From assembly GCA_944388165.1 (NCBI GenBank), contig CALXHS010000088.1:1-40175 (forward strand): a stretch of DNA of 40,175 nucleotides, written 5' to 3'. The first letter of the stretch is position 1, and each line of letters opens with the position of its first letter. Under the pieces are notes generated by a model. That model made no database searches and had not been told where the DNA came from. It saw only the letters and a program-made list of their open reading frames with translations. This DNA comes from an uncultured Gemmiger sp. (lineage in GTDB: Bacteria > Bacillota > Clostridia > Oscillospirales > Ruminococcaceae). The position numbers and the translations under genes are program-made. Positions 1 to 40,175 of this stretch are shown piece after piece.

Positions 1-2
1 CT

Positions 3-260
3 TTGGTATGCAAGGATTGCGGCAAAGAGTTCGTCTGGACCGCCGGCGAGCAGGAGTTCTACGCCAGCCGTGGTTTCGAGAACCAGCCCCAGCGCTGCAA
101 GCCCTGCCGCGATGCCCGCAAGAACGCTGTTCGCGGCGAGCGCCAGATGTTTGACGCTGTCTGCGCAAGCTGCGGCAAGGAGTGCAAGGTTCCCTTCCAG
201 CGCCGCGAGGATCGCCCGGTCTACTGCAGCGAGTGCTTCGCCAAGATGAAGGAAAACTGA
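3..260 (+). CDS. Zinc-ribbon protein (CxxC-x17-CxxC type), 5' end probably outside the window
   Basis: The visible 85 codons carry four CxxC pairs: CKDC, CKPC, CASC and CSEC. The last two are exactly 17 residues apart, which is the CxxC-x17-CxxC arrangement of a small zinc-ribbon family common in Oscillospiraceae. Each pair of CxxC knuckles probably binds one zinc. The role is unknown; such small basic proteins are often supposed to bind nucleic acid, but nothing here proves it. The frame is open at the left edge. The first usable codon is a TTG at position 3, directly before the first CxxC, so a few N-terminal residues are probably missing. A strong intrinsic terminator follows 29 bases after the stop. 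Confidence 0.75.
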   Translation: MVCKDCGKEFVWTAGEQEFYASRGFENQPQRCKPCRDARKNAVRGERQMFDAVCASCGKECKVPFQRREDRPVYCSECFAKMKEN

Positions 261-288
261 TAAGCCCCTGATTCGTTCAAGAGCCACC

Positions 289-320
289 GACCCCGCCGTC
301 CCCGGACGGCGGGGTCTTTG
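289..320 (+). terminator. Intrinsic terminator of the zinc-ribbon gene
   Basis: A perfect 12-bp stem (GACCCCGCCGTC at 289-300 with GACGGCGGGGTC at 305-316) closes a CCCG loop and is followed by TTTG. The T-run is short, but the stem is very GC-rich. Confidence 0.8.
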
Positions 321-421
321 CATGCCCGGGCGGCAGGGCAGGGGAGGCGCCTTTGTCAGATTGCCCAAAATCCCGCCCCCAAACCGCCCCAAAGACGGCG
401 GGCGGGGCGGTGCTCTCTGCC

Positions 422-450
422 TTGACAGAGAAACAGGGGCGTGGTAGAAT
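422..450 (+). promoter_or_regulatory. Sigma-A promoter of the pyrCFKD operon
   Basis: A consensus -35 TTGACA (422-427), a 17-base spacer and a -10 TAGAAT (445-450). Transcription should begin near 457, giving a leader of about 210 bases before pyrC. An inverted repeat, ACCGCCCC (383-390) with GGGGCGGT (404-411), lies just upstream of the -35 box. Confidence 0.8.
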
Positions 451-507
451 AATAAAAATTATGCAAAACCCCCGCAAAGATTGTCAAAAAGAAGGAGGCA
501 CCGTCAC

Positions 508-597
508 ATGCAGTTCCGCTTGGCCCGAATGTCCGGTGTTCTGATTTTTGACGGTGCCGTGTTTTTTCCTGACACCGCGGATGGGCGGCTTTTTTGA
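508..597 (+). CDS. Putative pyr leader peptide, 29 aa
   Basis: This short ORF has a textbook AAGGAGG (492-498) nine bases before its ATG, in the leader between the pyr promoter and pyrC. It is rich in phenylalanine (residues 3, 14, 19, 20, 29) because it runs through three T-tracts (545-549, 562-567, 590-595). Its TGA stop (595-597) overlaps the first base of the attenuator stem. This matches the logic of the E. coli pyrBI leader peptide, where a ribosome close behind RNA polymerase stops the terminator from folding. A 10-bp inverted repeat, GGCACCGTCA (497-506) with TGACGGTGCC (549-558), could hide the end of its ribosome site. Expression is inferred, not shown. Confidence 0.55.
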   Translation: MQFRLARMSGVLIFDGAVFFPDTADGRLF

Positions 598-627
598 CTT
601 TTCCTCACCGGGGAAAAGTTTTTTTTT
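597..627 (+). terminator. Attenuator terminator in the pyrC leader
   Basis: ACTTTTCC (597-604) pairs with GGAAAAGT (612-619) across a 7-base loop, and a run of nine T (619-627) follows. The hairpin lies after the promoter and before pyrC, so it must be bypassed for the operon to be read. The left arm begins at the last base of the leader-peptide stop codon, so a ribosome at that stop would cover it. Confidence 0.7.
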
Positions 628-669
628 GCCCAAACGCGGTTAAAACATACCTGAAAGGAAGGCTGTATC

Positions 670-1860
670 ATGCTGATCCGCAATGCCAAGGACGACTCCG
701 GCCGCCGCTGTGATGTCTGGGTCAAAGACGGCAAGATCGCTGCCATTGGCGCCGGTCTGCCCGCCGACCTGGACACCGAGGTCATCGACGCTGCCGGGCT
801 GACCATCCTGCCCTCTTTCATCGATACCCACTGCCACTGGCGCACCCCCGGCCTGGAATATAAAGAGGATATCGCCACCGGTTCCGCCGCGGCTGCCGCG
901 GGCGGGTACACCTTCGTGAACCTGATGCCCAACACCAAGCCGGTGTGCTCCGACGCCGACACCGTCTACGCGGTGCAGAACAAGGCCAGGGAGATCGGCC
1001 TGTGCGACGCCAACCAGACCGTGTCCATCACCAAGGACTTTGACGGCAAGACCATCGACCATCTCCTCACTCTGCCGGAGAACATCCGCTTCACCACCGA
1101 GGACGGCAACGGCGTCATGCACAACGCCGTCATGGCCCGGGTCTTTGCCATCGCCACCGAGCGCGGCCTCACCGTCATGTCCCACGCCGAGGACCGGGAG
1201 ATCAGCCCCTGGGACTACCGCCTGGCCGAAAACATCGAAACGGTGCGCAACTGCCACCTGGCTGAATACTACGGCACCCGGCTGCACATGTGCCATGTTT
1301 CCACCGCTGAGTCTGTGGATGCGGTGCGCCAGAGCCGCCGCAAGGGGGCCCGGGTCTCCTGCGAAGTCACCCCCCATCACCTGTGGTTCGACGACAAGCG
1401 CCTGCAGTACCGGGTGAACCCGCCCATCCGCACCGACAACGATGTGCGGGCCCTGGTGCAGGCCATCAAGGACGGCACCGTCACCTGCATCGGCACCGAC
1501 CACGCCCCCCACACCGCCGAGGAAAAGGAGAAGGGCGCCGCCGGTATGGTGGGGCTGGAAACCGCCTTTGCCGCCTGCTACACCAAGCTCTGCCGCATGG
1601 AGGGCCTGCCCCTGGAACACCTGAGCTTCCTCATGAGCGCCGGTCCCGCCGCCGTTATGGGCCTGGCCGACCGCAAGGGGCTGCTGTGCCCCGGCTATGA
1701 CGCTGACCTGGTGCTGGTGGACATCGATCATATGTATACCGTGCACGCCGACAAGCTGCACAGCAAGAGCAAGAATACCCCCTTCGACGGGGAAAATCTG
1801 TACGGCCGCATCAAGATGACCATCAAGGGCGGCAAGACCACCTATCAGAGCGAAGAGTAA
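670..1860 (+). CDS. pyrC: Dihydroorotase
   Basis: PyrC closes N-carbamoyl-aspartate to dihydroorotate, the third step of pyrimidine synthesis, in the cytosol. The 396-residue protein is a class I amidohydrolase. The metal-binding DTHCHWRTPG segment gives His54, His56 and Arg58. Also seen are HVSTAES, EVTPHH and GTDHAPH, with the likely catalytic Asp277. It is somewhat shorter than the roughly 425 residues of Bacillus PyrC. The ATG at 670 follows AAGGAAGG. It is the first gene of the pyrCFKD unit and is read only if the leader attenuator is passed. The next gene, pyrF, follows after 14 bases. Confidence 0.95.
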   Translation: MLIRNAKDDSGRRCDVWVKDGKIAAIGAGLPADLDTEVIDAAGLTILPSFIDTHCHWRTPGLEYKEDIATGSAAAAAGGYTFVNLMPNTKPVCSDADTVYAVQNKAREIGLCDANQTVSITKDFDGKTIDHLLTLPENIRFTTEDGNGVMHNAVMARVFAIATERGLTVMSHAEDREISPWDYRLAENIETVRNCHLAEYYGTRLHMCHVSTAESVDAVRQSRRKGARVSCEVTPHHLWFDDKRLQYRVNPPIRTDNDVRALVQAIKDGTVTCIGTDHAPHTAEEKEKGAAGMVGLETAFAACYTKLCRMEGLPLEHLSFLMSAGPAAVMGLADRKGLLCPGYDADLVLVDIDHMYTVHADKLHSKSKNTPFDGENLYGRIKMTIKGGKTTYQSEE

Positions 1861-1874
1861 GGAGGCAATTTCCA

Positions 1875-2741
1875 ATGACCAACATGGACAAACTGTATGC
1901 CAGCGTGGCCGCCAACGGCCCTGTGTGCGTGGGTCTGGACACCGAACTGAGCTACCTGCCCGAATCCGCTGTGGATTCCACCAAGACGGCAGGGGAGAAC
2001 GTGGTGGCCTTCAACCGCGCCCTGATCGACGCCACCAAGTCCGCCGCGGGCTGCTACAAGGTGCAGATCGCCTACTATGAATCCCTGGGCATGGACGGCA
2101 TGCGCGCCTATGCCGAGACCCTGCGCATGGTGCGGGAGACCGGTCTGCCGGTCATTGCCGACATCAAGCGCGGCGACATCGCCAAGACAGCCGAGATGTA
2201 CGCCAAGGCCCACTTCTCCGGTGACTTTGAAGCCGACCTCATCACCCTGGCCCCCTACATGGGCCTGGATTCCATCAGCCCCTACCTGCCCTACTGCAAG
2301 GACCAGGGCAAGGGCGTGTTCGTGCTGTGCCGCACCTCCAACCCCGGCGCCAAGGACTTTGAGTACCAGAAACTGGCCGACGGCCGCCACGTCTACGACC
2401 TGGTGGGCGACAGCCTCTCCGCTCTGGGCCAGGATTATATCGGCGAGAGCGGCTACACCAGCATCGGCCTGGTCATCGGCGGCACCCACACCGAGGAGGC
2501 TTCCGCCATCCGCGCCGCCTACCAGAACACCTTCTTCCTGATCCCCGGCTACGGCGCCCAGGGCGGCAAGGCCGCCGACATCGCCCGTTACCTGAACAAG
2601 GGCAACGGCGGCGTGGTCAACTCCAGCCGCGGCATCCTGCTGGCCTGGAAGAAGCAGCCCGGCGTGGATTATGCCGAGGCCGCCTATAATGAATGCGTCC
2701 GCATGAGGGAGGATATCCAGAGTGAGTGCGATAAACTGTAA
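1875..2741 (+). CDS. pyrF: Orotidine 5'-phosphate decarboxylase (long, type 2 form)
   Basis: PyrF decarboxylates OMP to UMP, the last step of the pathway. The 288-residue length fits the longer bacterial and mycobacterial-type family rather than the 230-residue E. coli form. The catalytic ADIKRGDI motif supplies Asp96, Lys98 and Asp101 of the Asp-Lys-Asp network. Near the C-terminus, PGYGAQGG and NSSRGILLAW form the phosphate-binding region. AAGGAGG lies just before the ATG. The 3' end overlaps pyrK by 20 bases, so the two are probably translationally coupled. Confidence 0.95.
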   Translation: MTNMDKLYASVAANGPVCVGLDTELSYLPESAVDSTKTAGENVVAFNRALIDATKSAAGCYKVQIAYYESLGMDGMRAYAETLRMVRETGLPVIADIKRGDIAKTAEMYAKAHFSGDFEADLITLAPYMGLDSISPYLPYCKDQGKGVFVLCRTSNPGAKDFEYQKLADGRHVYDLVGDSLSALGQDYIGESGYTSIGLVIGGTHTEEASAIRAAYQNTFFLIPGYGAQGGKAADIARYLNKGNGGVVNSSRGILLAWKKQPGVDYAEAAYNECVRMREDIQSECDKL

Positions 2742-3507
2742 GGTCAGTGTGCTGGCACAGGAAACGGTGGCGCCGGACATCCGCCGCCTGACCGTGTCCT
2801 GGGAGGACCAGCGCCCGGAATTCATGCCCCACGCCGGCCAGTTCTATATGCTGCGCTGCTGGGCGGCGGACGAAGCACCCGTGCTCTCCCGCCCCATCAG
2901 CGTCCATGATTTTGATGCCGCTTCCCACACCCTGACCTTCCTGTATCAGGTCAAGGGCCAGGGCACCGAGAAGCTGGCAGCCCTGAAGGCGGGGGACACC
3001 CTGTCCCTCACCGGCCCCTGCGGTAACGGCTTCAACGTGGCCGAAGCCGCCAGGTTCGGCACCGGCCGAGTGGCCGTGGTGGGCGGCGGCATCGGCACCG
3101 CGCCCCTGCTGCTGCTCTGCAAGGAGCTGGCCGCCGCCGGTGCCAAGCCGGAACTGTACGCCGGCTTCCGGGATGAACCCTACGGGCTGGAGGAATTCCT
3201 GCCCTACTGTGCCGCCGTCAGCGTGGCCACCGATTCCGGCGCCGTGGGCTACCATGGCCTGGTCACCGGCATCCTGCACCCTGAAAACTTCGACCTGGTG
3301 CTGGCCTGCGGTCCCAACGTGATGATGAAGGGCGTGTACAAGCTCTGCGCCGAGCACAACACCCCCTGCATCGTCAGCCTGGAACGCAAGATGGCCTGCG
3401 GTCTGGGCGCCTGCCTGGGCTGCACCTGCATGACCAAGGTGGGACCGCGCACCGTCTGCAAGGACGGCCCGGTCTTCGCTGCCGAGGAGGTGTTCGACCT
3501 TGACTAA
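2722..3507 (+). CDS. pyrK: Dihydroorotate dehydrogenase electron-transfer subunit
   Basis: PyrK passes electrons from dihydroorotate, oxidised on PyrD, to NAD+ through FAD and a [2Fe-2S] cluster. The 261 residues show the FAD-binding RPISVHD motif, a glycine-rich nucleotide site (VVGGGIGTAPLL), and four cluster cysteines at about 226, 231, 234 and 246 (CGLGACLGCTC and TVCKDGP). The GTG start at 2722 lies inside pyrF and has GGGAGG at a normal distance. The stop overlaps the start of pyrD by 8 bases. The genes in order pyrK-pyrD are typical of Firmicutes with class 1B enzymes. Confidence 0.95.
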   Translation: MSAINCKVSVLAQETVAPDIRRLTVSWEDQRPEFMPHAGQFYMLRCWAADEAPVLSRPISVHDFDAASHTLTFLYQVKGQGTEKLAALKAGDTLSLTGPCGNGFNVAEAARFGTGRVAVVGGGIGTAPLLLLCKELAAAGAKPELYAGFRDEPYGLEEFLPYCAAVSVATDSGAVGYHGLVTGILHPENFDLVLACGPNVMMKGVYKLCAEHNTPCIVSLERKMACGLGACLGCTCMTKVGPRTVCKDGPVFAAEEVFDLD

Positions 3508-4417
3508 CGTAGATCTGCATGTGAACCTGCTGGGCAAGCGTCTGGCCAGCCCGGTCATCGCCGCTTCCGGCACCTTCGGCTTCGGCCCCGAATACGCCGA
3601 CATCCAGGATCTGCGGGTGCTGGGCGGCATCTCCGGCAAGGGCCTGACCCTCAACGGCCAGCCCGGCAACCCCGGCGAGCGCCTGTACGAGACCCCCTCC
3701 GGCCTGATGAACTCCATCGGCCTGCAGAACCCCGGCGTGGCCCACTTCATCGAGCACGAACTGCCCGCCATGAAGACCCTGGGCACCACCGTCTGGGCCA
3801 ACCTGGGCGGCCACACCATCGAGGAGAACGTGGAAGGCGTGCGGATGCTCTGCGAAGCGGGCATCGACTTCCTGGAACTGAACATCAGCTGCCCCAACGT
3901 CAAGCAGGGTGGTCTGGCCTTCGGTATCCGGGCCGCGGACGCTTCCGAAGTGGTTTCGGCGGTGCGCAAGGTCTGCACCGTACCCCTGGTGGTCAAGCTC
4001 AGCCCCCAGGCCGAGAACCTGACCGAGATGTGCAAGGCAGTGGAAGCCGCCGGTGCCGACGGCATCAGCCTGTGCAACACCTTCCAGGCCTGTGCCATTG
4101 ACCTGGAACGCCGCAAGCCGGTGTTCGCCAACACCTTCGCGGGCCTGTCCGGCCCGGCGGTGCGTCCCATTGCCCTGCGCATGGTCTGGCAGGCGGTGGG
4201 CGCCGTGAACATCCCGGTCATCGGGCTGGGCGGCATCAGCACCGGTAAGGACGCCCTGGAATTCATCATGGCCGGCGCCGCCGCCGTGCAGGTGGGCACC
4301 GCCAACTTCTTGGACCCCATGGCCTGCACCCGCATCGTGAACGAAATGGCGGACTGGATGCAGGCCCACGGCGTGCACAGCCTGGACGAGATCCGCGGCT
4401 GTGCCCGTGCAAACTGA
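3500..4417 (+). CDS. pyrD: Dihydroorotate dehydrogenase, class 1B catalytic subunit
   Basis: PyrD oxidises dihydroorotate to orotate on FMN. The NISCPNVKQGG motif carries Cys131, the catalytic base that marks class 1 (soluble) enzymes, and the preceding pyrK marks class 1B, an NAD-dependent PyrD2K2 tetramer. Other family signatures are SGKGLT and the C-terminal FMN-phosphate motifs IGLGGIS and GAAAVQVGTA. The 305-residue length is normal. The start is a TTG at 3500 with GAGGAGG nine bases upstream, overlapping the pyrK stop. No clear terminator follows; a new promoter lies 27 bases after the stop. Confidence 0.95.
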   Translation: MTNVDLHVNLLGKRLASPVIAASGTFGFGPEYADIQDLRVLGGISGKGLTLNGQPGNPGERLYETPSGLMNSIGLQNPGVAHFIEHELPAMKTLGTTVWANLGGHTIEENVEGVRMLCEAGIDFLELNISCPNVKQGGLAFGIRAADASEVVSAVRKVCTVPLVVKLSPQAENLTEMCKAVEAAGADGISLCNTFQACAIDLERRKPVFANTFAGLSGPAVRPIALRMVWQAVGAVNIPVIGLGGISTGKDALEFIMAGAAAVQVGTANFLDPMACTRIVNEMADWMQAHGVHSLDEIRGCARAN

Positions 4418-4421
4418 ATTT

Positions 4422-4458
4422 TTATGCATTTTATGCAACTACATTGAAAACTTATGCA
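4422..4458. repeat. Three TTATGCA direct repeats at the pyrE promoter
   Basis: TTATGCA occurs at 4422-4428, 4431-4437 and 4452-4458. The third copy lies in the promoter spacer between -35 and -10. The second and third are 21 bases apart, two helical turns. Another copy occurs at 459-465, at the start point of the pyrC promoter. This looks like an operator array for an unidentified regulator. Confidence 0.5.
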
Positions 4459-4472
4459 AGCTGTGCTATCAT
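4444..4472 (+). promoter_or_regulatory. Sigma-A promoter of pyrE-carA-carB
   Basis: -35 TTGAAA (4444-4449), 17-base spacer, -10 TATCAT (4467-4472). Transcription should begin near 4479. The roughly 77-base leader has a small hairpin (4493-4508) but no T-run, so unlike the pyrC leader it has no attenuator that I can see. Confidence 0.7.
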
Positions 4473-4555
4473 AAGTCAAAGCGTGGAAAAGTGCGGGTCT
4501 TCGCCCGCGTCAAAGGATAACAGGTATACGGAAACAATTTATGGAGGGTATAACG

Positions 4556-5152
4556 ATGGCAAGAGATGCAAAAGAAATTCTGAAAGAATGCGGCGCTTTT
4601 CTGGAAGGTCACTTCCTGCTGTCCAGCGGCCGCCACTCCGGCGCTTACTGCCAGATGGCCTATCTGCAGCAGTACCCGGACAAGTGCGCCGAAGTCATGG
4701 CTCCCGTGGCCGAAAAGCTGAAGGAGATGGACGTGGATCTGTTCGTGGGTCCCGCTATGGGCGGCATTGTCTATGCCTATGAGCTGGGCCGTCAGTGCGG
4801 CAAGCCCGCCATTTTCACCGAGCGTGTGGACAACGTCATGACCCTCAAGCGCTTCCAGATCAAGCCGGGCATGCGCTGCATCATCGCTGAGGACGTGGTC
4901 ACCACCGGCGTTTCCAGCCTGGAGACCAAGCGCGTCATCGAAGAAGCCGGCGGCATCTGCCTGGGCATCGTCTGCGTGGTGGACCGCACCACCGCCGCCG
5001 CCCCCTCTCCCATTCCCATCCTGGCCAGCGCCCTGAAGCTGGAACTGCCCAACTATGCGCCGGACGAATGCCCCATCTGCAAGGAGGGCAAGCTGCCCCT
5101 GGTGCACCTGGGCAGCCGTAAGATGCAGGAAAAGGCAAAGCAGAAGCTGTGA
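4556..5152 (+). CDS. pyrE: Orotate phosphoribosyltransferase
   Basis: PyrE joins orotate and PRPP to give OMP. The PRPP-binding motif is clear in IIAEDVVTTGVSS. The C-terminal CPICKEGKLPLVHLGS segment is typical of the clostridial and thermophile-type PyrE. An in-frame ATG at 4541 is rejected because GGAGGG (4543-4548) lies inside that extension at the right distance for the ATG at 4556, giving 198 residues. It is the first gene of the second pyr unit. Its end is followed after 20 bases by carA. Confidence 0.93.
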   Translation: MARDAKEILKECGAFLEGHFLLSSGRHSGAYCQMAYLQQYPDKCAEVMAPVAEKLKEMDVDLFVGPAMGGIVYAYELGRQCGKPAIFTERVDNVMTLKRFQIKPGMRCIIAEDVVTTGVSSLETKRVIEEAGGICLGIVCVVDRTTAAAPSPIPILASALKLELPNYAPDECPICKEGKLPLVHLGSRKMQEKAKQKL

Positions 5153-5172
5153 TTTTTGAAGCGAGGCAAACT

Positions 5173-6303
5173 ATGCAGGCATATCTGATTTTGGCAAACG
5201 GGACGGTGCTCACCGGCAAAAGCATCGGCGCCGAAGGCACCACCGTGGGCGAGGTCGTGTTCGCCACCGGCATGGTCGGCTTTCAGGAGACCCTGACCGA
5301 CCCCAGCTACTACGGCCAGATCATCACCCAGACTTACCCGCTGATCGGCAACTACGGCATGAACAGCGAAGATATGGAAAGCACCCGCATCTGGGCCCGG
5401 GGCTATATCGTGCGCGAAGCGTGCACCGCCCCCAGCAACTTCCGCTGCGAGATGACCCTGGACGCTTTCCTGAAAAAGAACAACATCATCGGCATTGAGG
5501 GCATCGACACCCGCAGCCTGACCCGCACTCTGCGGGAGAGCGGCGTCATGAACGGCGCCATCACCACCGAGTTCGACCCCAACGCCGAACCGGAAAAGAT
5601 GGCCGCGCTCATGCCCGCCATCCAGGGCTACGCCGTCACCGAGGCGGTGAAGTCCACCACCTGCGCCGCCCCCATGACCTTTGAGCCCACCGCAGAACCC
5701 AAGGACGGCGGTTCGGTGCTGCACGTGGCCCTGCTGGACCTGGGCTGCAAGAACAACATCGTGCGCTGCCTGCAGAAGCGCGGCTGCCGCGTCACCGTTC
5801 TGCCTGGCACCACCAGCCCCGAAGAACTGGCGGCCCTCAAGCCGGACGGCCTCATGCTGTCCAACGGCCCCGGCGACCCGGCGGAAAACACCGAGATCAT
5901 CGCCAACATCCGCAAGATGCTGGACACCGGCATCCCGGCTTTCGGCATCTGCCTGGGCCACCAGCTCACCGCGCTGGCTGCCGGCGCCAAGACCAGCAAG
6001 ATGAAGTACGGCCACCGCGGCGCCAACCAGCCGGTCACCGACTTTGCCACCGGCCGCACCTTCATCACCAGCCAGAACCACGGCTACGCCGTTCTGGGCG
6101 GCACCCTGCCCGCCGGTGTGGGCCGGGTGAGCCACGTCAACGCCAACGACAAGACCTGCGAAGGCGTGGAGTATATGCAGTGGAACTGCTTCACCGTCCA
6201 GTTCCATCCCGAGGCCAGCGGCGGCCCCCGGGATACCGAATTCCTGTTCGACCGTTTCATCCAGAACATCCGCCGCATCAATCGCGTTAAAGGAGGGCTG
6301 TAA
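5173..6303 (+). CDS. carA: Carbamoyl-phosphate synthase small (glutaminase) subunit
   Basis: CarA hydrolyses glutamine and feeds ammonia to CarB. The 376-residue protein has the N-terminal CarA domain (VTG-like MVGFQETLTDPSY) and a C-terminal class I glutamine amidotransferase domain. The nucleophile is Cys260 in FGICLGHQ; His345 and Glu347 in FHPEAS complete the triad. The ATG at 5173 is chosen because the family begins just there; an upstream in-frame GTG at 5149 has no ribosome site and overlaps pyrE. Its stop is two bases before carB, so the subunits are made together. Confidence 0.95.
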   Translation: MQAYLILANGTVLTGKSIGAEGTTVGEVVFATGMVGFQETLTDPSYYGQIITQTYPLIGNYGMNSEDMESTRIWARGYIVREACTAPSNFRCEMTLDAFLKKNNIIGIEGIDTRSLTRTLRESGVMNGAITTEFDPNAEPEKMAALMPAIQGYAVTEAVKSTTCAAPMTFEPTAEPKDGGSVLHVALLDLGCKNNIVRCLQKRGCRVTVLPGTTSPEELAALKPDGLMLSNGPGDPAENTEIIANIRKMLDTGIPAFGICLGHQLTALAAGAKTSKMKYGHRGANQPVTDFATGRTFITSQNHGYAVLGGTLPAGVGRVSHVNANDKTCEGVEYMQWNCFTVQFHPEASGGPRDTEFLFDRFIQNIRRINRVKGGL

Positions 6304-6305
6304 GA

Positions 6306-9300
6306 ATGCCGAAAGACCCGAGAATCAAGAAGGTAATGGTCATCGGCTCCGGCCCCATCATCATCGGCCAGGCCGCTGAGTTCGACTATTCCGGCACCCA
6401 GGCCTGCCGCGCTCTGAAGAGCGAGGGCATCGAGACGGTGCTGGTCAACTCCAACCCGGCCACCATCATGACCGATCCCGACATTGCCGACCATGTGTAT
6501 ATCGAGCCCCTCACCGCCGAGGTGGTGGAGCGCATCATCGAGAAGGAAAAGCCCGACGCCATCCTGCCCAACCTGGGCGGCCAGATGGGCCTGAACCTCT
6601 CCATGGAACTGGCCCGCAGCGGTTTCCTGGACCGTTCCGGCGTGCGCCTGCTGGCCTGCCGCCCGGACACCATCGACCGCGCCGAGGACCGTCAGCTCTT
6701 CAAGGATACCATGGAGAAGCTGCACCAGCCCATCGTGCCTTCCAAGGTGGTGGAAGAGCTGGAGGACGCGGTGGAATACGCCGCCACCATCGGCTACCCC
6801 GTCATCGTCCGCCCCGCCTTCACCATGGGCGGTACCGGCGGCGGTATCTGCGAGGACGAGGAAAAGCTGCGTGAGATCGCCACCAACGGCCTGCGCCTGT
6901 CTCCCATCACCCAGATCCTGGTGGAAAAGTGCATCGCCGGCTGGAAGGAAATCGAATACGAGGTCATGCGTGACTCCAAAGGCAACGTGATCACCGTCTG
7001 CAACATGGAGAACCTGGACCCCGTGGGCGTGCACACCGGCGACTCCATCGTCGTGGCCCCCAGCCAGACCCTGTCCGACAAGGAATACCAGATGCTGCGC
7101 ACCGCCGCTCTGGACATCATCACCGAGCTGGGCATCGAAGGCGGCTGCAACTGCCAGTTCGCCCTCAACCCGGACAGCTTCGAGTACGCGGTCATCGAGG
7201 TCAACCCCCGTGTGTCCCGTTCCTCCGCTCTGGCTTCCAAGGCCACCGGTTACCCCATCGCCAAGGTGGCCACCAAGATCGCCCTGGGCTACACCCTGGA
7301 CGAGATCACCAACGACGTTACCGGCGAGACCTGCGCCTGCTTCGAGCCTGCCCTGGACTACGTGGTGGTCAAGTACCCCAAGTGGCCTTTCGACAAGTTC
7401 GTCTATGCCGACAAGTCTCTGGGCACCCAGATGATGGCCACCGGCGAAGTCATGGCCATCGGCAACAATTTCGAACATGCCATGATGAAGGCTGTGTCCT
7501 CCATCGAACTGGGCATGGACACCCTGACCCTGCCGGATTTCGAGACCCTCTCCACCGAGGAAATCATCGAACACCTGCATGTGCAGGATTCCGAGCGCGC
7601 TTTCTGCGTCTACGAAGCCCTCAAGCGGGGCGTGGACCACAAGGTCATCTATGACATCACCAAGATCGACTGGTGGTTCCTGGACAAGATGCAGCACCTG
7701 GCCGACCTGGAAATGGGCCTGAAGAACGGCGAACTCACCCGGGAGAAGTATCTGGAAGCCAAGAAATACGGCTTCCTGGACAAGACCATCCTGCGTCTGT
7801 CCGGCGCTTCCGAACTGCCGGTGAAGGACCTGCATGCCGGGTTCAAGATGGTCGATACCTGCGCCGCGGAATTTGCCGCCCGCACTCCCTACTTCTACTC
7901 CACCTACGACCAGGACAACGAGGCCGCCGGCTTCATTGAGGAGCACAGCGACAAGTCCCGCAAGAAGGTGCTGGTCTTCGGTTCCGGCCCCATCCGCATC
8001 GGCCAGGGCATCGAATTCGACTACTGCTCGGTGCACGCGGTGTGGACGCTGAAAAAGCACGGCTGCGAGGCCATCCTCATCAACAACAACCCCGAGACCG
8101 TTTCCACCGACTTCGACACCGGCGACCGTCTGTACTTTGACCCGCTGAACCCCGAAAGCGTGGACAATGTCATCGCCACCGAAAAGCCCGACGCCTGCCT
8201 GGTGCAGTTCGGCGGCCAGACCGCCATCAAGCTGGCCAACCACATGGACGAGATCGGCCTGCCCATCCTGGGCACCCCGGCCGACGCCATCGACGAGGCC
8301 GAGGACCGTGAACGCTTCGACGAACTGCTGGAGCGCTGCGGCATCCCCCGTCCCGAGGGCCGCACCGTCTACACCCTGGACGAAGCCCTCAAGGCTGCCG
8401 AGGAAGTGGGCTATCCCGTTCTGATGCGTCCTTCCTACGTGCTGGGCGGCCAGAACATGATCGTGGCTTACAACTCCGCCGACGTTGTGGAGTATATGGG
8501 CGTCATCACCGCCCACGTGGATATGTCCCACCCTGTGCTGATGGACAAGTACATCTACGGCACCGAATGTGAAGTGGACGCCATCTGCGACGGCGAGGAT
8601 TACCTGGTTCCCGGCATCATGGAACAGATCGAGCGCACCGGCGTGCATTCCGGCGACTCCATCTGCGTCTATCCGCCCTACGACTTCCCCCAGAGCGTCA
8701 TCGACACCCTGGTGGATTACACCGGCCGCTTTGCCCGTGAACTGAAGGTCGTGGGTCTGGTCAACGTGCAGTACGCCGTGCAGGACGGCAAGGTTTACGT
8801 CATCGAGGTGAACCCCCGTTCCTCCCGTACCGTGCCCTATATCAGCAAGGTCACCGGCGTTCCCATGGTGGACCTGGCCGTGCGCTGCACTCTGGGCGAA
8901 AAGCTCAAGGATATGGGCTACGGCACCGGCCTGTGGCGCGGCGGCAAGAGCCCCTACTATGCGGTCAAGGTGCCCGTGTACAGCTTCCTGAAGCTGCACG
9001 GCGTGGACACTATGCTGGGCCCCGAAATGAAGTCCACCGGCGAAGTGCTGGGCATTGCCCCCACCTTCCACGAGGCCATGATGAAGGGCCTGGTGGGCGC
9101 CGGTTACCAGTTCAAGACCCCCGGCCCCGGTTCCTGTGTCATCATCTCGGTGAAGGACGCCGACAAGGCCGAAGCTGCCGAACTGGCCTGGAAGCTGCAT
9201 GACTATGGCTACAAGATCTACGGCACTCCCGGCACCGCCCGCTACCTGAACAGTGAAATGATCCCCTGCAGCGTGGTGCGTCAGGTCAGCGGCGAGCGTC

Positions 9301-9545
9301 CCAACGTCATCGATCTGCTGGAAAGCGGCCTGGTGGATTACATCATCTCCACCAGCCCCCATGGCCGTGACCCCCCCCGTGATTCGGTAAAGTTCCGCCG
9401 CAAGGCCACCGAGCTTTCCATCCCCTGCATCACCGCCCTGGACACCGCCCGCGTGCTGGTGGATGCCCTGCGCGGCGATCATGACATCAGCAAGATGGAA
9501 CTGGTGGACGTGGCTACCCTGCATCGTGACCCGAAGGGAAAATAA
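6306..9545 (+). CDS. carB: Carbamoyl-phosphate synthase large subunit
   Basis: CarB makes carbamoyl phosphate from bicarbonate, ammonia and two ATP. The 1079 residues show the usual internal duplication: two pre-ATP-grasp and ATP-grasp halves, beginning at VIGSGPIIIGQAAEFDYSG and again near residue 555 at VFGSGPIRIGQGIEFDY. Each half has the ATP-grasp EVNPR motif. The C-terminal MGS-like allosteric domain (about residue 940 on) is where UMP and ornithine act in E. coli. AAGGAGGG precedes the ATG. Clustering with the pyr genes suggests the enzyme serves pyrimidines; whether it also serves arginine cannot be told here. Confidence 0.97.
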   Translation: MPKDPRIKKVMVIGSGPIIIGQAAEFDYSGTQACRALKSEGIETVLVNSNPATIMTDPDIADHVYIEPLTAEVVERIIEKEKPDAILPNLGGQMGLNLSMELARSGFLDRSGVRLLACRPDTIDRAEDRQLFKDTMEKLHQPIVPSKVVEELEDAVEYAATIGYPVIVRPAFTMGGTGGGICEDEEKLREIATNGLRLSPITQILVEKCIAGWKEIEYEVMRDSKGNVITVCNMENLDPVGVHTGDSIVVAPSQTLSDKEYQMLRTAALDIITELGIEGGCNCQFALNPDSFEYAVIEVNPRVSRSSALASKATGYPIAKVATKIALGYTLDEITNDVTGETCACFEPALDYVVVKYPKWPFDKFVYADKSLGTQMMATGEVMAIGNNFEHAMMKAVSSIELGMDTLTLPDFETLSTEEIIEHLHVQDSERAFCVYEALKRGVDHKVIYDITKIDWWFLDKMQHLADLEMGLKNGELTREKYLEAKKYGFLDKTILRLSGASELPVKDLHAGFKMVDTCAAEFAARTPYFYSTYDQDNEAAGFIEEHSDKSRKKVLVFGSGPIRIGQGIEFDYCSVHAVWTLKKHGCEAILINNNPETVSTDFDTGDRLYFDPLNPESVDNVIATEKPDACLVQFGGQTAIKLANHMDEIGLPILGTPADAIDEAEDRERFDELLERCGIPRPEGRTVYTLDEALKAAEEVGYPVLMRPSYVLGGQNMIVAYNSADVVEYMGVITAHVDMSHPVLMDKYIYGTECEVDAICDGEDYLVPGIMEQIERTGVHSGDSICVYPPYDFPQSVIDTLVDYTGRFARELKVVGLVNVQYAVQDGKVYVIEVNPRSSRTVPYISKVTGVPMVDLAVRCTLGEKLKDMGYGTGLWRGGKSPYYAVKVPVYSFLKLHGVDTMLGPEMKSTGEVLGIAPTFHEAMMKGLVGAGYQFKTPGPGSCVIISVKDADKAEAAELAWKLHDYGYKIYGTPGTARYLNSEMIPCSVVRQVSGERPNVIDLLESGLVDYIISTSPHGRDPPRDSVKFRRKATELSIPCITALDTARVLVDALRGDHDISKMELVDVATLHRDPKGK

Positions 9546-9563
9546 AACACATTTTTCTCAATC

Positions 9564-9578
9564 CGCCAAAGTTTGGCG
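9564..9578. repeat. Inverted repeat after carB, possible weak terminator
   Basis: CGCCAAA and TTTGGCG flank a single G. The nearest T-run (CTTTTTATC) is about 14 bases further on, so this is a poor intrinsic terminator. It is the only hairpin seen between carB and the next promoter. Confidence 0.3.
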
Positions 9579-9648
9579 CACCCGTGTCCGTGCTTTTTAT
9601 CACAATTGACAATTTTTGTTTGCTGCTCTCCGTTTTTTGCAAAATCCC

Positions 9649-9677
9649 TTGATTCTGCGCCATATTTTTCATATAAT
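9649..9677 (+). promoter_or_regulatory. Sigma-A promoter of the HU gene
   Basis: -35 TTGATT (9649-9654), 17-base spacer, perfect -10 TATAAT (9672-9677). The region upstream is AT-rich with several short T-tracts, which may act as an UP element. This fits strong expression of a nucleoid protein. Confidence 0.8.
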
Positions 9678-9760
9678 TGGTAGCGACAATTTAAACGGGC
9701 ACCCGCTGCAGGGCAGGGAAAGCCTGCGGCAAGGCCCGATGAAACAGGAGATAAAAGCAA

Positions 9761-10036
9761 ATGACAAGATCGCAGTTGATTACCAAAGTTGCCAACGATT
9801 CCGGTCTGAGCGCTGCCCAGGTCGAAAAAGTCATGGATGGTATTTTCGGTACCATCGGGGATGTGCTCCGTGACGGGGAAAAGGTCACCATCGCGGGCTT
9901 CGGTCGTTTTGAGATGCGCGAGCGTCAGACCAAGAACTTCACCAACCCCAAGACCAAGGTCACCAGCCAGCTCAAGCCCACCGCAATCCCGGGCTTCAAG
10001 GCCAGCGGCCGTCTGAAGGAAAAGGTTGCGAAGTAA
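9761..10036 (+). CDS. HU-family DNA-binding protein
   Basis: A 91-residue nucleoid protein that bends DNA as a dimer. The N-terminal helices (MTRSQLITKVANDSGLS) and the GFGRFEMRERQTK strand are typical of HU. The arm keeps the NPKT segment with the DNA-intercalating proline, but reads TNPKTKVTSQ where HU usually has RNPKTGEEI. The C-terminus (GFKASGRLKEKV) is normal. AGGAG at 9746-9750 precedes the ATG. The gene stands alone between its own promoter and a strong terminator. I cannot tell HU from a specialised paralogue without comparison, so no symbol is given. Confidence 0.9.
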   Translation: MTRSQLITKVANDSGLSAAQVEKVMDGIFGTIGDVLRDGEKVTIAGFGRFEMRERQTKNFTNPKTKVTSQLKPTAIPGFKASGRLKEKVAK

Positions 10037-10054
10037 TTCCTAACCAACTGCACA

Positions 10055-10085
10055 CGCCCCCATCCGGAAGGATGGGGGCGTTTTT
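10055..10085 (+). terminator. Intrinsic terminator of the HU gene
   Basis: Perfect 11-bp stem CGCCCCCATCC (10055-10065) with GGATGGGGGCG (10070-10080), GGAA loop, then TTTTT. The flanking CACAC and GTGTG can extend the stem around the T-run. Confidence 0.9.
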
Positions 10086-10100
10086 GTGTGCGTATATGAC

Positions 10101-10143
10101 AAAAACCGCGCGGCCAGGGGCTTACAGGTCCTGGCTGCGTGGT
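10101..10143 (-). terminator. Intrinsic terminator of the minus-strand membrane genes
   Basis: A 14-bp stem with two G-U pairs joins 10105-10118 and 10130-10143. Read on the minus strand it is followed by TTTTT (10105-10101). It faces the HU terminator, so the two converging units are both closed. Confidence 0.75.
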
Positions 10144-10160
10144 TTGTTTGTGTAAAAGAA

Positions 10161-10823
10161 TCAGGCTTCCGCCTTCATGGCCCGCCAGCCGATGACCACC
10201 GTCCACACATACGCGCAGGTCTTGGGGATCATCAGCATGCCGATCACCGGCACGGTATCCGCCCACAGCACCACCGGGATGTAGAACCCGAAGCTGAGCA
10301 CGATGGTCAGCCACATCCAGCGGAAGGCCTTGTCGTCATGCTCTTTGGCGCTGCGGAAGAAGAGCACGATCACCACCAGCCCCAGCGCCGCAAAGGGCAG
10401 ATTCCGCCAGATGCCCCAGCTCAGGGGCACATCGGCGCTGAGCCAGCGGTTCTGGGGCATCATGCACAGTCCCACGCGCAAAGCCGCCAGCACCCATACC
10501 AGCGCGGTGACGCCCCGGCGCCCCTGTACCTGATACCGCAGCCGCCAGACGTAATACAGCAGGATGTAGAACACCGTCATGGTGATGGAGGTGATCCACT
10601 TGCCTGCGCCCAGAGCCACGGTGTAGTTTTCCAGCCCGGTGGTGCACAGCGCCAGCGCACGGGGTACCAGGTGGAAAGCGTCGCCCGCCCCCAGTACCAC
10701 CGCCATGGCCCCGAACAGCCGGAACTGAGCCCGGTCGCCGCACTGCCGCAACATCTTGATGCCCAGGGTCAGCACCGTGGCCAGATATACAATGTCAAAA
10801 CCTGTTTCCATAATTGCCTGCAT
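10161..10823 (-). CDS. Uncharacterised multi-span membrane protein
   Basis: A 220-residue hydrophobic protein with about seven likely membrane spans. I do not recognise the family. The first segment (METGFDIVYLATVLTLGIKM), the HLVPRAL motif in the first loop and a C-terminal basic tail (GWRAMKAEA) are the most distinctive parts. GGGAGG lies upstream of the ATG. It starts 18 bases after the stop of the smaller membrane protein gene, so the two are probably one transcript. Function is unknown. Confidence 0.65.
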   Translation of the reverse strand: MQAIMETGFDIVYLATVLTLGIKMLRQCGDRAQFRLFGAMAVVLGAGDAFHLVPRALALCTTGLENYTVALGAGKWITSITMTVFYILLYYVWRLRYQVQGRRGVTALVWVLAALRVGLCMMPQNRWLSADVPLSWGIWRNLPFAALGLVVIVLFFRSAKEHDDKAFRWMWLTIVLSFGFYIPVVLWADTVPVIGMLMIPKTCAYVWTVVIGWRAMKAEA

Positions 10824-10841
10824 GAGTATGACCTCCCGTTA

Positions 10842-11252
10842 TTATGTGCGCATTGCCCGTACAAAGCGCAGACCGAAGAGCAGTCCCGCCAGCAGCAGGG
10901 CCGCGCCCAGACCGGTGTAAAAGACGGCGATGAAGCCCTGGGGCGCCAGCCCGGAGGCCCGCAGCCAGATGCCGCCGGACATCATCACCGCCATGATGGC
11001 GAAGGACGGGGCATCGAAAAAGCGCCAGAAGAACTGCCGCTCCTGCTCGTATGCCAGGATGCGGGTGCTGTGCTTGTGCACCAGCCGCCCGAAGATGAAC
11101 CGGCGGAACACCTCGAACACCACCGCCGACAGCAGCAGGTTTACCGGGTTCACCCGCCCGGGATAGCACATCAGCCCGATGCGCAGGATATTGAACCCCG
11201 CCGCCGCCCAGACCAGGCAGGCCAGCAGCAGAAGGGTCCGTTTCTTGACCAT
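10842..11252 (-). CDS. Uncharacterised four-span membrane protein
   Basis: A 136-residue protein with likely spans at about 5-25, 36-52, 81-97 and 104-130 and a short charged loop (HKHSTRILAYEQERQ). I do not recognise the family. The start is set at the ATG at 11252 (MVKKRTLLL) because AAAGGAG lies the right distance upstream; an in-frame ATG at 11288 adds 12 residues but has no ribosome site. It is followed closely by the 220-residue membrane gene. The upstream region holds a perfect palindrome (11275-11287) that may control both genes. Confidence 0.65.
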   Translation of the reverse strand: MVKKRTLLLLACLVWAAAGFNILRIGLMCYPGRVNPVNLLLSAVVFEVFRRFIFGRLVHKHSTRILAYEQERQFFWRFFDAPSFAIMAVMMSGGIWLRASGLAPQGFIAVFYTGLGAALLLAGLLFGLRFVRAMRT

Positions 11253-11274
11253 CTCCCAAACTCCTTTCTGAATT

Positions 11275-11287
11275 TGAACATTGTTCA
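11275..11287. promoter_or_regulatory. Palindrome TGAACA-T-TGTTCA, candidate operator
   Basis: Perfect 6-bp half-sites around one base, 23 bases upstream of the ATG of the four-span membrane gene. It may be bound by a dimeric repressor. The neighbouring regulator-like ORF is one candidate; that link is a guess. Confidence 0.35.
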
Positions 11288-11298
11288 TTTTGCGGCCG

Positions 11299-11322
11299 AA
11301 AAATCCCGCGCTGAAGGCGGGA
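11299..11322 (-). terminator. Intrinsic terminator after the TetR-like ORF
   Basis: On the minus strand a 6-bp stem, TCCCGC (11322-11317) with GCGGGA (11309-11304), has a 7-base loop and is followed by TTTTTC. It separates the regulator-like ORF from the two membrane genes. Confidence 0.55.
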
Positions 11323-11327
11323 ACAGT

Positions 11328-11687
11328 TTATTGATACAGAACACGCCGGGTCAGTTCCAAGGCCGGAGCGGGGTCATAGTCCTCCCGCAGCATGGCGCAG
11401 AACAGCATGGCAAACAGGATGTCGGCATACTGCTGGGCACTCAGGCTTTCGTCCAGGGCGCCGGGGCGTACCTTGGGGTCGGTACGCATCACCCCGCACA
11501 GTGCCTGGGGAATATGCTGCCAGGTCTGCTGCATCAGCCGCTTGCCTTCTTCCTTGCCCAACCCCGCAAAACTGGCGGCGTGCAGGTTGAAGAACCCGGG
11601 ATAATGCTCGGCGCCGTAGGCCATCCGGCGGTACAGCCAGGAAATGCAGTCCAGGGTATCCGCATCCTTTCCGGCTCTCTTTGTCAA
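11328..11687 (-). CDS. Small ORF like a TetR C-terminal domain; possibly 5'-truncated
   Basis: The frame encodes about 119 residues from a TTG at 11687. The helical sequence (ISWLYRRMAYGAEHYPGFF, then LFAMLFCAMLRED and LELTRRVLYQ) looks like the ligand-binding half of a TetR-family repressor. No N-terminal helix-turn-helix is present: upstream on this strand lies the promoter and riboswitch of folT. The TTG has no clear ribosome site. It may be a decayed regulator, or a small protein of another family. The terminator after it suggests the locus was once, or still is, transcribed. The TetR link is by eye only. Confidence 0.35.
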   Translation of the reverse strand: MTKRAGKDADTLDCISWLYRRMAYGAEHYPGFFNLHAASFAGLGKEEGKRLMQQTWQHIPQALCGVMRTDPKVRPGALDESLSAQQYADILFAMLFCAMLREDYDPAPALELTRRVLYQ

Positions 11688-11738
11688 CCCCGCCCCGGCA
11701 CAAAAGGGGAGGAAAGCAAGATTATTTTCTGTGCCCGC

Positions 11739-11766
11739 TTGCAAAACGGGTTTTGCGGTGTATAAT
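11739..11766 (+). promoter_or_regulatory. Promoter of folT with an embedded operator-like palindrome
   Basis: -35 TTGCAA (11739-11744), 16-base spacer and perfect -10 TATAAT (11761-11766). The palindrome GCAAAACGGGTTTTGC (11741-11756) fills the -35 and spacer. A protein bound there would block RNA polymerase. Confidence 0.65.
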
Positions 11767-11800
11767 ATAGGGCGTATGTCGGCGGCAGTTCCCGCCGGCA

Positions 11801-11895
11801 AGCAGAGTAGGGGCCCGCGCGTTAAGTGCCTGACCAACGGGGAGTTGTGGCAGGACGAAGCCCAGTGCGCGGTGCGGGTCCCGCATCCCACTGCT
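11801..11895 (+). ncRNA. Tetrahydrofolate (THF) riboswitch
   Basis: The outer helix AGCAG (11801-11805) pairs with CTGCT (11891-11895). Inside are conserved blocks of the Firmicute THF aptamer: GAGTAG near the 5' end, CGCGTTAAGTG, AACGGGGAGTTGT, GACGAAG, GTGCGCGGTG and GCATCCC near the 3' end. They occur in the same order as in the Eubacterium siraeum aptamer I know. It lies between the promoter and the folate transporter gene, the usual place for this riboswitch. A terminator follows directly, so folate binding probably stops transcription. Confidence 0.85.
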
Positions 11896-11904
11896 GCACA
11901 CGGA

Positions 11905-11965
11905 AAGAGCGCTGCCGCAGAAGGGTACCCGCATAGCCTTTTGCGTTGGGTGCTCTTGTTTTTTT
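11905..11965 (+). terminator. Riboswitch expression-platform terminator upstream of folT
   Basis: A two-part hairpin: AAGAGC (11905-11910) with GCTCTT (11952-11957), and inside it CGCAGAAGG with CCTTTTGCG. Seven T (11959-11965) follow. A second small hairpin, TGCCCC with GGGGCA (11965-11981), comes next. Confidence 0.65.
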
Positions 11966-12033
11966 GCCCCTCTTCGGGGCAGGGAAGTGCACGGCCCGGG
12001 TGCGGCCCAGCCTGTATAAGGAGGGCAACTATT

Positions 12034-12603
12034 ATGACCCAGCGTACCCTGTCCAACCCCGCCAGCCTGTATGACCGCCTGTTTGTGCAGGCCGTGCAGG
12101 AACTGCACAACCCCCGCACCCTGGCCACCGCCGCGGTGCTCTCGGCTTTGCATCTCATCCTCAACCAGTTCACCATCCCGGTGTCCGGCCTGCTGGAAGT
12201 GGGCTTCGACTTTCTGGCCACCGCCGCCATGGGGTACCTGTGCGGACCGTGGGTGGCGGGGCTTTCGGGCATTGTCACCGACGTGTTCGGGTATGTCCTG
12301 CGCCCCAACGGCCCCTATTTCCCCGGCTGGACCCTCAGCGCCATTCTGGCGGGGGTCCTGTACGGCTTGTGGTACTACCGCCGCCCGGTAAAACTGTGGC
12401 GCATCATCGCCTGCAAGACCATGGCCGTGGTCATTTTCAACTTCTTCCTCACCCCTCTGTGGCTGCATTTCGTCTACGGACAGGCTTTTGTGGTGCTCAG
12501 CAGCCTGCGCTTTGTGAAGAACCTCATCAAGTTCCCCATCGACGTGGCGCTTCTGCTGCTGGTGCTCAAAACCTGTGAGACCTACCGGGCCCGGCAGCGA
12601 TGA
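12034..12603 (+). CDS. folT: Folate ECF transporter substrate-binding (S) component
   Basis: A 189-residue membrane protein with about five or six spans. It is the substrate-capturing subunit of an energy-coupling-factor importer; the shared EcfAA'T module must be encoded elsewhere. The pattern RTLATAAVLSALHLILNQF, the GPWVAGLSGIVTD helix and the RPNGPYFPGWTLSAIL loop fit the FolT/folate S-component family. The THF riboswitch upstream strongly supports folate as substrate. The ATG at 12034 follows AAGGAGGG; the open frame extends further upstream only through riboswitch DNA. A terminator follows 37 bases after the stop. Confidence 0.85.
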   Translation: MTQRTLSNPASLYDRLFVQAVQELHNPRTLATAAVLSALHLILNQFTIPVSGLLEVGFDFLATAAMGYLCGPWVAGLSGIVTDVFGYVLRPNGPYFPGWTLSAILAGVLYGLWYYRRPVKLWRIIACKTMAVVIFNFFLTPLWLHFVYGQAFVVLSSLRFVKNLIKFPIDVALLLLVLKTCETYRARQR

Positions 12604-12640
12604 CAGCCCTGTTTATATAAGTACCCCCTGGGACAATCAG

Positions 12641-12668
12641 GCCCGGCGCCCGCAGGTGCCGGGCTTTT
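12641..12668 (+). terminator. Intrinsic terminator of folT
   Basis: A 10-bp stem with one G-U pair, GCCCGGCGCC (12641-12650) with GGTGCCGGGC (12655-12664), CGCA loop, then TTTT. Confidence 0.85.
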
Positions 12669-12883
12669 CCTTTGCCCAAAAGGGGAGAGGCGGGGAGTTC
12701 TATGGGTTTGTTTTCCCGTACAGGAAAAATCTGTATGCGGAAAACGAACAGGTGACCGCCTATGCACTGCGAAAAAGTCGTACTTTTTCAAAAAATCCTT
12801 GTGCGTTTCTTCCAGAGCCACGCGAAAAAATCCGCGGCAAAAATTACAAATTCACAGTTTTTTTACATTTGTCCCGAAAGTTA
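12669..12883. other. AT-rich intergenic region upstream of the BMP operon
   Basis: No gene is seen in this stretch. It holds two small inverted repeats: TTTTCC with GGAAAA (12711-12728), and GAAAAAGT-CGT-ACTTTTTC (12771-12789). The second is a good candidate operator about 100 bases upstream of the -35 box. The rest is A- and T-tract DNA, possibly an upstream promoter element. Confidence 0.4.
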
Positions 12884-12912
12884 TTGAAAAACCGGGGCGG
12901 GGTGTCTACAAT
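12884..12912 (+). promoter_or_regulatory. Sigma-A promoter of the BMP-family ABC operon
   Basis: -35 TTGAAA (12884-12889), 17-base spacer, -10 TACAAT (12907-12912). The leader to the first gene is about 85 bases. I found no purine riboswitch in it. Confidence 0.75.
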
Positions 12913-13002
12913 AGAACAGTAAGAGCGGCATGCCGGTTCGGCGGGCCGCGCGTTTCATTTTGTTTTGCTTGCAACAGACAAAGAGAAAAGGAGAACCATC
13001 TT

Positions 13003-14310
13003 ATGAAGAAAATGCTGGGCATTCTGCTGGCCGGCGCCATGATGCTGTCTCTGGCAGCCTGCGGCTCCACCGGCAGTGAAGCTGCCAACGGCGGCAGCAC
13101 CGCCGAAGCCGCCGGGGCTTCCTCCGACCTGAAGGTCGGCGTCATCCTCATCGGCGACGAGACCGAAGGCTACAGCGCCGCTCATATCACCGGCATCAAG
13201 GACGCCGCTGCCGAAGTGGGCCTGACCGACGACCAGATCATCTGGAAGTACAAGGTCCCCGAAGGCGCCGAGTGCTCCGACGCTGCCGAAGACCTGGTGG
13301 GCCAGGGCTGCGATCTGATCATCTCCAACTCCTACGGCCATCAGACCTACATGGTGGAAACCGCCGAGAAGTATCCCGACACCACCTTCGTTTCCATGAC
13401 CGGCGACTTCGCCGCCATCAGCGGTCTGGACAACTTCAAGAACGCTTTCACCGCCGTGTATCAGTCCCGCTACGTCTCCGGCGTGGTTGCCGGCCTGAAG
13501 CTGCAGGAACTGGTGGAGAGCGGCACCCTCACCCCCGAGACCCAGCCCAACTCCTTTGATGCCGACGGCAACGTGAAGATCGGCTACGTGGGCGCGTTCC
13601 CCTATGCCGAAGTCATCTCCGGCTACACCGCCTTCTATCTGGGCGTCAAGAGCGTGTTCCCCACTGTCACCATGGAAGTTATGTACACCAACTCCTGGTT
13701 CGACATCGACAAGGAAGGCGCTGCCGCTGAGGCTCTGATCGCCAACGGTTCCGTCATCGTCGGCCAGCACGCCGACTCCACCGGCGCCCCCGCTGCTACC
13801 CAGCGCAAGAAGGACGACGGCGTGATCTGCTACTCCATCGGCTACAACATCGACATGCTGGAGACCGCTCCCACTGCGGCTCTGACCTCCTCCACCAACG
13901 TGTGGAAGGCCTACTACGCCGAGCTGCTCACCGCTGCCATGAACGGTGAGGAGATCCCCACCGACTGGGCCAAGGGCTATGACGACGGCGCTGTTGCCAT
14001 CACCGATCTGGGACCTGAATGTGCTGAAGGCACCGCCGAGAAGGTGGCTGAAGTGGAAGCCGCTCTGAAGGACGGCAGCCTGCACGTGTTCGACACTGCC
14101 AACTTCACTGTGGACGGCCAGACCGTGACCAGCGCCCCCATCGACCTGACCTACTACGACTTCTCCAGCGGTGAAGCCGTGGCCGTGTACCAGGGTGAGA
14201 CCAAGGAAGCCATCCATGACGGCTACTTTGACGAAAGCACCCTGCGCAGCGCCCCCTACTTCGCTCTGCACATCGACGGCATCGTCGAGGACAGCGAACC
14301 GGTGGCCTGA
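13003..14310 (+). CDS. BMP-family substrate-binding lipoprotein of an ABC importer
   Basis: A 435-residue lipoprotein. The signal peptide ends in the lipobox LAAC with Cys20 as lipidation site. A Ser/Gly/Ala-rich linker follows, then a two-lobed periplasmic-binding-type domain (LKVGVILIGDETEGYSAAH..., NSYGHQTYM, GYVGAFPYAEVISGYTAFYL, VIVGQHADSTGAP). BMP/Med proteins such as B. subtilis BmpA/NupN and spirochaete PnrA bind purine nucleosides, so nucleoside uptake is the likely role, by family inference. It is longer than most members (about 350 residues), with an extra C-terminal stretch from about residue 350. AAGGAG precedes the ATG. It is followed by a hairpin and then the ATPase gene. Confidence 0.88.
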   Translation: MKKMLGILLAGAMMLSLAACGSTGSEAANGGSTAEAAGASSDLKVGVILIGDETEGYSAAHITGIKDAAAEVGLTDDQIIWKYKVPEGAECSDAAEDLVGQGCDLIISNSYGHQTYMVETAEKYPDTTFVSMTGDFAAISGLDNFKNAFTAVYQSRYVSGVVAGLKLQELVESGTLTPETQPNSFDADGNVKIGYVGAFPYAEVISGYTAFYLGVKSVFPTVTMEVMYTNSWFDIDKEGAAAEALIANGSVIVGQHADSTGAPAATQRKKDDGVICYSIGYNIDMLETAPTAALTSSTNVWKAYYAELLTAAMNGEEIPTDWAKGYDDGAVAITDLGPECAEGTAEKVAEVEAALKDGSLHVFDTANFTVDGQTVTSAPIDLTYYDFSSGEAVAVYQGETKEAIHDGYFDESTLRSAPYFALHIDGIVEDSEPVA

Positions 14311-14331
14311 ACCAGTCTGAACATGAATTTT

Positions 14332-14370
14332 CGGGAGGGAAGCTCACGCTTATGCGGGCTTCCCTTCCCG
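14332..14370 (+). promoter_or_regulatory. Intercistronic hairpin between binding-protein and ATPase genes
   Basis: CGGGAGGGAAGC (14332-14343) pairs with GCTTCCCTTCCCG (14358-14370) with one bulged base. No T-run follows. Such hairpins often protect the upstream mRNA so that more binding protein than transporter is made. Partial termination is also possible. Confidence 0.55.
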
Positions 14371-14392
14371 TTGTGAAAGGAGAAGGCAGCGC

Positions 14393-15943
14393 ATGCCCAA
14401 CACGCAGTATGCCATCCGGCTGGAACACATCACCAAGACCTTTGGCGATGTGACGGCCAACCATGATGTGACTCTGGAAGTCCGCCGGGGCGAGATCCTC
14501 TCCCTTCTGGGGGAGAACGGGTCCGGCAAAACCACCCTGATGAACATGATCGCCGGCATCTACTATCCCGATGAAGGCGAGATCTATGTGGGGGACCAGG
14601 CGGTGGATATCCGCTCCCCCCGCGACGCGCTGGCCCTGGGCATCGGCATGATCCACCAGCACTTCAAACTGGTGGACGTGTTTACTGCGCTGGAAAACAT
14701 CGCCCTGTGCATGGAACCCGGGGAAAAATACGACCTGAAAAAGGTCCGCAGCCGGGCCCGTGCCATCTGCGAAAAATACGGCTTTGCGCTGGACCTGGAC
14801 CAGAAGATCTATGAGATGAGCGTCAGCCAGAAGCAGACGCTGGAGATCGTCAAGGTGCTGTACCGCGGCGCCGACATCCTGATCCTGGACGAACCCACCG
14901 CCGTGCTCACCCCCCAGGAGACCGAAAAGCTCTTTGCCGTTATGAGCAACATGAAAGCCGACGGCAAGGCGGTGGTCATCATCACCCACAAGCTCCACGA
15001 GGTGCTGTCCATCAGCGACCGTGTGGCTATCCTGCGCCGGGGCGAATACGTGGGCGACGTGGCTACCAAGGACGCCGACGAAGCCCTGCTCACCGAGATG
15101 ATGGTGGGCAAGAAGGTGGAACTGGACATTGACCGTCCGCTGCCCGTCAACCCGGTGCGCCGCCTGTCGGTGCATCACCTCAGCGTCACCGGTCCGGAAG
15201 GCGGCAAGGTGCTGGACGACATCAGCTTCGACGCCTACGGCGGCGAGATCCTGGGCATTGCGGGCATCTCCGGCAACGGCCAGAAGGAACTGCTGGAAGC
15301 CATCGCCGGTCTGCAGAATGCCGACGGCGGCGCGCAGATCCAGTTCTTTGCCCCCGGCACCGAGGACAAGCCCACCTCCCTCATCGGCAAGAGCCCCAAG
15401 GATATCCGGGATGCGGGCATCCACCTGTCCTTCGTGCCGGAAGACCGCCTGGGCATGGGTCTGGTGGGCTCCATGGGCATGACCGACAACATGATGCTCA
15501 AGAGCTACGGCAGCGGCCATTCTCCCATTGTGGACCGCAAGGCTCCCCGGGAACTGGCCGAGGAGATCCGGGAAGAGCTGGGCGTTGTCACCCCCGGCCT
15601 GAACACCCCCGTCTCCCAGCTGTCCGGCGGCAACGTGCAGAAGGTGCTGGTGGGCCGCGAACTGGCCGCCTCGCCTATCGTGCTCATGACCGCCTACGCC
15701 GTGCGCGGCCTGGACATCAATACCTCCTACACCATCTACCGCCTGCTCAATGAGCAGAAGAAAAAAGGCGTGGCCGTCATCTATGTGGGCGAGGACCTGG
15801 ACGTGCTGCTGGAACTGTGCGACCGCATTCTGGTTCTGTGCGGGGGCAAGGCCAACGGCATGCTGGACGCCCGCACCACCACCAAGGAGGAAGTCGGCCT
15901 GCGTATGACCAATCTGCAGCAAACAAAGGAGGTGCGCGCCTGA
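14393..15943 (+). CDS. ABC importer ATPase with two nucleotide-binding domains
   Basis: A 516-residue sugar/nucleoside-type ATPase that powers the BMP importer. The first domain is complete: Walker A GENGSGKTT (40-48), a variant signature MSVSQKQ (142-148), and Walker B ILILDEP with Asp166 and Glu167. The second is degenerate: GISGNGQKE at 291-299 lacks the Walker A lysine-threonine, and MTAYAVRGLD near 432-441 lacks the Walker B acidic pair. It still has a canonical LSGGN signature (about 410-414). Such asymmetry is common in this family, so one composite ATP site probably works. AAAGGAG precedes the ATG. Its stop overlaps the next start (TGATG). Confidence 0.92.
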   Translation: MPNTQYAIRLEHITKTFGDVTANHDVTLEVRRGEILSLLGENGSGKTTLMNMIAGIYYPDEGEIYVGDQAVDIRSPRDALALGIGMIHQHFKLVDVFTALENIALCMEPGEKYDLKKVRSRARAICEKYGFALDLDQKIYEMSVSQKQTLEIVKVLYRGADILILDEPTAVLTPQETEKLFAVMSNMKADGKAVVIITHKLHEVLSISDRVAILRRGEYVGDVATKDADEALLTEMMVGKKVELDIDRPLPVNPVRRLSVHHLSVTGPEGGKVLDDISFDAYGGEILGIAGISGNGQKELLEAIAGLQNADGGAQIQFFAPGTEDKPTSLIGKSPKDIRDAGIHLSFVPEDRLGMGLVGSMGMTDNMMLKSYGSGHSPIVDRKAPRELAEEIREELGVVTPGLNTPVSQLSGGNVQKVLVGRELAASPIVLMTAYAVRGLDINTSYTIYRLLNEQKKKGVAVIYVGEDLDVLLELCDRILVLCGGKANGMLDARTTTKEEVGLRMTNLQQTKEVRA

Positions 15944-17052
15944 TGGCAGCCCATACTTCTCATCCGGCAGAACCGCTGGTGCGTATTGCCCGGCGGAAAG
16001 CCGCCCCCCTCAGCCGCAAAATCGCGGTGCGTGCCGCCGCCATCCTGCTGGCTCTGGTGGTGGACGCTCTGTTCATCTTCTTCGTCACCGGCCTGAACCC
16101 CATCAGCGTGTATGTAGTCATGTGGGGCGGTACCTTCTCCACCCCGGTGCGCTTCTCCTGGGCCATGCGTGACCTGTCCACCCTGCTGTGCATCGGCATT
16201 GCCCTGGCTCCCGCCTTCAAGATGCGCTTCTGGAACATCGGCGCCGAAGGCCAGGTGCTGGTGGGCGGCCTTGCCACCGCCCTCATCATGGTGTATTTCG
16301 GCAACAGCCTGCCCGCCCCGGCCCTGTTCGCGGCCATGGTGCTGGGCAGCGTGGCTGCCGGCGCCCTGTGGGGCTTTGTTCCTGCCTGGTTCAAGGCCCG
16401 GTGGAACACCAACGAGACCCTGTTCACCCTGATGATGAACTATGTGGCCACCAGCATCGTGGCCTGCATGACCAACATCATGCGCGGCCAGGCTTCCAGT
16501 CTGGGCACCCTGAACAAGGCCACCAAGGCGGGCTGGCTGCCCATCATTTTCGGCCAGCGGTACACCATCAACATCATTGTGGTGCTGGTGCTGACCTTCG
16601 CCATGTACGCCTACCTGAAATATTCCAAGCATGGCTACGAGATTGCCGTGGTGGGTGAAAGCGAAAACACCGCCCGTTATGCGGGTATCAACGTCCGCCG
16701 GGTCATGGTGCGCACCATGCTCATCAGCGGCGCTATCTGCGGCCTGTGCGGCTTTCTCATCGTGGCCGGCAAGGACCAGACCATCTCCACCACCTCGGCG
16801 GGGGGCAACGGCTTCACCGCCATCATCGTGGCCTGGCTGGCCAAGTTCAACACCTTCTACATGGCGCTGATCTCCTTCCTGCTGATCTTCCTGGAGCGCG
16901 GCGCTTCCGAGATCGCCTCGGCCTACAGCTTGAATGAATACGCCGCCGACATCATCACCGGCGTGATCCTCTTCTTCATTCTGGGCAGCGAGTTCTTTAT
17001 CAATTACCGCCTGATCTGGCGCGGCCACCATAAGGAGGTGAAGGGCGAATGA
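15943..17052 (+). CDS. ABC importer permease, first subunit (BMP/nucleoside type)
   Basis: A 369-residue BPD_transp_2-family permease with about eight to ten membrane spans, like B. subtilis YufP/NupP. The conserved FWNIGAEGQVLVGGL and the cytoplasmic coupling segment GESENTARYAGINV are clear. The ATG at 15943 overlaps the ATPase stop by one base and has AAAGGAGG at good distance. The N-terminal 40 residues are basic and cytoplasmic. It pairs with the next gene to form a heterodimeric pore. Confidence 0.9.
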   Translation: MAAHTSHPAEPLVRIARRKAAPLSRKIAVRAAAILLALVVDALFIFFVTGLNPISVYVVMWGGTFSTPVRFSWAMRDLSTLLCIGIALAPAFKMRFWNIGAEGQVLVGGLATALIMVYFGNSLPAPALFAAMVLGSVAAGALWGFVPAWFKARWNTNETLFTLMMNYVATSIVACMTNIMRGQASSLGTLNKATKAGWLPIIFGQRYTINIIVVLVLTFAMYAYLKYSKHGYEIAVVGESENTARYAGINVRRVMVRTMLISGAICGLCGFLIVAGKDQTISTTSAGGNGFTAIIVAWLAKFNTFYMALISFLLIFLERGASEIASAYSLNEYAADIITGVILFFILGSEFFINYRLIWRGHHKEVKGE

Positions 17053-18038
17053 GCAGCCTTATCGCATGGATCCTGCGCGCGATCCCCTTCGGCACCATCA
17101 TCATGTACGGCGCCATGGGCGAGATCGTCACCGAAAAGTCCGGCAACCTGAACCTGGGCGTGCCCGGCATCATGTATCTGGGCGGCTTCGCCGGGTTCGC
17201 CAGCGCTTATTTCTATGAGAACAGCGTGGCCAACCCCAACCCCGTCCTCAGCGTCCTAATTGCCCTGATCTGCGCCCTGGCGGCTTCGGCCCTGGGCGGG
17301 CTGATCTACGCCTTCCTGACCATCACCCTGCGGGCCAACCAGAACGTTACCGGTCTGGCCCTGACCACCTTCGGCATGGGTGTGGCCAACTTCTTCGGCG
17401 TGTTCATCCTCAACGGTTCCACTTACAGCGCCGCCCCCCTGGCCAACAAGGCCTTTGCCGCCAAGATCCCGGTGCTCTCCGGCCTGGGGGTGCTGGGGCA
17501 GACTGTCTTCTCCTACGGCTTCCTGGCGTATGCCGCCATTGTGCTGGCTCTGGTGCTGCACTGGTTCTTCACCCGTACCCGTGCGGGGCTCAACCTGCGT
17601 GCCGTGGGCGAAAACCCCGCCACCGCCGATGCTGCCGGCATCAACGTCACCAAGTACAAGTATCTGGCCACCTGCATCGGCGCCGCCATCTGCGGCGTGG
17701 GCGGCCTGTACTATGTGTTGGACTACAACCAGGGCATCTGGGCCACCACCGGCCAGATCGAAGCCCTGGGCTGGCTGGCTCTGGCTCTGGTCATCTTCAC
17801 CACCTGGAAGCCCCTCAACGCCATCTGGGGCGCCTACCTCTTCGGCATCCTGTACTGGCTGTATCAGTTCCTGCCCAGCATTCTGGGCATCACCATGTCC
17901 AGCGCCATGACCGACCTGGTACAGATGGTGCCCTATGTGGTCACCATCGTGGTGCTGATCGCCGTTTCCATGCGCCGCAAGAAGGAGGACCAGCCTCCCG
18001 CTCACCTGGGCCTGGCCTACTTCCGGGAAGAGCGCTGA
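17049..18038 (+). CDS. ABC importer permease, second subunit (BMP/nucleoside type)
   Basis: A 329-residue permease of the same family, like B. subtilis YufQ/NupQ. The N-terminal GEIVTEKSGNLNLGVPGIMYLGG and the coupling segment AVGENPATADAAGINV are typical. The ATG overlaps the stop of the first permease by four bases (ATGA), with AAGGAGG upstream, so translation is coupled. A terminator follows. Confidence 0.92.
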   Translation: MSSLIAWILRAIPFGTIIMYGAMGEIVTEKSGNLNLGVPGIMYLGGFAGFASAYFYENSVANPNPVLSVLIALICALAASALGGLIYAFLTITLRANQNVTGLALTTFGMGVANFFGVFILNGSTYSAAPLANKAFAAKIPVLSGLGVLGQTVFSYGFLAYAAIVLALVLHWFFTRTRAGLNLRAVGENPATADAAGINVTKYKYLATCIGAAICGVGGLYYVLDYNQGIWATTGQIEALGWLALALVIFTTWKPLNAIWGAYLFGILYWLYQFLPSILGITMSSAMTDLVQMVPYVVTIVVLIAVSMRRKKEDQPPAHLGLAYFREER

Positions 18039-18069
18039 CCCCGCATTTTTCCCTGTTTTGCATAAAAAT

Positions 18070-18101
18070 ACCCGCCGTATACCCGGCGGGTGTTTTCTTT
18101 T
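18070..18101 (+). terminator. Intrinsic terminator of the BMP ABC operon
   Basis: ACCCGCCG (18070-18077) pairs with CGGCGGGT (18084-18091) across a 6-base loop, followed by GTTTTCTTTTT. Confidence 0.85.
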
Positions 18102-18146
18102 TCAGGGAGAAGGGCCATCTATCACTCAAATTTAACAGATCTTTCC

Positions 18147-18174
18147 TTGATATTTTCCTGTGAAAGTATACAAT
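18147..18174 (+). promoter_or_regulatory. Promoter of the MacAB-like exporter operon
   Basis: -35 TTGATA (18147-18152), 16-base spacer, -10 TACAAT (18169-18174), in an AT-rich stretch. The leader is about 140 bases and contains a bulged hairpin (about 18206-18241) and a strong one, TTCGGCCG with CGGCCGAA (18261-18281). Neither has a T-run. Confidence 0.6.
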
Positions 18175-18318
18175 TAAATTGTTGTGTTTTGTGCAAAGAG
18201 GCCGTCCGGGGGTTCTGCCCGGTTGCGGAAACCCTCCCGGCGGGTATCTTTTGCAATACCTTCGGCCGCCCGGCGGCCGAAGAGGAATTTTGATTTGGAT
18301 TCAGAGAGGCAGGAAATC

Positions 18319-20340
18319 ATGTTCAACCCGTTCCAAAAAGACAAGGCTGTGCAGCCCCAGGCCCCCGAACAGACCCCCGCAGACACCGCTTCCGCCGGGG
18401 AAAACCTCCCCGAAGAGCCCGGCGAGGAGTACGACGCCGGGTATGAGGAACCCGAAGCCGAAGAACAGGCCCCCGCAGCACCGGCACGGCGCAACCCGCT
18501 GGCCCGGCTGGGCGGCTGGGCCGGCCGCCACAAGAAACTGTGCGTGGTTCTGGGCATCGTCGTGGTGGTGGCTGCTGTGGCCGGTTGGAGGATGACCCAT
18601 GCGGTGCCCGCCATGGCGGAAACAGAATACCAGTATGTCCGCACCACCACCCTGACCAAGGGCAGCCTGAACGATTCGGTCACCGTCAGCGGCACAGTGG
18701 TCTCCGGTGACGAAGCGGATGTCACCGTCTCCGACAGCGTCAAGACCTACAAAGTGGCCACCGTGGAAGCGGAAGTGGGCGACACGGTGCAGGAGGGGGA
18801 TGTCATTGCCACCCTGGACACCACCGACCTGCTCAAACAGATCGAGGACGCCCAGCAGAGCTACAACGACACCCTGCAGTCCGCCCAGACCAGCTATGAC
18901 CGGGCGGTGGATGACTACAACACTTCAGTGGTGCAGCACGACAACAACCTCATCGACCTGCAGGCCAAGATCGACCAGGCTGACCAGGATCTGGCCGACG
19001 CCGAGGAATCTCTGAACGATGCCAAGTCCAGCCGGGATTCCGCCAAAAATACCTATGACGCGGCGGTGAACGACTACAATTCCATTTCCGCGGAGTTCCA
19101 GACCATCAAGGCCCAGATCAGCACCTATACCGATGCCTACAACCGTGCTTCCGACGCCCTGAACGCGGCGCTGACAGCCTGGAATGCGGTGAAGGACAGC
19201 TATGACCCCGAATCGTCGGATACGACAGGGGACAGCAGCCAGTCCGCAGGCAATCCGCCGGAGTACGAGGCTTATGTCAAGGCCCAGGAAGCAGCCCAGC
19301 AAGCTGAGACGGATCTGCTCAACGCCCAGAACAACTGTTCCATCACCTCCCGGGGCCTGTACGGCTATACTGCCATCGAGCAGGCGGTGAGCGCGGCGGA
19401 ACAGACCAAGAATTCTGCCGAGACCGCCTATAACCAGGCCGAGACCCAGGTGAGCACCGCCGAATCCCAGGTGGAAGCTGCCGAACAGCAGGTCAAGAGC
19501 GCTCACGACGCCTACGACAACGAAAAGAACTATTCCACCATCAAGACCAAGGCACAGACGGTGGAGGACGCCAAAACCAAGCTGGAACAGGCCAAGCGTA
19601 TCCCCGACACCCTGGAGTCCCTGCAGGACGCCCTGGAAGAATGCACTCTCACCGCCACCATGTCCGGCACCATCACCGCCCTGGACGCCACCGTGGGTTC
19701 GGTCTGCGCCGGTACCGTGGCCACCATCCAGGACACCGAAGCCCTGGTGGTGGAAGTGACCATCCCGGCGGATGATGTGCCCGGTCTGGAGACCGGCATG
19801 TCCTGCCTCATCACCTCCGACGCTACCGGCGATACCGAGATCAACGGCACCCTGACCCAGATCGACCCGGTGGCCAATGAACAGGGCAGCTTCGGCGCCA
19901 AGGTCCGGGTCACCGGCGAAGCCGCCGACCTGCTCATCGGCATCCAGGCTCAGGTGGAGATCATCAAGAGCCAGGTCAATGATGTGTATGTGGTTCCCAT
20001 CGACGCCGTGGGCACCGCCGAGGACGGCACCAGCTATGTGCTGCGCAAGACCGGCGGCGAAGGTGTGGACATGACCTTTGAAGAAGTCACCGTCACCACC
20101 GGCGATTCCAACGACTACTACACCACCATTTCCGGCACCGGCCTGCAGGAAGGGGATGTGATCCGCTCCAGCGCCGACCTGACCCAGGGCATCGTCACCA
20201 CCACCGACCACATGGAACAGATGATGAATTCCATGAACGGCAGCGGTTCGGTGGAGATCGCCGTGACTGACGGTGCCGCCCCCGCCGGTGACCCGCCCGC
20301 CGATATGGGCCGTGGCGGCGGCATGGCGGGAGGTATGTGA
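18319..20340 (+). CDS. HlyD/MacA-type membrane-fusion (adaptor) protein
   Basis: A 673-residue adaptor for the ABC exporter that follows. An acidic, proline-rich cytoplasmic tail (1-70) precedes one membrane span (about 73-90). Outside the membrane come a split lipoyl/barrel-sandwich domain (VEAEVGDTVQEGDVIATLDT at about 150-170, with its second half near 436-465), a beta-barrel domain and a membrane-proximal domain. Between the lipoyl halves lies a very long coiled coil, about 170-293 and 312-435, with a polar tip rich in Ser, Asp and Gly. The C-terminus is glycine- and methionine-rich. The ATG at 18319 follows GGCAGG. Homologues couple MacB-like transporters; the substrate is unknown. Confidence 0.88.
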   Translation: MFNPFQKDKAVQPQAPEQTPADTASAGENLPEEPGEEYDAGYEEPEAEEQAPAAPARRNPLARLGGWAGRHKKLCVVLGIVVVVAAVAGWRMTHAVPAMAETEYQYVRTTTLTKGSLNDSVTVSGTVVSGDEADVTVSDSVKTYKVATVEAEVGDTVQEGDVIATLDTTDLLKQIEDAQQSYNDTLQSAQTSYDRAVDDYNTSVVQHDNNLIDLQAKIDQADQDLADAEESLNDAKSSRDSAKNTYDAAVNDYNSISAEFQTIKAQISTYTDAYNRASDALNAALTAWNAVKDSYDPESSDTTGDSSQSAGNPPEYEAYVKAQEAAQQAETDLLNAQNNCSITSRGLYGYTAIEQAVSAAEQTKNSAETAYNQAETQVSTAESQVEAAEQQVKSAHDAYDNEKNYSTIKTKAQTVEDAKTKLEQAKRIPDTLESLQDALEECTLTATMSGTITALDATVGSVCAGTVATIQDTEALVVEVTIPADDVPGLETGMSCLITSDATGDTEINGTLTQIDPVANEQGSFGAKVRVTGEAADLLIGIQAQVEIIKSQVNDVYVVPIDAVGTAEDGTSYVLRKTGGEGVDMTFEEVTVTTGDSNDYYTTISGTGLQEGDVIRSSADLTQGIVTTTDHMEQMMNSMNGSGSVEIAVTDGAAPAGDPPADMGRGGGMAGGM

Positions 20341-20342
20341 CC

Positions 20343-21113
20343 ATGGCCGACAGCAAACAGTTTGCCGAGGCTGTGGCCCGCCGCGTCAACGGTCCCCGGC
20401 GGCCCCGCCCGCTCATCGAGATGCAGGGCATCCGCAAAAGCTATTACATCGGCCAGCCCAATGAACTGGAGATCCTCCACGGCATCGACTTGAAGGTGTA
20501 CCCCGGGGAATTTGTGGCCATCGTGGGCGAATCCGGTTCCGGCAAGTCCACCCTGATGAACATTATTGGCGTGCTGGACAAACCCACCCAGGGCACCTAC
20601 ATCCTGGACGGCGTCAACATCCACGAAGCCCGGGACAACCAGCTGGCGGCCATCCGCAACCAGAAAATCGGCTTTGTGTTCCAGACTTACAACCTCATCG
20701 GCCGCCAGAGCGCCCTGAAGAACGTGGAACTGCCCATGCTCTATGCCGGGGTGCCCGGGGGCGAGCGCGCCCGCCGCGCCAAGGAATGGCTCACCCGGGT
20801 GGGCATGGGGGAGCGCATGCGCCACCAGCCCAACGAACTTTCCGGCGGCCAGAAACAGCGTGTGGCCATCGCCCGGGCCATGGTCAACGAGCCTGCCCTG
20901 ATCCTGGCGGACGAACCCACCGGCGCTCTGGACAGCGAGACCAGCCGGGTGGTCATGGACCTGTTCCACGAAATGCACGAGCGCTACCACAAGACCATCG
21001 TGCTCATCACCCACAACCCGGCCCTGGCCCAGGAGTGTCAGCGGGTGCTGACCCTGAAGGACGGCCGCATTGTGGACGAGCGGAAAGGGGGCGGCGCACG
21101 TGGGGCTCTCTAA
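20343..21113 (+). CDS. MacB-type ABC exporter ATP-binding protein
   Basis: A 256-residue LolD/MacB-class ATPase. Walker [10 protein letters not shown] is at 62-70, the Q-loop FQTYNL near 113-118, the signature LSGGQ at 166-170, and Walker B LILADEP with Asp190 and Glu191. It energises the permease encoded next. The ATG at 20343 is preferred over an in-frame GTG at 20337 because GGGAGG lies nine bases before it but only three before the GTG. It starts two bases after the adaptor stop, so adaptor, ATPase and permease form one operon. Confidence 0.92.
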
Positions 21114-22413
21114 TATTCTGGAAAACGTCATCATGGCCCTGACCAGCCTGAAAAGCAACAAGATGCGCAGCCTGCTGACCATGCTGGGTATCATCATCGG
21201 TATCGCGGCGGTCATTGCCATCGAGACGGTGGGCGGCAGCCTGACCGGATCGGTCACCGACAGCATGTCCGGTATGGGGGTGGGCAACATCACCGTCGGC
21301 CTGACCCAGAAAAGCAGTGATGATACCAGCGGCACCTCGGCAGGGGTGACCCTGCGCCGGTTCATGGATAACACCCCCGGCGCCGAAGACCTGATCTCCG
21401 ACGAGATGATCGGGGAATTTGAGGAAACCTTTGCCGACAAGATCGATCGGGTGGAGCTGACCCGGGAGGCGGGCACCGCCACCATCGACAAGTACGGCGA
21501 CCCGGACACCACCATCAGCGCCACCCTCACCGGCACCACTCCTGAGACTCTGCAGAACCTGGAGGAGGACACTCCCATCCTGGCGGGGCGCTGGCTCACC
21601 GATGCCGACGAGGGCAAGTATCTCTGCGTTGTGTCGGAAAAATTCGTGCAGCAGGCCATCGGCACTACCAATGCCGACGCTGTGGGCGCCCGGGTGGTGC
21701 TGACGGTGAACGGTAATCCCTGCGCCTTCTATGTGGCCGGGGTCTACAAGTATGTGGAAAATGAGTACGCCAGCCTCTTCGGCGCTCAGGATGACGATTC
21801 TATCCAGACAACCATCTACATTCCTCTGGAGACCGCCCGCGTCCTTACCGGCGCGGACGAAGGCTACCAGAACATCACGGTGGTCACCGCCACGGGGGTG
21901 GATGTGACCTCTTTCGTGGATGTGGTGGGGGACTACTTCGCCAGCTACTACACCCGCAACGATACCTGGACCGCCAGCGCTTCCAGCATCTCCAGCCTGG
22001 TGGAATCCATGACCGAAATGCTGGACACCATCTCCCTGGGCATCTCCGCCATCGCGGCCATCTCGCTGCTGGTGGGCGGCATCGGCGTCATGAACATCAT
22101 GACCGTTTCGGTCACCGAGCGCACCCGGGAGATCGGTACCCGCAAGGCTTTGGGGGCTCCCAGTTCCGCCATCCGGCTGCAGTTCATCACCGAATCCATC
22201 GTGCTCTGCGTCATCGGCGGCATCATCGGGGTGATCCTGGGCGTTTCCATGGGTTCCTGGCTCAGCAGCCTCATCGGCTTTGCGGCCAAACCCAGTATCT
22301 CCGCCATCGTCATTGCGGTGGGCTTCAGTATGGGCATCGGCGTCTTTTTCGGCTATTATCCCGCCAACAAGGCCGCCAAACTGGACCCCATCGACGCGCT
22401 GCGCTACGAATAA
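21100..22413 (+). CDS. MacB-type ABC exporter permease
   Basis: A 437-residue permease with the MacB layout: an N-terminal span (about 20-42, SLLTMLGIIIGIAAVIAIE), a large extracellular domain (about 45-305) and three C-terminal spans with FtsX-fold features (ALGAPSSAIRLQFITESI and the final KLDPIDALRYE). The GTG at 21100 is chosen because AAAGGGGG lies nine bases upstream; it overlaps the ATPase gene by 14 bases. MacB-like pumps export peptides or drugs by mechanotransmission. A strong terminator follows. Confidence 0.9.
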   Translation: MGLSNILENVIMALTSLKSNKMRSLLTMLGIIIGIAAVIAIETVGGSLTGSVTDSMSGMGVGNITVGLTQKSSDDTSGTSAGVTLRRFMDNTPGAEDLISDEMIGEFEETFADKIDRVELTREAGTATIDKYGDPDTTISATLTGTTPETLQNLEEDTPILAGRWLTDADEGKYLCVVSEKFVQQAIGTTNADAVGARVVLTVNGNPCAFYVAGVYKYVENEYASLFGAQDDDSIQTTIYIPLETARVLTGADEGYQNITVVTATGVDVTSFVDVVGDYFASYYTRNDTWTASASSISSLVESMTEMLDTISLGISAIAAISLLVGGIGVMNIMTVSVTERTREIGTRKALGAPSSAIRLQFITESIVLCVIGGIIGVILGVSMGSWLSSLIGFAAKPSISAIVIAVGFSMGIGVFFGYYPANKAAKLDPIDALRYE

Positions 22414-22427
22414 GATCTCTTTTGCCT

Positions 22428-22484
22428 GCGTCTGCCGTGCCCGGACCTTTCCTTGGGTCCGGGGCGGCGGGCGCTTTTGTTTTC
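22428..22484 (+). terminator. Intrinsic terminator of the MacAB-like operon
   Basis: A long interrupted stem runs from GCGTCTGCCG (22428-22437) through CCCGGACC, and back through GGTCCGGG to CGGCGGGCGC, ending at 22474. TTTTGTTTT follows. The T-tract overlaps the likely -35 region of the next gene. Confidence 0.8.
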
Positions 22485-22503
22485 CACCGGTTTATGGTAT
22501 ACT
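22475..22503 (+). promoter_or_regulatory. Weak promoter of the MATE gene
   Basis: -10 TATACT (22498-22503) with a poor -35, TTTTGT (22475-22480), at 17 bases. It overlaps the preceding terminator. Confidence 0.4.
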
Positions 22504-22536
22504 GTGAAGCGGTATAAGAAAGAGGAGAGTCAGTTT

Positions 22537-23895
22537 ATGAAAGAGGACGAACGATTGTTTACAAACCGCCAGCTGGTACGGTTGCTTTGGCCGCTCATCA
22601 TCGAGCAGGGGCTGGCCGTTCTGGTGGGCATGGCCGATACGGTCATGGTCTCCACCGTGGGCGAAGCGGCCATCTCCGGCGTGTCGCTGGTGGATATGAT
22701 CAACAACCTCATCATCAATATCTTTGCGGCCCTGGCCACCGGCGGCGCGGTGGTCACCAGCCAGTTCCTGGGCGCCCGCAAGCCGGAGGATGCCTCCCGC
22801 AGCGCCGGGCAGCTGGTCACCCTCAGCGCGCTGCTGGGCGTGGCGGTGGCAGCCTTCTGCCTGCTGCTCCGGGCGCCCATGCTGCGGCTGTTCTTCGGCA
22901 GCATTGACGACAGCGTCATGCGCGAAGCCCTGATCTACTTCACCATCACCGGGCTGTCCTATCCCTTCCTGGCCCTGTACAACGCCGGGGCGGCCATCTT
23001 CCGCTCCATCGGCAACAGTGCCGTTTCCATGAAGGTCAGCGTCTTCATGAACCTGGTGAACATCGCCGGCAACGCCCTGTGTGTGTATGTGCTCAAGATG
23101 GGTACCGCAGGCGTGGCGGTGCCCACCCTGGTTTCCCGCGGCATGGGTGCGGCGATCATCCTGTATCTGGCCACCGCCCACCACGACAACCCCGCCCGCA
23201 TCACCTGGGACGGCGTGCGCCATCTGCAGCCCGTCATGGCCCGGAACATCCTGTATATCGGCATCCCCTCGGCCATGGAAAACAGCCTGTTCCAGCTGGG
23301 GCGGGTGCTGGTGGTCAGTATGATCAGCATTTTCGGCACGGTGCACATCTCCGCCAACGCGGTGGCCAACAACCTGGACAGCATGGGCTGCATCGTGGGG
23401 CAGGCCATGGGCCTGGCCATGATCACGGTAGTGGGCCGCTGCGTGGGGGCAGGGGACCTGCGCCAGGCCGGGTATTTTGCCAAAAAGCTGCTGCTGTGGG
23501 ACTATCTGGTGCAGGGAGCGTCCAACGCCCTGGTGCTCATCTTCCTGCCCCAGCTGCTGGGCATGTACACCCTTTCCGAAGAGACCTGGCAGCTGGCCTG
23601 GCTGCTGGTCATGATCCATGCGGGCAGCGGTATCCTGCTGTGGCCGGCCTCCTTCGTCCTGCCCAACGCCCTGCGCGCCGCCAACGATGTGAAGTTCACC
23701 ATGATCACCTCCATCTTCTCCATGATGGTGTGGCGTCTGGGCTTCTCCTACATTCTGTGTGTCCAGATGGGCATGGGCGCCGTGGGCGTCTGGATCGCCA
23801 TGGTGGTGGACTGGATCTTCCGGGTGATCTGCTTTGTGGTGCGGTTTGCCACCGGTGCCTGGAAAAAGCGCTGCACCCCCGTCCGTGCCGCCTGA
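22537..23895 (+). CDS. MATE-family efflux transporter
   Basis: A 452-residue cation-coupled multidrug/toxin exporter of the NorM/DinF superfamily, with about twelve spans in two homologous halves. The start of the first repeat (LVRLLWPLIIEQGLAVLVGMADTVMVSTVG) and the second (RNILYIGIPSAMENSLFQLGR) are plain. The ATG at 22537 follows AGAGGAGAG. A basic tail (KKRCTPVRAA) ends the protein. There is no terminator before the next gene, 33 bases on, so exonuclease III may be co-transcribed. Substrate is not predictable. Confidence 0.9.
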   Translation: MKEDERLFTNRQLVRLLWPLIIEQGLAVLVGMADTVMVSTVGEAAISGVSLVDMINNLIINIFAALATGGAVVTSQFLGARKPEDASRSAGQLVTLSALLGVAVAAFCLLLRAPMLRLFFGSIDDSVMREALIYFTITGLSYPFLALYNAGAAIFRSIGNSAVSMKVSVFMNLVNIAGNALCVYVLKMGTAGVAVPTLVSRGMGAAIILYLATAHHDNPARITWDGVRHLQPVMARNILYIGIPSAMENSLFQLGRVLVVSMISIFGTVHISANAVANNLDSMGCIVGQAMGLAMITVVGRCVGAGDLRQAGYFAKKLLLWDYLVQGASNALVLIFLPQLLGMYTLSEETWQLAWLLVMIHAGSGILLWPASFVLPNALRAANDVKFTMITSIFSMMVWRLGFSYILCVQMGMGAVGVWIAMVVDWIFRVICFVVRFATGAWKKRCTPVRAA

Positions 23896-23928
23896 ACTTT
23901 TTTACTCTCATTCTGAAAGGATACGACC

Positions 23929-24687
23929 ATGAAGAAATTCATCAGCTGGAATGTGAACGGCCTTCGTGCCTGCCTGAAAAAGGGCTTTGCCGAATCCTTT
24001 GCATCCTTTGACGCCGACGCCGTCTGCCTCCAGGAGACCAAGATGCAGCCCGGCCAGGCGGACTTTGAGCCGGAAGGCTACACCGAATACATCAACAGCG
24101 CCGAGAAGAAAGGCTATTCCGGCACCCTGATCTACACCCGGCTGCAGCCCCTCAATGCCTGGAACGGCATCGGTGTGGAAGCCCACAGCCATGAAGGCCG
24201 GGCTATCACCCTGGAATTTGAGAACTTCTACCTGGTGAACCTGTATGTGCCCAATGCCCAGAACGAGCTGGCCCGCATCGACTACCGCATGCAGTGGGAG
24301 GACGACCTGCGCGCCTACCTGCTGGACCTGGACGCCAAAAAGCCGGTGATCGTCTGCGGCGACCTGAACGTGGCCCACCAGGAGATCGACCTGAAGAACC
24401 CCGGCCCCAACCGGGGCGCGGCAGGCTTCTCCGACCAGGAGCGTGGCAAGATGACCGAACTGCTGGCTGCCGGTTTTACCGACAGCTTCCGTTACCTGCA
24501 CCCGGATGTGACCGGTGCCTACAGCTGGTGGAGCATGCGGTTCCGCGCCCGGGAACGGAACGCAGGATGGCGTATCGACTATTTCCTGGTGTCCAACCGC
24601 ATTGCGGATAAGATCCACGCCGCCGAGATCCTGCCCCAGGTGATGGGCAGCGACCACTGCCCGGTGGTGCTGGAGATCGACCTGTAA
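23929..24687 (+). CDS. xth: Exodeoxyribonuclease III / AP endonuclease
   Basis: A 252-residue DNA repair enzyme that cuts 5' to abasic sites and has 3'-exonuclease and 3'-phosphatase activity. Active-site residues are visible: Asn8 in SWNVNG, Glu36 in LQETK, Tyr119 region in RIDYR, Asp145 and Asn147 in GDLNVAH, and Asp242-His243 in GSDHCP. It is close in type to B. subtilis ExoA and could equally be named exoA. GAAAGGA precedes the ATG. A modest hairpin terminator follows. Confidence 0.93.
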   Translation: MKKFISWNVNGLRACLKKGFAESFASFDADAVCLQETKMQPGQADFEPEGYTEYINSAEKKGYSGTLIYTRLQPLNAWNGIGVEAHSHEGRAITLEFENFYLVNLYVPNAQNELARIDYRMQWEDDLRAYLLDLDAKKPVIVCGDLNVAHQEIDLKNPGPNRGAAGFSDQERGKMTELLAAGFTDSFRYLHPDVTGAYSWWSMRFRARERNAGWRIDYFLVSNRIADKIHAAEILPQVMGSDHCPVVLEIDL

Positions 24688-24708
24688 AAAAATATCATTA
24701 TTTTTTCC

Positions 24709-24740
24709 GGCCCGCTGCAAAATGCCGCGGGCCTTCTTCG
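24709..24740 (+). terminator. Probable terminator after exonuclease III
   Basis: GGCCCGC (24709-24715) pairs with GCGGGCC (24727-24733), followed by the weak T-tract TTCTTCG. Confidence 0.6.
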
Positions 24741-24752
24741 TAGTATAGAATA

Positions 24753-24762
24753 GAAACGTTTC
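24753..24762. promoter_or_regulatory. Palindrome GAAACGTTTC upstream of the ECF sigma gene
   Basis: A perfect 10-base palindrome just after a -10-like TATAGAAT (24744-24751) and before the ribosome site. The central CG with flanking A and T tracts resembles operators of the LacI/CcpA family. A classical cre site would need TG at the left edge, which is absent. A clear -35 was not found. Confidence 0.35.
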
Positions 24763-24789
24763 GAGCAAGGAGGTGAGGGGCACGGCATT

Positions 24790-25329
24790 ATGAACAATCA
24801 GGACTTTTCGGAACTGATGCGGCAGTATCAAAAGTTGATCTACACCGTTTGCCTGCAGTTCGTCCGCGACCCTCACACCGCCGAAGACCTTACCCAGGAC
24901 ACCTTCCTTTCCGCCTACACCAGCATCGACCGGTGCGACCCGGCCTATTACAAACAGTGGCTGGTGCGTGTGGAGGCCAACACGTGCAAGGACGATCTGA
25001 AAAGCGCCTGGGTGCGCAAGGTGGAAGCCCAGGATCACGAAAGCCTGCCGGAACCCCGGGGCAAGCCCCCCACCGGCACTGCCCTGACCCCGTCCGACCC
25101 GGACCCCCAGGACCTGCTGCTGCAGAAAGCCGACGCCGCCGAACTGGACGGCATGGTCCGCGGCCTGCGGGAACCCTACGGCAGGGTGGCAACGATGTAT
25201 TTCCTGGAAGACCGCCCTGTGGCGGACATCGCCCGATTGTTGGGGCGGCCCCCCGCCACCGTGCAGAACCAACTGTTCCGCGCAAAAGCCATCCTGCGCA
25301 AACAGATCACCGAAAGGAGGCAGGAGTAA
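24790..25329 (+). CDS. ECF-type RNA polymerase sigma factor
   Basis: A 179-residue group 4 sigma factor. Region 2 (about 8-72) has the helix FVRDPHTAEDLTQDTFLSAY; region 4 (about 125-172) has the helix-turn-helix DRPVADIARLLGRPPATVQNQLFRAK. The linker (about 85-120) is proline-rich. AAGGAGGTG lies upstream at slightly long spacing; no better start was found. It is followed one base later by a zinc-type anti-sigma factor gene, which by family knowledge holds it at the membrane until a signal arrives. The signal is unknown; neighbours suggest envelope stress. Confidence 0.9.
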   Translation: MNNQDFSELMRQYQKLIYTVCLQFVRDPHTAEDLTQDTFLSAYTSIDRCDPAYYKQWLVRVEANTCKDDLKSAWVRKVEAQDHESLPEPRGKPPTGTALTPSDPDPQDLLLQKADAAELDGMVRGLREPYGRVATMYFLEDRPVADIARLLGRPPATVQNQLFRAKAILRKQITERRQE

Positions 25330-25330
25330 C

Positions 25331-25873
25331 ATGACCGAAAGCATGGCCCCTTATTTTGACAACAACAACCTGTTCGACACCGCCGGCTGCCTGACCCAGA
25401 GCGGCCTGGAAGCCCTGCGGGACGACCGTCTGGACGATCTGGGCCGGCTGGAAGCTGCCGAGCACCTGACCTTCTGTGACCGCTGCCTGGCCCGCTACAC
25501 CGCCCTGCTGGAGAGCATCCAGCTTTCCGCCCCCATGCGGGACCTGATCCCTCAGGTGCAGGCCCTCATGCGGCTGCGTGCCTTCCGGGTCATGACCAAC
25601 CGGTATGTGTCGGCGGCCGCCGCCATCGCCCTGGCTCTGGCCCTGTGGCGGTTCGGCATGTTCGGCGGCGCGCCCGGCACTGCCCCCCGCCCCCAGGAAG
25701 AACCCCGCCAGAAAACCAGCATCAGCCAGATGCTCAGCGATACCCTGAACGGTGCCAGCCAGGGCCTGCAGAATGTCCTGGGCTCCATCCAGGACACCGC
25801 CCTCAGCGGCTGGGCGCAGCTTTCGGACCATAACCAGCAAAACCACGGCCAAGCGGCCGCTAACGGAGAGTGA
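25331..25873 (+). CDS. Membrane-anchored anti-sigma factor (zinc-binding type)
   Basis: A 180-residue protein. The cytosolic part has the HxxxCxxC signature of zinc anti-sigma domains (His45, Cys49, Cys52 in EHLTFCDRC). One membrane span lies at about 91-110. The outer part is Gln/Ser-rich with a possible amphipathic helix (ISQMLSDTLNGASQGLQNVL). It is directly downstream of the ECF sigma gene, AGGAGG being shared with the sigma gene's end. It should bind and silence that sigma factor. Release might be by redox change or proteolysis; the sequence does not say which. Confidence 0.82.
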   Translation: MTESMAPYFDNNNLFDTAGCLTQSGLEALRDDRLDDLGRLEAAEHLTFCDRCLARYTALLESIQLSAPMRDLIPQVQALMRLRAFRVMTNRYVSAAAAIALALALWRFGMFGGAPGTAPRPQEEPRQKTSISQMLSDTLNGASQGLQNVLGSIQDTALSGWAQLSDHNQQNHGQAAANGE

Positions 25874-25878
25874 ACGCC

Positions 25879-26448
25879 ATGAAAAAGAACGCATTACTGA
25901 CCTTTATCTTTGCCTGCATCCCCGGCGCGGGGCAGATGTACTACGGCTATATGCGCCGTGGCCTGTCTCTCGTCACCCTGTTCTGCGTGGCTTCCGGTAT
26001 CGGCGTCATCATCCCGCCCATCCTGCTGGCCACGCCCATTATCTGGATGTACGCCTTCTTCGACACCTATGACCTGATCCGCTACCTGGTATCCGGCAGC
26101 CCCAAACCCGATGATTTCATCTGGGGTGACCGCATTGACCTGGGCCGGTTCAAGGCTTTTACCCCCCGTGGCAACCGCATCATCGGCTGGGTGCTGGTGG
26201 CCTGCGGTGTGTGGGTCCTGTTTGACAGCTGGGTAGCACCTTTGCTCCACGACCTCTTCATCAACCTGGGCATCGAGTATCTGTACTATAACCTCATCGG
26301 CCAGCTGCCCACCGTCATTGTAGCAGGTCTGCTGATCTACTTCGGCATCAAGCTGCTGGGCCGCAGCGGCGGCGGCGCCAACGCTATGCCCCCCTATCCC
26401 GGGGAATTCCGGGACGGGGAAGGGGACAGCCAGGATATGCCCCGGTAA
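25879..26448 (+). CDS. Membrane protein with a TM2-like N-terminus, in the ECF operon
   Basis: A 189-residue protein with about four or five spans. The N-terminal IPGAGQMYYGYMRRG resembles the PGxGQxYxG turn of TM2-domain proteins. Two C-terminal spans (about 95-120 and 140-162) follow a polar loop. The tail is Gly- and acid-rich. The ATG at 25879 is chosen because GGAG lies at the right distance; an in-frame GTG at 25870 is less likely. It sits five bases after the anti-sigma stop, so it belongs to the sigma operon, perhaps as a target or sensor. Function is unknown. Confidence 0.7.
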   Translation: MKKNALLTFIFACIPGAGQMYYGYMRRGLSLVTLFCVASGIGVIIPPILLATPIIWMYAFFDTYDLIRYLVSGSPKPDDFIWGDRIDLGRFKAFTPRGNRIIGWVLVACGVWVLFDSWVAPLLHDLFINLGIEYLYYNLIGQLPTVIVAGLLIYFGIKLLGRSGGGANAMPPYPGEFRDGEGDSQDMPR

Positions 26449-26467
26449 GGAAAACGATTCCCAAACG

Positions 26468-26506
26468 GGTGGGCAGTCTTTTCCCGCTGCCCGCCTGTGT
26501 TGTTTT
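26468..26506 (+). terminator. Intrinsic terminator of the ECF sigma operon
   Basis: A 9-bp stem with one G-U pair, GGTGGGCAG (26468-26476) with CTGCCCGCC (26487-26495), followed by TGTGTTGTTTT. Confidence 0.7.
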
Positions 26507-26535
26507 AGCTCTGCGAGTATACGAGGTGTATAATC

Positions 26536-27501
26536 ATGGATGAAAAATACAATGTGAATGACCGAAAGACGGGCGCCGCCGGCCCTGCCGGGACCGCCCA
26601 GCCGCCCCGCAAGATCCGCCGGGTGGGCACCTTCACCTTCGGCCTGCTTCTGGTGGTGGCCGGTGTGGTGCTGATCCTGCGCACGGTGGTGCCTTCCCTG
26701 GACCTGCGTTTTGTGGTCAACCTGCTGCCGGTGGCCCTCATTGCCCTGGGCATCGAGGTGCTTGTCTATGCCTCCCGCCCCAACGTGCAGCTGAAATACG
26801 ACGGCCTGAGCATCTTTGTCTGCATCCTGATCCTGATGGGCGTGGGCGGTTCCTCGATTGCTGTCCAGCTGTGGAATGAATACGGCATCTCTGCCCAGAC
26901 GGCACAGATGCGCCTGGGGGATGAGCTGGAGAAGAGCGCTACCGAGACCCTGCGGAACGTTTCCGAACTGAACAGCAATGTTTCCGATCTGAGCGTGGTG
27001 CTGGACTTCAACCACGGCATTACCGATATCGCTACTGCGTCGGTGCAGCCGGGTGACCGGGTGGAACTGTATGTCACCGTGTATGCGGGCCGGTACGATT
27101 CCCCCAAGGCTTTTGCCACTATGGCCCGCCAGGTGGTGGACACCTGCCAGGCGGCGGGGCTGCCTTTCAACCGCTACCGTTTTGATACCTATTACCGTGA
27201 CGTGACAGACAACATGGTGACCTATTCCCTGAATATGGACTCCGAATGGCAGATCAGTGCCGATGCGGATGCCCTGGCCGAAAACGTCTATCAGTCCTAC
27301 TGGTATGACGGTGCCAGCTATTCCAGCTACGACGACATGGAAGACTATCGTATCGAAGAAATTCTGAACAACATGTCGGAAGAATACGCCGAGGAGTTCG
27401 GTTCCTATCCCACCGAACAGTGGATCGATGAACAGCGGGCTCTGCTGAAGGGCGCCACCCCCGAAAGCGCCGCTTCCACCGCCATCGAAGCGACCGCGTA
27501 A
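26536..27501 (+). CDS. Uncharacterised membrane protein with a LiaF/DUF5668-like N-terminus
   Basis: A 321-residue protein. Three spans at about 33-52, 59-79 and 90-112 include a GxxLxxxGxxLLL-type segment and VNLLPVALIALGIEVLVY, like the membrane part of LiaF/LiaI-type envelope-stress proteins. The outer domain (about 113-321) is acidic and I do not recognise it; its last part is Tyr- and Glu-rich (YSSYDDMEDYRIEEIL). It follows the ECF operon terminator and no clear promoter was found, so it may be read through. GAGGTG lies before the ATG. The LiaF likeness is from pattern only. Confidence 0.65.
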   Translation: MDEKYNVNDRKTGAAGPAGTAQPPRKIRRVGTFTFGLLLVVAGVVLILRTVVPSLDLRFVVNLLPVALIALGIEVLVYASRPNVQLKYDGLSIFVCILILMGVGGSSIAVQLWNEYGISAQTAQMRLGDELEKSATETLRNVSELNSNVSDLSVVLDFNHGITDIATASVQPGDRVELYVTVYAGRYDSPKAFATMARQVVDTCQAAGLPFNRYRFDTYYRDVTDNMVTYSLNMDSEWQISADADALAENVYQSYWYDGASYSSYDDMEDYRIEEILNNMSEEYAEEFGSYPTEQWIDEQRALLKGATPESAASTAIEATA

Positions 27502-27538
27502 GGCGAAGGGGATTTTCCTGCTTTTGACATAAATTTGA

Positions 27539-27580
27539 CCGCCCGATGGCTTTTGGCGCCGTCGGGCGGCTTGTTTTTTT
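27539..27580 (+). terminator. Intrinsic terminator before the MFS gene
   Basis: A 12-bp stem with one G-U pair, CCGCCCGATGGC (27539-27550) with GCCGTCGGGCGG (27558-27569), followed by CTTGTTTTTTT. Confidence 0.9.
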
Positions 27581-27598
27581 GTCAGCAAAATGTTACAC

Positions 27599-27625
27599 TT
27601 ATACAAGAATTGTAAATTTGTATAA
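27599..27625. promoter_or_regulatory. Dyad TTATACAA-N11-TTGTATAA at the MFS promoter region
   Basis: Two perfect 8-base half-sites, 17 bases from the MFS start codon. The region is AT-rich and must hold the promoter (a TTGTCA at 27579-27584 is one possible -35), so a dimeric regulator bound here would affect expression. Confidence 0.5.
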
Positions 27626-27642
27626 ACTGGAGGCATGATCCC

Positions 27643-29010
27643 ATGGGTCTACTGAAAGGCTACACCAAACAGGAGATCAGCTGGATGATATATGACTGGG
27701 CCAACAGCGCCCATTCGGTCATTGTGGTCACCCTGCTGCCCATCTTCTTCGACAGCGTTGCCAGCTATACGGCGGACAGCGTTTCCAGCATGTCTACCTG
27801 GGGCTATGCCACCAGCATCGCCATGGCCATTGTGGCCATCGCGGCGCCTTTTCTGGGGGTGTTTGGCGATATCCGGGGCATGCGCAAGCGGCTGTTTGCC
27901 GGGTTTGTCATCCTCGGCGTGGCGGCGGTGGCCCTCATGGCCTTCACCCCGCTCATGGACTTCACCTCCTCCACCGGGGCGGCGGACCGGGTGGCCGGGC
28001 TGATTCTGGCGCTGTACATCATCAGCGTCATCGGCTTTGACGCTTCCGCCATCTATTACGACGCCTTCCTCACCGACATCACCACCCCTGAACGGATGGA
28101 CCGGGTCTCCACCATGGGCTACGGCCTGGGCTACATCGGCGGCTCCACCATCCCTCTGGTCATCTTCCTGGTGATGAATCTGGTGGGCGTGCCCATGCTC
28201 ACCTGCCTGGCGGTCATCTTTGCCCTGACCGCTGTGTGGTGGCTGGTGTTCAGCCTTCCGCTGCTGAAAAACTGCCGCCAGACCTCCGGCAAACCCTATG
28301 AGAAGGGGGACGTGGGCCGCAGCATCCGGGGCGTGGGTGACACCATCAAGGAGATCATCGACAACAAACCCATGCTGGTCTACATCCTGGCCTATTTCTT
28401 CTACATCGACGGCGTGCACACCGTCATCAGCATGGCCACCACCTACGGCACCAACCTGGGTCTGGATTCCACCGGCATGATGGTGGCTCTGCTGCTGGTG
28501 CAGGTGCTGGGCCTGCCTTTCTGCCTGCTGTACATCCGCCTCAGCGCCAAGTTCGGCGCCCGGTTCATGGTGGGTGTGGGCATCTGCGTGTACATGTTCA
28601 TCTGTGTGTTTGCCTTCTTCATGCGGGACCTGTGGCAGTTCTGGGTTCTGGCTGTTCTGTGCGCCACCAGCCAGGGCGGCATCCAGGCGCTGTCCCGCTC
28701 CATGTTCGGCAAGCTCATCCCGGACAAGGACCGCAGCGGCGAGTTCTTCGGCTTCTTTGACATCTTCGGCAAGTTCAGTTCCATCATGGGGCCCGCCCTG
28801 GTGGGTGTGGTCAGCGCCGCCGTGGCCGACGGTATGCTGAAAGCCCAGGGCCTCACCGCCCAGACCGCCACAGCCGAACAGATCGACGCCATCAACGCGG
28901 CATCCAGCCCCTACGGCATCGTGTCCATTCTGCTCATCATCGGCATCGGCGGCGCGCTGTTTTTTGCCGTCCTGCCCCGCACGCTGAAGGGCAAAAACCT
29001 TTCCATCTGA
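27643..29010 (+). CDS. MFS transporter of the UMF1/Atg22-like family
   Basis: A 455-residue, roughly twelve-span transporter. The N-terminal YDWANSAHSVIVVTLLPIFF is the signature of the UMF1/vacuole effluxer-like family, and GFDASAIYYDAFLTDI and ALSRSMFGKLIPD fit the same family. In yeast, Atg22 exports amino acids from the vacuole; the bacterial substrate is unknown. GGAGG precedes the ATG at 27643. It is a single-gene unit: a terminator lies before it and a new promoter directly after it. Confidence 0.88.
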   Translation: MGLLKGYTKQEISWMIYDWANSAHSVIVVTLLPIFFDSVASYTADSVSSMSTWGYATSIAMAIVAIAAPFLGVFGDIRGMRKRLFAGFVILGVAAVALMAFTPLMDFTSSTGAADRVAGLILALYIISVIGFDASAIYYDAFLTDITTPERMDRVSTMGYGLGYIGGSTIPLVIFLVMNLVGVPMLTCLAVIFALTAVWWLVFSLPLLKNCRQTSGKPYEKGDVGRSIRGVGDTIKEIIDNKPMLVYILAYFFYIDGVHTVISMATTYGTNLGLDSTGMMVALLLVQVLGLPFCLLYIRLSAKFGARFMVGVGICVYMFICVFAFFMRDLWQFWVLAVLCATSQGGIQALSRSMFGKLIPDKDRSGEFFGFFDIFGKFSSIMGPALVGVVSAAVADGMLKAQGLTAQTATAEQIDAINAASSPYGIVSILLIIGIGGALFFAVLPRTLKGKNLSI

Positions 29011-29026
29011 GCCAAAACGCCCCGCA

Positions 29027-29055
29027 TTGACATTCTTCTTTGGGGGCAGTACAAT
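29027..29055 (+). promoter_or_regulatory. Consensus sigma-A promoter of the phospholipase-like/cyclophilin pair
   Basis: -35 TTGACA (29027-29032), 17-base spacer, -10 TACAAT (29050-29055). It starts 16 bases after the MFS stop codon. Confidence 0.8.
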
Positions 29056-29058
29056 AAT

Positions 29059-29087
29059 GGGGTATGCGGATACTGACCGCATACCCC
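29059..29087 (+). promoter_or_regulatory. Perfect hairpin at the transcript 5' end
   Basis: GGGGTATGCGG (29059-29069) pairs with CCGCATACCCC (29077-29087) across a 7-base loop. It lies at the predicted start site of the promoter just upstream and would form a 5' structured end. It may also end the MFS transcript, but the T-tract after it is poor (GTTTATGTTT). Confidence 0.6.
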
Positions 29088-29121
29088 GTTTATGTTTATC
29101 CGAACAGGAGGGCATTTTTCT

Positions 29122-30066
29122 ATGCCGGAAGGCTATACCCACGTCCGCACGGCCCGGCGGGCGGCTGAAGCCATCCATTATAAACTGCACTGCCCCGCGG
29201 CTTTTGCGGCAGGTGCCAATGGGCCGGACAGCTTTTTCAGCTTTGAGGTGTGGAAAAGCAAGGCGAAGCGCCGCTATGACCTGCCCGCCCTGGGCGAGCG
29301 GATGCACGACGAAGCCACCGGGGCGTTTCTGGTCAGCCTGATCCGCCACGTCAAGACCGGGGCCCAGGTGGAATATGCCCTGGGCTTCCTCTGCCATTAT
29401 GCCGCGGACACGGTGCTGCACCCCTATGTGGTGGCTATGTGCCAGCCCGGGCAGCCTTACGGCGGCAAGGGCGGCCACGGATACTTTGAGATAGCCCTGG
29501 ACTCCACCCTCCATGCGGAGGACACCGGTGTTTCCCAGGTCCCGGCGGACGATGCCTCCCCGGTGCCCCAGGGTACCGACCTGGCGGAGATCACCGCCCT
29601 GCTGCACACCGTTCTGCAGGAGGTCTACGGCGCCGACGTGACCCAGGAATGTCTGGCCGACGCCTTCTATTACCTCAACCGGGTGCGCAGGCTGTTCACC
29701 AGCCGCCACGGCATCCGCACGGCGGTGTTCTATCTGGTGGAGACCTTCTGGAAAGGCCGGGGGTTCCTCACCGGACATGTATCCCCCCGTCCGCTGCGGC
29801 TGGATCTGCCTGACGAATGGACCGACCCCGCCACCGGGGAAGCCCGCAAAGGCGGCGCCTTTGCCCTGCTGAAGGAAGCGGAAAAGCGCAGCGCCGTCTA
29901 TATGACCGCCGCCCTCCAGTTCTGGATGGGCCATCTGACCGAAACCGAACTGTCCACCCTGCTGGGCAGCATGGATTATACCACCGGCACCCCCACCGAC
30001 CGCAGCACCATGCCCGCGGTGAACGGGCCGGTGCCCAATACCGAAACAAAGGAGAATGCAACATGA
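29122..30066 (+). CDS. Zinc-dependent phospholipase C-like protein
   Basis: A 314-residue protein of the zinc-dependent phospholipase C/S1-P1 nuclease-like fold. Likely metal ligands stand in the family order: His7 in YTHVRTA, Asp36 in GANGPDSFF, His62, His92 and Asp96 in LCHYAADTVLHPY, and His119 with Glu123 in HGYFEIALD. No signal peptide is seen, so unlike secreted Bacillus PLC it is probably cytosolic, and the substrate is uncertain. The ATG at 29122 follows GGAGGG. The stop overlaps the cyclophilin start by four bases. Confidence 0.8.
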   Translation: MPEGYTHVRTARRAAEAIHYKLHCPAAFAAGANGPDSFFSFEVWKSKAKRRYDLPALGERMHDEATGAFLVSLIRHVKTGAQVEYALGFLCHYAADTVLHPYVVAMCQPGQPYGGKGGHGYFEIALDSTLHAEDTGVSQVPADDASPVPQGTDLAEITALLHTVLQEVYGADVTQECLADAFYYLNRVRRLFTSRHGIRTAVFYLVETFWKGRGFLTGHVSPRPLRLDLPDEWTDPATGEARKGGAFALLKEAEKRSAVYMTAALQFWMGHLTETELSTLLGSMDYTTGTPTDRSTMPAVNGPVPNTETKENAT

Positions 30067-30542
30067 TCCGCATCACCATGGAAAACGGCAAGACCATCGA
30101 CATTGAGCTGGACCCCAGCGCCGCTCCCATCACCTGCGAAAACTTTGAAAAGCTGGTCCTTCAGGGCTTCTATTACGGCCTGATCTTCCACCGCATCATT
30201 CCCGGCTTCATGATCCAGGGCGGCTGCCCCCTGGGCAACGGCACCGGCGGCCCGGGCTGGCACATCAAGGGCGAATTCTCCGCCAACTTCGTGCCCAACC
30301 CCATCAAGCACACCCGCGGTGTCATCAGCATGGCCCGTGCCCAGAACCCCAACAGCGCCGGCAGCCAGTTCTTCATCATGCACGCCGATGCGCCCCATCT
30401 GGACGGTCAGTATGCGGCCTTCGGCCATGTGGTCTCCGGCCTGGATGTGGTGGACGAGATCGCTTCCGTTCCCACCGACTGGTCCGACAAGCCCCTGAAG
30501 CCCGTCCGCATGCAGACTGTGCGCATCATCGACGAGGACTGA
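30063..30542 (+). CDS. Peptidyl-prolyl cis-trans isomerase, cyclophilin type
   Basis: A 159-residue single-domain cyclophilin that speeds proline isomerisation in protein folding. The catalytic segments FHRIIPGFMIQGG (Arg and the Phe-Met-Gln floor), MARAQNPNSAGSQFFI and the FGHVVSGLDVVD turn are all present. No signal peptide is seen, so it is cytosolic. AAAGGAG precedes the ATG, which overlaps the stop of the preceding gene (ATGA). The pair shares one promoter and ends at a strong terminator. Confidence 0.95.
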   Translation: MIRITMENGKTIDIELDPSAAPITCENFEKLVLQGFYYGLIFHRIIPGFMIQGGCPLGNGTGGPGWHIKGEFSANFVPNPIKHTRGVISMARAQNPNSAGSQFFIMHADAPHLDGQYAAFGHVVSGLDVVDEIASVPTDWSDKPLKPVRMQTVRIIDED

Positions 30543-30557
30543 TTCCCGCATAAAAAC

Positions 30558-30602
30558 AAAGCCCGCTCCCCATGCGGTCCGCAAAAGGGGAGCGGGCTTT
30601 TT
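30558..30602. terminator. Bidirectional terminator between the cyclophilin and the minus-strand membrane gene
   Basis: A perfect 14-bp stem, AAAGCCCGCTCCCC (30558-30571) with GGGGAGCGGGCTTT (30587-30600). T-tracts follow on both strands, so it can close both converging units. Confidence 0.9.
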
Positions 30603-30622
30603 CTGTTATGGGAAAGGGAACT

Positions 30623-31111
30623 TTAGCGGAACAGACTGCCGAACCCGCTGAAGAAGCCGGAAATCTGGCTTACTTCCTGCTGCAATTCCTGCAGCGACTG
30701 CATCAGGGCAGGCATCTGGCGGATGACCTCGTTCAGGGCCTCCACGTCCAGATTGGCAAGCTGGTCCGCAATCTCGGGCAGAGAATGCAGCAGCCGGTCC
30801 AGCTCACCGGGCTCCATGGAATCCAGGCTCTGCTGGATGGTACCCGCCAGGGTGTCCACCTGGTCACAGGCCTGCAGCAGGCTCTGGTAGGCGATGCTGC
30901 CGTGGTAGAACAACACCCCGAAGCCGATGCCCAGCACTGCAATCAGGGCGATGAGCAGGCCGATGCAGATGCGCAGCAGCCGCCCGTTGCGGTCGGCCTT
31001 GGCTTCCAGCCGGTCCAGCTGCTGCTTCCATTCGGGGGCTTCGGCGGCGCTGCCGTCGGGCAGGGGCACGGGCAGGTTGCGAGAATTTTCCATCTCGGGG
31101 GTATCGGGCAT
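30623..31111 (-). CDS. Single-span membrane protein downstream of a two-component system
   Basis: A 162-residue protein. A polar N-terminal region, a possible short coiled coil (WKQQLDRLEAKADRNGRL), one span at about 46-68, then an outer helical region with heptad-like leucines (LQELQQEVSQISGFF). I do not recognise the family. AAAAGGAGG precedes the ATG. It starts 45 bases after the histidine kinase stop, with no terminator between, so it is probably the third gene of the operon and may tune the kinase. That role is inference from position. Confidence 0.65.
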   Translation of the reverse strand: MPDTPEMENSRNLPVPLPDGSAAEAPEWKQQLDRLEAKADRNGRLLRICIGLLIALIAVLGIGFGVLFYHGSIAYQSLLQACDQVDTLAGTIQQSLDSMEPGELDRLLHSLPEIADQLANLDVEALNEVIRQMPALMQSLQELQQEVSQISGFFSGFGSLFR

Positions 31112-31156
31112 GGCAGGGACCTCCTTTTCGGTGTAAATCAGGGAAAAACAGGGACC

Positions 31157-32704
31157 TTATTTTTCCGGGGGCGGGGTCTGGCCGGGGGCAGACATCTCGA
31201 ACCAGAACAGGGAACCCCGGCCCAGTTCGCTCTGCACCCCGAAGGCAAACCCGTGCTGCTGCAGAATGGCCTTGGTGATGGACAGCCCCAGACCGGTGCC
31301 CGCCTTGCCCTGGTTCTTGCGGGCGCGGTAGTAGCGGTCAAAGATGTAGGGCAGGTCCTCCGGAGGAATACCGGGGCCGTGGTCCTCCACCTCCACCCGG
31401 CATCCGCCGCCGGGCATGGGCAGGGCACGCAGCACGAAGACGCCGTCCTCCCCGATGTGATGGGTGGCGTTGCCCAGCAGATTGTGCAGCACCCGCTCCA
31501 TCATGGCGGGGTCCGCCCGCACCATGCACTCCTTGTCGGCTTCCAGGCGCAGGGTCCAGTGGTTCTGTTCGCAGACGGCATCGTACAGACCCGCCACCTC
31601 AAAGCAGAGCCCGCTCATGTCGAAGTTCACCAGGTTGGGCTTTTCCACGCCGCTCTGTACCTTGCTCAGTTCCATCACGCTGTTGACCAGGGCCGAAAGC
31701 CGGTCGGTCTCATCCACAATGATGTTGCACTGTTCGGTGCGGCGCTCCTCGTCCATGCCGGACAGGTCCCGCACCGTTTCGGCGTAGCCCTTGATGAGGG
31801 TCAAAGGCGTGCGCAGGTCGTGGCTCACGTTGGCCAGCAGTTCCTTTTCCAGTTCGGCAGAACGGCGCACCGCCCGGGCCATGTGGTTGAACTCCTTGGC
31901 CAGCAGGCCCAGTTCATCCCGGCGGTTGACCTCCACCTGCACATCGTAGTTGCCGGCAGCCATGCGGCGGGCGCCCCCCGCCAGCTGGTGCACCGGCTTG
32001 GTAAACCACTGGCTGAACAGGATGGCCGCCAGCACATTCAGGCCAAAAAGCAGCAGGGCAACCGGGGGCAGCACGCTGCCCAGCACATCGGCGGCGGTGG
32101 TGATCTGGGCCAGACTGGTGGAAACCAGCACCGCATACTGGCCGTCGGAGGTGAGTTTGCCCACCACCATCTGCAGGTTGCCGGCGGAGGAAACGGTCTC
32201 GTGCACTTCCTTCCTGGTAAAGACCAGTCCCCGCAGCCGCACCACCTCGGGGGTGTCCTGCTTCAGGCTGATCTGCCCGTTGAAGGAGTATTCGCTCTGG
32301 TGCAGGGCGCAGGGATACAGGCTTTCCAGACACTGGACGTTGCTCAGGGTGGAATCGCTGATGTCCACACAGCAGTTTTCCAGATCCAGCGACCCGTCAA
32401 TGGCTTTTTCCAGAAAGGCCAGCCAGAAATCTTCGTCCAGCACCAGCTTTCCCAGCACCCGGGTGGAAACCGGCCCGTTGTTGGCTTCGATCAGGGCCAC
32501 CACCGCATCCGCCTTGGCTTCCAGGCTGGTGCGGATCTTGCGGTCATACATGGGTTCCAGGGCATAGGTGATCAGCGCCCAGACCAGCCCCAGAGTCAGC
32601 AGGGTCACGGCGCACAAAAACAACATCAGCTGGCCGCGCACGCCCAGCCCTTTGCGGGCGGCGGCGCTTTCGGCCTTCGGGCCGGGCTTCAGCTTTTTCC
32701 ACAT
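31157..32704 (-). CDS. Sensor histidine kinase
   Basis: A 515-residue membrane kinase. Span 1 is about 25-47, an extracellular sensor domain follows, span 2 is about 209-231, then a HAMP domain. The H-box holds the phospho-accepting His295 (NVSHDLRTPLTLIKGYAET). The ATP-binding domain has the N-box with Asn412, the G1 box EDHGPGIPPED, the F-box FDRYYRA, and G2 GTGLGLSITK. The sensor domain has four Cys (about 111, 112, 125, 132). It is encoded 15 bases after its response regulator. The signal is unknown. Confidence 0.93.
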   Translation of the reverse strand: MWKKLKPGPKAESAAARKGLGVRGQLMLFLCAVTLLTLGLVWALITYALEPMYDRKIRTSLEAKADAVVALIEANNGPVSTRVLGKLVLDEDFWLAFLEKAIDGSLDLENCCVDISDSTLSNVQCLESLYPCALHQSEYSFNGQISLKQDTPEVVRLRGLVFTRKEVHETVSSAGNLQMVVGKLTSDGQYAVLVSTSLAQITTAADVLGSVLPPVALLLFGLNVLAAILFSQWFTKPVHQLAGGARRMAAGNYDVQVEVNRRDELGLLAKEFNHMARAVRRSAELEKELLANVSHDLRTPLTLIKGYAETVRDLSGMDEERRTEQCNIIVDETDRLSALVNSVMELSKVQSGVEKPNLVNFDMSGLCFEVAGLYDAVCEQNHWTLRLEADKECMVRADPAMMERVLHNLLGNATHHIGEDGVFVLRALPMPGGGCRVEVEDHGPGIPPEDLPYIFDRYYRARKNQGKAGTGLGLSITKAILQQHGFAFGVQSELGRGSLFWFEMSAPGQTPPPEK

Positions 32705-32719
32705 ACGGTTCCCCGTCCT

Positions 32720-33403
32720 TTACAGCACGTCCGGGTCGAACTTGTAGCCGATGCCCCAAACCGTCACGATGTATCTGCGGCATGGGCCCAGATGGCCGCG
32801 CAGCATCTTGATGTGGGTGTCCACGGTGCGGTCCTCGCCGTAGTAGTCGTAATTCCACACCTTCTGCAGGATCTTCTCCCGGGAGAGGGCGATGCCCTTG
32901 TTGCTGACCAAAAACACCAGCAGGTCAAATTCCTTGGGGGTCAGGGGCGCTTCCTGCCCGGCCACCTTCACGCTGTGGCTGGCGGTGTCGATGACCAGAT
33001 CCCCGAAGCTGAACACCCCGCCGTCGTCTGCCTGGGCAGGCATGGTGCGGGCCAGCACCGCCTTCACCCGGGCCACCAGTTCCCGGGGAGAGAAGGGCTT
33101 GACCACGTAATCGTCGGCGCCGCCCTCCAGACCGGCCAGCTTGTCATATTCCTCGCTGCGGGCGGTGAGCATGATCACCGGGGTGGTGATCTTGCGGGAA
33201 CGCATCTCCCGCAGGCAGGTCATGCCGTCCATGAACGGCATCATGATATCCAGGATCACCAGGTCGATGCCGCCCTGGCTCAGAATGGACAGCGCCTGGG
33301 AGCCGTCCCCGGCTTCGGCGCAGGTATATCCGCTGTGCTGCAAATGTTCCCGGATCAGATCCCGGATACGCGGTTCGTCATCAACGACCAGAATTTTTGC
33401 CAT
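32720..33403 (-). CDS. OmpR/PhoB-family response regulator
   Basis: A 227-residue transcription factor. The receiver domain has Asp8 and Asp9, the phospho-accepting Asp52 (VILDIMMP), Thr80 and Lys102 (VKPFSP). The C-terminal winged helix contains LTPKEFDLLVFL and VDTHIKMLRGHL. It should be phosphorylated by the kinase encoded next. A divergent intergenic region separates it from the phosphodiesterase gene, and two TTTCTTAA repeats there (33429-33436 and 33484-33491, five helical turns apart) might be binding sites. Confidence 0.95.
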   Translation of the reverse strand: MAKILVVDDEPRIRDLIREHLQHSGYTCAEAGDGSQALSILSQGGIDLVILDIMMPFMDGMTCLREMRSRKITTPVIMLTARSEEYDKLAGLEGGADDYVVKPFSPRELVARVKAVLARTMPAQADDGGVFSFGDLVIDTASHSVKVAGQEAPLTPKEFDLLVFLVSNKGIALSREKILQKVWNYDYYGEDRTVDTHIKMLRGHLGPCRRYIVTVWGIGYKFDPDVL

Positions 33404-33523
33404 AGTAAAACCCTCCAGACCAAGGTCGTTTCTTAATCATATACTACCATAATAACCCGCACAGGTGGGGGATTTGTGAAAGTTTTCTTAAAATCTGGTT
33501 CACGAATTTTACAGAAACCTGTC

Positions 33524-33552
33524 TTGTAACCGCCATACGGACGCGCTACAAT
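33524..33552 (+). promoter_or_regulatory. Promoter of the phosphodiesterase gene
   Basis: -35 TTGTAA (33524-33529), 17-base spacer, -10 TACAAT (33547-33552). The divergent two-component promoter must lie at about 33430-33470; I see only a -10-like TATGAT on that strand. Confidence 0.7.
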
Positions 33553-33609
33553 AAAAAGGTACGCGGGCGCCGTGGAAGGTACTGCCCGCGGGGAAAGGAA
33601 TGAAATCAT

Positions 33610-34449
33610 ATGTGGATCTGGATTTTGGCGGCGGTGCTGGTACTGGCCGCGCTTGTATTGTATATGGTGGCCCCCGGCGGACGCCGCACGGAACTGCGGG
33701 AGCCCTTTCTGCGCAGCAACTGCGCCCACCGGGGACTGTTTGCCAAAGACCAGTCCATCCCGGAAAACAGCCTGCCTGCCTTTGCCGCTGCGGTGAAGGG
33801 GAACTACGGCATCGAACTGGACGTGCAGTTCACCTCCGACCGCAAGCTCATCGTCTTTCACGACGATACCCTGGACCGCATGACTGACTGCAAGGGATGG
33901 GTGCGGGACCATGACTGGCAGACGGTGGGGGCTTTGTCCCTGGCGGGCACCGGATACACCCCGCCGCTCTTCTCCCAGGTGCTGGAAACGGTGGGAGGCC
34001 GGGTGCCCCTGATCGTGGAGATCAAGAGCCGTCAGGAATATGACGGCGCCTATCTGGACGATCTGTGCCGGGCCACCCTGAAGACCCTGGAAGGGTACAC
34101 CGGTCCTTACTGTATCGAGAGCTTTGACCCCCGGGTGGTGCAGCGCATCCGTCTTATGGCTCCCGGCGTGCTGCGGGGCCAGCTGGTGGACAGCTACCTT
34201 TCCAACCGGGAGGAAGGAGCCCATCCTCTCCATGCCTTCCTGATCAGCCACTGCTTCGGCAACTTTCTGGGGCGGCCGGACTTCATTGCCTGGTGCCCGG
34301 AGAAGGAAAACTGGGGTGTGGCTCTCTGCCGCGCCCTGGGCGCCATGATGGTGCAGTGGACCATTCTGCCGGACCACGACCATGAAGCGCGGCAGCGCCG
34401 GTACGATACCCTCATCTTCCAATGGTATACGCCTAAACCCCGCTACTGA
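33610..34449 (+). CDS. Membrane-anchored glycerophosphodiester phosphodiesterase-family protein
   Basis: A 279-residue protein. One N-terminal span (about 3-20) anchors a GDPD TIM-barrel domain. Catalytic and metal residues are seen: His40-Arg41 (CAHRG), Glu52 (PENS), Glu69 and Asp71 (GIELDVQ), His84 (FHDDTLDR) and Glu in VEIKSR. It would split glycerophosphodiesters to glycerol-3-phosphate and an alcohol, perhaps from lipid head groups or teichoic acid. GGGGAAAGG precedes the ATG. It faces the two-component operon and may be one of its targets. A long hairpin separates it from the DUF4830 gene. Confidence 0.88.
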   Translation: MWIWILAAVLVLAALVLYMVAPGGRRTELREPFLRSNCAHRGLFAKDQSIPENSLPAFAAAVKGNYGIELDVQFTSDRKLIVFHDDTLDRMTDCKGWVRDHDWQTVGALSLAGTGYTPPLFSQVLETVGGRVPLIVEIKSRQEYDGAYLDDLCRATLKTLEGYTGPYCIESFDPRVVQRIRLMAPGVLRGQLVDSYLSNREEGAHPLHAFLISHCFGNFLGRPDFIAWCPEKENWGVALCRALGAMMVQWTILPDHDHEARQRRYDTLIFQWYTPKPRY

Positions 34450-34462
34450 TGCAGGCATAAAC

Positions 34463-34520
34463 AGCAGCCCTCCCGCATACCTTGCAGTGAAAGTTCTGTA
34501 AGGTAAGCGAGGGGGCTGCT
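34463..34520 (+). promoter_or_regulatory. Long hairpin covering the ribosome site of the DUF4830 gene
   Basis: Outer arms 34463-34476 and 34507-34520 pair with one mismatch; inner arms TACCTTGCAG (34478-34487) and CTGTAAGGTA (34496-34505) pair across an 8-base loop. The right arm contains GAGGGGG, the likely Shine-Dalgarno of the next gene, whose ATG is at 34522. It could work as a translational switch, or as a terminator with the TTATGTTTTTG that follows. Confidence 0.65.
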
Positions 34521-34521
34521 T

Positions 34522-35100
34522 ATGTTTTTGTTTACTGTGACCAAACCAAGGCTGCGGCAGGCCGGGGCACTGGCCCTGTGCGCCATCTGCCTGGCGGGCA
34601 CCGTCACCGCCGCCGTGCATTTTGCCAACGACAGTGTGACGGCATCCGCCGCGGTGCCCGAACAGACCGTGATCCAGACCACCCAGGACATTGCTGCCTA
34701 TTTCACCGGTTACGGGTTCGAGGTGGACCTGGCCACGGCGGCGGTGGATAAGGTGAAGATCCCCAAACAGTGGGACGACAGCTTTGCCGCCTTCAACCAG
34801 GTGGTGGGGGAGAGCGGCCTGACCCTGGAAAGCTATAAGGGCAAGACGGTGGAGAAGTGGACGGCGCTGTGCCCCGCTTTGTCCGACGGAGAGAACGACA
34901 CCTACTGCGTGCTGCTGGTGTATAAGACCCAGCCGGTGGGGGCTTATCTGCTGGCAAAGCCTTCCGGTGAGGTGACGGGGCTGGTCTCTGCCGCCCAGCA
35001 GACCGCCGCCGCGGCCGAGACGGCAATGCCCGATGCCGGGGAAGACACCGCCCAGACCAGTGCGGGGGTGGTGGAGGAAAGCGCTTTCCCCACCGAGTGA
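34522..35100 (+). CDS. DUF4830-like anchored protein
   Basis: A 192-residue protein. A basic N-terminus and one span (about 11-32) suggest a signal anchor. The central region (VIQTTQDIAAYFTGYGFEVD, then PKQWDDSFAAFNQVVGESGL and YCVLLVYKTQPVGAYLL) looks like the DUF4830 domain of Firmicutes; I name it from memory. The C-terminal 40 residues are Ala-, Glu- and Thr-rich and probably unstructured. The ATG at 34522 uses GAGGGGG, which lies in the stem of a long hairpin. Function is unknown. Confidence 0.6.
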   Translation: MFLFTVTKPRLRQAGALALCAICLAGTVTAAVHFANDSVTASAAVPEQTVIQTTQDIAAYFTGYGFEVDLATAAVDKVKIPKQWDDSFAAFNQVVGESGLTLESYKGKTVEKWTALCPALSDGENDTYCVLLVYKTQPVGAYLLAKPSGEVTGLVSAAQQTAAAAETAMPDAGEDTAQTSAGVVEESAFPTE

Positions 35101-35108
35101 CCTGTATT

Positions 35109-35145
35109 AAAAAAGCAGCCGGTACGCTTTGGCAGCGTACCGGCT
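35109..35145 (-). terminator. Intrinsic terminator of the NSS transporter gene
   Basis: A perfect 12-bp stem, AGCCGGTACGCT (35117-35128) with AGCGTACCGGCT (35134-35145). On the minus strand a TTTTTT run follows (35114-35109). On the plus strand the T-tract is poor, though it may still help to end the DUF4830 transcript. Confidence 0.85.
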
Positions 35146-35162
35146 GTTGCGATGTTACGGGA

Positions 35163-36521
35163 TCAGAACAGGCCGCCCAGCAGGATCACCACGATCAGGA
35201 TGGGCAGAATGAACTGGAAGTAGGGCTTGAGCCAGCGGGGCATCTTGAGGCCGCTGCCGGCGTTGGCTTCTTCCAGATACTTGTCAAAGCCCCAGCCCCA
35301 GCGGCTGACGCAGAACAGCAGATAGATCAGGCTGCCCACCGGGAGCAGGATGTTGCTGACCAGGAAGTCCTCGCCGTCCAGCACGGTGCTGGTGCCGCCC
35401 AGGGGGGTGATGAAGCTCCACAGGTTGTAGCCCAGCACGCAGGGGATGCTGGTCAGGAAGATCATCACGCCGCCGATGAGAACGGTCTTGCGGCGGCTCA
35501 GGCCGAAGTTGTCCATCAGGCAGGCGATGATGTTCTCAAACACTGCAATAACGGTGGTGAAGCTGGCAAAGGTCATGAACAGGAAGAACAGGGAACCCCA
35601 GATACGGCCGCCGGCCAGGCCCGCAAAGACGTTGGGCAGGGTCACAAAGATCAGCTGGGGGCCGCTGTCCGGGCTGACGCCGAAGGTGAAGCAGGCCGGG
35701 AAGATGATCAGGCCGGCGCTGATGGCCACGAAGGTGTCCAGGGCGCAGATGCGCACCGCTTCGCCGGGCAGGGTGAACTTGCGTTCCATGTAGCTGCCGA
35801 AGATCTCCATGGCGCCGATGCCAAGGCTCAGGGTAAAGAAGGACTGGTTCATGGCAGCCACGGCCACATTCAGGATACCGGCTTCCCCGGCGCGCTCCCA
35901 GTCGGGCAGCAGATAGAAGCGCAGGCCTTCTGCCGCGCCGGACAGGGTCAGGCTGTGCACCACCAGCACCAGGATCAGCACCAGCAAGGCGCCCATCATC
36001 CATTTGCCGATGCGCTCCACGCCGTTCTGCAACCCGAAGCTGCAGATGATGAAGCCCAGCACCACGGTCACGGTCATGAACAGACCCATCTCGCCGGGGT
36101 TGGCCAGCATGGCGTTGAACACATTGGTGGAAGTTTCCGCCGTGGCGCCCTCAAAGGTGCCGGTGAGGAACTTGAAAAAGTAGCTGATCATCCAGCCATT
36201 GACGGTGGTGTAGTACATCATCAGCACCACGCAGCCCAGCAGGCAGGCCCAGCCGTGCAGATGCCACACACTGCCTTTCGGCTCCAGGGCACGGTACGCC
36301 TTGGCGGCACTGCCCCGGCCGGCACGGCCCACGGCCAGCTCCATGGTCAGCACGGGCACGCCCATGCAGATCAGGAACAGCAGATAGAACAGAACGAACA
36401 CACCGCCGCCGTTTTCACCGGTCACGGTGGGGAAACGCCAGACATTGCCGATTCCGATGGCGCAGCCCGCGCTGATCAGGATAAACCCGAGGCGCGAAGC
36501 AAAAGACTCACGGTTCTCCAA
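35163..36521 (-). CDS. Sodium-dependent NSS-family (SNF) transporter
   Basis: A 452-residue, roughly twelve-span Na+-coupled symporter related to LeuT and TnaT. The first helix signature ISAGCAIGIGNVWRFP and the following GENGGGVFVLFY are typical. It probably imports an amino acid; which one cannot be said. The start is a TTG at 36521 because AAGGAGGAG lies eight bases upstream and the family begins a few residues before the first span; the open frame reaches further upstream through promoter DNA. It is a single-gene unit between its own promoter and terminator. Confidence 0.9.
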   Translation of the reverse strand: MENRESFASRLGFILISAGCAIGIGNVWRFPTVTGENGGGVFVLFYLLFLICMGVPVLTMELAVGRAGRGSAAKAYRALEPKGSVWHLHGWACLLGCVVLMMYYTTVNGWMISYFFKFLTGTFEGATAETSTNVFNAMLANPGEMGLFMTVTVVLGFIICSFGLQNGVERIGKWMMGALLVLILVLVVHSLTLSGAAEGLRFYLLPDWERAGEAGILNVAVAAMNQSFFTLSLGIGAMEIFGSYMERKFTLPGEAVRICALDTFVAISAGLIIFPACFTFGVSPDSGPQLIFVTLPNVFAGLAGGRIWGSLFFLFMTFASFTTVIAVFENIIACLMDNFGLSRRKTVLIGGVMIFLTSIPCVLGYNLWSFITPLGGTSTVLDGEDFLVSNILLPVGSLIYLLFCVSRWGWGFDKYLEEANAGSGLKMPRWLKPYFQFILPILIVVILLGGLF

Positions 36522-36558
36522 AAATAACTCCTCCTTCGATTTAAAACACCGCTTTTCT

Positions 36559-36587
36559 ATTATAGCGGCTGCATACGGTACAGGCAA
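36559..36587 (-). promoter_or_regulatory. Sigma-A promoter of the NSS transporter
   Basis: On the minus strand, -35 TTGCCT (36587-36582), 17-base spacer and perfect -10 TATAAT (36564-36559). GTACAGG (36578-36584) and CCTGTAC (36614-36620) form a widely spaced dyad that overlaps the -35. Confidence 0.8.
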
Positions 36588-36622
36588 GAGATATTTTTGA
36601 CGTATGACCGAAACCTGTACAA

Positions 36623-36659
36623 GAAAAAAGCCGCCGCCTGCGGCAGCAGGCAGCGGCTT
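36623..36659 (-). terminator. Intrinsic terminator of thrS
   Basis: A 14-base stem with one mismatch, 36628-36641 with 36646-36659, GGCA loop. On the minus strand it is followed by TTTTTTCTT. Confidence 0.85.
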
Positions 36660-36676
36660 GCAAAATCGGGAAATGA

Positions 36677-38437
36677 TCAGCGGCGCTCGGCGATCTCTTC
36701 GGTGACGCTGGCCAGGAATTCGTCGACGGTCATGGTGGTGGTCTCGCCCTTGCGGTCACGCACGCTCACGGTGCCGGCTTCGGCTTCCTTGACGCCCAGA
36801 ACCAGCATGTAGGCGGCGCGGTCCACCTGCTGGGCCTGACGAATCTTGTAGCCGATCTTCTCGTTGCTTTCGTCCAGCACCACGCGCACACCGGCGTCGG
36901 CCAGCTTGTCGGCCACGGTGCGGGCGTAATCCAGGGTCTTTTCGCTCACAGGCAGCACCTTCACCTGGATGGGAGCCAGCCAGGTGGGGAACTTGCCGGC
37001 AAAGTGCTCGGTCAGGATGCCGATGAAACGCTCGATGGAACCGAAGCAGACGCGGTGGATCATGATGGGGCGTTCCTTCTCGCCGGCTTCGTTAACGTAT
37101 TCCAGATGGAAGTTCAGCGGCATCTGGAAGTCCAGCTGGATGGTGCCGCACTGCCAGGTGCGTCCCAGGCTGTCCTCCAGGTGGAAGTCGATCTTCGGGC
37201 CGTAGAAGGCGCCGTCGCCCTCATTGATGATGTAGGGCATGTTCAGCTTTTCCAGAGCCTGCTTCAGGCCGTTGGTTGCATCTTCCCAGTCCTCATCGGA
37301 ACCCATGGAGTCCTCAGGACGGGTGCTCAGTTCCACGAAGTACTTGAAGCCGAACTTCTCGTACACAGAGTTGATCAGGTGCACCACGTTGGCGATCTCG
37401 TCGGAGATCTGGTCGCGGCGCATGAAGATGTGGGCATCGTCCTGGGTGAAGCAGCGCACGCGGAACAGACCATGCAGGGCGCCGCGCAGCTCGTGGCGGT
37501 GCACCAGGCCCAGTTCGCCCACACGCAGGGGCAGTTCACGGTAGCTGTGGGGCTGGCTGCGGTAGACCAGAACACCGCCGGGGCAGTTCATGGGCTTGAT
37601 GCAGTAGTCCTCGTCGTCGATGACGGTGGCGTACATGTTGTCCTTGTAGTGATCCCAGTGGCCGCTGGTCTCCCACAGGTGGCGGTTCATGATCAGCGGG
37701 GTGGAAACTTCCACATAGCCCGCCTTGCGGTGGATCTCACGCCAGTAGTCGATCAGGGTGTTCTTCAGGATCATGCCGTTGGGCAGGAAGAAGGGGAAGC
37801 CCGGGCCTTCGTCACAGAACATGAACAGGTTCATTTCCTTGCCGATCTTGCGGTGGTCGCGGCGGGCAGCCTCTTCCAGCAGCTTCAGGTGGGCGTCCAG
37901 CTCTTCCTGGTTGTGGAAGGCGATGCCGTTGATGCGGGTCAGCATCTTGTTGTTCTTGTCGCCGCGCCAGTACGCGCCGGACTGCTGGGTGATCTTGAAG
38001 GCTTTCAGGGCCTTGGTGTAGGTCAGGTGGGGGCCGACACACATGTCGATGTACTCGCCCTGCTGATAGAAGCTGATGGTGGCGTCGTCGGGCAGATCGC
38101 CGATGTGTTCCACCTTGTACTTTTCGCCGCGCTCTTCCATGAGCTTGACGGCTTCCTCACGGGGAAGGGTGAAGGCCTTGATCGGCAGGTTTTCCTTGCA
38201 GATCTTCTTCATTTCCTTCTCGATCTTTTCCAGATCTTCGTCGGTGAGCTTGGTGTCGCCCAGATCCACGTCATAGTAGAAGCCGTGCTCGGTGGCGGGG
38301 CCGAAAGCGAAGTCGGCATGGGGCCACAGGCGCTTGATGGCCTGGGCCATGATGTGGGCCGCCGTGTGGCGGATAACGTGCAGTTCCTCTTCCTGCGGGC
38401 ATTCCTTGACGCTGCCGTCATTGTAGATAACTTTCAT
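36677..38437 (-). CDS. thrS: Threonyl-tRNA synthetase without a TGS domain
   Basis: ThrS charges tRNA-Thr with threonine and removes mischarged serine. The 586 residues begin almost directly with the editing domain (HTAAH, His24 and His28; CVGPH, Cys133 and His137). The roughly 60-residue N-terminal TGS domain of usual 640-residue enzymes is missing, and no TGS coding is seen upstream. The class II core has zinc ligands Cys285 (MNCPGG), His336 (TQDDAHIF) and the His of MIHRVCFGS. The C-terminal anticodon-binding domain (about 480-586) is complete. GGGAGG precedes the ATG. A T-box leader controls it. Confidence 0.95.
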   Translation of the reverse strand: MKVIYNDGSVKECPQEEELHVIRHTAAHIMAQAIKRLWPHADFAFGPATEHGFYYDVDLGDTKLTDEDLEKIEKEMKKICKENLPIKAFTLPREEAVKLMEERGEKYKVEHIGDLPDDATISFYQQGEYIDMCVGPHLTYTKALKAFKITQQSGAYWRGDKNNKMLTRINGIAFHNQEELDAHLKLLEEAARRDHRKIGKEMNLFMFCDEGPGFPFFLPNGMILKNTLIDYWREIHRKAGYVEVSTPLIMNRHLWETSGHWDHYKDNMYATVIDDEDYCIKPMNCPGGVLVYRSQPHSYRELPLRVGELGLVHRHELRGALHGLFRVRCFTQDDAHIFMRRDQISDEIANVVHLINSVYEKFGFKYFVELSTRPEDSMGSDEDWEDATNGLKQALEKLNMPYIINEGDGAFYGPKIDFHLEDSLGRTWQCGTIQLDFQMPLNFHLEYVNEAGEKERPIMIHRVCFGSIERFIGILTEHFAGKFPTWLAPIQVKVLPVSEKTLDYARTVADKLADAGVRVVLDESNEKIGYKIRQAQQVDRAAYMLVLGVKEAEAGTVSVRDRKGETTTMTVDEFLASVTEEIAERR

Positions 38438-38481
38438 AAATGCAACCTCCCTATGGGGGCGGTTTGTTCCGCCCGGTAAAT

Positions 38482-38743
38482 AAAAAACGCTTCACCCCAT
38501 TCAAACACGGGGTGAAGCGATAAGCTCCACGGTTCCACCCGAATTGCATGCAAAACAGCATGCCTCTCGAAAAGCTGTAACGGGCTCACCCGGCGGGGGT
38601 TCGCCCCCGCGCTCAGCGGTGGTAAGAAAAGCGCCGTTCGCCAAGCCGCTTGCAGCACACCGTTTGCACGGCGGCGGCTCTCTCTGAAAACGCCGGTCAG
38701 CCTTTCCGTTTGTCCGCATCATCGCATTCATCAGGATGAAGTT
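38482..38743 (-). ncRNA. T-box leader (threonine) upstream of thrS
   Basis: On the minus strand the conserved T-box GGTGGAACCGTGGAGC lies at 38539-38524. It is followed by the terminator CGCTTCACCCC with GGGGTGAAGCG (38519-38488) and TTTTTTATTT. The preceding roughly 200 bases hold the large stem I and other helices. Tandem ACC triplets (minus strand, 38623-38618) are a candidate threonine specifier; I did not fold the stem, so this is tentative. Uncharged tRNA-Thr should bind and allow reading into thrS. Confidence 0.88.
38488..38519 (-). terminator. T-box regulatory terminator
   Basis: A perfect 11-bp stem on the minus strand, CGCTTCACCCC with GGGGTGAAGCG, 10-base loop, followed by a T-run. 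It competes with the antiterminator that includes the T-box sequence. Confidence 0.85.
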
Positions 38744-38749
38744 ACCGTT

Positions 38750-38778
38750 ATTGTAGCGCGGCGGGGTGCAAAAGTCAA
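38750..38778 (-). promoter_or_regulatory. Sigma-A promoter of the thrS T-box transcript
   Basis: On the minus strand, -35 TTGACT (38778-38773), 17-base spacer, -10 TACAAT (38755-38750). Start expected near 38743. Confidence 0.75.
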
Positions 38779-38816
38779 GCGCCGGGGCGGTCAAGTTATG
38801 ATGCTGTAACAATTTC

Positions 38817-38850
38817 TTGACAACCGTTTCAAATGAATATAAACTATAAT
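38817..38850 (+). promoter_or_regulatory. Promoter region divergent from thrS, upstream of rny
   Basis: TTGACA at 38817-38822 is a perfect -35. At 17 bases lies TAAACT (38840-38845), and five bases further a perfect TATAAT (38845-38850), which is at 22 bases and so too far for that -35. The true -10 is uncertain. Confidence 0.6.
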
Positions 38851-39196
38851 CAGTATACAACGGCGTATGCAGTTTTACCGCACAGTTGGCGGGACCGCAG
38901 CGCCGAAGGGCCGCCGCTGCGGCGGGCGCCGTGTTTTATTTGGTATAGTACGCACGTGAGTGTCTCTTTTTGAATGAACGTGCTTTCGTTGTTTTTACAA
39001 GACTTTCTCTTTTGGGGGACCCGGAGAACCGCCCTTTGGGGCGGTGTGTTTCGGCGTACCCTTTTGGCCCGCGGCCGGCATTGGCCGCGTCTGAGCAAAC
39101 AACCTAATCGAATAAAATCAAGGCCCTGCCCAGGCTGCGACCCCTCAGGTTTACGCGCATACGCATATACGAATGAATTTTGAGGAGTTGAAACGA
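38851..39196 (+). ncRNA. Long structured leader upstream of rny, possibly containing a small RNA
   Basis: About 340 bases with no convincing gene. Two hairpins that exclude each other share one segment: CCGCAGCG (38895-38902) with CGCTGCGG (38915-38922), or CCGCCG (38911-38916) with CGGCGG (38920-38925). Further on is a long hairpin (39016-39061) around ACCGCCC/GGGCGGT, followed by TTTT. Next comes CGCGGCC with GGCCGCG (39070-39089). It could be an autoregulatory leader for RNase Y, or a separate roughly 200-base RNA ending near 39065. Confidence 0.4.
39016..39065 (+). terminator. Candidate terminator or attenuator in the rny leader
   Basis: GGGAC (39016-39020) pairs with GTACCC (39056-39061) with a bulge. 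Inside are CCGGA with TTTCGG, and the perfect 7-bp ACCGCCC (39028-39034) with GGGCGGT (39039-39045). TTTT (39062-39065) follows. The T-run is short, so activity is uncertain. Confidence 0.35.
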
Positions 39197-40175
39197 ATGC
39201 CCACCATCATTACTACGGTGCTGGTGGTCGTTGTCGTCGCCGCCGTGTGCGGGGTCGTCTGCTTTTTTGCAGGTGTGACCTACCGCAAACGCACCGCCGA
39301 GGCCAAGTTCGGCTCAGCGGAAGAAGAGGCCAAGCGCATCGTCAACGACGCCATCAAGGCTGCCGAGCAAAAACGCAAAGAAACCATCATCGAAGCCAAG
39401 GACGAAGCCTTCAAGCTGAAGAGCGAAGCGGACAAGGAAATCAAGGACCGCCGCGCCGAGGTCAGCCGCCAGGAACGGCGTATGGACCAGAAGGAAGAAG
39501 CCCTGGACAAGCGCACCGCCGCGGTGGAGCGCAAGGAAGAGGACCTGAAAAAGCGGAGCGAACTGGTGGAAGCACGCCTGGACGAACTGGAACAGCTCAA
39601 GCTGCGCCAGACCGAAAAGCTGGAAACCATCGCCGCCATGACCCAGGAAGATGCCCGTGCGGTGCTGCTCAAGCAGATCGACGACGAGCTCACCCATGAA
39701 AAGGCCATGCGCATCGCCGCCTATCAGGCAAACATGAAGGACGAATGCGACAACATCGCCCGTGAGATGATCGGCCAGGCCATCGCCCGCTGCGCCGCCG
39801 ATGCCACCAGCGAAGCCACTGTGTCGGTGGTGCCGCTGCCCAGCGATGAGATGAAGGGCCGCATCATCGGCCGTGAGGGCCGCAACATCCGCGCCCTGGA
39901 AACCGCCACCGGCTGCGACCTTATCATTGACGATACCCCCGAAGCCATCACCCTGTCCAGCTTCGACCAGACCCGGCGCGAGATCGCCCGTCTGGCGCTG
40001 GAACGCCTGATCGCCGACGGCCGTATCCATCCCGCCCGCATCGAGGAAACGGTGGACAAGTGCCGCCGGGAACTGGAACTGCAGATGAAGCGGGAAGGCG
40101 AGAAGGCGGTCATGGATCTGGGCATCCACAGCCTGCATCCCGACCTGGTCAAGCTCATCGGCCGTCTGAAGTACC
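39197..40175 (+). CDS. rny: Ribonuclease Y, 3' end outside the window
   Basis: The first 326 residues of RNase Y, the membrane-bound endonuclease that starts mRNA decay in many Firmicutes. An N-terminal span (about 4-26, rich in Val and Ala) leads into a long charged coiled coil (about 30-200). The KH RNA-binding domain has the GRIIGREGRNIRALE motif at about residue 222-236. The window ends in the linker before the HD catalytic domain, at GIHSLHPDLVKLIGRLKY. GAGGAG precedes the ATG at 39197. A long structured leader lies upstream. Confidence 0.95.
   Translation, partial: MPTIITTVLVVVVVAAVCGVVCFFAGVTYRKRTAEAKFGSAEEEAKRIVNDAIKAAEQKRKETIIEAKDEAFKLKSEADKEIKDRRAEVSRQERRMDQKEEALDKRTAAVERKEEDLKKRSELVEARLDELEQLKLRQTEKLETIAAMTQEDARAVLLKQIDDELTHEKAMRIAAYQANMKDECDNIAREMIGQAIARCAADATSEATVSVVPLPSDEMKGRIIGREGRNIRALETATGCDLIIDDTPEAITLSSFDQTRREIARLALERLIADGRIHPARIEETVDKCRRELELQMKREGEKAVMDLGIHSLHPDLVKLIGRLKY

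Follow-up and report, generated by a model that had tools for sequence, protein, structure and literature searches.

Attenuation by a translated leader that senses UTP is a textbook mechanism of E. coli, whereas Firmicutes are taught as users of PyrR. In the pyrBI model, low UTP slows RNA polymerase in the U-rich leader and the ribosome arrives in time. E. coli pyrE lies behind rph/orfE, a full gene whose translation ends a few bases short of the terminator, with U-rich DNA upstream. According to excerpts of the papers cited here and below, attenuation of both pyrBI and pyrE was UTP-sensitive, and pyrBI was also subject to UTP-dependent reiterative transcription (PMC4491880). Ribosome coupling across the pyrL leader was required to prevent the terminator (PMC5021804). 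In E. coli, termination fell from about 90% to less than 10% when a stop codon was moved to a point 5 bp ahead of a terminator; stops 5-6 bases ahead nearly abolished it, provided that the upstream gene was translated, and the effect was lost beyond about 27 nt (PMC4824070). In the B. subtilis tlrB (yxjB) leader, RNA polymerase pausing let leader translation begin before a hairpin shut the ribosome-binding site (RBS), and a ribosome near the leader stop codon hindered the terminator (PMC6851288).

We analyzed a stretch of 40,175 nucleotides (the window) from an uncultured Gemmiger sp., in which a leader adjoins the gene that opens a pyrimidine biosynthesis operon. The window opens with a CxxC zinc-ribbon gene, and the leader sits between this gene and pyrC. 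The features are as follows.

422-450, plus strand: promoter, with TTGACA at 422-427, a 17-base spacer, TAGAAT at 445-450 and TG before the -10 element
484-506, plus strand: 5' arm of the predicted RBS-closing fold (488-493 pairs with 562-567, and 497-506 with 549-558)
492-498, plus strand: RBS of the leader ORF, AAGGAGG, recognized by sequence
508-597, plus strand: putative leader ORF of 29 codons, whose stop codon TGA (595-597) shares the first base of the terminator stem
549-572, plus strand: 3' arm of the predicted RBS-closing fold, holding the T-tract 562-567
590-595, plus strand: T-tract entering the stop codon, its final T being a stop codon base
596-627, plus strand: intrinsic terminator (the attenuator), with a stem at 596-620 and a T-run to 627
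670-1860, plus strand: pyrC, dihydroorotase, the first structural gene (TIGR00857)
1875-2741, plus strand: pyrF, orotidine-5'-phosphate decarboxylase (TIGR02127)
2722-3507, plus strand: pyrK, dihydroorotate dehydrogenase electron transfer subunit (NF000798)
3500-4417, plus strand: pyrD, dihydroorotate dehydrogenase (NF005574)
4541-5152, plus strand: pyrE, orotate phosphoribosyltransferase (TIGR01367)
5149-6303, plus strand: carA, carbamoyl-phosphate synthase small subunit (TIGR01368)
6306-9545, plus strand: carB, carbamoyl-phosphate synthase large subunit (NF003671)

The original prediction had described a promoter, a perfect AAGGAGG, a 29-codon ORF running through T-tracts and a terminator starting in the stop codon, and all of these parts were located at the coordinates it gave. 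Its pyrCFKD operon was confirmed but proved incomplete, with pyrE, carA and carB following in the same direction, and its Bacillus context did not apply, the host being a relative of Gemmiger and not a Bacillus. The nearest named relatives by pyrC were Gemmiger formicilis An812 and uncultured Gemmiger, at 93% identity. The pyr promoter matched 11 of 12 consensus positions and predicted a transcription start near 457. The putative leader ORF encodes MQFRLARMSGVLIFDGAVFFPDTADGRLF followed by the stop codon, and its T-tracts lie at 545-549, 562-567 and 590-595. In fold predictions, the terminator stem reached -12.2 kcal/mol (z -3.0), and the entire leader was more stable than 200 of 200 shuffles (z -3.8). 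The 10-bp inverted repeat noticed earlier (497-506 with 549-558) was present and embedded in a longer predicted fold at 484-572 (-32.6 kcal/mol, z -3.2), in which the T-tract 562-567 pairs with the bases that run into the Shine-Dalgarno (SD) sequence. Two other elements were noted in the window. The minus strand carries a promoter-like TTGACA-18-CATAAT (458-487, 11 of 12 positions) that is directed away from pyrC and overlaps the start region of the pyr promoter, and a THF riboswitch (11801-11895, 84.5 bits) lies near a gene for the S component of a folate ECF transporter.

In our reading, this leader is a translation-coupled attenuator that controls the pyr operon in response to UTP or the pyrimidine pool without the help of a protein, and we give this reading a probability of about 0.75. 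Whether translation of the leader ORF keeps pace with polymerase probably decides the switching of the pyr genes, with the ribosome expected to block the hairpin and UTP expected to be the signal. The parts, their conserved geometry, selection on the T-tracts, a specific pairing between RBS and ORF, and the absence of PyrR were established by sequence comparison and are presented in turn.

The order of parts is that of E. coli pyrBI (K-12 sequence): promoter, RBS, short U-rich ORF (pyrL), intrinsic terminator, first pyr gene. In detail the two differ. E. coli pyrL has 44 codons and ends past the terminator, 3 bases before pyrB, whereas the ORF here stops, in most leaders, at the stem base; two related loci (L227 and L228) are pyrL-like, their ORFs passing the terminator and ending 23 and 18 bases before pyrB. 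The predicted start here, AATTATGC, contains no run of three T, unlike that of pyrBI, the start site being a prediction only. Unlike E. coli pyrE, with its full upstream gene, the locus has a dedicated short leader (16-41 codons among the leaders that passed the test below). Bacillus-type PyrR attenuation acts on the same operon with the same early termination when pyrimidines are plentiful, but it requires PyrR and its RNA site, and neither was found here. That the leader works like pyrBI- or pyrE-type attenuation is well supported. We make no claim to strict membership of the class, since UTP dependence and a need for translation are presumed here and the reiterative start of pyrBI was not seen at the predicted start.

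To follow the leader among relatives, we gathered pyrC loci from three sources: the genus (33 of 35 genomes matched), named records (80 loci kept) and a sample of the family (194 of 247 genomes matched). The pyr leader was inspected in 48 of the 247 family genomes, namely the 38 whose pyrC matched best and 10 of the remainder. It was present in 34 of the 38, from 17 genera (34 of all 48 inspected), and in 0 of the 10 more distant genomes. The proposed comparison of leaders from relatives thus returned a conserved ORF and terminator, in these 34 of 38 close genomes. The 34 carriers include L131, in which the stop codon lies 7 nt before the stem, and L227 and L228 with their ORFs through the terminator; not counted as carriers were L224 and L226 (another early hairpin), L229 (none in the stretch) and L141 (contig end). 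The leader was kept in records named Gemmiger, Faecalibacterium, Ruthenibacterium and further genera. In genera with pyrB ahead of pyrC it precedes pyrB instead, and for this reason we assign it to the operon; judged by position, the leader is tied to the operon's first gene and not to pyrC. The pyrB of the window's own genome lies on another contig (L218, G000:C105 near 20138), and no such leader was seen in the stretch inspected there; a GC-rich inverted repeat, GCCGCCGG...CCGGCGGC, was observed in its leader.

The placement of the ORF was examined with a mechanical test, applied alike to every terminator in the fetched DNA, which required an SD-preceded ORF of 15-50 codons whose end fell between -6 and +20 of the stem and whose whole open frame did not exceed 120. 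A stricter first version (38 of 65 versus 2 of 136) had missed leaders with a weak SD or a long upstream frame, and was relaxed equally for both sets. An RBS-preceded ORF ending at the hairpin, where a ribosome would cover the terminator, was found in 57 of 64 distinct pyr-stem leaders and at 10 of 136 other terminators, the leaders being mutually related, so that these and similar counts are non-independent trials. An eleventh control match (L134) was itself a pyrB leader with a different stem and was removed. The leaders were picked by their stem motif and the leader alignment is likewise anchored on the stem, which makes the test uninformative on stem conservation. The stop codon fell at +1 to +3 of the hairpin base in 53 of the 64 leaders versus 0 of the 136 controls; the other 4 of the 57 passing leaders ended within the hairpin. 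Among the seven misses, five (L003, L011, L018, L023 and L027) did show the ORF once the open-frame limit was dropped, and two failed outright, L067 stopping 7 nt early and L228 running through. Leader peptides (16-41 codons in the 57 leaders) diverged in sequence, and 245 of 358 differing codons in 39 similar leader pairs were nonsynonymous. The position of the stop codon at the hairpin was constant while the peptides varied freely. An accidental ORF, with the hairpin being an ordinary weak terminator or the 3' end of an upstream transcript, gains something from the abundance of short ORFs and from the 10 control terminators that passed. Set against the rate among pyr leaders, a site between a consensus promoter and pyrC, and its move to pyrB where pyrB comes first, we regard it as scarcely credible.

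The stem itself was searched separately. Of 35 Gemmiger genomes, 29 contained exactly one copy of the strict stem-plus-T motif, always 20-200 bases before pyrC; of the six without it, two lack a pyrC match and four have a variant (L020, L024, L026 and L029). In a sample of the class, the exact motif was found in 1 of 391 genomes, our own; this search misses diverged stems and included few family members, so that its result constrains the sequence rather than the mechanism. When the T-run was not required, a looser stem pattern matched in 81 of 247 family genomes, and among PyrR-bearing genomes with such a match and a listed pyrC, the two shared a contig only in G126 and G162, about 30 and 59 kb apart. 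Some genera have different stems (GGCTTTCC..GGAAAGCT; AACATTTTCC..GGAAAATGTT), with the ORF still ending at or inside the hairpin.

These searches bear on a switch in which an undescribed regulator, protein or ligand, reads either the recurrent CTTTTCC...GGAAAAG stem or the GCCC that follows the T-run. At nearly all close loci, a hairpin search that left the stem sequence unspecified recovered CTTTTCC in the terminator nearest to pyrC, and GCCC directly followed the T-run in 37 of 57 leaders versus 0 of 26 control hairpin-T sites from a Gemmiger sample, both as such a switch would have it. A U-rich 5' arm is, however, also expected if the U-rich DNA itself senses, and loci L220-L223 and L228 keep the geometry of ORF and hairpin with other stems. 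No Rfam family reached threshold in the leader, where a relaxed threshold gave four matches, all well under their gathering scores, and PyrR was absent. We consider such a switch quite unlikely. In the window the GCCC lies within 619-631, and E. coli pyrL shares T8-GCCC.

The absence of a PyrR site, claimed in the original prediction, held when the check was run: PyrR-binding RNA (RF00515) had no match in the window, in the own genome, or in the leader at a relaxed threshold. Two of the three results named in the original prediction as refuting were looked for, and neither appeared: ORF and terminator were conserved in relatives, and no PyrR element was found. The pyrBI-type reading of the layout gained support. 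PyrR protein over cut-off was absent from the own genome, whose assembly is 94% complete and gave two weak sub-cutoff matches, and from all 35 Gemmiger genomes. Across the family, PyrR protein (NF003549) was over cut-off in 107 of 247 genomes, distributed as 0 of the 38 close-pyrC genomes versus 107 of the 209 others; none of the 34 leader carriers had it. In the PyrR genera compared, pyrR lies just before pyrC, at a distance from the pyrC match of 73 bases in G056 and 110 bases in G072. PyrR is equally absent from the four close-pyrC genomes that showed no leader (three inspected, one at a contig end). The absence of PyrR tracks the clade rather than the leader. It fits replacement of PyrR by the leader, but a single loss could also explain it, because those four genomes lack PyrR as well. 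A Fisher test of leader against PyrR (1e-9) was not relied on, as it counts 199 uninspected genomes as non-carriers and assumes independence.

We then asked whether the T-tracts were kept as nucleotides or as codons. T-runs of at least four covered 9.1 bases per ORF in 55 leaders, versus 3.7 after synonymous recoding by pyrC usage (maximum of 300 trials, 4.8), and five T in a row occurred in 40 of 55 leaders versus 15.9 expected. At third positions of non-Phe codons, T reached 0.29 versus 0.09 in pyrC and was higher in 54 of 55 leaders. The last base ahead of the stop codon was T in 93% of 57 leaders, and the same held for the base preceding it. By these comparisons the T-tracts are under selection at the nucleotide level, and the leaders have U-rich tracts before the terminator that are selected as nucleotides. 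Selection for T on the coding strand is what a UTP sensor would require, and it argues against a sensor of Phe only.

Attenuation by an amino acid or a nascent peptide, in which charged Phe-tRNA is sensed or the peptide stalls the ribosome, has the leader composition on its side: Phe made up 15.6% of leader residues versus 2.6% in pyrC, with at least one in each of 55 leaders, and Phe-Pro occurred in 30 of 57 peptides. Third-position T was, however, raised in non-Phe codons too, and TTT was preferred over TTC (159:62 in leaders versus 258:297 in pyrC), which indicates a bias for T and not for Phe. Phe-Pro was frequent within the genus (20 of 26) but not outside it (10 of 31); its recurrence may be a by-product of a TTTCC nucleotide motif, or a peptide effect. 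No competing antiterminator hairpin appeared in the one leader fold searched for it, and no metabolic connection between Phe and the pyr genes is known to us. A Phe or peptide signal is very unlikely in our judgment. TTNTTT, a NusG pause motif, was present in 40 of 55 leaders versus 15.2 after recoding, and was not used as support; excerpts of the tlrB paper do not mention it (PMC6851288).

The original prediction had suggested that the inverted repeat over the leader RBS may add a second control, and comparison among genera lent support to this. For 57 leaders, duplexes were computed between the RBS region (20 bases plus the start codon) and the central part of the ORF. The mean energy was -21.3 kcal/mol for own pairs versus -17.4 for swapped pairs. 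With one leader per group in 18 groups, four of which are single named contigs without an assigned genus that may duplicate genera already present, own pairing exceeded swapped pairing at a median p of 0.00025, the floor of the test. After correction for composition with codon-shuffled ORFs, the excess was -3.9 for own versus -1.0 for swapped pairs (genus-swap p 0.0005 median, 0.0010 worst). Three control pairings were null: codons 2-9 against the later ORF (p 0.58), the RBS against the region after the terminator (p 0.24), and the part of the 5' UTR upstream of the RBS against the ORF (p 0.61). Two earlier forms of the analysis were replaced. A simple-shuffle duplex test (22 of 55 leaders at z < -2) could be explained by composition and gave way to the genus-swap tests, and 8-mer clustering (9 groups, p 0.0005 median, 0.013 worst) put most leaders into one group and gave way to genus groups.

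The predicted openness of the SD agreed with the duplex tests. Its unpaired probability was 0.16 in native leaders versus 0.31 after codon-order shuffling, and it was below the shuffles in 45 of 57 leaders (Wilcoxon over 18 groups, p 0.0004), with 3 of the 18 groups going slightly the opposite way. When folding was predicted for growing transcripts, the SD closed as downstream RNA was added in most of nine plotted leaders, clearly in L025, L060, L119, L126 and L130, and moderately in the window, L013 and L062, with little change in L002. A hairpin that closes the leader RBS after downstream RNA is made, as in tlrB, is thus predicted from the fold and its conservation. On these sequence comparisons, the leader RBS pairs specifically with the U-rich middle of the ORF across genera. 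To our knowledge, such closing pairing goes beyond what is known for E. coli.

The same pairing might still be a pause hairpin or a by-product and not a gate, with UTP attenuation proceeding by classical close coupling only. Some pairing is expected between a purine-rich RBS and a U-rich ORF, and in the minimum-energy fold of the E. coli pyrL leader (L236) the RBS, CGGGAGGA, is likewise paired, its partner being UCUUCCCG of the U-rich stretch, although the pairing did not beat shuffles (z -0.1). The pairing here, by contrast with the non-significant pairing of pyrL, exceeded both shuffled and genus-swapped ORFs after composition correction, and the three controls were null. Classical coupling alone is a possibility that we take seriously, though we would bet against it.

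The concern of the original prediction, that such a mechanism would require close coupling of transcription and translation, still stands. According to excerpts of one study, short distances from stop codon to terminator are a sign that polymerase outruns ribosomes in the organism (PMC7858274). The median distance was 13.5 nt in one Gemmiger genome (n=30, 400 kb) versus 33 nt in E. coli (n=14, 200 kb; p 0.04), and the stop codon overlapped the stem in 0 of the 30 Gemmiger gene terminators, unlike in the leader. Rho protein over the curated cut-off was found in 0 of 5 near-complete genomes of the clade (G000, G026, G008, G203 and G054); the weak matches in this search are presumably F1-ATPase subunits. 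Purine bias, 0.004 in Gemmiger versus 0.029 in E. coli, was set aside as a proxy for coupling: it is uninformative because Rho over cut-off was not found in any of the five genomes, and weak bias also occurs in Rho-less Bacilli, as excerpts of a further study report (PMC13323073). If Gemmiger is uncoupled, attenuation needs a local device that holds polymerase back, and the U-rich segment that closes the RBS is a candidate for such a polymerase-delaying device.

In the mechanism that we propose, polymerase would depart from the promoter at 422-450, and a ribosome may load at the RBS (492-498). At high UTP, polymerase would pass quickly through the U-rich stretches, and 549-572 would fold back and shut the RBS. 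With the RBS shut, no ribosome would follow, the terminator at 596-627 would form, and transcription would stop before pyrC. At low UTP, polymerase would be slow in the U-rich stretches, by UTP-dependent pausing, and a ribosome would load before the RBS closes. This ribosome would reach the stop codon at 595-597 and sit over the 5' arm of the stem (596-620), and with that arm covered, transcription would read through into pyrCFKDE-carAB. The T-tract 562-567 is the presumed UTP-sensitive slow site, and the closing arm of the window is, in this model, likely to be slow site and door of the RBS at once. The U-rich stretch would then be sensor and timer together, slow at low UTP and carrying the 3' arm that closes its own RBS, which would convert UTP level into a window for ribosome loading. 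We hold this timing role tentatively, at a little short of even odds.

Such timing resembles that of tlrB, with differences in signal and reach. The tlrB leader responds to ribosomes stalled by tylosin at an RYR motif, and its hairpin masks the RBS of the downstream gene as well, as described in excerpts (PMC6851288). Here no RYR-like motif is shared (R/K-x-R/K in 15 of 57 peptides), and the fold covers only the leader RBS. Relative to pyrBI and pyrE, the new elements are another phylum, a lineage without PyrR, a stop codon usually at the base of the stem, and the RBS-closing arm. No report matching the leader was found in the literature covered, which lay outside most subscription journals; excerpts of a 26-genome survey of uORF motifs (PMC8632094) and of a survey of premature terminators (PMC2965389) mention none for pyrC. 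Such a leader occurs in at least 17 genera of one Firmicute family, in a lineage without PyrR that includes Faecalibacterium and Gemmiger of the human gut. The RBS-closing fold suggests a route to ribosome-dependent attenuation without global coupling. If the timer is true, this form of attenuation would be usable even where polymerase normally outruns ribosomes, and it would explain RNA-only pyrimidine control in a lineage without PyrR (and without Rho, in the five genomes checked).

In related genera, a different arrangement was observed just before pyrB at L224 and L226 (in G149 and G201). No leader ORF was seen at either locus. Soon after the promoter, both have a different early hairpin, with a purine-rich arm facing TTCCTTTTnTTTTG, which is possibly another PyrR-free control of pyr genes.
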